Origin: Pedobacter metabolipauper
Lineage (GTDB): Bacteria; Bacteroidota; Bacteroidia; Sphingobacteriales; Sphingobacteriaceae
Assembly (NCBI RefSeq): GCF_004362715.1
Contig: NZ_SNYC01000004.1
Coordinates: 1,240,001 to 1,304,000 of the forward strand
DNA: 64,000 nucleotides
Direction of reading: 5' to 3'
This document shows positions 1 through 64,000 of the stretch, one piece after another (within the stretch, counting starts at the first letter, position 1; every line of letters starts with the position of its first letter). The notes beneath the pieces are model-generated. The model had not been told where the DNA came from. It searched no databases and worked only from the letters and a program-made list of their open reading frames with translations. The translations under genes and the position numbers were made by a program.

Positions 1-1
1 A

Positions 2-388
2 CACCATAAAACCAGTGGAAAACCGGTATACAGATACCTGTTTTCCAAGTCTAAACCCGGACCAAAGGTGGTTCCTATAGAAGGGGCAGGCACACAGCCG
101 GCTGAATTTGACGGTGCCCCTCATGCATTCGAGATCGAATATGCGATGGGAAACCTGGCTACCAATGCTACCTATACATGGACAGCAGATGACCGGAAGA
201 TCTCTGACATCATGCTCAGCTATTTTGCAAACTTCATTAAAACAGGAAATCCCAACGGATCTGCACTTCCAGAGTGGTCGCCATTATCAAATACCGTTCA
301 GCTGATGAATATCGGCATAAATACTGCACAGGAGGCAGAAAAGGATGGAGCACGGTATCTTTTTCTGGATCAGATGTATAAAAAATAA
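2..388 (+). CDS. Type B carboxylesterase, C-terminal fragment (5' end outside window)
   Basis: The reading frame is open from base 2 and ends at TAA 386-388, so only about 128 C-terminal residues are present. The segment GAPHAFEIEYAMGN carries the histidine expected in the C-terminal catalytic triad region of carboxylesterase/para-nitrobenzyl esterase family proteins. The later FANFIKTGNPN ... LPEW stretch is the usual closing motif of that family, where most of the fold's last helix lies. The nucleophile Ser and the acidic residue would be upstream of the window. Substrate is unknown; the family hydrolyses carboxylic esters. No obvious terminator follows, and a 160-bp gap separates it from the next gene. 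Confidence 0.8.
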   Translation, partial: HHKTSGKPVYRYLFSKSKPGPKVVPIEGAGTQPAEFDGAPHAFEIEYAMGNLATNATYTWTADDRKISDIMLSYFANFIKTGNPNGSALPEWSPLSNTVQLMNIGINTAQEAEKDGARYLFLDQMYKK

Positions 389-548
389 GAATACCTGCCA
401 GAAAAAACGTTACCCGTTGGGCCAGGTTCAAGTTCGATGGTATTTTAAAATTTTAACTGGTAGTCTAATTTATGAGGCCTTACAATCACCTTGCTGTGAT
501 TTGAACAATTTTCTGTACCTTTTGCTTTGAATACGAATCTTAGAACGC

Positions 549-1058
549 ATGAAAAAATTATTCGGGATCCTCCTGATCCTTGTTGTTCAGTCTGGCTTAA
601 TCTATGCTCAGGAGAAACCCCTGACTATTATTTTACTTCGCCATGCGGAAAAAGAAAATGACGGGACCAAAGATCCGGCTCTTTCCGAAAAGGGAAAACA
701 GTTTGCGCAAAAGATCTCCAGCGTCTTAGCTGAAGTCAGGATTGATGCTGCCTACTCAACGTCTTATAAACGTACCAACCAAACCATTGCGCAGTTAGCT
801 GCTAAAAATCAGGTTGCTGTAAAGACATACGATCCCTCAAAAAGTAATGAACTGATCCGGGAAATTGAAAGATCCGGAAATAAAACCATTGTTATATCCG
901 GACATTCAAATACGGTGAACCTCATTTATAACCTCCTGATAAAGGATAATCCAATCAAAGAATTGGGCGACGATGAATACCGGAAAGTCTTTATAATTAC
1001 CTATGATCCGGCAGCGCCCTCAAAAAGCACGGCCCTGAAATTAGATCTTAACCCTTAA
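549..1058 (+). CDS. Secreted histidine phosphatase (SixA/phosphoglycerate mutase-like)
   Basis: A 169-residue protein with an N-terminal signal peptide (residues 1-20, hydrophobic core ending YAQ). The histidine phosphatase signature LLRHAEK places Arg31 and the phospho-accepting His32. Arg75 and the second catalytic histidine in SGHSN (His119) complete the usual pocket. The length suits the short SixA-like branch, which lacks the large cap domain of phosphoglycerate mutase. It is therefore expected to be an exported phosphomonoesterase or phosphohistidine phosphatase-like enzyme; the substrate cannot be read from sequence. The next gene starts 4 bp after its stop, so it is probably cotranscribed with the pirin and GNAT genes. 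Confidence 0.85.
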   Translation: MKKLFGILLILVVQSGLIYAQEKPLTIILLRHAEKENDGTKDPALSEKGKQFAQKISSVLAEVRIDAAYSTSYKRTNQTIAQLAAKNQVAVKTYDPSKSNELIREIERSGNKTIVISGHSNTVNLIYNLLIKDNPIKELGDDEYRKVFIITYDPAAPSKSTALKLDLNP

Positions 1059-1062
1059 AAAT

Positions 1063-1956
1063 ATGTCGAATATTCAACTTATTATTGAAGAAAGGCCAAA
1101 CAACATAGGCAACTTCATGGTCGGTAGATTACTCCCGTTTCGTGAAAAACGAATGGTTGGCCCTTTTGCATTTATAGACCACATGGGGCCTGTACGCCTG
1201 AGCGACCATGAAAACCTGGATGTTCCGCCACATCCGCACATCGGACTTTCTACATTAACCTATCTTTTTGAAGGTTCAATACAGCATAAGGACAGCCTCG
1301 GTACTGATATTGAAATTAAACCCGGACAGGTAAACTGGATGACCGCAGGAAAAGGGATCGTGCATTCTGAACGGACACCGGAATACCTGCGTACTTCCGA
1401 TAAAATGCTCCACGGACTACAGATCTGGGTGGCCCTGCCGAAAGCTTTGGAAGAAATGGATCCCGAGTTTTTTCATGTTGAAGAACACGAAATGCCGGTG
1501 TGGAATGCAGATGGGGTTCATTTTAAACTGATTGCCGGTGAAGTGCTCGGAAAGAAATCAGCAGTGCCTGTCTATAGTCCGCTTTATCTGCTCGAACTCA
1601 AATCAACAAGCCGGCAAACCATTACCATTGGTAAAGACCTGTTTGGTGAAAGTGCATTGTATATCCTCGAAGGTGCCATTGAGAGTGAAGAACATGTCTT
1701 CGGGCCTAAGCAGATCCTGGTTGCCAAAGACAGCAAGCTGTGTGAATTTGTGATGCAGGAGAACACCACTGTTTATATTTTTGGTGGTGAGGCCTTTCCT
1801 GAAGAACGTACCATTTACTGGAACTTTGTAGCCTCCAGCAAAGAAAAGATCGAAGAGGCAAAGAGCCGCTGGCTGGAGCAATCCTTTCCAAAAGTACCCG
1901 GCGAAACAGAATTTGTACCCCTTCCAAACCAGGTTCCTGGTGTAAAATTTAAATAA
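1063..1956 (+). CDS. Pirin family protein
   Basis: A 297-residue bicupin. The N-terminal cupin has the pirin metal ligands in the expected spacing: His57 and His59 in PHPH, then His101 and Glu103 in HSE. The C-terminal cupin (about residues 165-280) matches the pirin C domain, ending with the typical FVASSKEKI segment. Family members bind iron; some bacterial pirins are quercetinases and others act as redox-sensing partners of metabolic enzymes, so the substrate is open. It sits 4 bp after the phosphatase gene and 5 bp before the GNAT gene, consistent with a three-gene operon. Confidence 0.9.
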   Translation: MSNIQLIIEERPNNIGNFMVGRLLPFREKRMVGPFAFIDHMGPVRLSDHENLDVPPHPHIGLSTLTYLFEGSIQHKDSLGTDIEIKPGQVNWMTAGKGIVHSERTPEYLRTSDKMLHGLQIWVALPKALEEMDPEFFHVEEHEMPVWNADGVHFKLIAGEVLGKKSAVPVYSPLYLLELKSTSRQTITIGKDLFGESALYILEGAIESEEHVFGPKQILVAKDSKLCEFVMQENTTVYIFGGEAFPEERTIYWNFVASSKEKIEEAKSRWLEQSFPKVPGETEFVPLPNQVPGVKFK

Positions 1957-1961
1957 AGATT

Positions 1962-2243
1962 ATGAATATTGAACAAGTTAACGACGAACGAAAAGGTGCA
2001 TTTAAAGCCATTGAAAATGGTGCTGAAGCCGGTGTGATGACCTATGTCTGGGCTGGTCCCGGTAAAATGATCATTGATCACACCGAAATTGATCCTTCCT
2101 TTTCAGGTAAGGGTGTAGGTAAGGAATTGGTGATGAAAGCGGTGGCCTATGCAAGGGAGCATAAGATCAAAATACTGCCGTTATGCCCATTTGCAAAAAG
2201 TGTATTCGACAAAAATGCCGACATCCACGATGTGCTGTTTTAA
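1962..2243 (+). CDS. Small GNAT-like N-acetyltransferase (YjdJ/COG2388 type)
   Basis: A 93-residue protein with the minimal acetyltransferase fold. The central segment FSGKGVGKELV is the acetyl-CoA pyrophosphate-binding loop (Q/RxxGxG/A-like), preceded by a beta strand with HTEIDP. The CPFAKSVFDKN segment near the C-terminus is typical of this short GNAT subgroup found beside many Bacteroidota housekeeping genes. The acceptor is unknown. Its stop codon TAA is part of an inverted repeat shared with the convergent hydrolase gene (see the terminator entry), so transcription of the three-gene + operon very likely ends here. Confidence 0.85.
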   Translation: MNIEQVNDERKGAFKAIENGAEAGVMTYVWAGPGKMIIDHTEIDPSFSGKGVGKELVMKAVAYAREHKIKILPLCPFAKSVFDKNADIHDVLF

Positions 2244-2262
2244 AGATTAAAACAGCGTTTTT
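2234..2262. terminator. Terminator hairpin built over two convergent stop codons
   Basis: GCTGTTTTAA (2234-2243) pairs perfectly with TTAAAACAGC (2247-2256) across an AGA loop, followed on + by GTTTTT. The TAA of the upstream + gene is the end of the left arm. The first three bases of the right arm are the reverse-complemented stop of the minus-strand hydrolase gene. The T-rich tail favours the + direction; the stem can also form in the minus transcript. Confidence 0.7.
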
Positions 2263-3122
2263 ACCTTAGAATCAATCTCTGAAATGACCCGTGCATCGAT
2301 AATTATCCTGGCATGGGTCGTATCCGTATAGCGTACAGCCGTAGTGGATGGATATTGCGCTAAAAAGTTTTCAATGTATGCTGCCGGAGAAATTGCATCG
2401 CTGGCTTCATAGAACAGGTGGTGGCTAACCCGGCCTTCATAGCTAAACATCTGGTCTAACGTAAACTCATCGGTACTCATGCCATATAAAGCCTCAAAAT
2501 CGCTGAAGAAGGTTTGCTGGGCTTCTTCTGAAATAGAAACGCTGTCCATTGATGATTTAAAGTTCTCCCTGAGCTTTACCAGCGGGGCAATGCTGATCAG
2601 GAGCTTTGGATATTCATCCATCTGCTGAATGGCCCTGATATTCGCCATGCCGCCTAAAGAATGACCAATCATCACATCCGGGGTGCCATGGATCAGCTGG
2701 ATCTGTTTGATGGATTCTACATACAGGATCAGGTTGCTTAATGCACCCTCAGAACTTCCATTTCCCGGCGCATCAAATGCGATAACCTGCACCTCTTTAT
2801 GCTGCAGTAAGGTATGGATCAGTTCACTGAAATCAATTGCTTTTGAGCCCCATCCATGGGTAAGAAGAATTTTAACCGGGCCCTTGCCCCATTTAAAGCA
2901 GTTAACCCGCAATTCGGACTTGCTGAAATATTGATCGTAAACTTTAAAGGATGAATATTCCGCTGCATCCAGCAGATCCTGCTGGTGTAAACGGCTGGGC
3001 ATCTTTGGCGAATAACAGATTAGCTTCCATAGTAATGGCTGCAGCGCCTCCGGGTTTTCTCCGCCTAGCCCCTTAATATTTTCAACGATCTGCCTCAGGT
3101 TCTTCATGCTCAAATGTGACAA
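2247..3122 (-). CDS. Alpha/beta hydrolase
   Basis: A 291-residue protein without a signal peptide. The oxyanion-hole motif LLTHGWGS lies around residues 87-93 and the nucleophile elbow GHSLGG places Ser155. A late histidine in DTTHARII is the likely triad base. FDAPGNGSSEG between strands 3 and 4 is typical of the MhpC-type hydrolase fold. The first 80 residues form a helical extension containing YSPKMPSR, not part of the core fold. Substrate unknown. It is convergent with the GNAT gene, only 3 bp apart, and follows the metallophosphoesterase on the same strand by 29 bp. Confidence 0.85.
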   Translation of the reverse strand: MSHLSMKNLRQIVENIKGLGGENPEALQPLLWKLICYSPKMPSRLHQQDLLDAAEYSSFKVYDQYFSKSELRVNCFKWGKGPVKILLTHGWGSKAIDFSELIHTLLQHKEVQVIAFDAPGNGSSEGALSNLILYVESIKQIQLIHGTPDVMIGHSLGGMANIRAIQQMDEYPKLLISIAPLVKLRENFKSSMDSVSISEEAQQTFFSDFEALYGMSTDEFTLDQMFSYEGRVSHHLFYEASDAISPAAYIENFLAQYPSTTAVRYTDTTHARIIIDARVISEIDSKVKTLF

Positions 3123-3151
3123 TTAAAGAATGAAAATCCTAATCTGCAGGC

Positions 3152-4273
3152 TTATCTGCCAGCTAGATTGACAGTAAAATGATCGAACAGGACAGGGCCC
3201 TCTATGGTATTCTGCTGCGGGATCGTATAATATTCTCCGGAAATTCTAAGACCATCTGCATCTTTATCCACAGCAACCTTTAAAAAACCGTGACGGTTGT
3301 CGCAATAGTTCTCCAGCTGCACCTGGTTCAGCAATTTGCTTTCCATACAAAACATGGGATCATAAGGGTTGGCGAGCTGATGCAGCTCATCAAATCCGCC
3401 GGCACCGGCCACAATATAAGGAACAGTCTTACCGTCATTGTACTGCTTGTTAAAACGCTGGTAATTGTGTACATGCCCGCTGAATACGATATCCGGTTTT
3501 ACGCCGGCTTCTTCATAGGCTGAATCTAAAAATTCAATCATGGGTAAACTCGAGCCATGATTTACATCTGCTGAATAGGGGGCATGGTGCATACAAACGA
3601 TAATTGCCTTGTCTGGATGAAAGCGTGCTGCATGCTGTAGTTCTTTTATGAACCAGTTTCGCTGTTCTTCTTTAATGTGGCCATATTTTGGAACATTGGT
3701 ATGCAACCCAATTACGGTTGCCAATGGTGCCTGCATTGTCCAGTATACATGTGGCTGTACCTGGCTTTTTCTGCCGCCGTCCGGTCCGAAATAAATTGTT
3801 TTGGGACAGGTATTGCAAAATGCAGTATAGAATGCTTCCAGACTTTCGTAATGTGCCTCACTCTCCGGATTAACATCTGAATCGTGATTTCCGGCAATGG
3901 CGAAAATAGGGCCGGGGTAGCTTTCAAAAGGTTTTAAAAATTGATCGTTGTACTGTTCTGCTTCTCCATAATGGTACACAATATCTCCAAGATGGTATAA
4001 AAAAGCAGGCCTGTCCTTTTCTTCCGTTGCCAATAGGTACTGTGCTGCCATTTTTCCGGCAACTTGTCTCTGCAGGTCTCCCGGTTTGGAACCACCGGTA
4101 TCACCTACCATATGGAAAACCATCCGTTCCGGATTTTTTAGCGCAACTTCCCTGGCAAGCTCAAGGCGGTATGGATAACTGCCGGAAGGCTGCGGAAGCG
4201 GTTGAAATTTATGGATATCGTTAACCTCATCTGTTTTAAATACAGCATTGTAAAGAATTTTTGTACTGATCAT
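3152..4273 (-). CDS. Calcineurin-like metallophosphoesterase
   Basis: A 373-residue protein carrying the whole calcineurin-like metal-binding set in order: GDTGG (Asp58), HLGDIVYHYG (Asp97), GNHD (128-131), CMHH (His229) and GHVHNYQRF (266-269). The GHVHNYQR ending resembles purple acid phosphatase-type enzymes, but no signal peptide is visible, so it looks cytosolic unless the true start differs. The reaction is presumably hydrolysis of a phosphomono- or diester with a bimetal centre; the substrate is unknown. It sits upstream of the alpha/beta hydrolase on the minus strand with a 29-bp gap and is probably cotranscribed. Confidence 0.88.
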   Translation of the reverse strand: MISTKILYNAVFKTDEVNDIHKFQPLPQPSGSYPYRLELAREVALKNPERMVFHMVGDTGGSKPGDLQRQVAGKMAAQYLLATEEKDRPAFLYHLGDIVYHYGEAEQYNDQFLKPFESYPGPIFAIAGNHDSDVNPESEAHYESLEAFYTAFCNTCPKTIYFGPDGGRKSQVQPHVYWTMQAPLATVIGLHTNVPKYGHIKEEQRNWFIKELQHAARFHPDKAIIVCMHHAPYSADVNHGSSLPMIEFLDSAYEEAGVKPDIVFSGHVHNYQRFNKQYNDGKTVPYIVAGAGGFDELHQLANPYDPMFCMESKLLNQVQLENYCDNRHGFLKVAVDKDADGLRISGEYYTIPQQNTIEGPVLFDHFTVNLAGR

Positions 4274-4396
4274 AATTTTCGGATTTACTAACTATTCTAA
4301 AATTAGCTTCCTAATATTAATTCAGCATTAATAATTAACTTTTAACACAACCTTATTCTTTACTTAACAAACGTTTTTGGAGAAAAAGCAGGGTAT

Positions 4397-4825
4397 TTAG
4401 CTGTTGATATAACTTTCCAGTTGTGAAATGGTCTGTTTCTGATCTGCAATGATGTATTTAACCACATCGCCGATGGATACCATTCCCACAACTCTGTCCA
4501 GCACTACAACAGGCAAATGCCGGATGTGCTTATCGGTCATGATCTGCATACAAAGATCGATACTGTCTTTTGGTGTAACCGTGATCGGATCGGCCGTCAT
4601 CACTTCTTCCATAACGGTATCTGCAGAAGATTTACCGTATAGAATGATCTTTCGTGCATAATCCCGCTCTGTGAAAATGCCCAGCAATGCATGGTCCTCC
4701 ACGATTAATAAGGCACTCACATTCTCTTCCATCATTAAATGTAAGGCTTCCAATACAGATGATTTTTTGGCAACCGCGAAGACCTGAAGCGGCTTGGAAT
4801 CCAGTATTTTTTGTACGGTATTCAT
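4397..4825 (-). CDS. Tandem CBS-domain protein
   Basis: A 142-residue soluble protein made almost entirely of two CBS motifs, about residues 10-62 (ending GIFTERDYARKI) and 75-130 (ending GMVSIGDVVKYII). Such stand-alone pairs form a Bateman module that binds adenine nucleotides and usually modulates a partner protein. No catalytic domain is fused. It lies 83 bp downstream of the GH3-like gene on the same strand, so it may be a distal member of the recJ-lptB-GH3 operon, though no promoter or terminator could be discerned in the gap. Confidence 0.85.
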   Translation of the reverse strand: MNTVQKILDSKPLQVFAVAKKSSVLEALHLMMEENVSALLIVEDHALLGIFTERDYARKIILYGKSSADTVMEEVMTADPITVTPKDSIDLCMQIMTDKHIRHLPVVVLDRVVGMVSIGDVVKYIIADQKQTISQLESYINS

Positions 4826-4908
4826 AACTGATTTATATTTAGGTAGTTAAACTTAACTAAAAAAAGTCAAATCAGCAATAACAAAAGATAAATACCTGAT
4901 TATTTTGT

Positions 4909-6429
4909 TTAAGCAGTAACGCTAAGTAAAGGCAGGATCTCTTCTACATACTTCCTGTCGTTTGCCAGCCTCGGAACTTTATGCTGACCACCAAGTTTGC
5001 CTTTCGCTTTGAGCCAGTTGTAAAACGTATTATTTGGGGCATTGTGAACTTTCGGTCTCCGTAAAGCCATGTCTTTAAACCGCTTGGCATCGTAATCTGA
5101 ATTTACCGCCCTCAGCGTTTCGTCCAGCACATCTACAAAGCGCTCAAAATCATTCGGCTGCTGGTCAAATTCAATGATCCACTCATGACCGCCAACTTCC
5201 TCTCCTTTAAAATAGATCGGACAAGCTGTATAGTCCTTAAATACAGCGCCGGTTTCATTACAGGCCTTGCAAATGGCCTGCTCTGCATTGTCAATGATCA
5301 CCTCTTCGCCAAATGCATTGATGAAATGTTTGGTTCTTCCGGTAATTTTGATCCGGTATGGAGATAAGCTTGTAAACTGGATGGTATCTCCAATCATATA
5401 CCGCCACAACCCGCCATTGGTAGAGATGATGATGGCATAGTTCTTATTCAGTTCAACCTGATCAAGACCCAGGGTATTTGGATGTTCTTCTTCCACATGT
5501 TCCAGCGGAAGGAATTCGTAATAGATCCCGTAATCCAGCATCAGCAGCATTTCATCAGAATTTACCTCATCCTGAATTCCGAAAAAACCTTCAGAAGCAT
5601 TATAGGTTTCCAGGTAATACATTTGGTCACAGGGAATCAGTTCTTTGAACTGCTCCCGGTATGGTTTAAAGTTTACCGCACCATGGGTATACAGTTCCAG
5701 GTTAGGCCAAACTTCAATCAGGTTGTCCTTTCCGGTCATTTCCAAAACTTTTTTGGCCAGAACGATGGTCCAGGTAGGTACGCCTGCAATACTCGTCACA
5801 TTCTCTTTAATGGTGGCCTCGGCCATCCGTTCAATCTTTTCCTCGTAATTGTCCATCAGCGCAATGGAAATGTTTGGCGTCCGGTAATATTCAGCCCACA
5901 TCGGCAGGTTTTTGATCAGTACCGCAGAAAGATCGCCATAAAAAGAATCTTCATTCAGTTGGTTGATCTGGTGACTGCCGCCCAGTACCAATCCCTTTCC
6001 GGTCATGATCTGATTTTCGGGCCGGTTGTTGCAAAAGATCGATAGAAGATCTTTACCTCCTTTAAAATGGCAATCCTGTAAAGACTCTTCCGAAACGGGA
6101 ATAAACTTACTGCGGTCGCTCGTGGTGCCGGATGATTTAGCAAACCACTTAATCTCTGATGGCCAGAGAATATTTTGTTCCCCTTTAAGCATGCGCTCGA
6201 TATAGGGCTTCAGGGTATCATAATTTTGGATCGGAACCCGCTCCTTAAACTGCTTTGGGGTTTCAATGCTCCTGTAATCGTATTTTTCTCCCCATTCTGT
6301 ATCTTCAGCACTGGAAATGAGTTTATGAAACCATTCTTCCTGTACATCATGCGGATATTTCATGAACAGCTCGATCTGGTGAACGCGCTTTTTCATATAC
6401 CAGGTGAAAATTGAATTTACAATTGCCAT
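4909..6429 (-). CDS. GH3 auxin-responsive-promoter-like (acyl-adenylating) family protein
   Basis: A 506-residue protein of the GH3 family (PF03321), the ANL-type adenylating enzymes that in plants conjugate amino acids to auxin or jasmonate. Visible signatures are WFAKSSGTTSDRSKFIPVS near residues 100-118, which is the ATP-binding SSGTT motif, then YNASEGFFGIQ and GLWRYMIGDTIQF as the remaining nucleotide motifs. The C-terminal domain contains GRTKHFINAFGEE. In Bacteroidota the substrate is unknown. It follows lptB by 19 bp on the same strand, so a role near envelope lipid or LPS biogenesis is plausible but inferred only from position. Confidence 0.88.
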   Translation of the reverse strand: MAIVNSIFTWYMKKRVHQIELFMKYPHDVQEEWFHKLISSAEDTEWGEKYDYRSIETPKQFKERVPIQNYDTLKPYIERMLKGEQNILWPSEIKWFAKSSGTTSDRSKFIPVSEESLQDCHFKGGKDLLSIFCNNRPENQIMTGKGLVLGGSHQINQLNEDSFYGDLSAVLIKNLPMWAEYYRTPNISIALMDNYEEKIERMAEATIKENVTSIAGVPTWTIVLAKKVLEMTGKDNLIEVWPNLELYTHGAVNFKPYREQFKELIPCDQMYYLETYNASEGFFGIQDEVNSDEMLLMLDYGIYYEFLPLEHVEEEHPNTLGLDQVELNKNYAIIISTNGGLWRYMIGDTIQFTSLSPYRIKITGRTKHFINAFGEEVIIDNAEQAICKACNETGAVFKDYTACPIYFKGEEVGGHEWIIEFDQQPNDFERFVDVLDETLRAVNSDYDAKRFKDMALRRPKVHNAPNNTFYNWLKAKGKLGGQHKVPRLANDRKYVEEILPLLSVTA

Positions 6430-6448
6430 GTGTTAATCTAAAGGTTGA

Positions 6449-7183
6449 TTATAAGTTTTTACTGCGGAGCACGAAGTTAGAACCAAGATATACCCTTCTT
6501 ACCATTTCATTTGCGGCCAGTACTTCCGGAGTTCCGGATTCAAGGATCTTTCCCTCAAACAAAAGGTAGGCACGGTCGGTAATTGATAAAGTTTCCTGAA
6601 CATTATGGTCGGTAATTAAGATACCTATATTTTTTTGTTTTAGTTTAGCCACAATCGTCTGGATCTCTTCCACTGCAATCGGGTCTACCCCGGCAAAAGG
6701 CTCATCCAAAAGAATGAAGTTAGGGCTGGCCGCCAGTGCCCGTGCAATCTCCGTTCTCCTGCGCTCACCACCCGAAAGCAGGTCGCCGCGGTTCTTGCGT
6801 ACTTTATGCAAGCTGAATTCACTGATCAGTTCTTCCAGTTTCTCATGCCGCTCTTCCTTACTCATCGTTGTCATCTCCAGGATGGCCATGATGTTGTCTT
6901 CCACAGAAAGTTTGCGGAATACTGAGGCCTCCTGTGCCAGGTATCCGATTCCCTTTTTTGCCCTGCGGTACATGGGGTCACTGGTAATGTCCTCATCATC
7001 TAAAAAGATCGTGCCTTCGTTAGGTTTGATCAAACCAACGATCATATAAAAAGAAGTAGTTTTACCGGCCCCATTTGGGCCTAAAAGACCAACAATCTCA
7101 CCCTGACTAACGGAAAAGGAAACGTCATTTACTACGGTACGCTGTTTATATTTTTTAATCAGGTTTTCAGCTCTTAATATCAT
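6449..7183 (-). CDS. lptB: LPS export ABC transporter ATP-binding protein LptB
   Basis: A 244-residue ABC ATPase that powers the LptB2FGC machine extracting lipopolysaccharide from the inner membrane. The Walker [10 protein letters not shown] spans 35-43, the signature LSGGE 135-139, Walker B ends with Asp159-Glu160, and the H-loop is His192. The sequence [13 protein letters not shown] after Walker B is distinctive of LptB rather than of other ABC ATPases. Length matches the family. It lies 9 bp after recJ and 19 bp before the GH3-like gene, forming a tight minus-strand operon. LptF/G/C are not in the window. Confidence 0.95.
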
Positions 7184-7192
7184 TCAGGTCTG

Positions 7193-8899
7193 TTAATTAT
7201 CAGGTTTAATCGCTTTAATGTTCAATTGCAAACGACGCTGGTCTTTCCAAACATTCTCCTCAACTGTATAACAAACAGAAAAGGGACCGTTTGGTTGTAA
7301 AAGATTTTCATCTTCTGCCAGTCCAAAGCCGATGCACTCAAAATTAACGGAATTTTGTTGCTTTAAGTTTAATTTTAAATGTTTTCCGCCTACAATATAA
7401 GGTGTTCCTGTTAAATATACGCGATGGGTTACAAAAATGGGCGCAGCGTTATGCGGTCCAAATGGGGCCATCTGCGCAATGATCCGCTGAAACTTACCGT
7501 CAATCTGGTTAAAATCGATCTCAGCATCTATTTTGATCTCCGGACAAAGCATGTCTTCTGTAATGGTTGCCGCAACAATGTGCTCAAAACGTTCAGAGAA
7601 CAATGCTATGTTCTCTGGCTTAATGGTTAGGCCGGCAGCAAATTTATGGCCGCCAAACTGTACCATCAGGTCTTCACAGCCCAGCAAAGCCTCATACAGG
7701 TCAAAGCCTGCAACGGAACGTGCAGAGCCGGTAAACAAGCCATTGGATTCGGTTAGCACAATGGTAGGCCGATAGTATTTTTCTGTCAGTCTGGACGCTA
7801 CAATGCCAATCACGCCTTTATTCCAGCTTTCATGGTAAACGACCGTAGTCTTCTTATTGATCAGGATTTCACAGTCATCAATTAATGCCAGTGCTTCTGC
7901 GGTAATGTTCTGGTCGGAGGTCTTACGGTCCGTATTTTGAAGGTTGATGAATAGGCTTTGTTCCTGCGCCAGGTTGTCTTCCGTGCAGATCAGCATCTTT
8001 ACCGCCTGGTTGGCGTGATCCATCCGTCCGGCAGCATTGATCCGGGGAGCCAGCACGAACACCACATCGGTAAGGGTATACGTTTTGGCCTGCCGCCCAG
8101 AAATATCCATCAGGGCTTTTAAGCCAATGCATGGATCTGTATTCAGCTTAATCAGGCCATGATAGGCCAGAATGCGGTTCTCATCTTCTACAGGAACAAT
8201 ATCTGCGGCAATGCTCACCATAACCAGGTCAATGTATTTCAGGTATTTTTCGGCCGGCAGCTGGTGTGTCAGGCTATATGCCTGGATCAGCTTAAAGCCA
8301 ATTCCGCATCCGGCAAGTTCTTTAAACGGATAACTGCAGTCTGCACGCTTTGGATCAAGGATGGCTACCGCATCCGGCAGTACCTCTCCGGGTAAATGGT
8401 GGTCGCAAATGATAAAATCAATACCCAGCTCATTGGCATAGGCAATCTTGTCGACAGATTTAATGCCGCAATCCAGTGCAATGATTAAGGTAAAGCCATT
8501 AGAACCTGCATAATCAATACCAGCGGTAGAAATTCCGTAACCTTCCTTGTGCCGGTCTGGAATATAGTATTCTATATTTGTAGTCAGCTCAGTAAAAAAA
8601 CTATAGACCAGCGCCACAGAAGTGGTGCCGTCTACATCATAGTCGCCATAGATGAGGATCCGTTCGTTATTTTCTAATGCACGTTCTATCCGTGCAATGG
8701 CCTTGTCCATATCCTTCATTAAAAAAGGATCATGAAGCTTAGTCATCTGTGGGCGGAAAAAATCTTTTGCCCCGTCAAAGGATGAAATGCCCCTTTGAAC
8801 CAGGATCTGTGCCAGGCTGTTGTCTATATTTAGTTGTTGTGCAAGCAACCCCACTGTTTCTTCACTTGCCTTTACGGCCTGCACCCATCTTTTTTTCAT
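7193..8899 (-). CDS. recJ: Single-stranded-DNA-specific exonuclease RecJ
   Basis: A 568-residue DHH-family 5'-3' ssDNA exonuclease for recombination and mismatch repair. Motifs in order are GDYDVDGTTS (Asp86-88-90 region), DCG (143-145), the DHH motif at 166-168 (CDHHLPG), and the DHHA1 element GGHKFAAG near residue 410. The C-terminal region from about 450 has the OB-fold typical of full-length RecJ. Length agrees with the family. It is the first gene of the minus-strand recJ-lptB-GH3-like operon and is divergent from the MBL hydrolase gene across a 131-bp intergenic region. Confidence 0.95.
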   Translation of the reverse strand: MKKRWVQAVKASEETVGLLAQQLNIDNSLAQILVQRGISSFDGAKDFFRPQMTKLHDPFLMKDMDKAIARIERALENNERILIYGDYDVDGTTSVALVYSFFTELTTNIEYYIPDRHKEGYGISTAGIDYAGSNGFTLIIALDCGIKSVDKIAYANELGIDFIICDHHLPGEVLPDAVAILDPKRADCSYPFKELAGCGIGFKLIQAYSLTHQLPAEKYLKYIDLVMVSIAADIVPVEDENRILAYHGLIKLNTDPCIGLKALMDISGRQAKTYTLTDVVFVLAPRINAAGRMDHANQAVKMLICTEDNLAQEQSLFINLQNTDRKTSDQNITAEALALIDDCEILINKKTTVVYHESWNKGVIGIVASRLTEKYYRPTIVLTESNGLFTGSARSVAGFDLYEALLGCEDLMVQFGGHKFAAGLTIKPENIALFSERFEHIVAATITEDMLCPEIKIDAEIDFNQIDGKFQRIIAQMAPFGPHNAAPIFVTHRVYLTGTPYIVGGKHLKLNLKQQNSVNFECIGFGLAEDENLLQPNGPFSVCYTVEENVWKDQRRLQLNIKAIKPDN

Positions 8900-8971
8900 T
8901 TCTATTGGTTGTTTTTATCGTTGATGACGCGATCTGAGTTAAAGCGCATTCCATATATGGCACATGTTCCA

Positions 8972-8979
8972 TATCTTTG
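8972..8979 (+). promoter_or_regulatory. Possible -7 element TATCTTTG upstream of the MBL gene
   Basis: TATCTTTG matches the Bacteroidota -7 consensus TAnnTTTG exactly and lies 51 bp before the ATG at 9031. No good TTTG -33 element is seen 19-21 bp upstream, so this is a partial match only. Confidence 0.35.
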
Positions 8980-9030
8980 CAATGATATCGTAAATATATC
9001 ATTTATTATTTTTTTCTCCACCTAATTACT

Positions 9031-9804
9031 ATGCCATTGCAAGTTTTCACATTATTTGAAGGTTCCTATTCCGTTGATGCCACTAAGAAATTTGTTCCTT
9101 TTGATCCCGCAAAGGACAATCCAAAGGACCGTCCGGCATCGTTATTCATTCATGTTCAGCCCTTCCTGGTAAAGCTAAAAGATTCGCTGGTACTGATTGA
9201 TACCGGACTGGGGTACAGCAATGAAAAGGGGCAACTGATCCTTCATGAAAATATAAGGAAAGCGGGGTTTGATCCGGATGATGTAGATCTGGTACTTATG
9301 TCGCATTTACATTTTGATCATTCAGGAGGTATGGTGCACAACCAGGATGGTAAGATGGACCTGAGTTTCCCCAATGCTACCTATGTCATCCAGCGCGGAG
9401 AGTGGGAAGCTGCGTTCACCAATACCTCATCCTCTTACCGGACAGAGATCTTTGATTTTTTACAGCGAAATGCGCAGCTGCGTTTTATTGAAGATTCTGG
9501 CAGCCTGACCACTGAGATCAGCTATGAACTGACCGGAGCACACACGCCGTTTCACCAGGTATTTTTGCTGAGCGATGGTAAGGATACCATTTTCTTTGGT
9601 GGTGATGTTTTGCCAGAACCGGAAGAACTGGTTAAGAAGTTCATTGCCAAGTACGACTATGATGGCAGGAAAGCAATGGAACTGAGAGAGAAATTCGGAC
9701 AGCAGGCCGCAGCCGAAAATTGGAACTGCCTGTTTTACCACGGTAAAAGCAGAACAACGGGACACGTTACCTTAAACGATGGACAGTTTAAAATAACAGA
9801 TTAA
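9031..9804 (+). CDS. MBL-fold metallo-hydrolase
   Basis: A 257-residue cytosolic metallo-beta-lactamase-fold protein. The zinc motif SHLHFDHSGG supplies His92, His94, Asp96 and His97. Further metal ligands are in the later histidine of GAHTPFH and Asp of FFGGDVLPEP, with a closing histidine in FYHGKS. The opening strand LVLIDTGLGY is characteristic of the glyoxalase II/AHL-lactonase-like branch. The actual substrate is unknown; lactones, thioesters or phosphodiesters are all possible. Its last 4 bp overlap the stop of the convergent response regulator gene. Confidence 0.85.
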   Translation: MPLQVFTLFEGSYSVDATKKFVPFDPAKDNPKDRPASLFIHVQPFLVKLKDSLVLIDTGLGYSNEKGQLILHENIRKAGFDPDDVDLVLMSHLHFDHSGGMVHNQDGKMDLSFPNATYVIQRGEWEAAFTNTSSSYRTEIFDFLQRNAQLRFIEDSGSLTTEISYELTGAHTPFHQVFLLSDGKDTIFFGGDVLPEPEELVKKFIAKYDYDGRKAMELREKFGQQAAAENWNCLFYHGKSRTTGHVTLNDGQFKITD

Positions 9805-10202
9805 ACGTTAATCAGTCGAAGCAGTTCTGAAAGCCGTTCTATGGAAAGCGGTTTTGAAATAAAGCCTTTAATGGTTTTAAAGGTTTTGGCTTTTTCTATA
9901 TCATTTTCATAGACAGAAGAAGAGAGCATATACATCTCTGCATGCTTTGTAACATTTAGCTGATCATAGGCCTCTAAAAATTCCCAGCCATTAAGAACAG
10001 GCATATTGATGTCTATCAGCATCAGATGAGGAAACAGTTCATTGTTCTCTGAAATCTGTTTCAGGTAATCTACAGCAAGCTGTCCATTACTTTTAGAAAT
10101 CATATTGACCTGGTAACCAGTTTTTTCTACTATCTTTTTAATGATGAAAATGTTAATTTCATCATCGTCGATAACAAGAAGGTTGATTTTAGAATCTGTC
10201 AT
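9801..10202 (-). CDS. Stand-alone response regulator receiver protein
   Basis: A 133-residue CheY-like single receiver domain with no output domain. The acidic pocket is Asp12-Asp14 (VIDDDE), the phospho-acceptor is Asp64 in LIDINMPVLNG, the switch Ser is near 94 (MLSSS), and the conserved Lys-Pro is at 117-118 (SKP). It probably signals by protein contact, for example with a hybrid kinase; no kinase gene is nearby. It is convergent with the MBL hydrolase gene, sharing 4 bp, and follows the YceI gene on the same strand but is separated from it by the YceI terminator. Confidence 0.9.
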   Translation of the reverse strand: MTDSKINLLVIDDDEINIFIIKKIVEKTGYQVNMISKSNGQLAVDYLKQISENNELFPHLMLIDINMPVLNGWEFLEAYDQLNVTKHAEMYMLSSSVYENDIEKAKTFKTIKGFISKPLSIERLSELLRLINV

Positions 10203-10280
10203 AATTTAGCGAGGAATATTCTATACGCCTAAGATATTAAAATATATATAAATGTTTAAACTCCCAGTTTAATAAAGTGC

Positions 10281-10314
10281 AAAAAAAAGGCCATTATTTA
10301 ATATAATGGCCTTT
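10281..10314 (-). terminator. Intrinsic terminator after the YceI gene
   Basis: AAAGGCCATTAT (10286-10297) pairs with ATAATGGCCTTT (10303-10314) across a 5-base loop, a perfect 12-bp stem. On the minus strand it is followed by a run of eight T, right after the YceI stop. Confidence 0.85.
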
Positions 10315-10331
10315 CTCAATAAAAATATTAT

Positions 10332-10916
10332 TTATTTCTTAGCTACTAACTTAATGGCCAATTCGAACTCGTCGTAGATCATTTTGTCGCCCACATCAGG
10401 AAACATGCCTTTAGATCTGTATTTGATGCCGTATTTTGTACGGTCAACGATTACTTTTTCCGCTGTTGCTGTAACTGTACCATCTGCATTCCAAACAATT
10501 GTTGCCGGGAACGTAACTGGATTACTTACTCCTTTAATGGTTAGATCGCCTGTAACATTTACGATATTACCGCTTCCGCTCACAATTTTCCTGATTGCAA
10601 AAGTAGACGCTGCAAATTTATCAGCACCAAAAAAATCGTCAGCTTTTAAATGTTTTTCCAGATTTGCGCTTTTATCAGCGTCCTTGATTGTAGTCATGTT
10701 GATGGCAAAGTTGCCACCTGTTAACTTTTTGCCATCAAACAACAATTCTCCGGATTGAAGGTCGATCGTTCCATTATGGCTTCCGGTTAGTTTTTTGCCT
10801 ACCCAGGTTAATGTTGATTTTTCAGTATCTACTTTGTAAGAAACCGGTTTGGCCTTGAAAGCCGAAGTGGCAGCTACAATCAGTAGTAAGGCCAGTGATG
10901 TGATTTTTAATTTCAT
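10332..10916 (-). CDS. YceI family periplasmic lipid-binding protein
   Basis: A 194-residue protein with a clear signal peptide (residues 1-21) and a YceI-type lipocalin-like beta barrel. Recognisable family elements are VDTEKSTLTWVGKKLTGSHNG at the start of the mature part, the FFGADKFAASTF strand, the TGDLTIKGVSNPVTFP motif and the closing VDRTKYGIKYRSK. The fold binds polyprenoid or amphiphilic lipids in an elongated cavity; the physiological ligand is unknown. It lies between gcvP upstream and the response regulator downstream but is isolated from both by strong hairpins, so it is likely monocistronic. Confidence 0.9.
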   Translation of the reverse strand: MKLKITSLALLLIVAATSAFKAKPVSYKVDTEKSTLTWVGKKLTGSHNGTIDLQSGELLFDGKKLTGGNFAINMTTIKDADKSANLEKHLKADDFFGADKFAASTFAIRKIVSGSGNIVNVTGDLTIKGVSNPVTFPATIVWNADGTVTATAEKVIVDRTKYGIKYRSKGMFPDVGDKMIYDEFELAIKLVAKK

Positions 10917-10946
10917 TTTTAGTGGTTTGTTTAGTGCCGGTAATTT

Positions 10947-10987
10947 AACCTTTTGCTGTATTTAGAAGATAAATATAGCAAAAGGTT
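10947..10987 (-). terminator. Long inverted repeat between gcvP and the YceI gene
   Basis: The arm at 10947-10964 pairs with 10970-10987 over 18 bp with one G-T pair and a GAAGA loop. It starts 16 bp after the gcvP stop and ends in TTAAATT on the minus strand. Terminator is the simplest reading; the T-tract is weak. Confidence 0.6.
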
Positions 10988-11002
10988 TAAGTAAAAAAAT
11001 AA

Positions 11003-13885
11003 TTACGATACGGCTTCTTCCATATAGCTTTCAATCGGAGGGCAGGCGCATACCAAAGATCTGTCGCCAAATGAATCATTAACCCTTCCAACCGATGGCC
11101 AGAATTTATAAGCAGCCACATAAGGAAGCGGGAATGCAGCAGTTTGTCTGCTATATCCATGTTCCCAGGCATCACCCGTAACCACTGCAGCCGTGTGCGG
11201 TGCATTTTTTAACGGGTTATCTGTTCTGTCCAGCTCGCCATTTTCAACGGCTGTAATTTCCTTTTTAATCGCAATCAGTGCATCACAGAAACGGTCAAGC
11301 TCATGCTTAGGCTCACTTTCCGTTGGCTCAACCATTAAGGTTCCTGCAACAGGGAAAGATACCGTAGGTGCGTGGAAGCCATAATCCATTAAACGCTTGG
11401 CAATGTCAACCACCTCAATTCCGAAGTTTTTGAAGCTGCGGCAATCCAGGATCATTTCGTGTGCACAGCGTCCGTTTACTCCAGAATAGAGAACAGGATA
11501 GTGTTCTTCCAGGCGGGCTTTCATGTAATTGGCATTTAAGATCGCATAACGGGTTGCATTGGTTAATCCTTCAGCACCCATCATCGCGATGTACGCATGA
11601 GAAATGATCAGGATCGATGCAGAACCCCATGGTGCAGAAGATACTGCAGGAATAGACTTGTCGTTGTTAATATCTACCACAGCGTGACCAGGAAGGTAAG
11701 GAACCAGGTGTTTGGCAACACCGATCGGACCCATACCAGGACCACCGCCGCCGTGAGGGATACAGAATGTTTTGTGTAAGTTAAGGTGACAAACGTCTGC
11801 ACCAATATTCGCCGGACTGGTTAACCCAACCTGTGCGTTCATGTTTGCGCCATCCATATAAACCTGTCCGCCATTCTCATGAATGATGGTACAGATGTCG
11901 ATGATGCTTTCTTCAAATACCCCGTGTGTAGATGGGTAGGTTACCATCAGGCAGGAAAGGTTGGCTGCATGTTCTTCAGCTTTAGCTTTCAAATCATCCA
12001 CATCAATATTTCCATTCTCCAATGATTTAACCACAACGATCTTCATGCCTGCCATTGCAGCAGATGCAGGGTTTGTTCCATGTGCAGAAGAAGGGATCAA
12101 AGCGATGTTACGGTGATCGTCGCCACGGTCCTGGTGGTATGCACGGATCACCATTAAGCCTGCATATTCACCCTGGGCACCAGCATTAGGCTGTAAGCTC
12201 ATGGCAGCAAAGCCAGTGATCTCGCTCAACCAGCGGTCAAGCTCATTAAATACGGTATAGTAACCGGCAACCTGATCAGCAGGGGCAAAGGGGTGTACCT
12301 TTCCAAACTCAGGCCAGGTAACCGGGATCATCTCTGTAGTTGCGTTCAGTTTCATGGTACATGAACCCAGGGCAATCATTGAGTGACAAAGCGAAAGGTC
12401 TTTTGCTTCCAGTGATTTGATGTAACGCAGCATTTCATGCTCTGAATGGTGCGCATTAAATACCGGGTGCGTTAAATAAGCAGAGGTACGCTGCAATGCT
12501 GCAGGGATCACAGTTTCTACATTTTTATCATCAGCCAGTTCAACCGCATCGGCAGCAATAGCTTTCACTTTAGAGAAGATGCGGGTTAAGGTTTTAATGT
12601 CATTGAATGAAGTGGTTTCATCTAATGCAATCGTAACTATGCTGCCTGAATAGTTCAGGTTAATCTCATTATCGATACATTCCCTGTGGATAGAATCGGC
12701 AAGGTCGCCAAGATCTACACGGATGGTATCAAAATATGCACTGTTCAATGGGGTGTAACCTGCTTTTTCTAAAGATTTAGAAAGGGTAACCGCCAAACCG
12801 TGTGTACGTTCTGCAATTAACTTTAATCCTTTCGGTCCGTGGTAAACGGCGTAGAAACCGGCCATAATAGCTAGTAAGGCTTGTGCTGTACAGATATTGG
12901 AAGTTGCCTTATCCCTGCGGATGTGCTGCTCCCTGGTTTGCAAGGCCATACGCAAGGCGTAATTGTTGTTGCTGTCTATGGTTACACCAATGATCCGTCC
13001 GGGAATAGAGCGTTTGTATTCGTCTTTAGTTGCAAAATAGGCTGCGTGCGGCCCGCCAAATCCCATCGGAACACCAAAACGTTGTGTGGTACCCACCACA
13101 ATGTCAGCACCCCATTCTCCCGGAGGAGTTAATAAGGTTAAGCTAAGCAGGTCGGCAACAACAGTTACCTTAACATTTTTCTCATGTGCTTCTTTGGCGA
13201 AGCCGGTATAATCAAATACTTCTCCGGTTCCGGCAGGGTATTGGATGATGGCACCGAAAAACTCATCAGTAAGAACAGCCGACTGGTGGTCACCGATCAC
13301 AAGCTCAATACCAAATGGATTTGCACGTGTTTTTAAAATATCTATGGTTTGCGGGAACAGCAATTCCGATACAAAGAATTTTTTAGCTTGCTGGTTCTTG
13401 CGCAAGCTGAACTGCATGAACATGGCTTCAGCAGCAGCAGTACCTTCATCAAGAAGGGATGCATTTGCTATTTCCATACCGGTAAGGTCAATGACCATGG
13501 TTTGGAAATTTAACAGGGCTTGTAAGCGGCCCTGGGCAATTTCTGCCTGGTATGGCGTATATTGTGTATACCATCCTGGATTTTCCATTACATTACGCAG
13601 AATTACTCCCGGTGTGATGGTGTCATAATAACCCTGGCCGATATAAGATTTGAATACTTTGTTTAAAGAAGCAGTTTGTTTTAAGCTGCTCAGGTAATCT
13701 GTTTCAGATTTAGCCTTTGGTAAGTTTAAAGGTTGTTTTAACCTGATCTTTTGAGGAACAGTCTGTTCAATCAGCTCATCTACAGAACTAACGCCAAGCG
13801 TAGTTAACATCGCGTTCGTGTCATCAGTATTGGGCGCAATATGACGGTCTTTAAAGTCTTCTTGGTAATGAATGTTTAAGCTCAT
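11003..13885 (-). CDS. gcvP: Glycine dehydrogenase (decarboxylating), GcvP
   Basis: The P-protein of the glycine cleavage system: PLP-dependent decarboxylation of glycine and transfer of the aminomethyl group to lipoyl-GcvH. With the start at 13885 the protein has 960 residues, the usual length of the fused bacterial form, beginning [19 protein letters not shown] is held by Lys705 in [14 protein letters not shown], and the glycine-rich loop follows directly. An in-frame start at 13972 adds 29 non-homologous-looking residues and would overlap the -7 element at 13909-13916, so it is rejected. GcvH and GcvT are not in the window. A long hairpin follows the gene. Confidence 0.96.
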
Positions 13886-13908
13886 GAATTCTTTGTATAA
13901 AAGTTGCG

Positions 13909-13916
13909 CAAAGGTA
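13909..13916 (-). promoter_or_regulatory. -7 element of the gcvP promoter
   Basis: On the minus strand this reads TACCTTTG, an exact TAnnTTTG match, 23 bp before the ATG at 13885. It implies a short leader and supports the shorter gcvP start. A convincing -33 TTTG was not seen. Confidence 0.45.
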
Positions 13917-14014
13917 ATAAAAATACACTTATTTAGTATCCCCGGAGCGTCTGTTTTTTGCAGTGCCCTCAATAAATCTTACCGGCTGATCTTTCAGCTA
14001 ATTATGACGCTTAT

Positions 14015-14734
14015 TTAGTGCTTTAACTGGTGCAGGTACCGTTGTATGGTGTTCTCGAGTCCGAGGTAAAGGGCATCGCTGACCAGGGCATGTCCAATGC
14101 TCACTTCCAGTAGTCCCGGAATGCTTTCAGAGAAGTACTTCAGGTTGTGCAGGTCCAGATCATGACCTGCATTAATACCCAGTCCAATCTCATGTGCTTT
14201 ATGCGCTGCGGCCACATAAGGAACGATTGCCTTTTCCCTGTTGTCGTAATAATTGTGGGCATAAGCTTCGGTATAAAGCTCTATGCGGTCGGTTCCGCTT
14301 TCTGCTGCGGCCTTTACCATTTCAACTACGGGATCTACAAATATAGAGACACGGATACCGGCAGCCTGAAAAAGAGCTACCATCTCTTTCAGGTAATCTT
14401 TATGCTTAATGGTATCCCAGCCATGGTTGGAAGTGATCTGCCCGTCTGCATCAGGTACCAGGGTAACTTGCGCAGGTTTGCTGGCAAGCACGAGATCTAC
14501 AAACTTCTGTTCCCTGCAGTTTCCTTCAATGTTGAATTCTGTAGCAATCATAGCTTTGAGGTCAAACACATCCTGGTAACGGATATGCCTTTCATCGGGA
14601 CGCGGATGCACCGTGATCCCTTCCGCACCAAAGCGTTCGCAATCCAAAGCTACTTTTACCAGGTCCGGATTGTTGCCTCCACGGCTGTTGCGCAGGGTCG
14701 CTATTTTATTGATGTTTACTGAAAGTTTTGCCAT
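14015..14734 (-). CDS. pdxJ: Pyridoxine 5'-phosphate synthase PdxJ
   Basis: A 239-residue TIM-barrel enzyme that condenses 1-deoxyxylulose 5-phosphate with aminoacetone 3-phosphate, the ring-closing step of DXP-dependent vitamin B6 synthesis. The start [16 protein letters not shown] carries the conserved Asn and Arg of the phosphate site. HPRPDERHI contains the catalytic His/Glu region, and [12 protein letters not shown] and [12 protein letters not shown] are the C-terminal phosphate-binding motifs. Length is standard. It is followed 42 bp downstream by the gcvP promoter region, not cotranscribed with any obvious B6 gene. A phased repeat cluster lies 150-210 bp upstream. Confidence 0.95.
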
Positions 14735-14882
14735 GGCTCAAAGATAATTATTTTTTATAACGGTATTTTCCAAAAAATCGTGTTAAAAAATGATTGGACT
14801 ATATCGGAACGCGTCTGGTTTGTGCTTAACTTAAACGATATTTTCCGAAGATGGATCTGCGATGGTTCCGCACTGGTATTGT

Positions 14883-14943
14883 GGTCTTAGACCATAAATA
14901 GACCTCTGATAGACCGCTAAACCACCGGTGATAGAGCGCTAAA
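14883..14943. repeat. 11-bp-phased GGTCTA/TAGACC repeats upstream of pdxJ
   Basis: TTAGACC begins at 14887, ATAGACC at 14898 and at 14909, and the variant ATAGAGC at 14931, giving steps of 11, 11 and 22 bp. GGTCTTAGACC (14883-14893) is a perfect inverted repeat around a central T, and TGATAGAxCGCTAAA occurs twice 22 bp apart (14907 and 14929). About one helical turn of spacing suggests a protein-binding array on one DNA face. Confidence 0.5.
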
Positions 14944-15049
14944 AGGCATTTAACTGACAGGTAATTAACCGGTTGAAGATCCTGCCGTAAATTTGCCATG
15001 TAGTTTTCTGTTTGTGAGCTGGTATGCCGGGTATTAGAAGATCTAAGCC

Positions 15050-15088
15050 AAAAAAAATGAGGATGTCCTTTGGGGATATCCTCATTTT
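15050..15088 (-). terminator. Intrinsic terminator of ahcY
   Basis: The arm at 15054-15068 pairs with 15074-15088: a 15-bp stem with one G-T pair and a 5-base loop. On the minus strand it is followed by eight T, 42 bp after the ahcY stop. A textbook intrinsic terminator. Confidence 0.9.
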
Positions 15089-15129
15089 AAATTTATAAGC
15101 CTTGATGATCAAAGCTCATGTAGGTTATT

Positions 15130-16446
15130 CTAGTATCTGTAGGCTTCCGGTTTAAACGGACCTTCTACAGGAACACCAATGTATTCTGCCTGGTGATTGT
15201 CTAAAACGTCAAGTTCTACGCCAATTTTAGCTAAGTGTAAACGGGCTACTTTCTCATCCAGGTATTTAGGAAGAACATATACTTTATTCTCGTATTTATC
15301 GGTGTTGGTCCAAAGTTCTAACTGAGCTAAAGTTTGGTTGGTAAAAGAAGCCGACATTACAAAACTTGGGTGTCCTGTTGCACAGCCTAAGTTTACCAGG
15401 CGGCCTTCAGCCAATAGGATGATGTCTTTACCGTCAATGGTATATTTATCTACCTGAGGTTTGATCTCTATTTTAGTATCTCCGTAGTTTGTATTTAACC
15501 AGGCTACGTCGATCTCATTGTCAAAGTGACCAATGTTACAAACGATTGCTTTGTCTTTCATAGATTTGAAGTGTTCTGCACGAACAATATCACAGTTACC
15601 GGTAGTGGTTACAATGATATCTGCTTCTTTAACGGCAGTAGCAAATTTCTTTACTTCATAACCTTCCATTGCAGCCTGCAATGCACAGATCGGATCAATT
15701 TCAGAAACGATTACACGTACACCTTGTGAGCTTAAAGATTCAGCAGAGCCTTTACCTACATCACCGTAACCGGCAACAACAGCAACTTTACCAGCCATCA
15801 TGATGTCGGTAGCGCGACGGATCGCATCAACCAACGATTCACGGCAACCGTATTTGTTGTCAAATTTAGATTTGGTAACTGAGTCGTTTACGTTGATTGC
15901 AGGTAAATGCAAGGTGCCGTTTTTCATGCGCTCATATAAACGGTGAACACCGGTAGTGGTTTCTTCAGATAAACCTTTGATCGCTGCAATCAGCTCAGGA
16001 TATTTATCGAAAACCATGTTGGTTAAATCACCACCATCATCAAGGATCATGTTTAATGGTTGTTGCTCCGGACCGAAGTGTAAAGTTTGCTCAATACACC
16101 AGTCGAAACTAGCCTCGTCTAAACCTTTCCAGGCATACACCTGGATACCTGCAGCAGCAATGGCAGCAGCAGCATGGTCCTGGGTTGAAAATATATTACA
16201 TGATGACCAGGTAACTTCAGCACCCAGCTCTACTAAGGTTTCAATTAAAACTGCAGTTTGGATGGTCATATGCAGACAGCCTGCAATACGCGCACCTTTT
16301 AATGGTTTTGAAGGACCGAATTCTTCACGCAATGACATTAAGCCCGGCATTTCTGCTTCAGCTAATCCAATCTCTTTGCGGCCCCATTCTGCCAGTGAAA
16401 TGTCCTTAACTTTGTAAGGAACGTAAGTTGTCTCTACTGATGACAT
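15130..16446 (-). CDS. ahcY: S-adenosylhomocysteine hydrolase
   Basis: A 438-residue enzyme that splits S-adenosylhomocysteine to adenosine and homocysteine, relieving product inhibition of methyltransferases. The NAD+ site is the Rossmann motif GYGDVGKG at 226-232. [15 protein letters not shown] and the [15 protein letters not shown] segment form the substrate pocket, and the C-terminus PFKPEAYRY is the signature tail that contacts the NAD of the neighbouring subunit. Length is standard for the bacterial type. It is monocistronic, with a well-matched promoter at 16548-16579 giving a leader near 95 nt and a strong terminator after it. Confidence 0.97.
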
Positions 16447-16547
16447 ATTGTTATTTTTTAAGTGTTTATTTTCAGTTGCTTATGTGCTTTTAAAATTGAC
16501 TTTTACGCCATTGGCACAATTCATTGAATCATTCTGATTTTCTTCTG

Positions 16548-16579
16548 CAAAAGTAGGCAATAGTTTAACCAAATTCAAA
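16548..16579 (-). promoter_or_regulatory. ahcY promoter (Bacteroidota -33/-7 type)
   Basis: On the minus strand TTTG (16579-16576), a 20-bp spacer and TACTTTTG (16555-16548) match TTTG-N19-21-TAnnTTTG in full. Transcription would start near 16541, about 95 bp before the ATG. Confidence 0.7.
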
Positions 16580-16686
16580 AGTGAAATAAAAGACGGTCTT
16601 TATAATGGCTAAATTCTGCAATATTGATGTCATGGTTGTTTTGTGAAATTTTAATTAAGTTTACCAGAACCAACAAACAAATATTA

Positions 16687-17277
16687 ATGCGACAACTTTC
16701 AGAATGGTGGGAACAATCTAAGTTTTTAAACAACCTGATACCCGGCCTATATACATCATTGATTTTTTTATTAATGCTTTACTTCCTTAAACCGAGATTA
16801 AAGATCGGGAATAAAATAGCTTTGGAACTTTTTCCAAACGACCCGGCAGGCCAAACTCACCTTTATTCATTTAAAGTCATTAACAAATCCTTGTTTTTTA
16901 AAGTTTACGACCTGCACATTTGTGCCTGGGTTTCTAAAATAGAACCCTCCGTTAATGCAGATGACGTTTCCTATCAACCCATAAAAATAAGGAAGCAGTT
17001 TCAATGGGTCATACACAGGTTGTACGCCGGGCATTTTTTTCAAAAATTCTTAGCTAAAGATCAAAGGCTGGAAAGACGTACGGATTATGCCGCGCAATTC
17101 TCTACCTTTGAAGACATTAGGGGCATGATCGCTAATGGGCATTTTATTACAGTGGAGATATTAGCTAAACATTCGTTGACAGGATTTACAAGAGTAATCA
17201 CGAAGAAATATAAACATGTGAGCGATATCATAACAGGCACTTACTACAGCGGGAACTCTTGTGAAATAAAACCTTAA
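16687..17277 (+). CDS. Hypothetical membrane-anchored protein
   Basis: A 196-residue protein that I do not recognise with certainty. One transmembrane segment lies at about residues 17-35 (IPGLYTSLIFLLMLYFL), followed by a soluble domain of about 155 residues with beta-rich appearance. Segments such as YSFKVINKSLFFKVYDLHI and KHSLTGFTRVITKKYKH recall the cytoplasmic immunoglobulin-like domain of inward-rectifier K+ channels, but no pore helix or selectivity filter (GYG) is present, so that is a hint only. The ATG at 16687 is chosen because the upstream in-frame starts (TTG 16624, ATG 16627) add a poor-looking 20-residue extension. It is divergent from ahcY. Confidence 0.6.
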   Translation: MRQLSEWWEQSKFLNNLIPGLYTSLIFLLMLYFLKPRLKIGNKIALELFPNDPAGQTHLYSFKVINKSLFFKVYDLHICAWVSKIEPSVNADDVSYQPIKIRKQFQWVIHRLYAGHFFQKFLAKDQRLERRTDYAAQFSTFEDIRGMIANGHFITVEILAKHSLTGFTRVITKKYKHVSDIITGTYYSGNSCEIKP

Positions 17278-17300
17278 CAAACATATTTTACTTAATTATG

Positions 17301-17331
17301 TTGCATAAGTAAATAAGAAATGATATCTTTA
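17301..17331 (+). promoter_or_regulatory. Promoter of the candidate small RNA
   Basis: TTG (17301-17303), a 20-bp spacer and TATCTTTA (17324-17331) match the Bacteroidota TTTG/TAnnTTTG promoter at all but the last -7 base and the first -33 base. It lies directly upstream of the hairpin-terminator unit. Confidence 0.5.
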
Positions 17332-17337
17332 ACATAA

Positions 17338-17452
17338 GAACACAAAAATTAACCAAACTATGGACATCATTGTAAAATAAGTTCCTAAACTCAATAGTTG
17401 AGTTTGGTCAACCAAAAGATATTACTTAAGCCCTTTCGTTAGGGCTTTTTTT
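17338..17452 (+). ncRNA. Candidate ~115-nt small RNA (or micro-ORF transcript)
   Basis: A complete short transcription unit lies in a 386-bp gene-free region: promoter at 17301-17331, predicted start near 17338, and an intrinsic terminator ending at 17452. Inside are three pairings that share bases and so exclude each other: CCAAACT (17353-17359) with AGTTTGG (17401-17407); AAACTCAA (17387-17394) with TTGAGTTT (17398-17405); and TTTGG (17403-17407) with CCAAA (17412-17416). A six-codon ORF ATG-TAA (17360-17380, encoding MDIIVK) sits between them. I do not recognise a known RNA family; it could be an sRNA, a leader-type element or a micro-peptide mRNA. Nothing is seen from 17453 to 17596. Confidence 0.5.
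17428..17452 (+). terminator. Intrinsic terminator of the candidate small RNA
   Basis: AAGCCCT (17428-17434) pairs with AGGGCTT (17441-17447) across TTCGTT, followed by TTTTT. No annotated gene lies on + between this and 17277, so it appears to serve the small RNA. Confidence 0.85.
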
Positions 17453-17596
17453 GTGCACATTTGATTCTGTATCTTCACACCCGGCATCTTGTATTGGAGT
17501 TTATCGGTCACTTTGGATCAATAGATTATTCTACTGCCAACTATATGATACCAAAGTAATTTAAAGGTCAAAACTATCACATTGCAACTGTATTGC

Positions 17597-17627
17597 TTTG
17601 ATGCTATCTATTGACGCTGTACATTTG
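17597..17627 (+). promoter_or_regulatory. Promoter of the bacilliredoxin gene
   Basis: TTTG (17597-17600), a 19-bp spacer and TACATTTG (17620-17627) give a full match to the Bacteroidota TTTG-N19-TAnnTTTG promoter. The ATG at 17664 follows by 36 bp, so the leader is about 30 nt. Confidence 0.75.
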
Positions 17628-17663
17628 TAAACTGAAAAAAGAAATATTAAAGAATTTAAGCAT

Positions 17664-18074
17664 ATGTATCCAGAATATTTAGTTGAACCCATGCGTGCAG
17701 AACTTACTAAAGTAGGTTTTGAAGAATTAAAAACTGCAGAAGATGTTGATCAGGCCATCAGCACTGAAGGAACTGTATTTGTAGTGGTAAATTCTGTATG
17801 CGGTTGCGCAGCAGCAAATGCACGCCCGGCAGCACGTTTAGCTGCATCAAATGAAAAACATCCTGATAAATTGGTAACTGTTTTTGCTGGTATGGAAAAA
17901 GAAGCAGTAGACAGGGCAAGAGGTTATATGATGCCTTTCCCTCCGTCATCTCCTTCAATGGCATTATTTAAAGATGGTAAATTGGTTCACATGATCGAAC
18001 GCCATCAAATTGAAGGCCGCCCGGCACAAATGATTGCCGACAGCCTGATGGGTGCTTTTGACCAGTACTGCTAG
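17664..18074 (+). CDS. BrxA/BrxB-type bacilliredoxin (YphP/YqiW family)
   Basis: A 136-residue thioredoxin-fold protein of the YphP/YqiW family. The active site is the CGC motif, Cys46-Gly47-Cys48, in NSVCGCAAANARPAA, exactly where the family has it. FAGMEKEAVDRARGYM and MPFPPSSPSMALFKDGKLVHMIERHQIEGR are the other diagnostic blocks. In Firmicutes these proteins remove bacillithiol from S-bacillithiolated proteins; whether this strain makes bacillithiol cannot be judged from the window. The gene has its own complete promoter and a strong terminator, so it is monocistronic. Confidence 0.92.
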   Translation: MYPEYLVEPMRAELTKVGFEELKTAEDVDQAISTEGTVFVVVNSVCGCAAANARPAARLAASNEKHPDKLVTVFAGMEKEAVDRARGYMMPFPPSSPSMALFKDGKLVHMIERHQIEGRPAQMIADSLMGAFDQYC

Positions 18075-18093
18075 TCAGATAAAAAATACACAG

Positions 18094-18124
18094 AAGGAGT
18101 TGCCATACCGCAGCTCCTTTTTTT
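18094..18124 (+). terminator. Intrinsic terminator of the bacilliredoxin gene
   Basis: AAGGAGTTGC (18094-18103) pairs with GCAGCTCCTT (18110-18119), one T-G pair and a 6-base loop, followed by TTTTT. It starts 20 bp after the stop codon. Confidence 0.88.
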
Positions 18125-18306
18125 ATGCCCGCAATTTTATGAAACAATCAGGCAGGGGATAATCCGGATCATAGCCTGAATATTGGTTAACACAAACACA
18201 TACAAGGCGTAACCCAATGATGGACAATACGCCCCCATAAGTAACAATCTTAAAGCATTATACAGAATCACTGGTTTTAATTGGATATTTAGATCACCAA
18301 CAAACC

Positions 18307-19857
18307 ATGACCATGATTAAAAAATTACCCGCTCTGGCATTTGCAGTCGCCCTTAGTTTAAACTTCGTTTACGCGCAAAGACCACAACCCCAAACTTCAG
18401 CACCTTCTACATCAGCGGAACCTGTTAAAGGAGCCACTCCATCACGGACTATTGTTCCGGAAAGTGAAGTCGTTACCCAGCACCAGGTAACCATCAAAGG
18501 CAAGTCTGTTCCCTATAAAGCGGTAACTGGTACGTTGCCGGTTTGGGATGAGGATGGTAAACCCATTGCCGGACTATTCTATACCTATTATGAACGTACA
18601 GATATTCAAAATAAGGAAAGCAGGCCATTGGTGATCTCTTTTAATGGAGGTCCGGGTTCTGCATCTGTCTGGATGCACATTGCCTATACCGGTCCGGTGG
18701 TTTTAAAAATTGACGATGAGGGCTATCCCGTTCAGCCTTACGGCTATAAAGACAATCCGAACTCTATTCTTGACGTAGCCGATATCGTTTACATAGATCC
18801 GGTAAATACCGGATATTCCCGATCTACCAGTAAAGATGTACCGAATTCAAAGTTCTTTGGTGTACGTGCCGATATTAAATATTTAGCTGAATGGATCAAT
18901 ACATTCGTAACCCGTACCAACCGCTGGGCATCACCAAAATACCTGATTGGCGAAAGCTATGGTACAACCCGCGTGTCCGGACTGGCACTGGAGCTTCAAA
19001 GCAACCAATGGATGTACCTGAATGGGGTGATCCTGGTTTCGCCAACAGAACTCGGCATTGAACGCAGTGGTCCCGTAGAGCTTGCGCTTCGCTGGCCATA
19101 TTACGCGGCCACGGCCTGGTACCATAAAGCATTGGCAGCTGATCTGCAGGCAAAAAAACTACAGGATTTCCTTCCTGAAGTAGAGGCATTTACCATGAAA
19201 GAATTGCTGCCTGCCATTGCAATGGGCAGCGAGATCAGCGACCAGCTGCGTAAAGACATTGCCGCTAAAATGGCCAGGTACTCGGGGATCTCCGAAAAGG
19301 TGATCCTTCAAAACAACCTCGACATCTCTACTAATTTCTTCTGGAAAGAACTGTTGCGAGATAAAGGGTTTACCGTTGGGCGACTGGATTCCAGGTACCG
19401 CGGTCTGGACAGGTCTGATGCTGGGGATAGTCCCGATTATAATGCCGAGCTAACCTCATGGCTGCATTCGTTTACCCCGGCCATCAATATGTACATCCGC
19501 AATGAACTGAACTATAAAACAGACTTGAAATACAATATGTTCGGTTCGGTTTCGCCCTGGGACAATACCGGGAACCGCACCGGTGAGAACCTTCGTCAGG
19601 CCATGGCACAAAATCCATACCTGCACCTGATGGTGCAATCCGGATATTATGACGGTGCCTGTGATTATTTTAATGCCAAATATAGCATGTGGCAAATGGA
19701 TCCGGGAGGTAAGCTGAAAAGCAGGATGAGCTTTAAAGGATACGAAAGCGGACACATGATGTACTTGCGTAAGGACGATCTGGCTACAGGTAATGCAGAC
19801 ATCCGCGATTTCATCCTAAAATCCTTACCAGCAGCAGGAGTACCCGCAAAGTTTTAA
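18307..19857 (+). CDS. Secreted S10 family serine carboxypeptidase
   Basis: A 516-residue exported peptidase: signal peptide at 1-23 (ending VYAQ), then a Pro/Thr/Ser-rich linker to about residue 48. The oxyanion region FNGGPGSAS (112-120) and the nucleophile motif GESYG (Ser217) are those of the S10 carboxypeptidase family. The triad aspartate is in SGYYDGACDYF and the histidine in YESGHMMYL near the C-terminus. It should release C-terminal residues from peptides in the periplasm or outside the cell. It stands alone between the bacilliredoxin terminator and the TetR/efflux operon; a nested inverted repeat follows its stop. Confidence 0.92.
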   Translation: MTMIKKLPALAFAVALSLNFVYAQRPQPQTSAPSTSAEPVKGATPSRTIVPESEVVTQHQVTIKGKSVPYKAVTGTLPVWDEDGKPIAGLFYTYYERTDIQNKESRPLVISFNGGPGSASVWMHIAYTGPVVLKIDDEGYPVQPYGYKDNPNSILDVADIVYIDPVNTGYSRSTSKDVPNSKFFGVRADIKYLAEWINTFVTRTNRWASPKYLIGESYGTTRVSGLALELQSNQWMYLNGVILVSPTELGIERSGPVELALRWPYYAATAWYHKALAADLQAKKLQDFLPEVEAFTMKELLPAIAMGSEISDQLRKDIAAKMARYSGISEKVILQNNLDISTNFFWKELLRDKGFTVGRLDSRYRGLDRSDAGDSPDYNAELTSWLHSFTPAINMYIRNELNYKTDLKYNMFGSVSPWDNTGNRTGENLRQAMAQNPYLHLMVQSGYYDGACDYFNAKYSMWQMDPGGKLKSRMSFKGYESGHMMYLRKDDLATGNADIRDFILKSLPAAGVPAKF

Positions 19858-19875
19858 ACAAAATCGCTAAATCCT

Positions 19876-19925
19876 AAAATCATGTTTATGTCATAAAGTG
19901 TATACTTGACACTAAGCATGATTTT
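19876..19925. promoter_or_regulatory. Nested inverted repeats upstream of the TetR gene
   Basis: AAAATCATG (19876-19884) and CATGATTTT (19917-19925) form an outer 9-bp inverted repeat. Inside lie TTTATG-T-CATAAA (19885-19897) and AGTGT/ACACT (19897-19901 and 19909-19913). The outer stem with TTTTT could terminate the S10 peptidase mRNA. The inner palindrome, 50 bp from the TetR start, could instead be the TetR operator. The two roles cannot be separated by eye. Confidence 0.5.
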
Positions 19926-19946
19926 TATTCTTTCCTTTGCTACCGA

Positions 19947-20543
19947 ATGAACATTCAATTAGAAGATTTCTGTAGCAAACGTACTGCAATTTTGACCAGT
20001 ACACTGGAACTTGTTAAAGAGCACGGGTTCCATGGTACACCCATGAGCCAGATTGCCAAAACAGCGAATGTAGCCGCAGGGACCATATATCACTATTTCG
20101 ATTCTAAGGAAACGCTGATGGTAGAATTGTATATGTATACCAAACACCGGTTAGGTAAAGCCATGCTGGCCGGAGATGATGAAAGCAGGCCTTATAAAGA
20201 GCGTTTCTTTCAGTATATGACCAATCAGTACAATTTTTACATTGAAAATGAATCTTCCCTGTTTTTTTTAGAACAATATATCAACTCCCCATTTGCCAAA
20301 AATTATCCCGAAAAGGACTCCGATATCTTCAAAACAGACATCATTCCTTTTTTTGATTTTGGTTTGGAAAATGGGTACTTTAAAAAAATTGATCCCCGGT
20401 TAATGTGGCCGATCATAAGGGGCACATTAGTTGCTGCTGCTCATTTTCGTATATCTCAGCATGTGATGTATTCTGAAGAAGACATTAGCCAGCTTGTGAA
20501 GATGATCTGGGATGCAATTAAAAATAACAATACCACACCATAA
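19947..20543 (+). CDS. TetR/AcrR family transcriptional regulator
   Basis: A 198-residue regulator with the TetR helix-turn-helix at about residues 30-58 (MSQIAKTANVAAGTIYHYFDSKETLM), where IYHYFDSKE is the classic recognition-helix end. The C-terminal ligand-binding domain contains FFLEQYINSPFAKNYP, common in Bacteroidota regulators adjacent to RND pumps. It is the first gene before the TolC-adaptor-RND operon (39-bp gap to the TolC gene) and presumably represses it, with ligand release on binding an efflux substrate. A palindromic site just upstream is a candidate operator. Confidence 0.9.
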   Translation: MNIQLEDFCSKRTAILTSTLELVKEHGFHGTPMSQIAKTANVAAGTIYHYFDSKETLMVELYMYTKHRLGKAMLAGDDESRPYKERFFQYMTNQYNFYIENESSLFFLEQYINSPFAKNYPEKDSDIFKTDIIPFFDFGLENGYFKKIDPRLMWPIIRGTLVAAAHFRISQHVMYSEEDISQLVKMIWDAIKNNNTTP

Positions 20544-20582
20544 ATAATAACCCAGTAAACACCGCAATTTCTTTTTTTAAAT

Positions 20583-21932
20583 ATGAAACCATACAAATTA
20601 ATCTTAATGCTGCTAATCGGGTTGCCACTTGCATTAACGCAGGCTGTATCCGGGCAAACGGTCAGCAACGACAAGACGCTTAACAATGCTACACTTCAGG
20701 AAGTGATTGACTATGCACTGAATAACAGACCGGGCGTGAAACAATCACTGATCGATGAAGAGATCGGCGAAAGGGACATCAAATCGGCCCTTTCCGGATG
20801 GTTCCCCCAGGTTAATGGTAATGCCGCCTATAATCACAACTTAAAACAGCAGGTGAATGCGTTAACCACAAATGGTGAGACTTCATTCATCACTTTCGGT
20901 ACCAAGCATACTTCTGCAGTTACCTTACAAGCAGATCAGCAGTTTTTAAATGCAGGTTTGATCCAGGCTTCTAAGGCCGCTAAGTTTTACAGACAGCAGT
21001 ACAAACAAAGTACCGAGAATACCAAAATTACGACTGTTGTTGACGTAAGTAAAGCTTATTACGATATCTTAACCAGCAGAGAACAGCTGAACATCATTAG
21101 CGAGAATATTGCACGTCTGGAAAAGCAGCTGAAAGATGCCAGCGCCCAGTATGAAGCCGGATTGGTTGATAAAACAGATTTTCAACGTGCACAGATCAGC
21201 TTAAGCAATGCAAGGGCCGATAAAAAAAGGACTGATGAACTGCTTAAATATAAATATGCGTATATTAAAGAGCTGATCGGCTACGGTGTGGAAAGAGACT
21301 TTAGCTTAAATCTAAGTTCAAGCAATATGGAGCAGGGTATTGTATTGGATACTACCCAGCAGCAGGTTTATCAGAACCGGATCGAGTACCGCTTGCTGGA
21401 AACCCAAAGAAAATTGCAGCACTTAAATACCAGCTTTAATAAATGGAGCTACCTGCCTTCTGTTTCCGGATTCGCCAATTACGGATGGAACTATCAGAAC
21501 AATGATTTCGGTAACCTGTACAATCAGTCATTCCCAAGTTCAGTAATCGGGCTGAAATTGAGTATTCCAATTTTTCAGGGTACCAAACGTACCCAGGAGA
21601 TCCGCAAATCGGAACTTCAGGAAAGAAGGATCGACCTGGATATTGTAAATGCAAGAAACCAGATCAACACGCAGTATGAGCAGTCTATGGCTACTTATAA
21701 AGCCAATCTGAACGACTGGAAAACGGCGCGTTCAAATGTAGAGATCTCCAGACAGGTTTATAATACCATCAAACTGCAATACGATGAGGGAATTAAAACG
21801 TACCTGGATCTGATGACCTCAGAAACTGACCTGCGCACTGCACAACTCAATTACTTAAATTCATTATATAGTCTGCTTTCATCGAAACTGGACGTACAAC
21901 AAGCATTAGGAACAATTACCGTAAATCAATAA
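20583..21932 (+). CDS. TolC-family outer membrane efflux protein
   Basis: A 449-residue outer membrane factor with a signal peptide (residues 1-24). Two outer-membrane-efflux repeats are apparent: ATLQEVIDYALNNRPGVKQSLIDEEIGE opens the first, and the helical regions with YDILTSREQLNIISENIARLEKQLKDA and YEAGLVDKTDFQRAQISLSNARAD form the long coiled helices. The second repeat ends with YDEGIKTYLDLMTSETDLRTAQLNYLNSLY. It would provide the trimeric outer-membrane channel for the RND pump encoded downstream, 8 bp before the adaptor gene. Confidence 0.92.
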   Translation: MKPYKLILMLLIGLPLALTQAVSGQTVSNDKTLNNATLQEVIDYALNNRPGVKQSLIDEEIGERDIKSALSGWFPQVNGNAAYNHNLKQQVNALTTNGETSFITFGTKHTSAVTLQADQQFLNAGLIQASKAAKFYRQQYKQSTENTKITTVVDVSKAYYDILTSREQLNIISENIARLEKQLKDASAQYEAGLVDKTDFQRAQISLSNARADKKRTDELLKYKYAYIKELIGYGVERDFSLNLSSSNMEQGIVLDTTQQQVYQNRIEYRLLETQRKLQHLNTSFNKWSYLPSVSGFANYGWNYQNNDFGNLYNQSFPSSVIGLKLSIPIFQGTKRTQEIRKSELQERRIDLDIVNARNQINTQYEQSMATYKANLNDWKTARSNVEISRQVYNTIKLQYDEGIKTYLDLMTSETDLRTAQLNYLNSLYSLLSSKLDVQQALGTITVNQ

Positions 21933-21940
21933 CCACTCAA

Positions 21941-23119
21941 ATGAACACTATTAATCACATAAAACTAGGCATCGTTATACTTGGTTCCATCACATTAGCT
22001 TCTTGCGGAGGCAATAAAGCCCCTCAGCAGCAAGGTCCGCCTCCGGCTACCCCGGTTACTACACATACGGTGGCTGAAGAATCAGTAACCACTACAGATA
22101 CCTACCCTGGTGTTGTTGTGGCTTTAAATGAAGTTGAACTTCGTCCGCAGGTTGGTGGGTACATCACTGCTATTTATGTAGCTGATGGTCAGAAAGTAAC
22201 TAAAGGTCAGAAACTGTATGAGATTGACCGCACTAAATATATCGCCGCTTATAATGCTGCAAAGGCAGATGTTGCTGTAGCAAAGGCTAACCGCGATAAG
22301 GCAAAGAAAGATGCAGACCGCTATACCCGTTTGGCAGAGCAGGATGCTGTGGCTAAACAACGTGTGGATTATGCATTAACAGATCTTGCAAATGCACAAT
22401 CACAAGTTGCTGCAGCTGAAGCCGCCATGTCTTCTTCTGCAAATGATCTTCAGCGCTCTATTATTGTATCTCCATTAACAGGAACTATCGGTATTTCCCA
22501 GGTTAAACTGGGTGCTTTGGCTTCTCCCGGAACAACGTTGTTAAACACCGTTTCTACAAATGATCCGATTGCAGTTGACATTTCCGTAAACCAATCAGAG
22601 ATCCCAAGATTTACACAGCTTCAAAAAAATACTTCAGCGGTAAAAGATTCACTGTTCAGCATTCAGCTGCAGGATGGAACGATCTACAAACGTCAGGGCC
22701 GTATCGTGGCGATTGACCGTGCTGTAGATCCTCAGACAGGGACCATTAAGGTCCGCATCAGCTATCCGAATGAAGGAGGCAGACTGTTTGCCGGTATGAC
22801 TGTGAACTTAAAAGCTTTGAACAAAGCTGAAGATCACCAATTGGTTATTCCGTTTAAAGCCGTAACTGAGCAATTGGGTGAGTTTAATGTTTTTGTGGTT
22901 GGCGACAGCAGTAAAGCAGAAAACAGGATCATTAAGCTGGGCAAACAATTTGATAAAAGCGTAGTAGTTAGTTCCGGCCTGAAACCAGGCGAAGTGATTG
23001 TAGTTGACGGTGTACAAAATGTTAGACCAGGTTCTGTAGTTCAGGCTACAGCTCCCGGAGCAGCCCCGGCTGGTCAGCCAGGTGCCGCACAACCCGCAGC
23101 AGCTCCAGTTAAGAAATAG
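21941..23119 (+). CDS. RND efflux periplasmic adaptor lipoprotein
   Basis: A 392-residue membrane fusion protein. The N-terminal signal ends in a lipobox LASC with Cys22, so it is a lipoprotein. The barrel-sandwich half-motif ELRPQVGGYITAIYVADGQKVTKGQKLYEID, the alpha hairpin rich in Ala/Lys around 80-150, and the second half IIVSPLTGTIGISQVKLGALASPGTTL are the standard adaptor elements. The C-terminal tail from about 365 is Ala/Pro/Gln-rich and probably flexible. It links the TolC-like channel to the pump; the pump gene starts 24 bp later. Confidence 0.93.
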   Translation: MNTINHIKLGIVILGSITLASCGGNKAPQQQGPPPATPVTTHTVAEESVTTTDTYPGVVVALNEVELRPQVGGYITAIYVADGQKVTKGQKLYEIDRTKYIAAYNAAKADVAVAKANRDKAKKDADRYTRLAEQDAVAKQRVDYALTDLANAQSQVAAAEAAMSSSANDLQRSIIVSPLTGTIGISQVKLGALASPGTTLLNTVSTNDPIAVDISVNQSEIPRFTQLQKNTSAVKDSLFSIQLQDGTIYKRQGRIVAIDRAVDPQTGTIKVRISYPNEGGRLFAGMTVNLKALNKAEDHQLVIPFKAVTEQLGEFNVFVVGDSSKAENRIIKLGKQFDKSVVVSSGLKPGEVIVVDGVQNVRPGSVVQATAPGAAPAGQPGAAQPAAAPVKK

Positions 23120-23143
23120 TTTTTTAAAATCTCAGACAGATAT

Positions 23144-26100
23144 ATGATCTCAGAAGTATTTATAAAGAGACCGGTCACGGCAATCGTCATCTCTATCCTA
23201 ATTGTACTGATCGGTTCCATTGTGATCACCACATTGCCCATCAGTCAATATCCCAATATTGCGCCGCCAACCGTTACTGTAAGTGGTACCTATACCGGTG
23301 CCGATGCTCAAACCGTTGAACAAACCGTAACTACCCCTATAGAAAGTCAGATCAATGGTACACCCGGAATGAAATACCTTTCCTCCAACAGTACTTCCGA
23401 TGGCCGTTCTGCAATTACCGTTACTTTTGATGTAGGTACTAACATTGATATCGCAGCCCTTGACGTTCAGAACAGGGTAGGTATCGCTGAGCCTGCATTG
23501 CCCGAAGCCGTTAGGCGTTTAGGGGTAACCACTAAAAAAGCAAATAACGACATCCTGATGGTGTTGGGCTTATATTCTCCAAACGGTACGTACGACCAGA
23601 AATTCATTTCCAACTATGTCAATTTATACGTAAAGGATGCCTTGTTAAGGATTAAAGGTGTTGGGGATGTTCAGGCATTCGGACAGCCTTTTAGTATGCG
23701 CGTTTGGCTTGATGCAAATAAACTGGCACGGTTAAACTTAACCCCGGCTGATGTTTCTGCAGCCATTGCCGAACAAAATTCACGTATTCCCGGTGGTACC
23801 GTTGGCGGACCTCCGCAAGACAACAGCCAGACCTTTGAGTTCTCTGTGGTTTTGGATGGTGACTTGAACACTGAAGAACAATTCAGGAATATTGTTGTAA
23901 AATCCGGTGAAGATGGTTCTTCAGTTTACTTAAAGGATATAGCACGGGTAGAACTGGGTGAGTTCAGTTACTCCACACGGTCCAAGATCAATGGTAAGGT
24001 GTCATCTATGATGGCCATCAACCAGACTCCCGGAGGTAATGCGGTTGAAACTGCCGATGGTATTGATAAGACCATGGCTGAATTGAAAAAATCCTTTCCT
24101 AAGGATCTGGATTATACTGTTGGTTATGAAACGGTTTCCATTGTAAAAGTTTCCATCAGTGAAGTGATCCACACCCTTGTGGAGGCACTGATCCTGGTTA
24201 CACTCGTGGTGTTCTTCTTCCTGCAAAGCTGGAGGGCAACACTGATCCCGGTACTCGCAATTCCGGTATCTATCATCGGTACCTTTATCCTGTTTACGCT
24301 ATTGGGTTTCTCCATCAACGTGTTAACGATGTTTGGTTTTGTACTGGCCATTGGTATCGTGGTGGATGATGCGATTGTTGTGGTAGAGGCCGTCCAGCAT
24401 TATATGGATCATGACGGACTTTCTGCTCCCGATGCAACACGACGTGCGATGAAAGACATTACCGCTCCCGTTATTGCAATTGCACTGATCCTGGCCGCAG
24501 TATTTATCCCGGTTGGTTTTATACCCGGGATGGTGGGGCAGCTCTATCAGCAGTTCGCAATTACCATTGCTGTTTCTGTATTGATCTCTGCATTTATTGC
24601 GTTATCACTTACGCCTGCCTTATGTTCATTGCTGCTAACCCCCATGAACTTAACGAAAGATTCAAGAGGCTTAAACAAGTTCTTCTTTAAATTCAACGTT
24701 TGGTTTGCTAAGGTAACTTCAAGATATTCAAATGGTGTAAAATGGGCGTTGAAAAAAGCACCGCTGGTTATGATCATCCTGGTATGCCTTTATGTAGGTA
24801 CCGTTGGTTTGTTTGTTAAAAAACCAGGCGGGTTTATTCCGAATGAGGATGCAGGGATCTTCCTGATGGGGGTAACGCTTCCTGAGGGTGCTTCTGCTGC
24901 ACGTACCGATGCATTTATTGAAAGAATTACAAAAACCATTCAGGAGAAATATCCTGAGGTTAAAAATATCACGTCTATCGGTGGTATCAACATCCTGAAC
25001 AGATCATTTAAATCCAATGCCGCCACATTCTTTGTGCAGCTTAAAGGATGGGATGACAGAGAGGGTGATGTTGCCGGAACCATTGCCAAGGTAACGAAAG
25101 AGTTTACCGGCGATAAAGATGGTAGTGTGCTTGTGGTGGCGCCGCCTCCAATTCCCGGTCTTGGTATTAGTGGTGGTTTTGCACTGCAGATCCAGGAAAA
25201 ACAAGCTGGCGATATTAAAATGTTTGAAGCCAACGTGGGTAAATTCCTTGCTGCTGCAAACCAGCGCCCTGAAATTGCCATGGCCTATACGTTGTTTAAT
25301 GCAAGAACACCGAATTACCAGGTTCATGTTGACCGTGAACAAGCCAAGAAAATGGGTGTTTCCGTAGGTGCTGTTTACAGTACCATCTCCGCCTATATGG
25401 GTAGTAGTTATGTAAATGACTTTACCAAATACGGCAGGAACTTCCGCGTGGTTACCCAGGCAGATACCAGCTATAGAAAAGGAATTGAAAACCTGCGACA
25501 GCTGTATGTTAAGAACGCATCAGGTACATCGGTACCTTTAAGTTCTATCGTTACGTATGAAATGGTAGAGAAGGCTTCGATCATCAATCACTTCGACTTG
25601 TTCCGCTCTATTGAGGTTTCAGGATCAGCAAAACCCGGATTCAGTTCCGGTGATGCCCTTACCGCATTAGAAGAAGTAGCTGCGCAGACCTTACCTGCCA
25701 ACTACAGTTATAACTTCTCCGGATTAAGTTTGGAAGAGAAAGAAGCCGGAAGCAGTACAACGCTCATCTTCGCACTGATCGTTGTTTTTGTGTTCCTGTT
25801 ACTTGCCGCTCTATATGAAAGCTGGTCGGTTCCATTCTCCATCCTGCTTTCTGTACCTCTGGGGTTGTTTGGAGCTATTTTAGCCCTTACTTTCCTGCCT
25901 AAGCTGGATAATAACATTTATGCACAGGTAGGTCTGATCACGCTGATCGGTCTGTCTGCAAAGAATGCGATCCTGATCGTTGAGTTTGCTAAAGAACGGG
26001 TAGACTGGGGTATGCCGCTGATTGCTGCAACCATTGAAGCGGTTAAGCTGCGTCTGAGACCAATTGTCATGACTTCCCTGGCCTTTATCCTGGGTGTTAT

Positions 26101-26317
26101 TCCATTGATCATCTCTCATGGTGCAGGTGCTGTTTCCAGACAAACGATTGGATGGACAGTTGCTGCGGGGATGCTTTCTGCTACCATTCTGGCGATATTT
26201 ATTGTTCCGGTACTGTTTGTACTGATCACTAAACTGGCCTATGGTAAAAAGAAACTTGCAGAACTGGAAGCTTCTTACAATGCAGAACAACATAAAGATA
26301 CACTACACGCAGATTAA
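23144..26317 (+). CDS. RND multidrug efflux pump permease (AcrB/HAE1 type)
   Basis: A 1057-residue proton-driven inner-membrane pump. The N-terminal FIKRPVTAIVISI start, the proton-relay aspartates Asp408-Asp409 in IVVDDAIVVVEA, the FFFLQSWRATLIPV segment of the TM3-4 region, and the relay lysine in LSAKNAILIVEFAKE near residue 940 are all present. Twelve transmembrane segments and two large periplasmic loops fit the HAE1 drug-efflux branch rather than the heavy-metal branch. It is the last gene of the TetR-TolC-adaptor-RND cluster; an intrinsic terminator follows. Confidence 0.95.
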   Translation: MISEVFIKRPVTAIVISILIVLIGSIVITTLPISQYPNIAPPTVTVSGTYTGADAQTVEQTVTTPIESQINGTPGMKYLSSNSTSDGRSAITVTFDVGTNIDIAALDVQNRVGIAEPALPEAVRRLGVTTKKANNDILMVLGLYSPNGTYDQKFISNYVNLYVKDALLRIKGVGDVQAFGQPFSMRVWLDANKLARLNLTPADVSAAIAEQNSRIPGGTVGGPPQDNSQTFEFSVVLDGDLNTEEQFRNIVVKSGEDGSSVYLKDIARVELGEFSYSTRSKINGKVSSMMAINQTPGGNAVETADGIDKTMAELKKSFPKDLDYTVGYETVSIVKVSISEVIHTLVEALILVTLVVFFFLQSWRATLIPVLAIPVSIIGTFILFTLLGFSINVLTMFGFVLAIGIVVDDAIVVVEAVQHYMDHDGLSAPDATRRAMKDITAPVIAIALILAAVFIPVGFIPGMVGQLYQQFAITIAVSVLISAFIALSLTPALCSLLLTPMNLTKDSRGLNKFFFKFNVWFAKVTSRYSNGVKWALKKAPLVMIILVCLYVGTVGLFVKKPGGFIPNEDAGIFLMGVTLPEGASAARTDAFIERITKTIQEKYPEVKNITSIGGINILNRSFKSNAATFFVQLKGWDDREGDVAGTIAKVTKEFTGDKDGSVLVVAPPPIPGLGISGGFALQIQEKQAGDIKMFEANVGKFLAAANQRPEIAMAYTLFNARTPNYQVHVDREQAKKMGVSVGAVYSTISAYMGSSYVNDFTKYGRNFRVVTQADTSYRKGIENLRQLYVKNASGTSVPLSSIVTYEMVEKASIINHFDLFRSIEVSGSAKPGFSSGDALTALEEVAAQTLPANYSYNFSGLSLEEKEAGSSTTLIFALIVVFVFLLLAALYESWSVPFSILLSVPLGLFGAILALTFLPKLDNNIYAQVGLITLIGLSAKNAILIVEFAKERVDWGMPLIAATIEAVKLRLRPIVMTSLAFILGVIPLIISHGAGAVSRQTIGWTVAAGMLSATILAIFIVPVLFVLITKLAYGKKKLAELEASYNAEQHKDTLHAD

Positions 26318-26340
26318 TCATCTCCGTTAATAAAAACAGA

Positions 26341-26375
26341 AAGCTGTCTTAAAATCATTTAAGGCAGCTTTTTTT
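26341..26375 (+). terminator. Intrinsic terminator of the efflux operon
   Basis: AAGCTGTCTTAAA (26341-26353) pairs with TTTAAGGCAGCTT (26358-26370) over 13 bp with one T-G pair, loop ATCA, followed by TTTTT. It lies 24 bp after the RND stop and 10 bp before the end of the convergent gene, so it may act on both. Confidence 0.88.
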
Positions 26376-26384
26376 GTATATATA

Positions 26385-26945
26385 TTATTTTTCCGGCTGC
26401 CAGGTTTGTTCAAACATCAGCTTCAGTTTCTTATCCCATTCCTTCTGGGCATCTTTATAGGTGCTGTGATTTGTTGCCGTATCGTATTCATTGTGGAGTT
26501 CGCTTAACCGCCGTTCATACTCCTGAAATTTATAACGGACTTCTCCCTGAAAATCTGCTGTATAAATAAACTCAGACATCAGCTTCTCAATTTTATTCCC
26601 AATGATAAAGCCAATAAGCAAATGTCCCTGCTCATGGTTTAAAAGTGCGTCTACTTCTTTTCTTGGAACTTTAACCTGATCAAAGAAACTGCCTCCGGTA
26701 TTTTGCTCAACCTTGGTGATCACTTTTAATTTATAGGCCAGATCGGAAAGCTTAACCACAGAGTCAATCCGGTAATAGATCCTTACATTGATGTAAACCG
26801 GATACGGGGCATTTGGCTTAACGCTAGCCTTAAAATCAGCCAGGGTAACCTTTGGTATGTCATGAGGTCTTAAATGCTGTGAGCTTGCTAAAAAAGGTGT
26901 TAGGAACAGCATGCTCAACAGGAGCGGCAGCGGATTTATTTTCAT
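26385..26945 (-). CDS. Secreted DUF922-like zinc protease candidate
   Basis: A 186-residue protein with a signal peptide (residues 1-22). The motif HEQGH at 104-108 is a zinc HExxH motif in the family form HExGH, and the preceding V-Y-I-x-V-R-I-Y-Y strand plus the closing ELHNEYDTATNHS segment match DUF922-type proteins, proposed secreted Zn-dependent proteases. A third metal ligand would lie in the D/T-rich segment near 160. The function is not established and the substrate is unknown. It is convergent with the RND pump gene and appears monocistronic. Confidence 0.65.
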   Translation of the reverse strand: MKINPLPLLLSMLFLTPFLASSQHLRPHDIPKVTLADFKASVKPNAPYPVYINVRIYYRIDSVVKLSDLAYKLKVITKVEQNTGGSFFDQVKVPRKEVDALLNHEQGHLLIGFIIGNKIEKLMSEFIYTADFQGEVRYKFQEYERRLSELHNEYDTATNHSTYKDAQKEWDKKLKLMFEQTWQPEK

Positions 26946-27202
26946 TAAAATATCTGGTTAACGGAATCAGCTTCTTAGCATCTTCAAACAATAATATTAA
27001 TTTTTATTTAAACAGAAAAATGGCAGTCTGTAAGGTGATGTTTTTAAGCGTTTGCGGTTAACTTGTTCAAGATTAAATAAGGTCTCCGGTGTGCTGATTA
27101 AATAAGATCTAATGTTAAGTGTAATCCGTTTATTAACATAATGATAATATTAAAATAACAATTATTTTATGTTAAATTGTAAATAAAATACAAGCGCAAT
27201 AC

Positions 27203-27451
27203 ATGAAGAATAAGAAGAAGAGTTCCAAAATTAAAGCTGCAAGAAAAGAAGCCCGTAAAGATTTGTACAGTAGTTTGTTGGTTGCTATTGACCAGGCGGT
27301 CATCAGCCCTGATCACCAGGCTAAGGCAGTTAAAAAAGAAATTAAAAAGTCGGCCGCTAAGCTTGCAAAGAAACTTTCGCAGAAAATTAAGTTCAGTAAA
27401 TCACAAATTAAAGAAGAGCAGACAGAAGCTGTTGCTGAAGTTACTGCTTAA
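27203..27451 (+). CDS. Small lysine-rich basic protein, unknown function
   Basis: An 82-residue protein, very rich in Lys and Ala, with an acidic C-terminal tail (EEQTEAVAEV). No Cys, Trp or signal peptide. The alternation of KxxK/AKKL segments is that of a long amphipathic helix; the composition resembles histone H1-like nucleoid proteins, but no specific fold motif is recognised. The ATG at 27203 is the first plausible start. Its last 11 bp overlap the stop end of the convergent beta-propeller-like gene. It could be a nucleoid or RNA-binding protein; this is a guess from composition. Confidence 0.6.
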   Translation: MKNKKKSSKIKAARKEARKDLYSSLLVAIDQAVISPDHQAKAVKKEIKKSAAKLAKKLSQKIKFSKSQIKEEQTEAVAEVTA

Positions 27452-28679
27452 TTGCCTCCTCAAATTTGATCCTAATGAACCTTGGCCTGTACAACTGAGG
27501 GTCATTTGAAAGATCTTTTAGGAAATCAAAAGAATTGATGTTATAGCTGATGAGTAGTTCTCCTTTTGGAGACAAACTTGGATGCGCCTTTGCATTGTAG
27601 GCAAAATAAGTTTTTTGAATAAGATCTGGTGTGCAATCCCAGATCTTTATTATCGGTCCGAACGGACCGTAAGGCGTTTTCCCCAGCCGCATCCCTACAT
27701 GACTTCCGATCCCTCCCTGTTGAAAAATCAAAGCATACCTGCCATCTGGAAGTGCGGTAACACTCAATTCATTTGAAACCTGGTCTGTAATTGCTGCAGA
27801 CTGCTTCATATCCGCCTGCCATTGTGTGCCATTCCAAAAGTTCCACTTGGTATAATCCTCAAAATCTTTTGGACGCACCCGTGCAGCCAGTAACTTCTTT
27901 GCATTGCCTTTTACCCCGTATACATAGATAAAACCATCAGGCTTTGCTGCACCCGATTGTATGGTATTCACGTAAATACCTGCCCCGAATGAGCCAGTTT
28001 CGCCGCTCTCAACCTGCACTCCGGCCTTTACATTTTCTATGTTCTTTGTGCTTTCTTTGCTGATGTAAAAAGGGGTGTCGAACTGCTTATAATTTTTATA
28101 GGGCGGTGTTTCTTTTGCCTCTATTTTAATCAGGGTATTTCCGATCTCTGAAAAACCAAAGGTGCCATCGCTTATTTGTTTAATGCGGTAGCCAAAAAGG
28201 TAGATCGCATGGTTCTTTTCCGGATTTACAAAGCCATCGCCCAGCCAGTAATAGTCCCTGGGTCCGGTCATCGGGGTTTTTGGGATAAAAACAGTTTCTG
28301 CATTCCCTGCAGCAGAGGTGTTCCAATGGAAGGTCAGCTTTGATGAATCTGGAGTTATCCCCGTTAACAAGGCAGTCGCATTGTGGATCATTTTACTGCC
28401 ATCCTGAATCTTGACGCGCGCTCCATTCTTTAACCTGCCAATCATACTGTCACTAAAAATAAACAGCGTCTTGCCATTGGTAGTCGCTGCATGTTCTTTG
28501 CCGTTTAATGGAATCGAATAAATGCCGTCCCCACCGTACCATCCCGAATCCCTGGTAAATAATTGGTTCCATTCTGTAGCCTTTTCTGCCGTAAATTTAA
28601 TATGTTCAAGATCTTGCGCAATCAATTCCGTCCGCATAAAACTAAGCAGCAGCACTAAAAATATTCCGGTTTTATTCAT
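27441..28679 (-). CDS. Secreted beta-propeller-like protein (DUF4185/DUF5005-like)
   Basis: A 412-residue protein with a signal peptide (1-21, ending LIAQ). The body has repeated Trp/Asp/Gly blades typical of five-bladed beta-propeller glycosidase-related families: TRDSGWYGGDGIYSIPL, then LFIFSDSMIGRL, PRDYYWLGDGF and a late SYNINSFDF. These resemble DUF4185/DUF5005 secreted proteins of Bacteroidota, which are related to GH43-like propellers; catalytic acids were not mapped. Role probably extracellular glycan binding or hydrolysis. It is divergent from the Anbu gene with an 85-bp gap. Confidence 0.6.
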   Translation of the reverse strand: MNKTGIFLVLLLSFMRTELIAQDLEHIKFTAEKATEWNQLFTRDSGWYGGDGIYSIPLNGKEHAATTNGKTLFIFSDSMIGRLKNGARVKIQDGSKMIHNATALLTGITPDSSKLTFHWNTSAAGNAETVFIPKTPMTGPRDYYWLGDGFVNPEKNHAIYLFGYRIKQISDGTFGFSEIGNTLIKIEAKETPPYKNYKQFDTPFYISKESTKNIENVKAGVQVESGETGSFGAGIYVNTIQSGAAKPDGFIYVYGVKGNAKKLLAARVRPKDFEDYTKWNFWNGTQWQADMKQSAAITDQVSNELSVTALPDGRYALIFQQGGIGSHVGMRLGKTPYGPFGPIIKIWDCTPDLIQKTYFAYNAKAHPSLSPKGELLISYNINSFDFLKDLSNDPQLYRPRFIRIKFEEAIKQ

Positions 28680-28738
28680 GCTTAAATTTACAGTATTATT
28701 TTTTTAATTCTTTTTATAAATGCTTGCTCAGTTTTATC

Positions 28739-28746
28739 TAAGTTTG
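28739..28746 (+). promoter_or_regulatory. -7 element of the Anbu operon promoter
   Basis: TAAGTTTG matches TAnnTTTG exactly and lies 18 bp before the ATG at 28765, giving a very short leader. No TTTG is found at the proper upstream distance. Confidence 0.45.
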
Positions 28747-28764
28747 AGTCTATAAAACTCCAAT

Positions 28765-29508
28765 ATGACGTATTGTTTAGCGATAAAGGTGAAAGAGGGA
28801 TTGGTGGCGATTGCTGATACAAGGATCACTTCAGGTTCTGATACCACACAAAAAAAGAAAGTATATATCGAACAACGGGATAAATACTCTTTGTTTATTA
28901 TGACCAGCGGTTTGCGCTCAGTACGGGATAAGGCTGTGCTTTACTTTAAGGAACTGATTGATGAAGGCGAAACACATAACAAACTCTATAAAGCTGTAAA
29001 TGCATTTGGAGCACAGGTAAAGCGTGTTGCCAATGAAGATAAAGAAGACCTGGAGCGCAACGGGCTCAAGTTTAACCTGCACACCATTATTGGCGGCCAG
29101 TTAAAGGATGATGAAGAGCATAAGCTATTCCTGTTGTACCCGGAAGGAAATTGGGTGGAGCTTGGAGAAGGGGCACCGTTTGTGGTCATTGGCAATTCCG
29201 GACACGGTAAAGCCATTCTGAACCGTACGTTAACCAGTGATTCTGATATGCACCTGGCACTGAAGACCGGCTTTCTGTCTTTCGATTCTACACGCGCAAG
29301 TGCCAATGATGTCGATTTTCCAATCGATGTGGTGCTGTACAGGAATAACAGCTTTGGAATGATAGAACACCGGTATGGTAAAAAAGACCTGGAGGACATC
29401 TCCGACAGATGGGCTGAAGAGTTGAAAACAGCCCTTGATAAAATTCCAGAAGAATGGATGGAAGTAGTATTTAATAAAGCACCATTGCCTAACCACGAAG
29501 TACTATGA
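28765..29508 (+). CDS. Anbu-type proteasome-related peptidase (COG3484)
   Basis: A 247-residue Ntn-hydrolase of the Anbu family (ancestral beta-subunit), a bacterial relative of the 20S proteasome beta subunit and HslV. The family start MTYCLAIKVKEGLVAIADTR is present: after Met removal Thr2 is the nucleophile, with Asp18 and a lysine at 31-32 (QKKKVY) as the expected proteasome-type catalytic partners. The block GNSGHGKAILNR is also typical. Anbu genes commonly sit with transglutaminase-like, alpha-E and ATP-grasp genes. Here only the transglutaminase is adjacent, its ATG overlapping this stop (ATGA at 29505-29508). Confidence 0.88.
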   Translation: MTYCLAIKVKEGLVAIADTRITSGSDTTQKKKVYIEQRDKYSLFIMTSGLRSVRDKAVLYFKELIDEGETHNKLYKAVNAFGAQVKRVANEDKEDLERNGLKFNLHTIIGGQLKDDEEHKLFLLYPEGNWVELGEGAPFVVIGNSGHGKAILNRTLTSDSDMHLALKTGFLSFDSTRASANDVDFPIDVVLYRNNSFGMIEHRYGKKDLEDISDRWAEELKTALDKIPEEWMEVVFNKAPLPNHEVL

Positions 29509-30350
29509 AATTTGAAGTCTCCGCAAAATTAGCTTACGAAGCCCTTTCGCCCTCTACACTGATCTTAAACATCGAACCCTTTAAATCCAGGGGACAGTTT
29601 GTAGTGGAAGAAAGCTTCGTGTCTAACCTGGGTCTCAAAATGTACGACTGGACCAATAGCAGCGGAGAGAAAAGATTTAAGGTCATCGAAATTCCCAAAA
29701 CCGGATTGGTCGAAATTAATTATAAAGGGATTGTAGAGAACCAGCTGGAAATAGTGTCAGCCGCCCTGCTGGAGGATGTACCCATTAGTTTGATGCCGGT
29801 CTACGTGCTCAATTACCTGAACCCAAGCCGGTATTGCCAGTCTGATAAGTTCTATAAATTCGCCTTGCATAAATTTGGGGCAATTAATAGCGCCTATGAA
29901 AAGGTGATGGCTGTGCGCGACTGGATTTATGACAATGTAGAATACAATGGCGGTGGTTACAGCACACCGCAGACTTCCGCATACGATACCGTTACCGAGC
30001 AAATTGGCGTTTGCAGGGATTTTGCACATTTAGGAATTGCCTTGTGCAGGGCCCTGACCATCCCGGCAAGGTATTTTACCGCTTATGCCTACAAATTGCA
30101 GCCAGCAGATTTTCATGCCTGCTTTGAAGTGTATTTAGGCGGCAGATGGGTCATCGTGGATGCTACTAAACTGGTTCCCTTGAACGGACTGGTAAAGATT
30201 GCTACCGGGATTGATGCGACTGATACCGCACTCGCCAGTATCTTCGGTAATTTAAATTTCCAGAGCATGGAAGTCAATGCCGTTTCACTGGATCCGAATT
30301 TTACAGATGCCGATGGCAGTTCATTAATGCAGGGATACAGCTATTATTAA
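29505..30350 (+). CDS. Transglutaminase-like cysteine peptidase
   Basis: A 281-residue transglutaminase-fold protein with an N-terminal beta domain (1-105, as in BACTERIAL_TRANSGLU_N) and a papain-like core. The catalytic triad is visible: Cys170 in GVCRDFAH, His204 in DFHACFEVY and Asp219 in WVIVDATK. No signal peptide. Related proteins adjacent to Anbu genes are thought to be peptidases or ligases acting with it. The start codon overlaps the Anbu stop by 4 bp, implying translational coupling. It ends 12 bp from the convergent OMPLA-like gene. Confidence 0.9.
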   Translation: MKFEVSAKLAYEALSPSTLILNIEPFKSRGQFVVEESFVSNLGLKMYDWTNSSGEKRFKVIEIPKTGLVEINYKGIVENQLEIVSAALLEDVPISLMPVYVLNYLNPSRYCQSDKFYKFALHKFGAINSAYEKVMAVRDWIYDNVEYNGGGYSTPQTSAYDTVTEQIGVCRDFAHLGIALCRALTIPARYFTAYAYKLQPADFHACFEVYLGGRWVIVDATKLVPLNGLVKIATGIDATDTALASIFGNLNFQSMEVNAVSLDPNFTDADGSSLMQGYSYY

Positions 30351-30362
30351 TGGGTCATTCAG

Positions 30363-31223
30363 CTACAAAGCTGATGATACGCCAAAGCGTAAATAACTGT
30401 AGCGGTCGCGGTAATAGATGTTGTACGGATCTTCCCCGTAATATCCGGCAGCCGCCATAATAAATGCTTTCTGCATAAACGGAAAACTGTAGTGAAAAGA
30501 AGCTTCTGTATTTAGACGTTTCCGGATAGCACCCAGGTCGTATGCAGACATCTGGTTTACCGCATAATTTAACCCGGCATTTAATCGCCAGTTTTCTTTC
30601 TGGTCCTTAATCCGGCGCAGGGAAAAGTTATAGATCAGCCGGGTAAAGCCGTAATCATTTTCTAAGGCTTCTTCATAGCTAAACCACCTGTGCCATTCCA
30701 GTCCGGCATCATGATTTAAAGAGTAACTGTTTTCTTTAATGGTGCTTCTCTTTCCGAAGTGATAGGTGGCTGTCAGGTAATTGGTGCTAAAATTTCCTGT
30801 GCGGGTATTGATGCTGCCGTCTTCATTGATGGCCGGATTGTCCTGCCCATTGGAATGGTGCGTAAACCGGAGTGTTCCGTATCGATAATGGGAGGCATCC
30901 TGATTTAGGCGCACATAAAAAACACCACCAATTTTTAAGCTGGGTGTTCTTACACCGGCAGATTTTTCATCAATCACTTTAACGGTAAAGTCGGGAACTA
31001 GTGCAAAAGCTACAGGCAGCCGGTCAGTGGCCAGCAGCATATAACTGGTGGTGAGCCTTCCATTTAAGATGTATTTTACAGGGGCGCCTATCTCACCTTT
31101 GGGCGACGTATAGGATAATTCCTTGTTCTCTTTATACAGACCCAAATAATCCGCATTGACCTGTGCAGGTGCTATTTTTATAACCAGTAAAAATGGGATA
31201 ATAAGGACGCAGCATCTTCTCAT
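30363..31223 (-). CDS. Outer-membrane beta-barrel protein, OMPLA (phospholipase A1)-like candidate
   Basis: A 286-residue protein with a signal peptide (1-20) and alternating strands consistent with a 12-strand outer-membrane barrel ending FGVSSAL. Residues His122 and Ser124 in HHSNG line up with the His142/Ser144 of E. coli PldA (HDSNG), and a nearby Asn (144 or 148) could be the third triad member. In PldA the enzyme hydrolyses phospholipids in the outer leaflet on dimerisation. This is motif-based only; a plain porin or DUF-type barrel is the alternative. It follows cdaA by 10 bp on the minus strand. Confidence 0.55.
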   Translation of the reverse strand: MRRCCVLIIPFLLVIKIAPAQVNADYLGLYKENKELSYTSPKGEIGAPVKYILNGRLTTSYMLLATDRLPVAFALVPDFTVKVIDEKSAGVRTPSLKIGGVFYVRLNQDASHYRYGTLRFTHHSNGQDNPAINEDGSINTRTGNFSTNYLTATYHFGKRSTIKENSYSLNHDAGLEWHRWFSYEEALENDYGFTRLIYNFSLRRIKDQKENWRLNAGLNYAVNQMSAYDLGAIRKRLNTEASFHYSFPFMQKAFIMAAAGYYGEDPYNIYYRDRYSYLRFGVSSAL

Positions 31224-31233
31224 TAAAAAGCAG

Positions 31234-32025
31234 TTAGAAATCTTTGTTCAGCAGTTTTTCCAATTCTCCAAAAGAAACATTCATGCGCACACGGCCTTGT
31301 TTGGCGTAGGCAATTTCTCCGGTTTCTTCAGATACAATAACGGCTACCGCATCTGTAGTTTCCGATACCCCGATCCCTGCACGGTGGCGCAGACCAAACT
31401 GTGGCGGAAGTTTATCATTGTCGGTCAGCGGAAGGATGCAGCTGGCACTTTTAATCTTGTTCTCTGAAATGACTACTGCACCATCGTGCAGCGGACTGTA
31501 CTTTTGAAAGATGCTTTCCAGCAAACGCTTCGAAATCTTTGAATCAATGATCTCACAGCTGTTTGCAAACAACTGGTCGTCGTAGAACTTAACAAAAACA
31601 ATCAAAGCCCCTGTTCTTGATTTCTTCATGCTTTTACACGCATCAATGATGGGTTTAATGCGGACCAGGTTATCGCGCTCAATGCTCTTGCTGCCAAATA
31701 AATATCCCCACCAGGCCTTATTCTGCTGTAAAAAAGTATTTTTTCCAATCAGCAGCAGGAATCGCCGGATCTCGGGCTGGAAGATCACGATCAGGGCGAT
31801 GATCCCCACACTCATAAACTTCTCTATAATTGTCGTCAGCAGGTTCATGTGAAGCTGCTTAACGGCAAACCACATGATCATAATGATCAGCATCCCAAGC
31901 AGCAGGTTTACGGCAAGCGTATTTTTTATCAGGTTATAAATGTAATAGATGATCAGGGCGACAAGAATAATGTCTACTACATCGGTTACTGTTATTTTTA
32001 AGAAATCAAAATCAAAACCTTTCAT
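31234..32025 (-). CDS. cdaA: Diadenylate cyclase CdaA
   Basis: A 263-residue membrane c-di-AMP synthase. Three N-terminal transmembrane segments (about 17-33, 40-55, 65-82) precede the DAC domain, which carries the two catalytic motifs DGA at 181-183 and RHR at 213-215. This is the CdaA architecture; the DisA-type has a C-terminal DNA-binding domain, absent here. The product c-di-AMP controls potassium and osmotic balance in many bacteria. It follows folP by 23 bp and precedes the OMPLA-like gene by 10 bp, so all three are probably cotranscribed. Confidence 0.93.
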   Translation of the reverse strand: MKGFDFDFLKITVTDVVDIILVALIIYYIYNLIKNTLAVNLLLGMLIIMIMWFAVKQLHMNLLTTIIEKFMSVGIIALIVIFQPEIRRFLLLIGKNTFLQQNKAWWGYLFGSKSIERDNLVRIKPIIDACKSMKKSRTGALIVFVKFYDDQLFANSCEIIDSKISKRLLESIFQKYSPLHDGAVVISENKIKSASCILPLTDNDKLPPQFGLRHRAGIGVSETTDAVAVIVSEETGEIAYAKQGRVRMNVSFGELEKLLNKDF

Positions 32026-32048
32026 TATAAAGCCAAGTTAGGAAAATT

Positions 32049-32906
32049 TTATTGTTGCTTCATCTTTTGAACCAAAGCAATACATTCGGCAGCGGCTTTA
32101 ACATCGTGGACGCGTAAAATATTTGCGCCCTTTAACAACGCAATGGTATTTAACACGGTTGTGCCGTTTAGTGCTTCTGAGGGACTGCTGTCGAGCAGTT
32201 TATAGATCATTGATTTTCTGGAAAAGCCAACCAGTACCGGCAGGTTGAACAGGTCAAGATGATTCAGCTGCTGCAATAGCTGGTAATTGTGGTCCAGTGT
32301 TTTAGAGAATCCAAAACCAGGATCTATAATGATGTCCTTAACGCCCAGGTTTCTCAATGCAGCGATCTTTTCTGAGAAATAATCAACCACTTCCAGACCA
32401 ATATCCGTATAACTGGCATATTGCTGCATGGTTGCCGGCGTACCCTTCATGTGCATGATGATGTAAGGTACCTGCAATTGAGCGATGGTGTCAAACATGG
32501 CTTCGTCCATCCCTCCGGCGGCAATGTCATTGATGATGTGCGCGCCTGCATGGATGGTTTCCTGTGCTACCTTTGCCCGGAACGTATCGATGGACAGGAT
32601 GGCTTCCGGTAAGTTTTTTGCAATTGCTTCTACCACCGGTACAATCCGCTGCAGCTCTTCATTAGTGCTCACTTCTGCAGCACCCGGTCTGGATGAGTAG
32701 GCGCCGATATCAATAAAATCTGCACCCGCATTCAGAAAGGTTTCCGTTCGTTTCAATGCATCGTCCACAGAGCTGCTCCGGCTATTCTTATAAAATGAAT
32801 CGGGTGTCAGATTCAGGATACCCATTACGCGGGGAACACCCGCATCGAACAGTTTACCTTGCAGGTTTAGTGTAGTCTTTCGGTATAAAAATGTATCTTT
32901 AGCCAT
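32049..32906 (-). CDS. folP: Dihydropteroate synthase
   Basis: A 285-residue TIM-barrel enzyme that joins p-aminobenzoate to 6-hydroxymethyl-dihydropterin pyrophosphate in folate synthesis; it is the sulfonamide target. The pterin-binding signature MGILNLTPDSFY (28-39) and the second signature DPGFGFSKTLDHNY are intact, as is the GFSRKSMIY loop. Length is standard. It starts the folP-cdaA-OMPLA-like unit; the -7 element at 32918-32925 gives it a short leader. Divergent from the DUF1599 gene. Confidence 0.95.
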   Translation of the reverse strand: MAKDTFLYRKTTLNLQGKLFDAGVPRVMGILNLTPDSFYKNSRSSSVDDALKRTETFLNAGADFIDIGAYSSRPGAAEVSTNEELQRIVPVVEAIAKNLPEAILSIDTFRAKVAQETIHAGAHIINDIAAGGMDEAMFDTIAQLQVPYIIMHMKGTPATMQQYASYTDIGLEVVDYFSEKIAALRNLGVKDIIIDPGFGFSKTLDHNYQLLQQLNHLDLFNLPVLVGFSRKSMIYKLLDSSPSEALNGTTVLNTIALLKGANILRVHDVKAAAECIALVQKMKQQ

Positions 32907-32917
32907 TGTTAATGGTA

Positions 32918-32925
32918 CAAACTTA
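32918..32925 (-). promoter_or_regulatory. -7 element upstream of folP
   Basis: On the minus strand this reads TAAGTTTG, an exact TAnnTTTG match, 11 bp before the folP ATG. The -33 element is not clear. Confidence 0.4.
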
Positions 32926-33000
32926 GATAAAATTGTGTGATTATTTTACTAAGTGATTTTAGCGTACCCAAACCCCATTGAACTAAATATTTTTATTGTT

Positions 33001-33543
33001 TTGGCTACAAATACTTCGCAAGAATACGATTCAGTTATAGCGGTCTGCAAATCGCTCTTTTTAAAGAAAACGAATGATTATGGTACGGCATGGCGCATCC
33101 TCAGACCTGCTTCCATTACGGATCAGATCTTTATTAAAGCACAGCGCATCCGCACACTGGAAGAAAAAAAGGTTTCTAAAGTAGGAGAGGACATTACCTC
33201 TGAATATATTGGCATTGTCAATTACTGCATCATTGCAATGATCCAGCTCGACCTCGATGCTGATGCCCCCAATGAATTGGAACTGAATACCGTAGAACTG
33301 CTTTTTGATAAAAAAGTAACGGAAACCAAAGAACTGATGTTTGCCAAGAATCACGACTATGGCGAAGCCTGGCGGGATATGCGCATCAGCTCGCTGACTG
33401 ATCTGATCTTAATGAAGATCTTTAGGGTTAAACAAATTGAAGACAACCTGGGCCATACCCTGGCCTCTGAAGGGGTAAGCGCAAATTATCAGGATATGCT
33501 GAACTATGCCGTATTTGCGTTGATTAAATTAGGAGTACAATAA
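33001..33543 (+). CDS. DUF1599 domain protein
   Basis: The ORF is open further upstream (GTG 32953), but similarity to DUF1599 proteins suggests translation begins at TTG 33001, giving MATNTSQEYDSVIA and about 180 residues. The family has an internal duplication: KTNDYGTAWRILRP near residue 22 and KNHDYGEAWRDMRI near 117, each followed by ILMK-type helices. These NDYG/W/R repeats resemble nucleotide-pyrophosphohydrolase-like helical proteins, but the function is unknown. It is adjacent to folP-cdaA on the other strand and overlaps the next gene by one base. Confidence 0.8.
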   Translation: MATNTSQEYDSVIAVCKSLFLKKTNDYGTAWRILRPASITDQIFIKAQRIRTLEEKKVSKVGEDITSEYIGIVNYCIIAMIQLDLDADAPNELELNTVELLFDKKVTETKELMFAKNHDYGEAWRDMRISSLTDLILMKIFRVKQIEDNLGHTLASEGVSANYQDMLNYAVFALIKLGVQ

Positions 33544-34694
33544 TGAAAAAAACAGCACTAAACTTCGCCCGGATCTTTGTGGGCGTCCTCTTTATATTTT
33601 CAGGACTGATCAAAGCGAATGATCCCCTTGGCTTTGGCTATAAACTGCAGGAATACTTTGAAGTATTTCATATTCCATTTTTAGCTGATATCGCTACTGG
33701 TATTGCCATCCTGCTCTGCGTATTCGAAATTGTACTGGGGGCCCTGCTCTTGTTTGGCTTTTGGCGCAAGCAGGTTACAACCGGACTGCTGGTTGTAATC
33801 ATCTTCTTTACGTTTTTAACCTTTGTTTCTGCTGCATTTAAAGTCGTTACTTCCTGCGGATGTTTTGGTGATGCCATTCCCCTTACCCCCTGGCAATCCT
33901 TCTCTAAGGACTTAATTTTACTTGCCCTGATCGTCTTTCTCTTTAAAAATAAGGACAGCATTAAGCCGATAACCAATCATCCGGGATGGCAAAGCGGCCT
34001 GTTCTCTGCAGTGCTTGCATTTTCTCTGCTCTTTAGCCAGTTTACCTACAGCAGATTGCCTATTCTCGATTTCCTGCCCTATAAAGTGGGTGCCAACTTG
34101 CCTGAACTGATGAAGATCCCGGCAGGCGCCATACCTGATGAATACCAGATCATGTACAACCTGACCAATAAGGCCACTGGTGAGAAAAAGGTGATGAGCG
34201 ATAAGGATTACCTGAAAACAGAGATCTGGAAGGATGAGAACTGGGAGATTGTCGGTACACCAGAAAGCAAACTGATCAAGGCCGGTTATCAGCCTAAGAT
34301 CAAAGATCTGATGATTAGCGATGCTTCCGGAACAGATTACACCAAAGAACTAATCGAAAACCCCTATTATAACCTGATCATTGTAGCATATAATTTAAAT
34401 GATACAGATGAAGATGCAATCGCTAAGATAAATGCCCTGGCATTGAATGCGACGGAACAGTTTAACATCAGGTCTGTATTATTAACCTCAAACTCTGCGC
34501 AGGATGCAGATGCCTTTAGTAAAAAGATGAAGTTGTTTACAGAGATTTTCTATGCGGATGCAGTTCCTTTAAAAAGTATGGTCAGGGCAAATCCGGGCGT
34601 AATGCTTTTGAAGAATGGGGTGGTCATTGATAAATGGCATTACAATGCAGTTCCTTCTTTCGGGGAATTGTCTAAAAAATACTTCGCAAAGTAA
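33543..34694 (+). CDS. BT_3928-like DoxX/MauE family membrane protein
   Basis: A 383-residue protein with four N-terminal transmembrane helices (about 9-25, 45-70, 77-97, 115-133) of the DoxX/MauE type, starting with LNFARIFVGVLFIFSGLIKANDP, and a cysteine pair SCGCFGD near residue 107-111. After a fifth helix around 149-166 a soluble C-terminal part of about 210 residues follows, with thioredoxin-like strands but no CXXC. Its biochemical role is unknown; related proteins supply quinone- or disulfide-linked electron flow. The ATG uses the A of the preceding TAA (TAATG), so it is coupled to DUF1599. Confidence 0.85.
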   Translation: MKKTALNFARIFVGVLFIFSGLIKANDPLGFGYKLQEYFEVFHIPFLADIATGIAILLCVFEIVLGALLLFGFWRKQVTTGLLVVIIFFTFLTFVSAAFKVVTSCGCFGDAIPLTPWQSFSKDLILLALIVFLFKNKDSIKPITNHPGWQSGLFSAVLAFSLLFSQFTYSRLPILDFLPYKVGANLPELMKIPAGAIPDEYQIMYNLTNKATGEKKVMSDKDYLKTEIWKDENWEIVGTPESKLIKAGYQPKIKDLMISDASGTDYTKELIENPYYNLIIVAYNLNDTDEDAIAKINALALNATEQFNIRSVLLTSNSAQDADAFSKKMKLFTEIFYADAVPLKSMVRANPGVMLLKNGVVIDKWHYNAVPSFGELSKKYFAK

Positions 34695-34696
34695 TC

Positions 34697-35752
34697 ATGA
34701 TCAGCTACGCCATCAAAAAATTCATCTATGGATTTGCTGTAATGGCAGGTGTGGTGGTCGTTGTATTCGTCTTATTTAATGTATTGCCCGGTGATCCGGC
34801 AAGAATGACCCTCGGCCAACGTTCCGATGTGCAGTCGCTGGAAGCCGTACGCAAAGAATTTGGGCTGGACAGATCCAGACCTGTGCAGTTTTTTTTATAC
34901 CTGAATGATCTTTCCCCAATTGGATTTCATGAAGACAATCCGGAGGCTGAAGAAAAATACCATTACCTTAAACTGATCCATTTTGATTCTGATGTGCTGG
35001 TTGTTAAATGGCCATATCTGCGGCGCTCGTATCAAACAAAACGGGATGTAACAACCATCCTTACGGAAACTGTGCCGAATACCTTTATCCTGGCATTAAC
35101 CGCAATGATTTTTGCAACCCTCATTGGTGTCTTTCTTGGGGTTTTATCCGCTGTGCATAAGGATACCTGGATTGATAAGGCCGCAAACGCATTTGCCATA
35201 CTTGGCATCTCTGCACCTTCTTTTTTTGCAGGTATTATCATTGCCTGGCTGTTTGGCTTTGTGCTGAGTGAATATACCGGGCTGAATATGTCTGGCAGTT
35301 TATATAGTTATGATCCTTTTAAGGGAGAGATCATGACCTGGAAAAACCTTTGGCTGCCGATGGTTACCCTGGGGTTAAGGCCGCTGGCCATCATTGTTCA
35401 GCTGACCAGAAGTGCGATGCTGGATGTGCTGGCCCAGGATTATATCCGCACAGCAAGGGCGAAAGGATTGGGACGAAATGCAATCATTTACAAGCATGCG
35501 TTACGGAATGCGCTCAATCCTGTAATTACAGCCATCTCAGGCTGGTTCGCTTCTTTACTTGCAGGCTCTTTCTTTGTAGAATATATTTTCGGCTATAATG
35601 GATTGGGACGTACCACGGTAACGGCATTGGAAATGTCGGATTTTCCGGTTGTAATGGGTTCTATTCTGTTTATAGCCTTTGTTTTTGTAATTATCAACAT
35701 CTTAGTAGATGTATTATATGCCTTTGTTGATCCAAGGGTAAAACTAGCGTAA
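34697..35752 (+). CDS. ABC transporter permease, DppB/OppB type
   Basis: A 351-residue binding-protein-dependent permease with six transmembrane helices. The N-terminal FVLFNVLPGDPARM and the EAA loop RTARAKGLGRNAIIYKHALRNALNPVI mark the peptide/nickel transporter branch. Between helix 1 and 2 there is an extra stretch of about 50 residues (including SPIGFHEDNPEAEEKYHY). No second permease, ATPase or binding protein lies nearby, so it must work with distantly encoded partners or have a changed role. It is 3 bp after the DoxX gene and 2 bp before aroK. Confidence 0.9.
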   Translation: MISYAIKKFIYGFAVMAGVVVVVFVLFNVLPGDPARMTLGQRSDVQSLEAVRKEFGLDRSRPVQFFLYLNDLSPIGFHEDNPEAEEKYHYLKLIHFDSDVLVVKWPYLRRSYQTKRDVTTILTETVPNTFILALTAMIFATLIGVFLGVLSAVHKDTWIDKAANAFAILGISAPSFFAGIIIAWLFGFVLSEYTGLNMSGSLYSYDPFKGEIMTWKNLWLPMVTLGLRPLAIIVQLTRSAMLDVLAQDYIRTARAKGLGRNAIIYKHALRNALNPVITAISGWFASLLAGSFFVEYIFGYNGLGRTTVTALEMSDFPVVMGSILFIAFVFVIINILVDVLYAFVDPRVKLA

Positions 35753-35754
35753 CC

Positions 35755-36252
35755 ATGAAAATATTTTTAGTTGGATTTATGGGGTGTGGTAAAAGCACAT
35801 TGGGCAAGAAATTAGCCATAAAGCTTGGATATACCTTTATTGATCTGGATCATCAGCTTGAAAAAGCAGTTGGTACCTCTGTTGGAAATTATTTCGCTGC
35901 TGAAGGTGAAGATGCTTTCCGCAAGATGGAAAGTAAAGTGATCAAAGAGTTTGATTACCCTCAAAATTGTATTGTTGCCACAGGAGGTGGTGCCCCCTGT
36001 TATTATGACAACATGGAGTTCATCAACCGGAAGGGGATCACCATCTATATTCAGCTTCCTCCTGCTGCTTTAGCCAAAAGACTGGAGAATGGCAAAGATA
36101 AACGTCCGCTGCTCAAAGATCTGGATGAAAAAGAACTGATCAGCTATATAAAGAGCAAGCTGGAAGAACGGGAGCCATATTACAAGTGTGCGTTTTTAAC
36201 GGTAAGCGGTATTAATCTGAACCCCGAGCAGCTGCTCAATCAATTATTTTAA
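35755..36252 (+). CDS. aroK: Shikimate kinase
   Basis: A 165-residue P-loop kinase that phosphorylates shikimate in aromatic amino acid synthesis. Walker A GCGKST is at 10-15 with Lys13. The shikimate-binding Asp32 (IDLD), the Arg of FRKMES and the GGG motif in ATGGGAPCYY are present; the lid arginine lies in KDKRPLLKDL. Length is standard. It is the fourth gene of the DUF1599-DoxX-permease-aroK string, 2 bp after the permease stop; its last 9 bp overlap the convergent M28 peptidase gene. Confidence 0.94.
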   Translation: MKIFLVGFMGCGKSTLGKKLAIKLGYTFIDLDHQLEKAVGTSVGNYFAAEGEDAFRKMESKVIKEFDYPQNCIVATGGGAPCYYDNMEFINRKGITIYIQLPPAALAKRLENGKDKRPLLKDLDEKELISYIKSKLEEREPYYKCAFLTVSGINLNPEQLLNQLF

Positions 36253-37974
36253 AGCTTCCAAATACAGGTTGGTCTGTTTTTCTATTTCCAGCACCGCCAC
36301 TTTAATTGCTGATCCTACCCGGGTAGTCTCTGCCTTTACCGGGATCTTCGAAGTGGTTGCCAGTGCTTCGGTATAATACTTGCCCCAGGTGCTGATGATC
36401 TTCTTTTCTTCATCTGCCGGTTTACCGGATGCAATAACTGCTTTGCTCAGTTCAAACTCTGTCTTTAACCTTTTTAAGGCGGCAATCTTTACTTCATTAA
36501 GTGTCCATAATGCGGTTTTCTCATCGGCATTAACGAGCGTATAGGCAGTTGTTAAAGCACTGATGCCGACATTCTGCATTGTTTCAGCAGAAACCTTGTC
36601 CAGCCGGTCATTATCGGTATGGTAAAATACATCGGTAAAATGCCACATCAGTAAGCCCGGTATCTTGTTCTGAAGGAATGGTGTATGGTCACTTCCGCCT
36701 TCAAACGGATTATAGTTTACCGTCCAGTTTGCATATTTACCCTGGCTGTTACAAATGTTCATCACCAGATCGTTGTAGTAATGCGGAAACAGGTCTTTCT
36801 CTGTCACATTTCCTGCACCCCATTCGGAGTGCTTGTCCGTGCCCCTGGTCCATATGGCCGAAGGATCCGGCATCTTTTCGATCAGAAATGAACCACCTGT
36901 TTTTTTCGTGTCCTCTCCAACCATATCCAGGCTCATCCCGCAGATGATTCCCTTTGCCCTTTCAGTGTTTTCTTTAATGTACCGCTGCGTTGAAACGATT
37001 TCATCTCCCCATAAAAAGGTGAGTGTGCGCTGTGGGCTTAGCTTACCTGCTTTGATCAGTTCTGCAGTAACCCGGGCCATTTCGGCTAAGGTGCCAACGC
37101 CTGTAGCATTGTCATTTGCACCAGGTTCCTGAACGTGGGCACTATATATAAACCGCTCGCTGGGCTTTGTGTTTCCCCGGGCATTGGCCACAATGGTCAG
37201 CTCTTCTGAAGGATAGCTGTTTACAGAGATGTCAATATGAAGTTTAACAGGTTCTTTTTCAATGGCCTCTTTTGAGCGGTTTCCCAAAAGTGCTTTTAGG
37301 CGTTCTTTGGCCTGGTAGGACAGGTTGATTGCCCAGCCTTTCTGATCGCGGTTGCTGATGCCAGAGAATTGTATGGAAGTTTGATGGATCTCGGGTTTGG
37401 TATATGCGGGCATGGCATAGCCCAACACGCCAATGGCACCTGCATTGATGGCTACGTTAAACAGCCTGGCAGAACTGGTTTCGGAAAATAAGATCTTACC
37501 CTTAAGATCCTGATCATTTAGCTTGCCAATGTCTGCTGCATTTAAATAGACTACTTCAGCCGTTATACCACCAGAGGGTGTTGATACGGAACCAATGGCC
37601 AGCATATTGCGGTTGGTCTTAAATTCAAGCAAGGGTACTGTTTCTCCAGCTATGGTTACCGATGCATTTATAGGGTCCCAGGCATTGGCCTTCATCGGCC
37701 GTTTTTCAATGCGGTAAGTTAGCGGTGCTTCCGCTTCATCTTTCTGCTCCGGCACATACCCTGCTTTTTTAAGCAGACCTTCTACGTAGTAGATGCTTTC
37801 ATTAAACCCTTTATTTCCGGGTAACCTCCAGCGCTGCTCAACAAACGCAGTGGTGCTCAATGCGTTGCTCTTGTCAAATTCCTTCCGCGTAAGCTTAAAA
37901 TAATCAGCTGTTGGATCCTGGGCAAAGGCAGGGCAGGAGAGTAATAGTAGTCCTGCAAAAAGTAGTCTTCTCAT
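36244..37974 (-). CDS. Secreted M28 family metallopeptidase
   Basis: A 576-residue exported protein, signal peptide 1-19. A PA-type insert covers about 120-230, and the M28 catalytic domain follows. Zinc ligands or catalytic residues appear as His280 and Asp288 (SAHVQEPGANDNATG), Glu325 (WGDEIVS), Asp350 (LDMVGED) and the late His of GGSDHTPFL. The first ligand motif is HVQE rather than the commoner HxDS. M28 enzymes are aminopeptidases or carboxypeptidases; a C-terminal helical tail from about 500 is unassigned. It is convergent with aroK. Confidence 0.88.
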   Translation of the reverse strand: MRRLLFAGLLLLSCPAFAQDPTADYFKLTRKEFDKSNALSTTAFVEQRWRLPGNKGFNESIYYVEGLLKKAGYVPEQKDEAEAPLTYRIEKRPMKANAWDPINASVTIAGETVPLLEFKTNRNMLAIGSVSTPSGGITAEVVYLNAADIGKLNDQDLKGKILFSETSSARLFNVAINAGAIGVLGYAMPAYTKPEIHQTSIQFSGISNRDQKGWAINLSYQAKERLKALLGNRSKEAIEKEPVKLHIDISVNSYPSEELTIVANARGNTKPSERFIYSAHVQEPGANDNATGVGTLAEMARVTAELIKAGKLSPQRTLTFLWGDEIVSTQRYIKENTERAKGIICGMSLDMVGEDTKKTGGSFLIEKMPDPSAIWTRGTDKHSEWGAGNVTEKDLFPHYYNDLVMNICNSQGKYANWTVNYNPFEGGSDHTPFLQNKIPGLLMWHFTDVFYHTDNDRLDKVSAETMQNVGISALTTAYTLVNADEKTALWTLNEVKIAALKRLKTEFELSKAVIASGKPADEEKKIISTWGKYYTEALATTSKIPVKAETTRVGSAIKVAVLEIEKQTNLYLEALK

Positions 37975-38032
37975 TCGCTTAAATTAAATACTGACAGCCT
38001 GGAACTGTCAGCAGGTATTTAGCAACAAGATA

Positions 38033-38497
38033 CTAAGAAACTCCCGAATTCAATTTAGATTTCTTCTTTAAGGCCTGATCGGCAGAGTAGGGGCCGGAAC
38101 CAACGATCCAGAAAAGAACCAGTAACAGTAAAACGATCACAGACAGCCAAAGCTCTGAATTGAGGACTGAAAATCCACGGGAAAGGTTCACAAAGAGTAC
38201 TGCTGATAATACGATCGGAATCTGGATCACTACCGCAAAACGGGTTACCAGGCCAATAGTGATCAGTATACCCCCAACTAAATGCACAAAGCCAATGATG
38301 TGGATGGCAACGCTTGACATCATTCCTGAAAAGCCAAATACATTATTTTGCAGCAAAAGATCCTGAAGTCCGGCTGTGTTGCTTACAATAGCAATGCCTT
38401 TGCTAAAGATCAGTACGCCCAGTACGATGCGGATAATGTCGAGCCATTTGGCATGGTGTACATCGCCCCAATGCTCAATTTTTTGAATAACGGTCAT
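38033..38497 (-). CDS. DoxX family membrane protein
   Basis: A 154-residue protein with four transmembrane helices: about 21-38, 57-75, 82-104 and 117-134. The motif LGVLIFSKGIAIVSN after helix 1 and HLVGGILITIGLVTRFAVV are typical of small DoxX proteins. The role is unknown; DoxX homologues participate in membrane redox complexes. Translation start is decided by a strong AGGAGG 6 bp before the ATG, unusual for this group. It appears to be a single gene, 59 bp before the M28 gene and 86 bp past truA. Confidence 0.85.
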   Translation of the reverse strand: MTVIQKIEHWGDVHHAKWLDIIRIVLGVLIFSKGIAIVSNTAGLQDLLLQNNVFGFSGMMSSVAIHIIGFVHLVGGILITIGLVTRFAVVIQIPIVLSAVLFVNLSRGFSVLNSELWLSVIVLLLLVLFWIVGSGPYSADQALKKKSKLNSGVS

Positions 38498-38503
38498 TTT
38501 ATA

Positions 38504-38509
38504 CCTCCT
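38504..38509 (-). promoter_or_regulatory. Strong Shine-Dalgarno sequence AGGAGG
   Basis: On the minus strand AGGAGG precedes the DoxX ATG (38497) by six bases, an optimal E. coli-like ribosome site. Bacteroidota genes seldom have one; none of its neighbours does so clearly. Confidence 0.75.
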
Positions 38510-38582
38510 GTTTATAATTGGTTACTTAAAGCTACGGATATATATTATGACTATCAATAGCAATATGTTGCCAGTCAGGATT

Positions 38583-39392
38583 TTATAGTGTGCTCCAGTA
38601 TTCGTCTGCCTGCTTTTGCAGGATGGAAGAGAATTCTGTTCTTGGGGGCAGGTTTAAGTATGGATAGGTAACTTTAGACAGGTACAGTCCCTGTGGGTGT
38701 GCCGGCGTGATCAATAGCGGTGTCCTGTTCTCAATCAGATAACTTTCAAATTCATCCACGCTCAATATGCCTTTGCCAATTTTGAGCAGCTGCCCCATGA
38801 TGATCCGGATCATTTTACCCAGAAAGCGGTTTGAAGTGATCTGAAATCTTAATTTATCTCCGCTGGCATCTGTAGAAAGCGATGCAGACATGACGTTGCA
38901 AATGGTATGCTCGTATTTGTCCGGGTGGGTACAGAATGCGCGGTAGTTTTTATAGTCCGGTAGTAAAGCGGCGGCCTGCTTCATACGGTCAAGATCTAGT
39001 CCGTCCAGTAGGTAATAGGAACTAAGTCCGTTTAAGAAAGGATCTTTATACGTGTGTATAAAATAATCGTAGGCACGCAGTACAGCATCAAAACGGGCAT
39101 GCTGCTGTGCATCCATCGGTAAAATATCAAAAATAGCGATGTTGCCCGGCAGGAGTTTGTTTAAGCGGAACATGAGGTCGAAATCCCAGGGTTCTTCAAT
39201 ATCCATGTGGAAAAAGAACTGGCTGGCATGCACATGTGCATCGGTACGCCCGCATCCAATAATGGATACCGGGGTTTTAAGGATCTGTGTTAAGGCATGT
39301 TCCAGAACACCCTGCACATTAAAAACACCGGCCTGGCGCTGCCAGCCTTTGTAATGCAATCCGTTATAGCCTATGTGTACAAAGTATCTCAC
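38583..39392 (-). CDS. truA: tRNA pseudouridine(38-40) synthase TruA
   Basis: A 269-residue enzyme that converts U38-U40 of the tRNA anticodon arm to pseudouridine. Catalytic Asp51 lies in GCGRTDAHVHA, the TruA signature. DGLDLDRMKQAAALL and the ITSNRFLGKMIRIIMGQLLKIG motif complete the family pattern. Length is standard. It starts directly after the stop codon of the GH20 gene with no intergenic base, so it is presumably cotranscribed with it and translated by re-initiation. Confidence 0.95.
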   Translation of the reverse strand: MRYFVHIGYNGLHYKGWQRQAGVFNVQGVLEHALTQILKTPVSIIGCGRTDAHVHASQFFFHMDIEEPWDFDLMFRLNKLLPGNIAIFDILPMDAQQHARFDAVLRAYDYFIHTYKDPFLNGLSSYYLLDGLDLDRMKQAAALLPDYKNYRAFCTHPDKYEHTICNVMSASLSTDASGDKLRFQITSNRFLGKMIRIIMGQLLKIGKGILSVDEFESYLIENRTPLLITPAHPQGLYLSKVTYPYLNLPPRTEFSSILQKQADEYWSTL

Positions 39393-41354
39393 TTATTTTC
39401 CTGCACGCTTGTTCAACTCGTCAATTGGCATGACCATCATTCTGCCAACCGGGGTTTTACCCCTATAAGTAATGACTTTAAGTGTGGCCGCGTCTTTTGG
39501 CGGGGTAATCTTTTCGGTATATTTAGGATAGAAGTGATCGGGGAAAGAGTTATCGAAGCTGTAATAGATGTCCAGCCCTTCAACTTCTGTGCTCAGATCA
39601 ATCATCAGCTGGCGGTCTGCAGACCTGCTTACCTTGAATATAGGATCATAGACACTGGGTGCATATCTGGTTTCAGCAATGTCCAGCCTTTTAAAATGCT
39701 GCTCCACTTTGCTGAAGAAACCTGGCCAGTGTTTCTTTTCTGCCGGCGACCAGACCGATTCTGCAATGGCCATACCGCGGGGCCATACCATATATTCTAC
39801 CTGGCGGATGTTGTATACCTGTTCGGTCCACAGGTTGGCCTGCCCGCCTTTAATGTACTTCGGATCGGCACCAGCGGGAACCGGATCAAATTCATATGAT
39901 TTACTCAACCGCAGCGATGCATATACCTTAGGTTCTGTGATCACGTCGGCCTGCATGTAATCCAGGTAGGCATATGCAGAAGGACTCATGACCACCTCAT
40001 GCTTCTTTTTTGTAGCATCAATGCCGTATTTTGTACCTCTCCAGTTCATCACTGCTGCACTTGGCGACATTTCTCCGTCCAGGATCTCGTCCCAGCCCAT
40101 AAATTTCTTGCCCTTGGATTCTACGATCTTCTGTACCCTTTTTTCAAAATAGCCCTGTACCTGGTGCATGGTTTTAAGTCCTTCGCGCTGCATCAGGGCT
40201 TTAATGCTGTCATTTTTCATCCAGTAGTTGATGGGTGCTTCATCACCACCCATGTGAATGTATTCAAAAGGGAATAATTTGGCAACCTGGGTAATGACGG
40301 TATCTAAAAAAGTGTATACCTTTTCATTGGCAGGGCACAGGGTATTGTCTACCAAAGCAATAGGCGGCGCCCCTTTAGACCAGTCCATGATCCGCTCTCC
40401 GGAACGTACACGGTAGTTCTCTGCACCTGGTGTGCAGGAAAGTTCCGGATAGGAAACAATGGCTGCTAAGCTGTGTCCGGGTACATCAATTTCCGGCATG
40501 ATGTCTACAAACCGTTCTTTGGCATAAACAATCAGCTCTTTAATATCTTCCTGGGTATAAAATCCACCATAGGTACGTGGCTCGTCGGCTCCAGGTACAC
40601 TGAAATTACCAAATTCACCCTCCTTTTTTACCCGCCAGGCACCTACTTCTGTAAGCTTCGGCAAGCCTTTGATCTCTATTCTCCATCCTTCATCATCGGT
40701 AAGGTGCAGGTGCAGCAGGTTGTATTTATAGCGCACCATGGCATCAATGTATTGTTTGATCTCCGCTTTGGTAAAGAAATGGCGGGCAACATCAAACATC
40801 AGTCCGCGCCAGCCTACCCGCGGATAGTCCGTAATCTCTACGCAGGGTGCTTCCCAGTCTACATCGGCCATCAGTTCCTTTCCTTCAATTTCTTTAGGAA
40901 ACAACTGGATCAGGCTTTGTACACCGTAAAATATTCCAGCCGGCTTATTGGCACGGATGGTAATCGCATTTGGATTGACGGACAGCTGGTATCCTTCCTT
41001 TCCTAAAAGTGCATTTGCTTTATCATTTAGAATGAGTTTTATCGTAGCCCTGGCTGTTGTGGTGCTTACGTTGGATACAAAACTGCCCGTAGGTACAGAA
41101 AGTCTTTCCTGGAGGAAGGCTACGGTTTGGGTAAGCTCCATATTGGCCGGGGCCTGGATCACTACATTTGAAGGAAGCACAAAATGGCCTTCACCTTTAA
41201 TTACCGATACCGGTTCAGGAATGATCGCAATTTCCGAAGTGTGGTTCACCGTTCCGGAAGTTACAGGAGCAGGGGAATTGTCTGGCGCCATTTCCTGACT
41301 AAAAACGGGAGCGCACAGTATACTAAGGCATAACAAAGAAAAGAATCTTTTCAT
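39393..41354 (-). CDS. GH20 beta-N-acetylhexosaminidase
   Basis: A 653-residue secreted enzyme, signal peptide 1-19. A GH20b domain (about 42-170) precedes the GH20 TIM barrel starting DYPRVGWRGLMFDVARHFF. The catalytic pair Asp371-Glu372 in HMGGDEAPINYW is intact; the acidic residue polarises the substrate acetamido group and the Glu is the acid. A C-terminal beta domain (about 580-640) resembles a chitobiase C-terminal or Fn3-like module. It should remove terminal GlcNAc from chitin oligomers or glycans. It directly precedes truA; no SusC/D genes are adjacent. Confidence 0.95.
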   Translation of the reverse strand: MKRFFSLLCLSILCAPVFSQEMAPDNSPAPVTSGTVNHTSEIAIIPEPVSVIKGEGHFVLPSNVVIQAPANMELTQTVAFLQERLSVPTGSFVSNVSTTTARATIKLILNDKANALLGKEGYQLSVNPNAITIRANKPAGIFYGVQSLIQLFPKEIEGKELMADVDWEAPCVEITDYPRVGWRGLMFDVARHFFTKAEIKQYIDAMVRYKYNLLHLHLTDDEGWRIEIKGLPKLTEVGAWRVKKEGEFGNFSVPGADEPRTYGGFYTQEDIKELIVYAKERFVDIMPEIDVPGHSLAAIVSYPELSCTPGAENYRVRSGERIMDWSKGAPPIALVDNTLCPANEKVYTFLDTVITQVAKLFPFEYIHMGGDEAPINYWMKNDSIKALMQREGLKTMHQVQGYFEKRVQKIVESKGKKFMGWDEILDGEMSPSAAVMNWRGTKYGIDATKKKHEVVMSPSAYAYLDYMQADVITEPKVYASLRLSKSYEFDPVPAGADPKYIKGGQANLWTEQVYNIRQVEYMVWPRGMAIAESVWSPAEKKHWPGFFSKVEQHFKRLDIAETRYAPSVYDPIFKVSRSADRQLMIDLSTEVEGLDIYYSFDNSFPDHFYPKYTEKITPPKDAATLKVITYRGKTPVGRMMVMPIDELNKRAGK

Positions 41355-41426
41355 AAAATACGGTTGTTGTTCTCTATAGGATATGACCGCAATTTATTAA
41401 AAATATAGCAATATCTGTGGAAATGC

Positions 41427-42833
41427 TTATTTCAAAGCATCCAGTACCCGGAATAATTTCCTGCTGATCCCCGATCCGGAGTAATTGTTGCTGTTGATCA
41501 CAATGATGTATTTCTGTCCGGCATTGCTGGTATAATAACCCGCATAGGCAGAAACATCTGCGATGGTGCCGCTCTTTAATTTCATACCGTTGTTCTCAGG
41601 CAGGGATTCATAGAAGACGGGAAACCAGCTTTCTTTTTGTGCCTGGAACAGGATAGAGGCCATCGCAAACGTAGTTACGCGTGTTGCCGGGGAAAGTCCG
41701 CTTCCATCAATGATGTTCAGCGCCGCTTTATCCATCCCTTTGGATGCCCAGTAATTGATTACCGTGGCAGCACCATTTTTAGTGGTTGCATCTTTACCTG
41801 CCTTCCAGGCCAATGTTTTTAAAAGATGCTCCCCATACAGGTTCACACTTTTTTTATTAAACCAGAACACGATCTCAGTTAAGGATGGCGAGCTGATCGT
41901 ATTGATCTTCTGTGTTATTTTTGGCAGGGGTCTTTGCCCGGCAGTTAACTGCCGGGTAGTTTCAGGCGCTTCAGAAACGGGAATGCCAATGTGCTGCAAG
42001 GTATCCTGTAACCGGAATGCGGCATCAAAGGCAGGGTCGGGGAGTGCCGCTGAAATGCCTGATTTTGCAATGCCCGTTGCCCAGGTGCCTCTCAGGTAAG
42101 CTGTTGTTCCAAGTGCAGGCAGATAGGCATATACATTATCGCCGCTTCCAGCGGCACCGGGTTTTAGCTCGTTAACCAGCGTAAGGTAGGGCATCTCAGG
42201 AACCGTTTTTAGGATGGTTACTTTACTGTCTGCACGGTAAGCCTTTAAATGAATGTCAAACTGGTTTTCCCGCCAGCTCAATGCAGATGCACCAGCCCCA
42301 TAATAATTGCCCATATCCTGCCAGGTCCAGCCATCTGGAGTAGTTTGTGAACCCCAAAGGCCATCATCACCAATGACGTGACCCTCAATCTTTCTGATCC
42401 CGGCCTCTTTAATTGCTTTAACCCATTGGGTCAGTATCGTTCCTTCTTTACTTTGTGCATACCTCCAGGATCCCAGGGTAGGGTCGCCGCCGCCAACAAT
42501 GACGAGGTCTCCCTTAAGCAATCCGTCCGCCTGGATATTGCCCGTGTAGGCAAGCGCAGTTTCGTATCTGAAATCCTTTCCCAGCAAGCTGAATGCGGTA
42601 GCTGAGGTGATGGTCTTTAACGTAGATGCAGTAGAAAGACCAACATTCTGGTTTCTGCCAAAGAGTAAGGTGCCTGTGTTTGCATCGAGCACACACACAG
42701 AGGTGATCGCATATTTAGTTTGCGGATCTGCCATTAGGGCCTGATAGGCCTGTTCAAGTCTTTGTACCGGTGTTTGTGCATACACAACACCCTGGATGAG
42801 CAGTAATGCAAGCAGGGAAAGTCTTTTTACCAT
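41427..42833 (-). CDS. dacB: D-alanyl-D-alanine carboxypeptidase/endopeptidase (PBP4 type, S13)
   Basis: A 468-residue periplasmic penicillin-binding protein, signal peptide 1-19. SxxK is S70-TLK73 with the nucleophile Ser70, SxN is in KKSVNLYGE, and the KTG-equivalent is KSGT in LKSGTIADVSAY. The insert between the first two motifs is that of class C PBP4, and DGSGLSPATRVT is a further signature. It trims D-Ala or cleaves cross-links in peptidoglycan. It is 77 bp downstream of the asd terminator region and followed 72 bp later by the GH20 gene start; likely monocistronic. Confidence 0.93.
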   Translation of the reverse strand: MVKRLSLLALLLIQGVVYAQTPVQRLEQAYQALMADPQTKYAITSVCVLDANTGTLLFGRNQNVGLSTASTLKTITSATAFSLLGKDFRYETALAYTGNIQADGLLKGDLVIVGGGDPTLGSWRYAQSKEGTILTQWVKAIKEAGIRKIEGHVIGDDGLWGSQTTPDGWTWQDMGNYYGAGASALSWRENQFDIHLKAYRADSKVTILKTVPEMPYLTLVNELKPGAAGSGDNVYAYLPALGTTAYLRGTWATGIAKSGISAALPDPAFDAAFRLQDTLQHIGIPVSEAPETTRQLTAGQRPLPKITQKINTISSPSLTEIVFWFNKKSVNLYGEHLLKTLAWKAGKDATTKNGAATVINYWASKGMDKAALNIIDGSGLSPATRVTTFAMASILFQAQKESWFPVFYESLPENNGMKLKSGTIADVSAYAGYYTSNAGQKYIIVINSNNYSGSGISRKLFRVLDALK

Positions 42834-42841
42834 ATATCAAT

Positions 42842-42891
42842 AAAAAACGTGATGTAAAAATAGCAGTTAAAGCCATTCCTACATCACGTTT
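42842..42891 (-). terminator. Terminator of asd
   Basis: AAACGTGATGTA (42845-42856) pairs with TACATCACGTTT (42880-42891) over 12 bp with a 23-base loop. On the minus strand it lies 20 bp after the asd stop and is followed by T-rich sequence. Confidence 0.65.
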
Positions 42892-42910
42892 GTGTATTAA
42901 TTGACAAATT

Positions 42911-43903
42911 TTAGATCAATTCATTTCTTACCAGGTATTCCGCGATCTGAACAGCGTTGGTTGCAGCACCTTTGCGAAGGTTGTCTGCTACGATCCACAT
43001 ATTCAGGGTGTTTGGTAAGGATTCGTCACGTCTGATGCGGCCAACGAACACTTCATCTTTCTCATGAGCATCAATAGGCATTGGATATTTCAGGTTTGCG
43101 ATATCATCAACAACGATGATTCCGGGTGTCCTGGACAGGATATCACGCACTTCAGCCACATCAAATTCACTTTCAAATTCAATGTTTACCGACTCAGAGT
43201 GACCACCCATTACAGGGATCCGAACGGTTGTAGCCGTAACTTTAATGCTGTCATCGCCCATGATCTTACGGGTTTCCAGGATCATCTTCATTTCCTCTTT
43301 GGTATATCCGTTTTCAGTGAATACATCAATCTGAGGGATTACATTTAAGTCGATCGGGTAGGCGTATGCCATTGGGCCGTCCATAATTCCTTTACGCTCG
43401 TTCATCATCTGCTCTACGGCTTTAACACCAGTTCCGGTTACAGACTGGTACGTAGATACCACCACGCGTTTAATTCTGTATTTGTCGTGCAGTGGTTTTA
43501 AGGCGACAACCATTTGAATGGTTGAACAGTTTGGGTTGGCAATGATCTTATCGTCAATAGATAGTTCATGGGCATTTACTTCAGGAACAACCAATTTTTT
43601 CGAAGGATCCATACGCCATGCGGATGAATTGTCGATTACTGTGGTGCCTGCTTCTGCAAAACGCGGTGCATTTTCTAATGAGGTACTGCCGCCAGCTGAG
43701 AATAATGCAATATCGGGTCTCATTCCAATTGCCGTATCCATATTTACAACAGCAAACTTCTTACCCTTGAAAGTGATTTCCTTACCAACACTCTTTTCAG
43801 AGGCTACAGGGATCAATTCAGTCAACGGGAAGTTACGCTCTTCTAATACTTTTAACATTACGGTACCTACCAGACCGGTGGCACCTACTACTGCAATTTT
43901 CAT
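42911..43903 (-). CDS. asd: Aspartate-semialdehyde dehydrogenase
   Basis: A 330-residue NADP-dependent enzyme that reduces aspartyl phosphate to aspartate semialdehyde, the branch point to lysine/DAP, methionine and threonine. GATGLVG (7-13) is the coenzyme loop, Cys126 in NPNCSTIQ is the nucleophile, and a histidine in PVMGGHSESV is the catalytic base. Length is standard. It supplies the pathway to diaminopimelate and thus peptidoglycan, so proximity to dacB may be no more than chance. Divided from dacB by a terminator. Confidence 0.96.
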   Translation of the reverse strand: MKIAVVGATGLVGTVMLKVLEERNFPLTELIPVASEKSVGKEITFKGKKFAVVNMDTAIGMRPDIALFSAGGSTSLENAPRFAEAGTTVIDNSSAWRMDPSKKLVVPEVNAHELSIDDKIIANPNCSTIQMVVALKPLHDKYRIKRVVVSTYQSVTGTGVKAVEQMMNERKGIMDGPMAYAYPIDLNVIPQIDVFTENGYTKEEMKMILETRKIMGDDSIKVTATTVRIPVMGGHSESVNIEFESEFDVAEVRDILSRTPGIIVVDDIANLKYPMPIDAHEKDEVFVGRIRRDESLPNTLNMWIVADNLRKGAATNAVQIAEYLVRNELI

Positions 43904-44002
43904 GATTCTTTACTTGTTTTATTACTTGTTTTTAATTAATTATTAATGGTTTATGTTTAATAAGCCCTCAAATATGAGAATTATTTCACGAAATACGGAT
44001 AC

Positions 44003-44037
44003 AAAAAAAGGGAAGTGGCTTTGTAAACCACTTCCCT
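44003..44037 (-). terminator. Terminator at the end of the 3-keto-sugar cluster
   Basis: AGGGAAGTGG (44009-44018) pairs perfectly with CCACTTCCCT (44028-44037) across 9 bases. On the minus strand it is followed by seven T, 24 bp after the last gene of the cluster. Confidence 0.88.
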
Positions 44038-44060
44038 CTATCGTTAAGAATCTATTTTTC

Positions 44061-44939
44061 TTAAACCAGTTCGCGATTTACGTAGTCAAAACTTTGCTTA
44101 ATGCTCACATAAGGATCAATGGCAAAATTTTCCTGCTCAACAATTAAATGTTTAAGCCCGGCCTGCCTGGCGTGTTTATAGATCTTTTTATAATCGATCG
44201 TTCCGCTGCCAATTTCAGTGTTCAGACCGTTGTTTGCTTTGTCCATGTCTTTCACATGCCACATTTCAAAACGTCCGGGATGTTTGTCAAATAACGCAAC
44301 CGGATCATTTCCGGAACGCACTACCCAATAGATATCCATTTCAAACTTCACGTTGTTCTTGTCTGTCTCCTGAAGCATGATGTCATATCCGGTTGTTTCA
44401 CCGTACTTTTTAAATTCGAAGTCGTGGTTGTGGTAAGCCAGTTGTAAGCCTGATTTCTTACACAATTCCGAAGCTTCATTTAACCGTGCGGAGATCTTCT
44501 TGAAATCATCCAGGCTGTTTCTTAACGAACCATCCAGGTAAGGGCAGGTAAAATATTCCATGCCCACAGCTGCTGCTCCTTCAATAAGGGGCTTGATCTC
44601 ATCGGCATTGCCAGAACGGATAAATCCGTCCATACCGAAGTGTCCGCTTGGTGCTTTGAGCCCGTTATCTTTTAAAAGTGTTAGAAAAGATTTAGCGTCC
44701 AGGCCCCAATAACCGCCCTGTGCAGAATATCCATAGGTTTCTACTTCTTTATATCCTGATTTTGCCACTTGTGCAATTACTCCTTTTACATCTTTAGGAA
44801 GCAGTTCCCTAAGGGAATACAACTGTAAACCCACTGTTTTTGCAGCAGTGGCAGGCGTACAGGCGAAAGATGGAATCAGCATTGTTCCCGCAGCGGCTAA
44901 GCCGGCCTGTTTTATAAATGTTCTTCTTGAATTCATCAT
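44061..44939 (-). CDS. Tat-exported sugar phosphate isomerase/epimerase-like TIM barrel
   Basis: A 292-residue protein from the ATG at 44939; a GTG at 44960 would add 7 residues and overlap the preceding gene. The N-terminus SRRTFIKQAGLAAAGTMLIP is a twin-arginine signal followed by a possible lipobox-like FACTP. The body is an AP endonuclease 2-like (xylose isomerase-like) TIM barrel with LQLYSLRELLP, YKEVETYGYS and FEMDIYWVVRSG. Family members isomerise or epimerise sugars with a divalent metal; export means a periplasmic substrate. Last gene of the nine-gene cluster, 10 bp after the hydroxypyruvate-isomerase-like gene. Confidence 0.85.
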   Translation of the reverse strand: MMNSRRTFIKQAGLAAAGTMLIPSFACTPATAAKTVGLQLYSLRELLPKDVKGVIAQVAKSGYKEVETYGYSAQGGYWGLDAKSFLTLLKDNGLKAPSGHFGMDGFIRSGNADEIKPLIEGAAAVGMEYFTCPYLDGSLRNSLDDFKKISARLNEASELCKKSGLQLAYHNHDFEFKKYGETTGYDIMLQETDKNNVKFEMDIYWVVRSGNDPVALFDKHPGRFEMWHVKDMDKANNGLNTEIGSGTIDYKKIYKHARQAGLKHLIVEQENFAIDPYVSIKQSFDYVNRELV

Positions 44940-44949
44940 ACTGTTTTTA

Positions 44950-45831
44950 TTATACGTCACAAATAAGTACCGCTTCTTTTAATGATTTCATACCATCTTT
45001 CTGCTTCGGAATAAATTCCTGCGCAAGGTATCCTTTAAAACCGGTAGCCAATATCGCCTTAACGATAGCCGGGTAGTATAATTCCTGCGTATCGTCTATT
45101 TCGGCTCTTCCCGGTACACCAGCGGTGTGGTAATGGGAAATGTATTTATAGCTGCTCTTAATGGTGCTGATCACATTACCCTCATCAATTTGCATGTGGT
45201 AAATGTCATACAGCAGTTTAAAGTGCTCAGAACCCAGTCTTTTGCACAATTCTACGCCCCATGGGGTATTGTCGCACTGGTAATCCCTGTGGTTAACTTT
45301 GCTGTTTAAAAGCTCCATTACCAGCACTACGTTGTGTTTTTCTGCAATGGGTAATACTTGCTTCAAACCTTCCACACAGTTGTTCCAGCCGGTTTCATTG
45401 TCTTTACCACGCTTACTGCCGCTAAAGCAGATCAGTTGCTTATAGCCTGCTGCTGCAACTTTAGGGATCATCTCTGAGTAGTTCTTGATTAACGTGGCAT
45501 GAAACTTCGTATCGTTCCATCCATCTTCCAGATTGATCTCGGCGCCATTACAAAGCGAAGAATCCAGTCCATGTTTTTTTAAAGTAGGCCAGTCGTTAGG
45601 CCCAACAAGGTCAATCGCCTTGATCCCGATCTTCTTGGCCTCGATACACAGGGTATCCAGGTCTACTCCTCCAAAACACCAGCGGCAAACCGAATGGTTG
45701 ATGTTGCCTTTCAATGCATCAGATTTATAATCTGATAATGCAAAGGCTGGTAAGGTTGCCGAAACGCCTAAAGCGGCAGTTCCGGTAACGATATTTTTCA
45801 GTGCAGTTCTTCTGCTTTGTCCTTTTTCCAT
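44950..45831 (-). CDS. Tat-exported hydroxypyruvate isomerase-like TIM barrel
   Basis: A 293-residue protein with a twin-arginine signal (SRRTALK at 6-12, hydrophobic stretch to about residue 31). The mature region begins INHSVCRWCFGG and continues IKAIDLVGPNDWP, matching Hyi-type sugar isomerases; FKLLYDIYHMQIDEGNV and YHTAGVPGRAEIDDTQE carry the metal-binding His/Glu/Asp residues expected in this fold. True substrate is unknown; in this context a 3-keto sugar is likely. It begins 2 bp after the permease stop, and the downstream isomerase follows by 10 bp. Confidence 0.87.
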   Translation of the reverse strand: MEKGQSRRTALKNIVTGTAALGVSATLPAFALSDYKSDALKGNINHSVCRWCFGGVDLDTLCIEAKKIGIKAIDLVGPNDWPTLKKHGLDSSLCNGAEINLEDGWNDTKFHATLIKNYSEMIPKVAAAGYKQLICFSGSKRGKDNETGWNNCVEGLKQVLPIAEKHNVVLVMELLNSKVNHRDYQCDNTPWGVELCKRLGSEHFKLLYDIYHMQIDEGNVISTIKSSYKYISHYHTAGVPGRAEIDDTQELYYPAIVKAILATGFKGYLAQEFIPKQKDGMKSLKEAVLICDV

Positions 45832-45833
45832 GG

Positions 45834-47069
45834 TTATGCCGGATCTACTTGTTCAGTTTTTTTGTCTGTAAAGAATACGGTAAAGATCAGGAATACTACT
45901 GCTGCAATGCAGGCAGGAATTATCCAGGTCATTTTCCAGTCTATGGCACCGTCTGCCGTTTTATAGGTATCTGTAATCCATCCTGCAACTTCAAAACCAA
46001 TTAGCATACCCACACCATAGGTAGCCAGTGTGATCAGGCCCTGTGCCGCACTCTTATACTTATCACCAGCTTTGCTGTTGGTATAAATTTGTCCGGATAC
46101 AAAGAAGAAGTCATAGCAGATCCCGTGTAAAGCGATACCAATAATGATCATGAAGCTCAATTCACCTGCGTTGCCATATGCAAACAGCAGGTATCTTACC
46201 GACCAGGCAAGCATACCCACGAGGATGGTTTTTTTGAAGCCGTATTTCTTAAAGAAGAACGGGATCAGTAACAGGAACAATGCTTCAGATACCTGTCCGA
46301 TGGCCATTTTACCTGTCGGTTCTTCTACACCAATGCTGGATAGGAAAGGGTGCGCGTTTTGGTAATAAAAAGCAAGCGGGATACAGATCAGGATCGCTGA
46401 TACAAAGAATACCGCAAAGTTTTTGTCCTTCAATAATTTTAAGGCATCCAGACCCAGGATCTCACCAATTTTAACTTTTTCACCTGTTGCCCCTTTTGGC
46501 GGGGTTTTAGGAAGTGTAAAACTGAATAAGCCCAAAGCCAATGAAACAGCACCGCCCATTAAGAACGTGTTTTTCAATAGTCCTGATGACAACGCTTCCG
46601 GAGAATCCCAGATAAATACATAACTGATCAATAAGCCGGCAGCGATCCATCCGATTGTTCCAAAGATCCGGATGTTGGCGAATTCCTTTTCAGGATCTTT
46701 CATCTGGTTAAAGGATACCGAGTTGACCAGGGCAAGTGTTGGCATAAATACAATCATATAGCCCAGCACGTATGGGTAAAATACAGATACGTCTGTAGCG
46801 GTATACATTTGGTACATTAAAAGCGCACCGATCAGGTGCAGCACACCCAGGATCTTTTCTGCATTAAAGAAACGGTCTGCAATTAAACCAATAATGAAAG
46901 GGGCAATGATTGCTCCCCAGGATTGGGTGGAAAATACGGCGGCAGACTGAGAGCCTGTTGCGGAAAGATTTTTATCCAGGAATGTTCCCAGTGTTACAAA
47001 CCATGATCCCCAGATAAAAAATTCCAGGAACATCATGACAGAGAGTTTAATGCGGTTATTTATATTCAT
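45834..47069 (-). CDS. NupG-like MFS permease
   Basis: A 411-residue 12-helix transporter whose start MNINNRIKLSVMMFLEFFIWGSWFVTLGTFL is the hallmark of the nucleoside:H+ symporter (NupG/XapB) branch of the MFS. Other family landmarks are QSWGAIIAPFIIGLIADRFFNAEKILGVLH and DFFFVSGQIYTNSKAG. In Bacteroidota these proteins often sit inside sugar-catabolic clusters beside isomerases and Gfo/Idh enzymes, so the cargo here is more likely the keto-sugar product than a nucleoside. It lies 29 bp after the DUF1080 gene and 2 bp before the Hyi-like gene. Confidence 0.9.
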   Translation of the reverse strand: MNINNRIKLSVMMFLEFFIWGSWFVTLGTFLDKNLSATGSQSAAVFSTQSWGAIIAPFIIGLIADRFFNAEKILGVLHLIGALLMYQMYTATDVSVFYPYVLGYMIVFMPTLALVNSVSFNQMKDPEKEFANIRIFGTIGWIAAGLLISYVFIWDSPEALSSGLLKNTFLMGGAVSLALGLFSFTLPKTPPKGATGEKVKIGEILGLDALKLLKDKNFAVFFVSAILICIPLAFYYQNAHPFLSSIGVEEPTGKMAIGQVSEALFLLLIPFFFKKYGFKKTILVGMLAWSVRYLLFAYGNAGELSFMIIIGIALHGICYDFFFVSGQIYTNSKAGDKYKSAAQGLITLATYGVGMLIGFEVAGWITDTYKTADGAIDWKMTWIIPACIAAVVFLIFTVFFTDKKTEQVDPA

Positions 47070-47098
47070 ATTTGGTTGGTTTATTTTAAAGTTAATAA

Positions 47099-47797
47099 TT
47101 ACAATTCTTTAATCATAATGTTACGGAACCAAACCTCATCGCCATGGTCCTGTAATGCAATCTTTCCAGTTTTATAGGTAGCAAAGCCATTCCATTTCGC
47201 AAACTTGCTTTGGTTTAAAAGGCTTTTCCAGTTCTCATCCCAAAGGGTGGTGGTTACAATACTAACGCCGTTTAGCTTCAATTCAAGGTTGCCGTTTTTT
47301 ACGATGATCTCTGCGGTATTCCATTCGCCCAGTGGTTTTGCAACTTCAGAACTGCTTTTAATGATGTCATAAAGATCACCTGCTCTGTGCTTGGTGAACT
47401 TAGCATCCGGGTGCCCGTCATTGTCAATTACCTGCATTTCTAAACCAGTGCTGTATGTTGCACCATATTTAGCTTTATCTTCATGTACCAGGAAAATAAT
47501 CCCGCTATTTGCCTTTGCAGATGCTTTCCAGTCTGCCTTAAAATGAAAATTGGTATATTCCTTATCCGTTACCAGGTCGCCTCCGCCGTCTCCGGTTACT
47601 GTAGGGTCCAGGTGAAAGGCACCATCTTCTACTTTCCATTTATTACCGGCAGTAGTTTTGCCGTAAGTGTGCCAGCCGGTTGTTGTTTTTCCGTCAGATA
47701 ATTTCGTAAAGCCTTTAGTAGTGCCCGACTGGTTTTTTGTGCTGCTGCAGCTCATAATTGTGGTTACGATCAGCGCAGCGAAAAGGTATTGTTTCAT
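47099..47797 (-). CDS. DUF1080 (3-keto-disaccharide hydrolase family) lipoprotein
   Basis: A 232-residue protein with a lipoprotein signal (IMSC, Cys17) and a concanavalin-A-like jelly-roll domain of the DUF1080 / 3-keto-disaccharide hydrolase family. Diagnostic segments are FTKLSDGKTTTGWHTYGK, WKVEDGAFHL, FHFKADWKASAKANSGIIFLV and GKIALQDHGDEVWFRNI. Characterised relatives cleave 3-keto-glycosides (hydrolysis or lyase-type). The lipid anchor places it at a membrane facing the periplasm or the surface. It follows the Gfo/Idh gene by 30 bp and precedes the permease by 29 bp. Confidence 0.9.
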   Translation of the reverse strand: MKQYLFAALIVTTIMSCSSTKNQSGTTKGFTKLSDGKTTTGWHTYGKTTAGNKWKVEDGAFHLDPTVTGDGGGDLVTDKEYTNFHFKADWKASAKANSGIIFLVHEDKAKYGATYSTGLEMQVIDNDGHPDAKFTKHRAGDLYDIIKSSSEVAKPLGEWNTAEIIVKNGNLELKLNGVSIVTTTLWDENWKSLLNQSKFAKWNGFATYKTGKIALQDHGDEVWFRNIMIKEL

Positions 47798-47827
47798 GTT
47801 TATGTGTTAATGTGTGTTGTTTTAAGG

Positions 47828-49285
47828 TTATACGCCTAATGTCCACCCTTTACGGTATTCACGTTTTACGAACTGGTTTACTTCATCAAGGTTGGTAACT
47901 TTCATGGCGTCATTATCCCATAGTAACTTCAGGTTACGTCCAGGGTAACTGATCTTACCATCTGCAGCCTTGCGCTGTACATCCACACCTCTGATGGCCA
48001 GGTTGGCCATTAAAAGGGCTTCAGTTAACGGGCCTGCAATTTCAAACGGTGAGCTTACCTCATGTTTACCGTAACCGGCAATTGCAGCTTCTACCCATTG
48101 TTTGTAATGTCCGTCCGCACCCTTCGGTACACGTGCAAATTTTTCAGGTACTTTGATGTCTTTATTTTTGCTCAATGGCAATAAGCGGGGATTTGCACTG
48201 TAGGTGCTGGCCATCATTTTACCTTTGGTGCCGATAAACAGCGTTCCGTTTCCGCCGTCGCCAAAGGTTTCATTCGCAGCCAGCTCTTCCGGACGCTCCG
48301 GTTGTATACCACCGTCCATCCAGTGTACGATTACATCTCCCTTGGTCTTATTGGTTTTAGGGAATTTTAGGGTTACATGGCTTGATGGCGGACAGCTGTC
48401 CGGAAAGTATCCTCTTTTAAATTCGTCAACATAGACAGAGCCAACGCTGGCCTGTACTTCTGACGCATATTTTAAGTTTAATACACTAAACGGAGCCTCC
48501 AATAGGTGACAGCCCATATCGCCAAGTGCGCCGGTACCATAATCCCACCATCCGCGCCAGTTAAATGGAACCAGTTTGTTTACATAGTCCTTATATGGAG
48601 CAGTACCCAGCCACAGGTCCCAATCCAGATCAGCAGGAACCTGGGCCTTATTGGCAGACCATGGAATACCCTGAGGCCATACCGGACGGTCTGTCCATGC
48701 ATAAACGGTATGTACATCACCAATCAATCCGGCATCGTACCATTCTTTCATCTGTCTTGGCCCATCATTCGATGCACCCTGGTTTCCCATTTGGGTAACC
48801 ACCTTGTACTTTTTCGCAGCAGCTGTTAAAGCCCTTGCTTCATAAATATCGTGGGTTAATGGCTTTTGTACGTATACGTGTTTGCCAAGCTGCATGGCCG
48901 CAAGGGTCTGTACCGCATGGTTATGATCCGGGGTAGAAATGGAAACCGCATCGAAATTCTTTGATTCTTTATCAAATAATTCACGCCAGTCCCTGTAATA
49001 TTTAGCTTTAGGGAATGCCTTTACACTGGCAGCTGCCCTGGAATCATGAACATCGCACAGATAGGCAATGTCTGCTTTTCCGGAGTCGGCAAAAGCCTTA
49101 ATGTCGGACTGGCCTTTTCCGCCGGCGCCAATTCCGGCAACGATCAGACGGTCACTCGGGGCTAAAAATCCTTTACCACCCAGCACATGCCGGGGAACGA
49201 TCATAAATGCAGTGGCTGCAATGGCAGTGGTCTTTAAAAAACTACGTCTTGAGGTCGGATCCTGATCTTTTTTTAGTTCTTCCAT
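47828..49285 (-). CDS. Tat-exported Gfo/Idh/MocA oxidoreductase
   Basis: A 485-residue NAD(P)-dependent oxidoreductase whose N-terminus SRRSFLKTTAIAATAF is a twin-arginine signal, so it folds with cofactor in the cytoplasm and is exported. The Rossmann motif is GIGAGGKGQ; HVYVQKPLTHDIYEARAL carries the conserved EKP-like (QKP) lysine; MGNQGASNDGPRQMKEW and DMGCHLLEAPF are typical of the longer secreted subgroup in Bacteroidota. It likely interconverts hydroxyl and keto groups on sugars or glycosides. It lies 63 bp after the sugar isomerase gene and 30 bp before DUF1080. Confidence 0.9.
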   Translation of the reverse strand: MEELKKDQDPTSRRSFLKTTAIAATAFMIVPRHVLGGKGFLAPSDRLIVAGIGAGGKGQSDIKAFADSGKADIAYLCDVHDSRAAASVKAFPKAKYYRDWRELFDKESKNFDAVSISTPDHNHAVQTLAAMQLGKHVYVQKPLTHDIYEARALTAAAKKYKVVTQMGNQGASNDGPRQMKEWYDAGLIGDVHTVYAWTDRPVWPQGIPWSANKAQVPADLDWDLWLGTAPYKDYVNKLVPFNWRGWWDYGTGALGDMGCHLLEAPFSVLNLKYASEVQASVGSVYVDEFKRGYFPDSCPPSSHVTLKFPKTNKTKGDVIVHWMDGGIQPERPEELAANETFGDGGNGTLFIGTKGKMMASTYSANPRLLPLSKNKDIKVPEKFARVPKGADGHYKQWVEAAIAGYGKHEVSSPFEIAGPLTEALLMANLAIRGVDVQRKAADGKISYPGRNLKLLWDNDAMKVTNLDEVNQFVKREYRKGWTLGV

Positions 49286-49348
49286 GGCTTAATTTGTGGT
49301 TAGGTGATTGTTTGTTTTTTAAGCGGTATGTTATATTGCTGGTTCTAA

Positions 49349-50401
49349 TTATAATCCTAAGATCTTATTGTTAAAGTCGTCATCTCCGCCAGAAGCGGCA
49401 AAGTCATCAAATGCCTTTGAGGTTACTTCAATGATGTTCTTTTTGATAAATTCTGCACCTTCACGGGCACCAACCTGTGCATCCTTAATGCAGCATTCCC
49501 ATTCCATTACTGCCCATCCCTGAAAATCGTATTGGGCAAGCTTGCTGAAAATGGTCTTAAAATCTACCTGGCCATCACCCGGAGAACGGTATCTGCCGGC
49601 ACGGTTTGCCCAGCTCTGGTAACCACCAAAGGTTCCCTGCCTGCCGGTTGGGTTAAACTCTGAATCTTTAACATGGAAGGCTTTGATGCGTTCGTGGTAA
49701 AAATCAATATACTGGATGTAATCCAGTTGCTGCAATACAAAATGTGATGGATCATATAATAAGCATGCACGCGGATGGTTGTTCACTTTTTCAAGGAACA
49801 TCTCATAAGTGATGCCGTCAAACAGGTCTTCGCCGGGATGGATCTCATAACAAACGTCTACGCCGCAGGCATCAAATTCATTCAATATCGGCATCCACCG
49901 TTTAGCAAGTTCCGTAAAGCCTGCGTCTACCAGTCCCTCCGGACGCTGCGGCCAGGGATGGAACATGTGCCATAATAATGATCCGCTAAATGTAGCGTGT
50001 GCATTTAAGCCCAGGTTCTGGGATGCCTTAGCGGCATATTTCAATTGCTGAACGGCCCATTCTGTTCTTGCCTTTGGATTGTTCTTGTACTGATCCGGGG
50101 CAAAAGCGTCAAAAGCCAGGTCATATGCCGGGTTAACGGCAACCAGCTGGCCTTGTAAGTGGGTAGACAATTCAGTGATCTCTAATCCGTAAGATCTCAC
50201 TTTTCCGGTTAGCTCATCGGCATAGGTCTTGCTTTCAGCAGCCTTTTGCAGGTCAATGAACCTGTTGTCTAATGTAGGCATCTGGATTCCTTTGAAACCC
50301 AGGCCTGCAGCCCATTCGCAAATGGCATCCAGTGAATTAAACGGGGCTTCGTCTCCAATAAATTGGGCTAAAAAAACTGCGGGTCCTTTAATTGTTGTCA
50401 T
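49349..50401 (-). CDS. Cytosolic sugar phosphate isomerase/epimerase-like TIM barrel
   Basis: A 350-residue AP endonuclease 2-like TIM barrel without signal peptide. AVFLAQFIGDEAPFNSLDAICEWAAGLGFKGIQMP opens the barrel, CYEIHPGEDLFDGITYEMFL and LYDPSHFVLQQLDYIQYI hold metal ligands (Glu, Asp, His), and the end is WECCIKDAQVGAREGAEFI. This subgroup is almost always paired with the Gfo/Idh type encoded 5 bp upstream; together they are thought to work on keto-sugars or inositol-like compounds. The exact reaction cannot be assigned. Confidence 0.9.
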   Translation of the reverse strand: MTTIKGPAVFLAQFIGDEAPFNSLDAICEWAAGLGFKGIQMPTLDNRFIDLQKAAESKTYADELTGKVRSYGLEITELSTHLQGQLVAVNPAYDLAFDAFAPDQYKNNPKARTEWAVQQLKYAAKASQNLGLNAHATFSGSLLWHMFHPWPQRPEGLVDAGFTELAKRWMPILNEFDACGVDVCYEIHPGEDLFDGITYEMFLEKVNNHPRACLLYDPSHFVLQQLDYIQYIDFYHERIKAFHVKDSEFNPTGRQGTFGGYQSWANRAGRYRSPGDGQVDFKTIFSKLAQYDFQGWAVMEWECCIKDAQVGAREGAEFIKKNIIEVTSKAFDDFAASGGDDDFNNKILGL

Positions 50402-50406
50402 GCTGA

Positions 50407-51564
50407 TTATAGGTTAAAATCAAACCATTTCTGATCCGACTGGCTTGAAGCCACTACGTTTTCAATAAAAGCCATTCCACGAACACCATCTTCCACTCTT
50501 GGAAAATCAAGCATGGCTTCGGTAGGGGTGGTACCTTCAATTTTAGCAGATACTGTGGAGGTAAAGTTACGGTAGATGTTTGCAAATGCTTCAAGGTATC
50601 CTTCCGGATGGCCTCCCGGTACACGGGTGTTGTGCTTTGCCAGGTCGGATAGGTAAGCCTGTCCGGCACGGTAAACCTGTGCAGGGGCATCTAGCCATTT
50701 AACCAGCAAGGTATTTGGCTCCATCTGGTGCCATTCCAAGCCGCCTTTTTCTCCGTATATTTTAATTTTTAAGGCATTCTCTTCACCTGCGGCAATCTGC
50801 GAGGCGATCAATACACCGTTTGAACCGTTATCGAATTTCAGCAACACGTTTCCGTCGTCATCCAATCCTCTTCCCGGAACCACAATATTCAGGTCGGCAC
50901 AAAGTTTAGTGATCTTTAATCCGGATATGTACTCTGCCAGCTGTGCAGCATGTGTACCGATATCGCCCATGCAGCCGCTTTTGCCACTTTTTGATGGATC
51001 TGTGCGCCATGCAGCACCAGCATTTCCTTCCCGCTCGGTAAGGGTGCTCAACCATCCCTGCGGATACTCGACAATTACCTTTCTAATGGCGCCGAATTTT
51101 CCTTCTTTGACCATCTCCCTGGCTTGTTTTACCATCGGATAGCCGGAGTAGGTATGTGTTAAGCATAAGATCAGGCCGGTTTCTTCTACCTTTTGCTGTA
51201 ATTGTTTGGCTTCATCAAGAGACAAGGCGATTGGTTTTTCTATGACCACGTTAAAGCCATGATCAAGGGCCATCATTGCCGGGGCAAAGTGTGCAAAGTT
51301 AGGGGTAACAATGGTTATAAAGTCGATGCGCTGATCAGCAGGCAATTCACTTTCCTTACGGATCATGTCTTCATAATTTTCGTAGGTCCTGTCTTCAGGA
51401 AGGAACAGCATTTTGCCTGATTCCCTGGCTACTTCAGGATTTACGCTAAGTGCACCGCAGCAGAATTCTACTTGTCCGTCGATATTTGCTGCAATCCGGT
51501 GAACGGCTCCGATAAATGCATCTTTACCGCCACCAATCATACCCATTCTAATCTTTCTGGTCAT
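50407..51564 (-). CDS. Cytosolic Gfo/Idh/MocA oxidoreductase
   Basis: A 385-residue NAD(P)-dependent enzyme without signal peptide. The Rossmann motif is GMIGGGKDAFIG, the catalytic lysine lies in VVIEKPIALSLDEA (EKP), and the Asp/His pair is in CMGDIGTHAAQLAEYI (D..H). It is the first gene of its transcription unit, downstream of a large inverted repeat, and is followed at 5 bp by its isomerase partner. In the proposed pathway it would reduce an imported 3-keto sugar to the ordinary hexose, or run in the reverse direction; ThuB of rhizobia is a characterised analogue of this chemistry. Confidence 0.92.
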   Translation of the reverse strand: MTRKIRMGMIGGGKDAFIGAVHRIAANIDGQVEFCCGALSVNPEVARESGKMLFLPEDRTYENYEDMIRKESELPADQRIDFITIVTPNFAHFAPAMMALDHGFNVVIEKPIALSLDEAKQLQQKVEETGLILCLTHTYSGYPMVKQAREMVKEGKFGAIRKVIVEYPQGWLSTLTEREGNAGAAWRTDPSKSGKSGCMGDIGTHAAQLAEYISGLKITKLCADLNIVVPGRGLDDDGNVLLKFDNGSNGVLIASQIAAGEENALKIKIYGEKGGLEWHQMEPNTLLVKWLDAPAQVYRAGQAYLSDLAKHNTRVPGGHPEGYLEAFANIYRNFTSTVSAKIEGTTPTEAMLDFPRVEDGVRGMAFIENVVASSQSDQKWFDFNL

Positions 51565-51659
51565 TCTTTAAATTTTTTAATCCCATCATGATCTGCAGAA
51601 AATACTGCCGCATCCTCATGATGTCTGTTGTTATTTGTGTGTTAATCGTTTATTTCCGT

Positions 51660-51691
51660 GGTTTTATATATCATAAAACCTTCGAGGTTTT
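51660..51691. repeat. Overlapping GGTTTTAT/ATAAAACC palindromes
   Basis: GGTTTTAT (51660-51667) pairs with ATAAAACC (51673-51680), and AAAACCT (51675-51681) also pairs with AGGTTTT (51685-51691), so the middle element can join either partner. It lies 96 bp upstream of the Gfo/Idh ATG and may be an operator or part of a terminator array. Confidence 0.5.
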
Positions 51692-51699
51692 AAATGTAT

Positions 51700-51757
51700 A
51701 AAACTATAATGAGCTTATCAACTATTGTTTTTTAGTTAATAAGCTCATTATAGTTTT
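51700..51757 (-). terminator. Large perfect inverted repeat after the GMC gene
   Basis: The arm at 51700-51718 is the exact reverse complement of 51739-51757: 19 bp with no mismatch, around a 20-base loop that itself contains AACTA/TAGTT. It begins 6 bp after the GMC stop. T-rich flanks on both strands allow termination; it would separate the GMC unit from the downstream seven genes. Confidence 0.65.
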
Positions 51758-51763
51758 TTGGAT

Positions 51764-53470
51764 CTAAAGATTACCTGCTTTTAATTCCTTTACAGCGAAG
51801 TCACATGCCCTGGCTGTTAAAGCCATATAGGTTAATGATGGATTTTGACAGGCTGCAGAAGTCATGCAGGAACCGTCTGTAACAAAAACGTTCTTAACTT
51901 CATGCATCTGGTTCCATTTGTTCAGTACAGATGTTTTAGGGTCCAGTCCCATACGGGCAGTTCCCATTTCATGGATTGCCATACCCGGAATAGATCCGTT
52001 ATCGTACGTTTTAACATCTTTGATGCCTGATGCTTCCAGCATTTCTGCTGCATCATCCATCATATCTATACGCATTTTCCGTTCATTGTCCTTAAACTCA
52101 CAATCAATGGCCAGTACAGGTTGTCCCCATTTGTCTTTCTTTGATTTATCAATATAGACACGGTTTTCATGGTATGGCAGGGATTCTCCGAAACCTCCAA
52201 GACCCATCGTCCATGCGCCGGGTACAGTCATCAGATCTTTAAAGTCGCCGCCAAAAGCAAGCTCGGCAACTTCAGAATGCCAGTTACCGCGACTAGCACC
52301 ACCCTGGTAGCCGAAACCCCTTACATAATCACGTTTTTTATCGTTGCCCATATTCTGGTACCTCGGAACATAAATTCCATTGGCCCGTTTACCATAAGTG
52401 TATTTATCATCAAAACCTTCTGCTCTTCCGGATGCACCGCAACGGAAATGGTGGTCCATCAGGTTATGACCCAGCTCACCGCTTCCATTACCCAATCCAT
52501 CAGGAAATTCTTCCGATGTAGAGTTTAACAACAGGAAGGTAGAACCCAATGTAGATCCGTTTACGAATACGATCTTTGCATAGTACTCGATACTTTCCTT
52601 AGTCTCCGAATCAATCACCACTACACCTTTTGCTTTTTGGGTCTCTTTATCATAAATGATCGTATTAACCAGTGAATACGGACGAAGGGTTAAGTTTCCT
52701 GTAGCCACGGCAGCGGGAAGGGTAGATGATTGCGTACTGAAATAGGCGCCAAAAGGACAGCCTCTGCTGCAGAGGTTCCGGTATTGGCACTGGCCCCTGC
52801 CACCATGGGGAACGGTTAGATTGGCTACGCGGCCAATGGTCATGATCCGTTCCTTTTTCCATTTATCCTCAATGCGCTTTTTAACATCTTTCTCTACACA
52901 GTTCATATCCATGGGTGGTAAGAACTGTCCGTCTGGCAATGCCGGCCAGTTTTCAGCCTGACCGCTAATCCCGGCAAACTTCTCTACGTAATCGTACCAT
53001 GCTGAAAGGTCCTTATAACGAATTGGCCAGTCTACACCATGGCCATCTTTTGCATTGTCTTCAAAATTAAGGTCGCTGAACCGGTAACTCTGGCGGCCCC
53101 ACATGAGTGACTTACCACCTACATGAAAACCCCGGTACCAGTCAAAACGCTTTACCTCGGTATATGGGCACTCTTTATCGTCTACCCAAAAGCTTTCGTT
53201 AAATTCAGTATACGGATAGTCCCTGATTTGAACGGGGTGGGTTGCTTTCTGGGCTTCCGTGATTTTGCCCCTGTGTTCAAACTCCCATGGCTTTTTCATG
53301 GCCGTGGTATAATCTTTTAAATGTTCAATGTTTCTTCCTCTTTCAAGCAATAAAACTTTGAGTCCTTTTTCTGTTAATTCTTTTGCAGCCCATCCGCCGC
53401 TTATTCCTGATCCTACAACAATAGCATCGTAGGTATTATTAGCTACCGCTTTCGTATTTAAATTGCTCAT
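51764..53470 (-). CDS. GMC-family FAD-dependent oxidoreductase (sugar dehydrogenase large subunit)
   Basis: A 568-residue flavoprotein. The FAD-binding motif is VVGSGISGGWAAKEL (18-32), followed by KVLLLERG; the middle has a Cys-rich segment CQYRNLCSRGCPFGAYF; the C-terminal HEMGTARMG supplies the GMC active-site His and SLTYMALTARAC closes the FAD domain. This pattern is that of gluconate 2-dehydrogenase/glucoside 3-dehydrogenase large subunits. There is no signal peptide; export would need its Tat-carrying partner encoded 18 bp upstream. No cytochrome c subunit gene is in the window. Likely reaction: oxidation of a sugar C3 hydroxyl to ketone. Confidence 0.9.
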   Translation of the reverse strand: MSNLNTKAVANNTYDAIVVGSGISGGWAAKELTEKGLKVLLLERGRNIEHLKDYTTAMKKPWEFEHRGKITEAQKATHPVQIRDYPYTEFNESFWVDDKECPYTEVKRFDWYRGFHVGGKSLMWGRQSYRFSDLNFEDNAKDGHGVDWPIRYKDLSAWYDYVEKFAGISGQAENWPALPDGQFLPPMDMNCVEKDVKKRIEDKWKKERIMTIGRVANLTVPHGGRGQCQYRNLCSRGCPFGAYFSTQSSTLPAAVATGNLTLRPYSLVNTIIYDKETQKAKGVVVIDSETKESIEYYAKIVFVNGSTLGSTFLLLNSTSEEFPDGLGNGSGELGHNLMDHHFRCGASGRAEGFDDKYTYGKRANGIYVPRYQNMGNDKKRDYVRGFGYQGGASRGNWHSEVAELAFGGDFKDLMTVPGAWTMGLGGFGESLPYHENRVYIDKSKKDKWGQPVLAIDCEFKDNERKMRIDMMDDAAEMLEASGIKDVKTYDNGSIPGMAIHEMGTARMGLDPKTSVLNKWNQMHEVKNVFVTDGSCMTSAACQNPSLTYMALTARACDFAVKELKAGNL

Positions 53471-53488
53471 TTTAATTGAATAGAAGGT

Positions 53489-54157
53489 TTATGACCAAAC
53501 TTTTTGACCTGGTTTCAAGTCTGTGCAACCGTCGTAACGGCCTGGGATCTCCACAAAAGCCATGGCTTTTGTGGCACCGATTTCTGAGGTAAAGTACCCC
53601 AGGATGGTTAAGTCCCGTATGATCGGAAAGAACCTTGGAAGGGTTTGTTTCGGTGCTTTTGGAGACATGGAATTGGCAAGGCCGTCTTTTTCAGATTTCT
53701 TGCTGATGTCGTTTTCCTGCTCTACACGTTTGCGTTCCAGGTCATCATTCTCTACTTTTAGATCAGCGAGGGTTTTTTCCCGCAGTTCATCCATGATCTG
53801 CTTGTGCTGATCAGGGGAAAGTTCAAGAAAAGCTTTGCTGAATTTATCCTTTGATTGCTTTTCCAGATCTTCCAATCCCTTTACAAAGGCTTTTTGTGCA
53901 TCTGCAGGATAACAATCTTTGATCATTAACGCGATAAAAGGTCCTACTCCTGCGGCTTTTGCTCCAGGGGTACTTGTAGTTGGGATAATCAGGTCTGCAA
54001 CCCCGGTAATCAGTAAAAGCTGATTTTCTGTGAATAAGCTACCGCTGGCTGGTGTAGATGGTGAATTGCAACTATCGAGGAATACTCCGATCGTAGTTGC
54101 AGATAATGCGCCTCCCATTAAAAAGGCCATATTCTTCACTGCTGCTCTTCTGTCCAT
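53489..54157 (-). CDS. Gluconate 2-dehydrogenase subunit 3 family protein
   Basis: A 222-residue small subunit with a twin-arginine signal (MDRRAAVKNMAFLMGG...) followed by a Cys (DSCNS) that could be lipidated. The mature part matches gluconate_2-dh3: LLITGVADLIIPTTSTPGAKAAGVGPFIALMIKDCYP and a C-terminal TILGYFTSEIGATKAMAFVEIPGRYDGC. About residues 125-165 form an Arg/Glu/Lys-rich charged helix. It would carry the GMC subunit across the membrane and anchor the complex. First gene of the cluster; upstream are 617 bp without a gene. Confidence 0.9.
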   Translation of the reverse strand: MDRRAAVKNMAFLMGGALSATTIGVFLDSCNSPSTPASGSLFTENQLLLITGVADLIIPTTSTPGAKAAGVGPFIALMIKDCYPADAQKAFVKGLEDLEKQSKDKFSKAFLELSPDQHKQIMDELREKTLADLKVENDDLERKRVEQENDISKKSEKDGLANSMSPKAPKQTLPRFFPIIRDLTILGYFTSEIGATKAMAFVEIPGRYDGCTDLKPGQKVWS

Positions 54158-54628
54158 ATTAGGCTGTTTTGGTTCTTTAGGAATGTCCTAAGTGTGTTTA
54201 ATATTTGATATTTGTAATAATAAGAAAAAATATATAGTTAGTGTCTGGATTACACAATTAATGTAAAAGTATAATGCTTTTGTTACTTTGTGCTGTTCTA
54301 ATACAATCAGGGGCACTTTAGCAGAGGGTTTGCTGGCTAAAGACGTTCTTTTTTCAAATAATCTATGCTTTTTTTAATAATCCATACTTTGGGTAGTGCC
54401 TGGATCCGGGCCGGTTTTAAACACATCCTGCTCAGAGGCATGTGATCCGGTCCTGGCCTTTTTATGTCTTTAGGGATGGATTTAAATTTTGATCAATAGA
54501 TTCATCAACTTGCAGCAGGTAACGCGGGATTAAACAATTTTTTTCATAACTTTAATTATTGTTCATGAATGATCTGGTTTATTGGACATACTAATGCCAC
54601 TATAGATTTTAGTGTACTTTAAAGTTTT

Positions 54629-54659
54629 ACCGGCAATGCCCCACATTGCCGGTTTTTTT
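54629..54659 (+). terminator. Orphan intrinsic terminator
   Basis: ACCGGCAATG (54629-54638) pairs perfectly with CATTGCCGGT (54644-54653), loop CCCCA, followed by TTTTTT. The nearest gene ending upstream on + is far outside the region, so it should end an unannotated short transcript. Confidence 0.85.
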
Positions 54660-54748
54660 ATAATTGGTCTGTATTTTTCTATAATATAGTCTGTGTTTTT
54701 TTGATCTCAATAGCTGAAAACTTTTTTAACAGGTTTGTTTCATTTTTT

Positions 54749-54756
54749 TAACTTTG
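54749..54756 (+). promoter_or_regulatory. -7 element of the threonine dehydrogenase promoter
   Basis: TAACTTTG matches TAnnTTTG exactly, 18 bp before the ATG at 54775. It overlaps an upstream in-frame TTG (54754), which is thus unlikely to be the start. Confidence 0.45.
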
Positions 54757-54774
54757 CGCAAATTCAAAAAATAC

Positions 54775-55722
54775 ATGACTGAAAAAATAATAGTATTAGG
54801 TTCAAATGGTCAGATCGGCACAGAACTGGTAACAGCTTTACGAAAAACTTATGGCGAAGACAATGTTGTCGCTTGTGATATCCGCAGACCTGATTATGAT
54901 ATCAAAAACTCTGGCCCTTTTGAATTTGTAAATGTTCTTGAAAAAGACATCTTAAACGCTATCTTTCAGAAGTATAAACCAACACAGGTTTATTTACTTG
55001 CCGCTTTATTATCGGCAACAGGTGAGCAGAACCCGAAACTTGCCTGGGATCTGAACATGAACGGATTGCTGAACATTCTTGATCTTGCTATTACTTATAA
55101 AACGGCAAAGGTATACTGGCCAAGCTCTATTGCCGTTTTCGGTCCAAATTCTCCGAAAGACCATACACCTCAGTTTTGTGTGATGGATCCGAATACGGTC
55201 TATGGAATCAGTAAGCTTGCCGGTGAACGCTGGTGTGAGTACTACAATCAGAAATTTGGATTGGATGTTAGAAGTATCCGTTATCCGGGATTGATTAGCT
55301 GGAAAGCTGCCCCTGGTGGTGGAACAACGGATTATGCGATACACATTTTCCATGAAGCCTTAAAATCAGGCAGCTATGCTTCATTTTTAAATGCAGCTAC
55401 AGAATTGCCAATGATGTATATGGACGATGCCATTCGCGGAACCATTGAACTGATGGATGCTGAAGCCAGTAAGATCTCTATCCGTTCCAGCTATAACTTT
55501 ACCGGTGTAAGCTTTACCCCGGAGATCCTGGCCGCTGAGATCCGTAAATATATTCCGGAATTTAAATTAACTTACACAGAAAATGATCCGCGCCAGGCCA
55601 TAGCCAACAGCTGGCCAAGATCTATTGACGATAGTTATGCCGTTAAGGACTGGGGATGGAAACCTGAGTTTGATCTTGCGAAGATGACTGACGATATGTT
55701 GAAGAATTTACAAAATAAATAA
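54775..55722 (+). CDS. L-threonine 3-dehydrogenase, short-chain (epimerase-like) type
   Basis: A 315-residue SDR-fold enzyme of the UDP-galactose-epimerase-like threonine dehydrogenase group, known from Flavobacterium and other Bacteroidota and unrelated to E. coli Tdh. NAD binding is GSNGQIG (9-15); the catalytic Tyr143 and Lys147 are in TVYGISKLAGERW; the distinctive SIAVFGPNSP, RYPGLISWK and PGGGTTDYA blocks are present. It oxidises threonine to 2-amino-3-ketobutyrate, which splits to glycine and acetyl-CoA, and so may feed glycine to GcvP. The ATG at 54775 is chosen over an upstream TTG. Confidence 0.9.
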   Translation: MTEKIIVLGSNGQIGTELVTALRKTYGEDNVVACDIRRPDYDIKNSGPFEFVNVLEKDILNAIFQKYKPTQVYLLAALLSATGEQNPKLAWDLNMNGLLNILDLAITYKTAKVYWPSSIAVFGPNSPKDHTPQFCVMDPNTVYGISKLAGERWCEYYNQKFGLDVRSIRYPGLISWKAAPGGGTTDYAIHIFHEALKSGSYASFLNAATELPMMYMDDAIRGTIELMDAEASKISIRSSYNFTGVSFTPEILAAEIRKYIPEFKLTYTENDPRQAIANSWPRSIDDSYAVKDWGWKPEFDLAKMTDDMLKNLQNK

Positions 55723-55742
55723 GTGTTATAAATTATATCCTT

Positions 55743-56468
55743 ATGGGAAGAGCATTTGAGTTCCGAAAAGAAAGAAAATTTAAACGTTGGGCCAAAATGG
55801 CCGTACAATTTACCCGGATAGGGAAGGAGATTGTAATGGCGGTGAAGGACAATGGACCGAATCCCGATACCAACTCCCGTTTACGTACCGCAATACAAAA
55901 CTCCAAGGCCGTAAATATGCCGAAGGACCGCGTAGATGCGGCCATTAAAAGAGCGTCTAACAAAGATGAGAACGGATATGAAGAGCACGTTTATGAAGGA
56001 TACGCCCAGCATGGTGTGGCCATCCTGATTGAGACTGCTACTGACAATACCAACAGAACCGTTGCCAATGTACGCAGCTATTTTAATAAAACGGGTGGAA
56101 CATTGGGCAAAACCGGGTCCCTTGATTTTATATTTAACCGCAAATCTATTTTTAGGTTCCTGCCGGCTGAGAAAGACCTGGAAGAACTGGAATTTGAACT
56201 GATCGACGCCGGACTTGAAGAATTGTATCTGGAAGCAGACGAAGAAGGTAATGACATTGCGGTTGTACAGACTGCGTTTGAAGACTTTGGAAAAATGCAG
56301 AAAGCACTGGAAGATCTGGGTGTTGAAATGAAAAGTGCTAAGCTGGAGCGCATCTCCTTGTCTACTACCCCAATCACAGAAGAACAGGCTGTTGATGTGT
56401 TTAAACTTATTGATAAACTGGAAGAGGACGATGATGTTCAGGCCGTTTATCACAATATGGCCGACTAA
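55743..56468 (+). CDS. YebC/PmpR-family protein
   Basis: A 241-residue protein of the YebC family. The N-terminus MGRAFEFRKERKFKRWAKMA replaces the usual MAGHSKW start, as in Bacteroidota members; the motifs NMPKDRVDAAIKRA and GVAILIETATDNTNRTVANVRSYF with GTLGKTGSLDFIFNR are family signatures. Members are described as transcription regulators and, more recently, as factors relieving ribosome stalling. It follows the threonine dehydrogenase by 20 bp and is convergent with the esterase gene, 3 bp away. Confidence 0.93.
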   Translation: MGRAFEFRKERKFKRWAKMAVQFTRIGKEIVMAVKDNGPNPDTNSRLRTAIQNSKAVNMPKDRVDAAIKRASNKDENGYEEHVYEGYAQHGVAILIETATDNTNRTVANVRSYFNKTGGTLGKTGSLDFIFNRKSIFRFLPAEKDLEELEFELIDAGLEELYLEADEEGNDIAVVQTAFEDFGKMQKALEDLGVEMKSAKLERISLSTTPITEEQAVDVFKLIDKLEEDDDVQAVYHNMAD

Positions 56469-56471
56469 TTT

Positions 56472-57254
56472 TTAGTTGTGCTGTGCAAATAACCAGGGCA
56501 TTAGTTCGGGCTCTGCAAACGCAGAGTCCCAGCTATTGTGGTTGGCATTTGGATACAGCGTAATCTTTGGCGTTTTGCCCAATACCTTAAGCTGATCGGC
56601 AATCTTTGTTGAAAATACGACTGGCACTACATCATCTTTTTCTCCGTGAAAAATCCATAAAGGCACCTTCTTGTACTTCTGAACATTGGCAATGTGATCG
56701 CCTCCGCAGATGGCAAATGCAGCGGCAAAGGTTTTAGGCTTACGCCTTAACAGTTCATAAGTTCCCATGCCTCCCATAGATAGTCCGCCAACATATACCC
56801 TTTTTTTATCTATAAATGGCTTGTCCAGAAAATTGTCGATCATTCCCAATACCGCATGCATCGGCGGCGTTGGCTTACCTCCCTTTACGAAGTTAAACTC
56901 ACGTTTACCACCCTGCGTATTGATCTGCACATTTGCCCAGTAGCTTTGATTGCTGCATTGCGGGAACACCACAATGGCTGGGAACTTTTTGCGGAATGCC
57001 GGATCTAAGAATAACTTACCACCGTTGTTAAGTTGCTTCTGGTTGTCAGTGCCGCTTTCCCCGCGGCCATGCAAGAAGAAAAGGATCGGATATTGTTGCT
57101 TTGCATCAAAATTCTCCGGAAATAAGATCCGGTAGTAGATGCTGTCTTTACCATTAATGTAATTCCCGCTGTCATATTTCTTTAAATCTTGTGCATTTAC
57201 AACTATTCCGTAAAACAGAAATGTGATTGAGGCAATTAATTTCAATGTTTTCAT
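56472..57254 (-). CDS. Secreted esterase, PHB-depolymerase/prolyl-oligopeptidase-like
   Basis: A 260-residue alpha/beta hydrolase with a signal peptide (1-21). FFLHGRGESG forms the oxyanion region, the nucleophile is Ser159 in GGLSMGGMG, the acid is in EKDDVVPV and the histidine in ANHNSWDSAF. Such small secreted esterases are common in glycan-utilisation loci, where they deacylate polysaccharides. It is at the downstream end of the minus-strand glycan cluster but separated from the GH3 gene by 324 bp with repeats, so it has its own promoter. Confidence 0.88.
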   Translation of the reverse strand: MKTLKLIASITFLFYGIVVNAQDLKKYDSGNYINGKDSIYYRILFPENFDAKQQYPILFFLHGRGESGTDNQKQLNNGGKLFLDPAFRKKFPAIVVFPQCSNQSYWANVQINTQGGKREFNFVKGGKPTPPMHAVLGMIDNFLDKPFIDKKRVYVGGLSMGGMGTYELLRRKPKTFAAAFAICGGDHIANVQKYKKVPLWIFHGEKDDVVPVVFSTKIADQLKVLGKTPKITLYPNANHNSWDSAFAEPELMPWLFAQHN

Positions 57255-57578
57255 TGTACTAATCTAGTTAATTCTTTGATCTTTTACCAAACTTCATCCG
57301 CCATGGTTATTTATCCTGAATTCCTTTTTCCGAGCCAGTTCTCATCAGAACTTATTTCAGGATATTAAATATTCCTGAATTTGAAAATGATAAGAGCGAT
57401 TTGAGCCCTGTATCGCTGCCATATTTCAACATTCCTGAATTCTGGTTATACCGAATAATAAACGTTTAGAACATTTGAGATTTGAAGAACATACAATTAA
57501 AGTACAATGCCATTAAAGCACAATGCAACTAAAAACACCATACAATTAAAGTACAATACAATTAAAGCACAATGCAAC
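57255..57578. other. 324-bp gene-free region with short repeats
   Basis: It must contain the esterase promoter and the GH3 3' region. It holds three copies of TCCTGAATT (57314, 57373, 57433; about 60 bp apart), a bulged palindrome TTCAGGATATT/AATATTCCTGAA (57356-57379), and a 39-bp direct repeat at its GH3 end. No coding region and no clear -33/-7 element is seen. Confidence 0.5.
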
Positions 57579-57579
57579 T
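57492..57579. repeat. Direct repeat of 39 bp with 18-bp subunits
   Basis: 57492-57530 and 57541-57579 agree at 37 of 39 bases, period 49 bp. Each copy holds two versions of ATTAAAG(T/C)ACAATGC about 18 bp apart, four in all. The last copy runs into the GH3 stop codon. It looks like slippage-type duplication; a regulatory 3' role is open. Confidence 0.7.
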
Positions 57580-59879
57580 TAAAGTGTGAGCTTAAATTTA
57601 GCTTCCTTAACGTCTCTGGAATTGGTTCCGATAAAGACTTTAAAGTCGCCCGGCTCTGCGGCATATTTCAGGCTTGAATTGTAGAACTTTAAATCATCCG
57701 CGCTGATCGTAAATGTTACGGTTTTAGTCTCGCCAGGAAACAGGCTGATCTTCTGAAAGTTCTTGAGTTCTTTTACCGGACGGGTGGAACTGCCAACCAG
57801 ATCCTGAGTATATAGCTGCACCACTTCTTTTCCTTCTCTTAGACCTGTATTGGTTACGGCAACACTTACCGTAATGGAACCACCCATTTTAAAGCTTTCA
57901 TTGCTTAGTTTAATGGGGCTATAGGCAAAAGAAGTATAGCTGAGGCCATATCCAAACGGATATAAAGGGTCGTTGCTTACATCCAGGTAATTGGATCTGA
58001 ACTTGCTAAACCACTGGCCGTTTTGTAACGGGCGGCCTGTATTTTTGTGGCTGTAATACAAGGGCACCTGTCCTACGTTTTGAGGGAATGTTGCGGTTAG
58101 CTTTCCGGATGGATTTACATCACCAAACAAGACATCGGTAATGGCAGCAGCGGCTTCTGTACCACCAAACCAAACGTTCAGGATGGCGGGTACATTTTCA
58201 TCTTCCCACTTTATGGCCAGCGGACGACCGGTAAACAATACGAGTACAACAGGTTTTCCTGTTTTAAGCAGTGCCTGCAGCAAACGTTTTTGAACATCTG
58301 GTATTTCGAGATTGGTACGGCTGGAAGCTTCTCCGGTCATTTCAGAGGCTTCGCCAAGCGCGGCAACCACCACGTCCGACTTTTTAGCCACTTCCACCGC
58401 TTCTTTGATGATCTCTTCTTCAGGGCGGTTGTCCCTCGGGATATCACGGCCAAACATGGTGGCCCTTTTCTGGTAAGCCTCATCAGCAACCAGGTTGGCA
58501 CCCACACTGTGCAGGATCTTAACGGATGATCCCAAAGTTGCTTTCATCCCGTCAATTAAGGATGCAGTACTGGCAAGATCACTGTTTACACTCCAGGTTC
58601 CCGGCATGTTTGTACCTGTGTTTGCCAATGGACCGATTACGGCAACTGTTCCTGTTTTTCTAAGCGGAAGGGTCTGGTTGTCATTTTTTAATAAGACAAA
58701 GGATTGTCCTGCTGCCAGACGGGCATACTGCAGATGCTCCGGTTTTAAGATCTCGGTCTTTGCACGTTCCTCATCGCAATAGCGGAACGGATCGGCAAAT
58801 AAGCCCAGTTTATATTTTGCTTCCAGTACCAGACGGCACGAAATGTCTATCTGTGCAGCCTTTACCTTACCTTCCTGTACGGATTTCTTTAGGGTGGTTA
58901 AAAATCCTTCGCCAACCATATCCATATCCACACCTGCATTTAATGAAAGTGCAGATACCGTTTGCAGATTACCAAGGCCATGGTCCATCAGTTCATTTAC
59001 GGCCGTGTAATCGGTAACTACAAAACCTTTAAAGCCCCACTGCTTGCGTAACAGATCTGTCATCAGCCATTTGTTGGCCGTTGCCGGTACACCATTAATA
59101 TCGTTAAAAGAAGTCATGATGCTTCCTGCTCCTGCGTCTATTGCTGCTTTATAGGGCGGGAGGTAGTCATTGTACATCCTGTCCAAACTCATGTCTGTTG
59201 TATTGTAATCCCTTCCGGCCTCTGCAGCTCCATAAAGCGCAAAGTGTTTTACACAGGCCATGATGGTATTGTATCTCGAAAGGTCGTCACCCTGGTATCC
59301 CTTTACCATGGCGCGTGCTATTTTAGAACCCAGGTAGGGATCTTCTCCTGATCCTTCAGAGATCCTTCCCCAGCGCGGGTCCCTGGAAATGTCAACCATC
59401 GGAGAGAAGGTCCAGTTTAACCCGTCAGCACTCGCTTCAACAGCGGCTATCCGCGCAGTTTTCTCTATTAATGCCAAATCCCAGCTGCAGGATAGTGCCA
59501 ATGGAATGGGGAAAGTGGTTTTGTAACCATGGATCACATCCTGCCCAAAAATAATAGGGATCTTTAACCGGCTTTGCTGAACGGCAATTTCCTGTGCCTT
59601 GCGGATCTTTTGCGGAGTAGTAAAACTAAACATTCCACCAACCTGACCTTTTTTTATTTTACTTTCCACGTCGCTGCTTACTACAGATCCGGTAGTGGCC
59701 TCGCCGCCCGTCAGTAAATTTAACTGGCCTATCTTTTCATCAAGTGTCATTTTAGACATCAGTCCGCTAATGAAGGTGTTCATTTTAAGGTCAGCCGCTG
59801 ATACAGTTTTTTTCTGTTGTGCAAATGCAGCTGTACAGCTCAGTACGATCGAAAAGATAAATAAGCAGGTTGGTTTCAT
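57579..59879 (-). CDS. bglX: GH3 beta-glucosidase
   Basis: A 766-residue periplasmic enzyme, signal peptide 1-20, close to BglX in length and domain order: GH3 N-terminal TIM barrel (about 35-380), GH3 C-terminal domain (about 385-620) and Fn3-like domain (about 680-755). The nucleophile is Asp290 in GFVVTDYTAV; KHFALYGAAEAGRDYNT is the conserved substrate-binding block. It removes terminal beta-glucose; in this cluster the likely substrate is sophorose or beta-1,2-gluco-oligosaccharides made by the GH144 enzymes. It is 7 bp after the SGNH hydrolase gene. Confidence 0.93.
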   Translation of the reverse strand: MKPTCLFIFSIVLSCTAAFAQQKKTVSAADLKMNTFISGLMSKMTLDEKIGQLNLLTGGEATTGSVVSSDVESKIKKGQVGGMFSFTTPQKIRKAQEIAVQQSRLKIPIIFGQDVIHGYKTTFPIPLALSCSWDLALIEKTARIAAVEASADGLNWTFSPMVDISRDPRWGRISEGSGEDPYLGSKIARAMVKGYQGDDLSRYNTIMACVKHFALYGAAEAGRDYNTTDMSLDRMYNDYLPPYKAAIDAGAGSIMTSFNDINGVPATANKWLMTDLLRKQWGFKGFVVTDYTAVNELMDHGLGNLQTVSALSLNAGVDMDMVGEGFLTTLKKSVQEGKVKAAQIDISCRLVLEAKYKLGLFADPFRYCDEERAKTEILKPEHLQYARLAAGQSFVLLKNDNQTLPLRKTGTVAVIGPLANTGTNMPGTWSVNSDLASTASLIDGMKATLGSSVKILHSVGANLVADEAYQKRATMFGRDIPRDNRPEEEIIKEAVEVAKKSDVVVAALGEASEMTGEASSRTNLEIPDVQKRLLQALLKTGKPVVLVLFTGRPLAIKWEDENVPAILNVWFGGTEAAAAITDVLFGDVNPSGKLTATFPQNVGQVPLYYSHKNTGRPLQNGQWFSKFRSNYLDVSNDPLYPFGYGLSYTSFAYSPIKLSNESFKMGGSITVSVAVTNTGLREGKEVVQLYTQDLVGSSTRPVKELKNFQKISLFPGETKTVTFTISADDLKFYNSSLKYAAEPGDFKVFIGTNSRDVKEAKFKLTL

Positions 59880-59886
59880 GGTGTTT

Positions 59887-60540
59887 TTATTTGATTAAGT
59901 AAGGTGTGATGGCTTCCTGCCAGATGGCATAACCTTTTGGGTTCATGTGAAGCATATCATTAAGAAATAAGTCAGGTCTCAATTTGCCTGCACTGTCCAG
60001 CATTTTGCTGGTAATGTCTATGTAAGATGCGTTTTTCTGTGTTTTTATATATTCTTCGATCAGCGCATTGGCTTTAAGAAGTTCTTCGGCAAACTGAATG
60101 CGCGAAGGGCTTAGTTTCATGGAAACGTAAGCGATGTTTGTTTTTGGGAGCTGGGTACGGATGTTGTTGAAAAAAGTACTGAAGCGTTCAAAAGTTTCTT
60201 TTCCGCTTACGCCACTTGCAATGTCATTTTCTCCGCTGTAAATAACAACCTGTTTCGGTTTATAATCGAGTACCAGCTCTTTGATATAGTCATTGGCATC
60301 TTTGAGGCCGGAGCCGCCAAAACCGCGGTTGATCACGTTGTATTTTTTGAAGATGGTCTCTGCATCATTCCACATCCGGAAAGAAGAACTGCCGATAAAA
60401 ACGATACTGTTCTTTTTAAGCCTGGACAGGCTGTCCTGCTTTTTAAAATTCTGGATCTCATTCCAAAAGGGTTTGTCTTGTGCAGTGGTTTGCAGCGAAA
60501 CGAATACGGCTAGAACGAATGCGGTAATGATCTTTTTCAT
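59887..60540 (-). CDS. Secreted SGNH/GDSL-type esterase
   Basis: A 217-residue protein with a signal peptide (1-20) and all four SGNH blocks: Ser52 in IGSSSFRMW, the Gly of GFGGSGL, Asn in SGENDIASG, and Asp/His in NDMLHMNPKGY. Typical acetyl-esterase fold; it could deacetylate glycans or oligosaccharides before GH action. It lies between the GH144 gene (27-bp gap upstream) and the GH3 gene (7-bp gap downstream) in one minus-strand operon. Confidence 0.9.
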   Translation of the reverse strand: MKKIITAFVLAVFVSLQTTAQDKPFWNEIQNFKKQDSLSRLKKNSIVFIGSSSFRMWNDAETIFKKYNVINRGFGGSGLKDANDYIKELVLDYKPKQVVIYSGENDIASGVSGKETFERFSTFFNNIRTQLPKTNIAYVSMKLSPSRIQFAEELLKANALIEEYIKTQKNASYIDITSKMLDSAGKLRPDLFLNDMLHMNPKGYAIWQEAITPYLIK

Positions 60541-60567
60541 GATTATTTTTATTAGGCCATCAAAATA

Positions 60568-61950
60568 CTATTTTATTGCAGAAGTATTAAAACCTAATTT
60601 TAGTAATCCGTTCTGGATGGCCGGATCACTCATGAATAATTTCCAGAGCAAGCCGCTGCGGTAGTTTTCGATCATCACGATAATAGGCCCCTGATCAATC
60701 GCCAAATGCGATTTTGCATACCAATTGTGTTCTTCACTAAAGGCATCGGTAAAGCCATACTCGGACCAGATCTTATCGCCAAGGTCGAAATAAAAATGTT
60801 TCAGTGCCTGCATCGAATATTCAGGTGTATACGGGAATGATGAAAGGGCTGCTGTTGGTGTAATCACGCCCAGATCTTCTGAGGGTGAATGGGCAGCATA
60901 GCCCTGCCAGCTGTCGCTGGCCGTTAGGCCCCAGCTACTGGCCCCGTATCCTTTAAATTTTTTAGGATTTTCCAGCACATAGGCGCGGTTGATCAGCGTG
61001 TGGTTTTTATTCTGTTCCCAGTAATCGGCATATTGATCTTTAAGGCCGCGGGGATCAAGCCCCAGAAACGAATAATGAGCAAAGAATAGTGGTCCTCCAT
61101 AGTTAAAGCCTAATGGGAGTTTATGATCGTAAAAGGTTTTTCCGTTGAGGAAGAAATTACTTTGTGCCCAGCCGCGGTGATATACCGACGCTGGTACAGG
61201 ATAACGTTTTGCAGATGCCGCCAGCACATAAGTGATCAGACATTCATTGTAGCCCCGTAAGGGAAAGTTCATTGCCCATCCATTATTCGGACTCCAATGC
61301 CAGTAAAGAACCTCTTCGCCGCCCCGGGTAAACCAGTCCCATTCAATCTCGTCCCAAAGCCAGCTGATGCGGTTTCTCAACTCATTCTCAACCGGGTTAT
61401 CGGCATTGTAATATTGGCGAACGGTAAGCAGGCCCTGAAAAAGATAGGACGACTCTACCAGGTCCGCTCCATCATCTTTACGGCTAAATGCAATGGTTTT
61501 TCCGGTAGCACCGTTTAACCAATGCGGAAATACACCATGATAGGCATCTGCTTTGGACAGGAATTTTACCATTTTCAATAAAAACCGGGACGCACTGTCT
61601 CTCGTAATCCATTTACGTTCTGTAGCCACAATGGTAGCCATAACGCCAAAGCCTGTGCCGCCCGTGGTAACCACTTCATTCCCATAATCAAAGGCCACAT
61701 TGCTTCTTTCCCTGGCCAGTCCGCTTACCGGATGGGCAAAATCCCAGAAATAACGGAAGGTTTGCTTTTGTACCAGGTCCAGCAGCTGCTCATCACTCAG
61801 GTCTTTCTGAATCTTTAGTTCTGGTTTGATCTGGATCTTAACCGCTTCTTTTTTCTGTGCAGATGCACCCATACTAAAAAGGAATAGAATAAGAAAAGAG
61901 ATTTGCGTTCGGAAAGAAGAGAAGTGCTGCGGGTTCATATCAATGGTCAT
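60568..61950 (-). CDS. GH144 family endo-beta-1,2-glucanase-like protein
   Basis: A 460-residue exported protein (signal peptide within the first 31 residues, ending MGASAQ). The body is the glucoamylase-like domain that defines GH144: TFRYFWDFAHPVSGLARERS, VTTGGTGFGVMATIVA, WHWSPNNGWAMN, TPTAALSSFPYTPEYSMQAL and WYAKSHLAIDQGP. GH144 founder enzymes from Chitinophaga and Parabacteroides act on beta-1,2-glucan. The start at 61950 has an in-frame ATG five codons later; both keep the signal peptide. It follows its paralogue by 9 bp. Confidence 0.88.
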   Translation of the reverse strand: MTIDMNPQHFSSFRTQISFLILFLFSMGASAQKKEAVKIQIKPELKIQKDLSDEQLLDLVQKQTFRYFWDFAHPVSGLARERSNVAFDYGNEVVTTGGTGFGVMATIVATERKWITRDSASRFLLKMVKFLSKADAYHGVFPHWLNGATGKTIAFSRKDDGADLVESSYLFQGLLTVRQYYNADNPVENELRNRISWLWDEIEWDWFTRGGEEVLYWHWSPNNGWAMNFPLRGYNECLITYVLAASAKRYPVPASVYHRGWAQSNFFLNGKTFYDHKLPLGFNYGGPLFFAHYSFLGLDPRGLKDQYADYWEQNKNHTLINRAYVLENPKKFKGYGASSWGLTASDSWQGYAAHSPSEDLGVITPTAALSSFPYTPEYSMQALKHFYFDLGDKIWSEYGFTDAFSEEHNWYAKSHLAIDQGPIIVMIENYRSGLLWKLFMSDPAIQNGLLKLGFNTSAIK

Positions 61951-61959
61951 TTATTAAAA

Positions 61960-63648
61960 TTATAATTTAGGACTTGAAAAGCCAAGGTTTTTCATTCCTG
62001 TTTTTACTTCAGGGCAGCTCATGAATAAGTTCCACAACAATGCACTGCGGTGATTTTCGATCATCACAATAACAGGTCCCTGATCTATTGCGAGTGTTGA
62101 GGTGGCAAACCAGGTATCATGTAAGGAGAAGGCATCGGTAAAACCGTATTCATTCCAGATCTTGTCACCAAGCTTGTAGTAAAAGAACTTCAGTGCTTTC
62201 ATGGACTCTTCCGGGGTATATGGAAAAGAAGCCAGGGCTGCAGTAGGAGAGATGACACCATTGTCATTCGCCGGTTCATGCGCCAGGTAACCATTGATGT
62301 CATCACTGGCGGTTAGTCCCCAGCAATTTTCACCATAGCCAAAAAAGTTCTTAGGATTGGCTTTTGAGTAATTATAATGGATCAACGCGTGTGCCTTGTT
62401 TTGAGTTTCATAATTGGCATAGGCATCGGTTAGGCCCATCGGGTTGATGCCCAGAAAGGAATAGTGTGCAAAGAATAAGGGGCCTCCGCTTGCCGGCCCT
62501 AAGGGCAGCTGTACACCGTAATAACTGTTTCCGTTTTTGATGGAACCGCCATTGGCCCATCCGCTGTCGTACACTGCTTTAGGTATGGAATGCGTAGTAG
62601 ACGAAGCGGCAAGAACATAAGTAACCAGGGCTTCATTCCATCCCCGGAGTGGTACATTCATTTCCCAATTAAAATTGGGGCTCCAGTGCCAGTATAAGGT
62701 ATTGCTGTTGTCTTTACGGTACCAGTCCCATTCTACGGCACCGTATAGTGCATTGATGTCCGCTCTTAGTGCAGATTCAGCAGCATCTGCAGCGTTGAAA
62801 TACTGACGTACGGTAAGTAGTCCCTCCATCAGAAAAGAGGTTTCTACAAGATCACCACCGTTATCCTTTGTGCTGAAAGCAATGACCTTTCCGGTATTGC
62901 CGTCTATCCAGTGCGGATAGGCACCATGAAAACGATCCGCTGTCTTTAGAAAGCCAATGATCTTTTGGAGCCTCGCCAAACCTTCAGCCCTGCTGATGAA
63001 ATTGCGGTGGATGCCGGTGATGATGGCCATCAGGCCAAATCCGGTTCCGCCTGTAGTTACCGTATTTCCAGATGTATTTCTTTCGCGGGCCATTCCGCTT
63101 ACCGGATGCCCGAAGTCCCAGAAGTATTTAAAGGTTTGCTGCTGTACCAGCGTAAGCAGGGCTTCATCAGAAATTTCCGGAAATTTATTAGCCGGATCTA
63201 CTTCGGTAACAAAATTCGCCGTAATGCCGCTGAGCAGACTGCCGCCTCTGGCCGATTTTAACCGTGTTGTTGCATCCAGAAAATACTTGGTTACTGGCAG
63301 TAATGGTGTTTTTGGTGTGATGATCACGGTTTTATTGTCGTCCGCATACGTAATAGTCAGGGCCACCGCCGTATTGTTCTTGTCTTTCAGCGTAATCCCG
63401 CCCTCTGAGCCTTCAATCGTAGTTTTATCGATTGCTTCAGAAAAGGAGATTTTGAATACAGAATTGCGGATGATTCCATAGTAACTGAAACCCGCACTCA
63501 GTTCATTTACTTTTAATGCAGTGAAAGTGAATGATACCGGAGTTGGATCAGGCGGATCTACTACGGTATCCTGTTCATCTTTTTTACAGGATACCAGCAG
63601 CAGCAAGACGGCAAAGGCAGCATAACAATAGGTACGGATCATCATCAC
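61960..63648 (-). CDS. GH144 family lipoprotein with N-terminal Ig-like domain
   Basis: A 562-residue paralogue of the neighbouring gene. The signal ends in a lipobox LLVSC, so it is lipid-anchored. A Pro-rich linker and a Big_5/Ig-like domain (about 40-145, with FSEAIDKTTIEGS) precede the GH144 domain beginning LLTLVQQQTFKYFWDFGHPVSG. The diagnostic blocks TTGGTGFGLMAI, WHWSPNFNWEMN, SPTAALASFPYTPEESM and STLAIDQGP match those of the paralogue. The anchored one may cut polymer at the cell surface, the free one oligomers in the periplasm. It follows the LamG gene by 22 bp. Confidence 0.88.
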   Translation of the reverse strand: MMMIRTYCYAAFAVLLLLVSCKKDEQDTVVDPPDPTPVSFTFTALKVNELSAGFSYYGIIRNSVFKISFSEAIDKTTIEGSEGGITLKDKNNTAVALTITYADDNKTVIITPKTPLLPVTKYFLDATTRLKSARGGSLLSGITANFVTEVDPANKFPEISDEALLTLVQQQTFKYFWDFGHPVSGMARERNTSGNTVTTGGTGFGLMAIITGIHRNFISRAEGLARLQKIIGFLKTADRFHGAYPHWIDGNTGKVIAFSTKDNGGDLVETSFLMEGLLTVRQYFNAADAAESALRADINALYGAVEWDWYRKDNSNTLYWHWSPNFNWEMNVPLRGWNEALVTYVLAASSTTHSIPKAVYDSGWANGGSIKNGNSYYGVQLPLGPASGGPLFFAHYSFLGINPMGLTDAYANYETQNKAHALIHYNYSKANPKNFFGYGENCWGLTASDDINGYLAHEPANDNGVISPTAALASFPYTPEESMKALKFFYYKLGDKIWNEYGFTDAFSLHDTWFATSTLAIDQGPVIVMIENHRSALLWNLFMSCPEVKTGMKNLGFSSPKL

Positions 63649-63670
63649 GAATGGGGTTTAGGGCAAAAGG

Positions 63671-64000
63671 CTACCTGCCTTTTGCTTCCAGTTTATAAAT
63701 TGCACCTACTTCTGTAGCGGCAAGGGCTTTATTGTAAATACGCATTTCATCCAGCATTCCGGTATATGGGAGCATCCAGGAGTCTGGAGTACCCCATGGG
63801 GTACCCAGCTGCTGCTGAAAACCGCCAATGATAAAGCGGGATGCATCCGTCATGGTGATGTTGCCAAGCGGAGCGGTTCCGTTCTTGCGGTCAGACATGC
63901 TTACCGGGATCGTTAATGCCGTACCGTTTACATACATGGTATATTTAGAGGTTGCCGCATCGTACGAAAAGGCAAAATGTGTCCATTTTCCATAAATACC
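63671..64000 (-). CDS. LamG/concanavalin A-like lectin domain protein, C-terminal fragment
   Basis: The frame is open from base 64000 to the stop at 63671, so 109 C-terminal residues are visible and the start lies outside the window. WTHFAFSYDAATSKYTMYVNG is the classic LamG strand pair, and MLDEMRIYNKALAATEVGAIY is the closing motif of LamG-3 (concanavalin A-like) domains. It is probably a surface carbohydrate-binding protein, possibly a SusE/F-position or SGBP-like member of the glycan locus. SusC/D genes, if present, would be further upstream. Confidence 0.85.
   Translation of the reverse strand, partial: GIYGKWTHFAFSYDAATSKYTMYVNGTALTIPVSMSDRKNGTAPLGNITMTDASRFIIGGFQQQLGTPWGTPDSWMLPYTGMLDEMRIYNKALAATEVGAIYKLEAKGR

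Follow-up and report, generated by a model that had tools for sequence, protein, structure and literature searches.

A putative six-codon gene, conserved in some soil bacteria and in viruses of theirs, beside a membrane protein resembling potassium channels

Organisation of the locus

The window analysed here is a stretch of 64,000 nucleotides from Pedobacter metabolipauper (contig NZ_SNYC01000004.1). The gene order in the region of interest is pdxJ, ahcY (on the minus strand), an orphan open reading frame (ORF) at 16687-17277, a compact unit at 17301-17452, a bacilliredoxin gene (17664-18074) and then genes for an S10 peptidase and for a regulator of the TetR type. The bacilliredoxin has its nearest matches in Pedobacter. 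The orphan ORF and all parts of the unit that follows it lie on the plus strand. The orphan ORF encodes a membrane protein of 196 residues, with one long helix and a predicted cytoplasmic β-sandwich of the Kir type, as judged from its homologues, a structural model and fold matches. A possible promoter for this gene, TTG-N17-TAAGTTTA at 16636-16663, was picked out by eye, in the window only.

The unit opens with a promoter of the Bacteroidota type, TTG-N20-TATCTTTA, identified by pattern match at 17301-17331. It continues with an ORF of only six codons, ATGGACATCATTGTAAAATAA, running from ATG to TAA at 17360-17380 and encoding the peptide MDIIVK. On the 3' side of this ORF, folding predicts a local hairpin with a TAG loop (17385-17407), whose stem sequence is not conserved. 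The last element, found both by folding and by a hairpin scan, is an intrinsic terminator (17428-17452), with a stem at 17428-17447 followed by a run of T. A sequence-only reading of the window had placed these four elements at the same positions, and to that extent it stands, but it missed the partner: the membrane-protein ORF ends 82 nt before the tiny ORF. The explanation that we favour, held at about 0.6 as a whole and including the mechanism and spread proposed below, is that 17301-17452 is a stand-alone micro-gene, forming the second half of a two-gene module of which the membrane protein at 16687-17277 is the first half.

In 34 of the 80 bacilliredoxin loci that were fetched, ahcY lies divergently and upstream of the bacilliredoxin gene. 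The gap between the two genes differs among relatives in both length and content, and the membrane protein is absent from all 80 loci. For these reasons the membrane-protein ORF and the micro-gene together look like an insertion between ahcY and bacilliredoxin. The same observations bear on the possibility that the unit is a leader of the bacilliredoxin gene, which is ruled out by the terminator and by the absence of the unit from the 80 fetched loci; the earlier suggestion that the unit is independent of bacilliredoxin, with its own promoter and its own terminator, is borne out.

The gap itself (16447-17663 in the window) carries differing inserts in relatives, for example one of 586 nt with an inverted repeat (L021), or other ORFs (L023, L034 and L056), and is a possible insertion hot spot. 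The segment immediately before the bacilliredoxin gene (17549-17664) is kept in 7 of the 80 loci, with 73-79% identity. Within it, upstream of the bacilliredoxin promoter, is a AAAGTAATTTGAAGGTAAAAACTA-like stretch, possibly an operator.

The tiny ORF, its relatives and its transcript

A total of 16 homologues of the membrane protein were found, in 14 genomes and 2 viral contigs. The set was gathered by searching with the membrane protein and not via the peptide, the sole exception being L126, which was first seen by its peptide pattern and later recovered by protein as L149. Eleven homologues are full-length proteins of the main type and three (G208, G137 and G354) belong to a sister type; the others are G203, which has a diverged C-terminus, and G853, which is cut by a contig end. 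The membrane proteins are 38-60% identical to the window's copy.

All 11 full-length main-type copies have downstream of them a tiny ORF of the form MD-I-[IL]-x, in most cases MDIIVK. This peptide, with or without additional N-terminal residues, is encoded in the window, G190, G115 and G327 (MDIIVK), in G056 (MMDIIVK) and in vL126 (MKMDIIVK). The other copies encode MDIIAK (vL119), MDILVIKL (G283), MDIIIIKK (G285), MDIIVIEK (G272) and MDIIVIKM (G825). After the diverged membrane protein of G203 no peptide of the MD-I-[IL]-x type is found, and none is seen at G853, where the contig end cuts the copy. The G056 copy, whose membrane protein (54% identity) came from a search of 99 genomes of the genus with the orphan protein, is a good illustration: approximately 79 nt 3' of the membrane-protein stop is ATGATGGACATTATAGTTAAATAA, which encodes the same peptide in different codons.

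The pattern of nucleotide change was analysed for codons 2-5 in 10 copies, G190 being left out as a near-copy of G115. The pairwise differences at codon positions 1, 2 and 3 number 18, 9 and 96, and of the 110 differing codon pairs 84 are synonymous and 26 are not. The swaps beneath the kept amino acids are GAC/GAT, ATC/ATT/ATA and GTA/GTT/GTG. It is thus the amino acids rather than the nucleotides that are conserved, with the synonymous drift characteristic of protein-coding sequence, and the earlier proposal of a real six-codon ORF is upheld. The same result bears on the idea that translation matters here but its product does not, in other words that the ORF is a minigene whose effect is to recycle ribosomes, to sequester tRNA or to shield the 3' end of the mRNA for the membrane protein. 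A very short ORF directly 5' of a terminator would suit such a role, and E. coli minigenes and mccA are described as recycling ribosomes on one mRNA (PMC6495379). However, a role independent of the peptide would not keep MDII while the codons change, and we regard this explanation as unlikely.

In the stretches downstream of 436 other open frames of at least 150 codons, an MDI[IL] tiny ORF occurs only once, at L127, which is itself a locus fetched by peptide pattern. The DNA pattern for MDIIVK, ATGGAYATHATHGTNAARTAA, gives four matches in 399 genomes of the family, all four of them just 3' of the membrane protein, and a control with the pattern reversed gives none among the matches listed. Between the membrane-protein stop and the tiny ORF lie 24-90 nt, a distance not always divisible by three and leaving no common frame, which rules out a read-through tail of the membrane protein. 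Conservation of the amino acids, linkage and variable frame together support a separately translated peptide. On this comparative evidence 17360-17380 almost certainly holds a conserved gene for a peptide, with the membrane protein as its partner, and we infer that it is translated in cells.

The three sister-type proteins are also followed by tiny ORFs, encoding MKDTMVG (G208 and G137) and MKSKDTVLI (G354), and in the protein tree the type of peptide tracks the clade of the protein. This sister evidence is weaker, since two of the three copies are closely related and the third is very distant (the G354 row has a long branch in the tree). The two kinds of sister peptide have in common K-D-T and hydrophobic residues; their sites are after 2028 in L111 and L112, and at 2010-2090 in L152. 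In the four copies with a peptide of eight residues (L107, L109, L110 and L143), the membrane protein is extended at its C-terminus by a tail of some 10 residues. They form one clade, and so represent one event. Their gaps are short (24-36 nt) and contain no promoter match, so that the operon transcript is presumably the source of their peptide.

The -7 box of the micro-gene promoter in the window ends in A, unlike the Bacteroides consensus, given as TTTG at -33 and TAnnTTTG at -7 (PMC7366714), which ends in G. Counting both strands, the 64-kb window has 22 matches to the pattern TTG-N18-22-TAnnTTT[AG], the micro-gene promoter included, and the pattern turns up in 1.5% of trials in which the 75 nt leading up to the window ORF were resampled by a Markov model. 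Of 14 loci, 7 have a match 50-59 nt 5' of the tiny ORF (6 of them independent, since they include the near-copies G190 and G115), compared with about 0.2 expected over 14 loci from Markov resampling. In G354 the match starts within the upstream gene. The other seven loci have no match; among them are G327 (gap of 59 nt) and vL126 (gap of 85 nt). On the 3' side, a terminator or terminator-like hairpin is present in 14 of 14 loci, although in vL119 the call refers to the first hairpin, and there is a second and better one further on. The window terminator taken by itself is not above chance (1 found in the scan of the region, against a mean of 1.4 in shuffled sequences). The promoter and terminator that had been proposed for the unit are both supported.

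The sequence-only reading had further suggested that the RNA is a switch, with mutually exclusive pairings. The 116-nt RNA of the window folds with -23.3 kcal/mol (z -2.59 against 200 shuffles), and the segment AGTTTGG can pair either locally or with CCAAACT just 5' of the ATG. In the window this upstream pairing is stronger than in shuffled sequences (z -2.2), but it reaches a z of -2 or lower in only two of the 12 loci scored, which did not include vL119 and vL126; the two are the window and G285. A clear hairpin directly 3' of the ORF is found in about 4 of 14 loci (the window, G056, vL119 and, more weakly, G327), and the stem sequences of these hairpins are unrelated among loci. The switch is rejected on the grounds that its pairings are not conserved, the expected conservation of the stems in relatives was not found either, and no switch is needed to explain the unit. 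A TAG loop is present on the hairpin after the ORF in the window (17395-17397), in vL119 (L119, after 1953) and in G327 (L108).

A regulatory RNA of a more general kind, that is an attenuator, a riboswitch or a noncoding small RNA with alternative folds and with the ORF as a leader inside it, would account for the promoter, hairpin and terminator, for the fold score of the window, and for the recurrence of TAG-loop hairpins, on different stems, after the ORF in vL119 and G327. Against this, the alternative pairing stands out at so few loci, and at most loci the first hairpin is either poor or absent. Furthermore, a query with the 191-base unit against 99 genomes of the genus found, beyond its own copy, just short and low-scoring matches: 12 of the 99 genomes were matched at E 0.01, its own included, the others covering 23-69 bases of the query, and these scattered matches are taken as chance. 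Rfam has no match in the window at the gathering threshold, and below threshold the best of six matches in 17270-17670 has an E-value of 0.41. No regulated gene was found in the same transcript, because a terminator or a hairpin resembling one follows the ORF at all 14 loci and the neighbours downstream are unrelated (the flanking genes, compared by eye, are unlike between loci), and this leaves no gene to control in cis. A regulatory RNA is on these grounds very unlikely.

Distribution and the partner membrane protein

The membrane-protein family is rare. Matches to the protein were found in 10 of 399 genomes of the family, 3 of 145 of its own genus, and 6 of 149, 4 of 18 and 1 of 93 in three other genera, counts that overlap. 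A sample of the order gave 8 of 201, and a sample of the phylum 1 of 395, the single match there being the window itself. Two weak protein matches interrupted by stops, G074 at E 0.002 and G082 at E 0.008, were dropped before counting.

The neighbourhoods were surveyed for the loci other than G825 and G853. The vL119 copy adjoins genes for a phage integrase and for an endolysin, the copy in G056 is flanked by a tail fibre gene and a tape-measure gene, G283 has a baseplate hub nearby and G203 a major tail gene, and vL126 is carried on a viral contig. G354 adjoins HTH and HNH ORFs (named by eye). G190, G115, G327, G285, G272, G208 and G137, together with the window, have neighbours that look bacterial (by eye). 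By their gene content, some copies lie amid phage genes, and others, the window's included, appear to be isolated chromosomal insertions.

Collections of phage and plasmid records contain no match to the protein, and a scan of viral sequences with the single protein gave one pattern match and no relative. A search of viral sequences with the peptide pattern returned nine contigs, with the membrane protein in L126 alone. In L120 and L124 (identical in sequence) and in L128 the pattern is in other frames of longer ORFs, in L123 it is the end of a longer ORF, and in L127 it follows an unrelated ORF; these are put down to chance. L121, L122 and L125, all the same phage, have ATGGATATCATTGTTAAATAA (MDIIVK) just 5' of an ORF of the tail region, and the membrane protein is absent from the stretch examined; this could be an orphan peptide gene, and is taken as chance. 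A wider pattern for eight-residue peptides matched six contigs, which represent one AT-rich sequence with no membrane protein, and a search with the MKDTMVG pattern had no matches.

Carriage by phages, the length of a hexapeptide, the correspondence between peptide type and protein clade, and the presence of its own promoter would all fit a peptide that is secreted or exchanged as a signal, arbitrium-like in effect, with the membrane protein as its sensor or outlet, and by which phages sense their relatives. However, the module has no signal sequence, precursor, transporter or cytosolic receptor, and its membrane protein resembles a Kir domain and not an exporter. We therefore consider a signal improbable, and return to the two-gene module and its membrane component.

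Pfam, NCBIfam, PHROGs and PADLOC contain no matching family for the 196-residue protein. The main AlphaFold2 model, which rests on three sequences, consists of one helix (residues 12-34) and a β-sandwich, with a pLDDT of 70.4 and a pTM of 0.61. The best 50 matches listed in a Foldseek search of the PDB are all Kir-type channels (best E 3.5e-6), with TM-scores of 0.41-0.47 of the query. VIA-align gives a Z of 10.7 to Kir7.1 (9pr6_A, 117 residues, 3.0 Å) and of 10.2 to KirBac (2wll_B, 153 residues, 5.9 Å), in the latter case aligning model residues 1-196 with chain residues 120-308, that is with the inner helix and cytoplasmic domain. The predicted model (three sequences, pLDDT 70.4) thus has the fold of a Kir cytoplasmic domain. 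It has one long helix rather than two helices and a pore loop, and the filter motif T-x-G-[YF]-G is found in 0 of 11 aligned members.

In sequence searches, the Kir families of Pfam are not among the families listed for the 11 members at E-values up to 10, and a search of PDB sequences by profile found just AP-2, at E 0.77 and above. The best of the weak Pfam matches is Imm50 (E 0.0098, in 2 of 11 members). No PADLOC model of a known anti-phage defence system was matched: two of three proteins have no PADLOC family, and the third has a weak partial match to PD-T4-9_C (E 0.018). The protein is therefore predicted to be Kir-like in shape only, without what makes a potassium channel selective: a headless inward-rectifier look-alike, with the inner helix and cytoplasmic domain and with neither outer helix nor selectivity filter. 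The best match among viral models in BFVD is A0A2Z4GUI1, a viral protein of 176 residues (E 1.6e-5, TM-score 0.33), which on the basis of this model match is a possible further phage copy.

Proposed function and comparison with known systems

Our best guess is a two-gene module that is spread by phage and in which the peptide controls the membrane protein. The hexapeptide (f)MDIIVK would be the one product that can be recognised in the short transcript of the micro-gene, and a promoter of its own would supply the peptide in excess. The peptide probably acts on the membrane protein or together with it. How it might do so is more tentative. It may bind the cytoplasmic domain of Kir type, possibly by contributing an extra β-strand, and so set the state of a membrane oligomer, either holding a pore closed or completing or activating the oligomer; binding with a change of pore state is a suggestion to which we would give rather less than even odds. 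Kir channels have a short cytoplasmic strand at the N-terminus, which packs against the neighbouring subunit at its cytoplasmic domain. The membrane protein has no such N-terminal segment, and MDIIVK and MDIIVIEK have the look of a short strand; it is these two features that suggest a strand supplied in trans. When the L119 protein was modelled through its stop and natural spacer into the peptide, the linker and peptide came out disordered (block values of pLDDT from 21 to 35, with 28 in the block containing the peptide), so that docking has no structural support from this tethered model.

The module would spread with temperate phages of the Sphingobacteriaceae, and persist also as isolated chromosomal insertions. 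Such spread is as expected of cargo for immunity, exclusion or abortive infection, and it is close to an even chance, if slightly under, that phage exclusion, immunity or cell death is the function. In its most complete form, our hypothesis is that an unmodified six-residue gene product is a β-strand supplied in trans, which completes or plugs a headless Kir-type oligomer, that the whole is a phage-borne module for immunity or cell death in which the free peptide is the switch, and that joint divergence of the peptide and its receptor has given rise to types (MDIIVK, MDIIVI-x-K and the KDT type). In this full form the hypothesis is doubtful.

Six codons is at or below the usual floor for the length of a gene, and ordinary annotation is blind to such genes. 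The conservation of MDIIVK can be seen because its position is flagged by the partner protein. The MDIIVK gene would rank among the shortest protein-coding genes that clearly bear the marks of selection, and if it is translated and binds its partner, then selection in nature is able to maintain a gene only six codons long. The peptide would in addition be a very small natural ligand for a Kir-type domain, and the approach would be a recipe for finding other micro-genes, as conserved tiny ORFs 3' of orphan genes in phage cargo.

No paper on MDIIVK was found in the open-access literature (a collection without preprints and most subscription papers), nor, among the matches listed there, any description of a module of this sort. 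The nearest published likeness is mccA, the precursor gene of microcin C7. According to PMC6495379, this is a gene of seven codons that encodes a formyl-Met peptide and is followed by a terminator hairpin giving a short and abundant transcript, and because the gene is so short a ribosome can translate one mRNA again and again, an advantage from which the short MDIIVK transcript could, by analogy, also gain. Unlike MDIIVK, the McC precursors are described there as not conserved in sequence, and they are adenylated by MccB (PMC6495379); no such enzyme is found among the six genes scanned at the window. The parallel with the MccA heptapeptide raises the possibility that MDIIVK is itself the precursor of a modified product, with the membrane protein as its immunity or export partner. 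No modifying enzyme lies beside the window copy, where PdxJ, AhcY, bacilliredoxin, the S10 peptidase, the TetR regulator and the membrane protein were scanned, and the flanks, compared by eye, differ between loci; we regard a modified product as highly improbable.

Few-codon ORFs that function in phage DNA are also known in the bar minigenes of phage lambda, which act via particular codons and tRNA. The MDIIVK gene is like them in being a few-codon ORF found in phage DNA, and unlike them in that its codons vary while the amino acids are kept. Toxin-antitoxin, prophage exclusion and abortive-infection modules are typically two-gene units with a small second product that has its own promoter, with patchy spread and with carriage by phages. 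Compared with these, the present module differs in that the partner is a gene product of 6-8 residues, and in having no PADLOC family. The Kir and KirBac channels share with the membrane protein a predicted fold, that of the inner helix and cytoplasmic domain, and differ from it in having an outer helix, a pore loop and the T-x-G-[YF]-G filter, with no recognisable relationship in sequence. We know of no kind of system that pairs an unprocessed gene product of 6-8 residues with a one-helix Kir-like protein.
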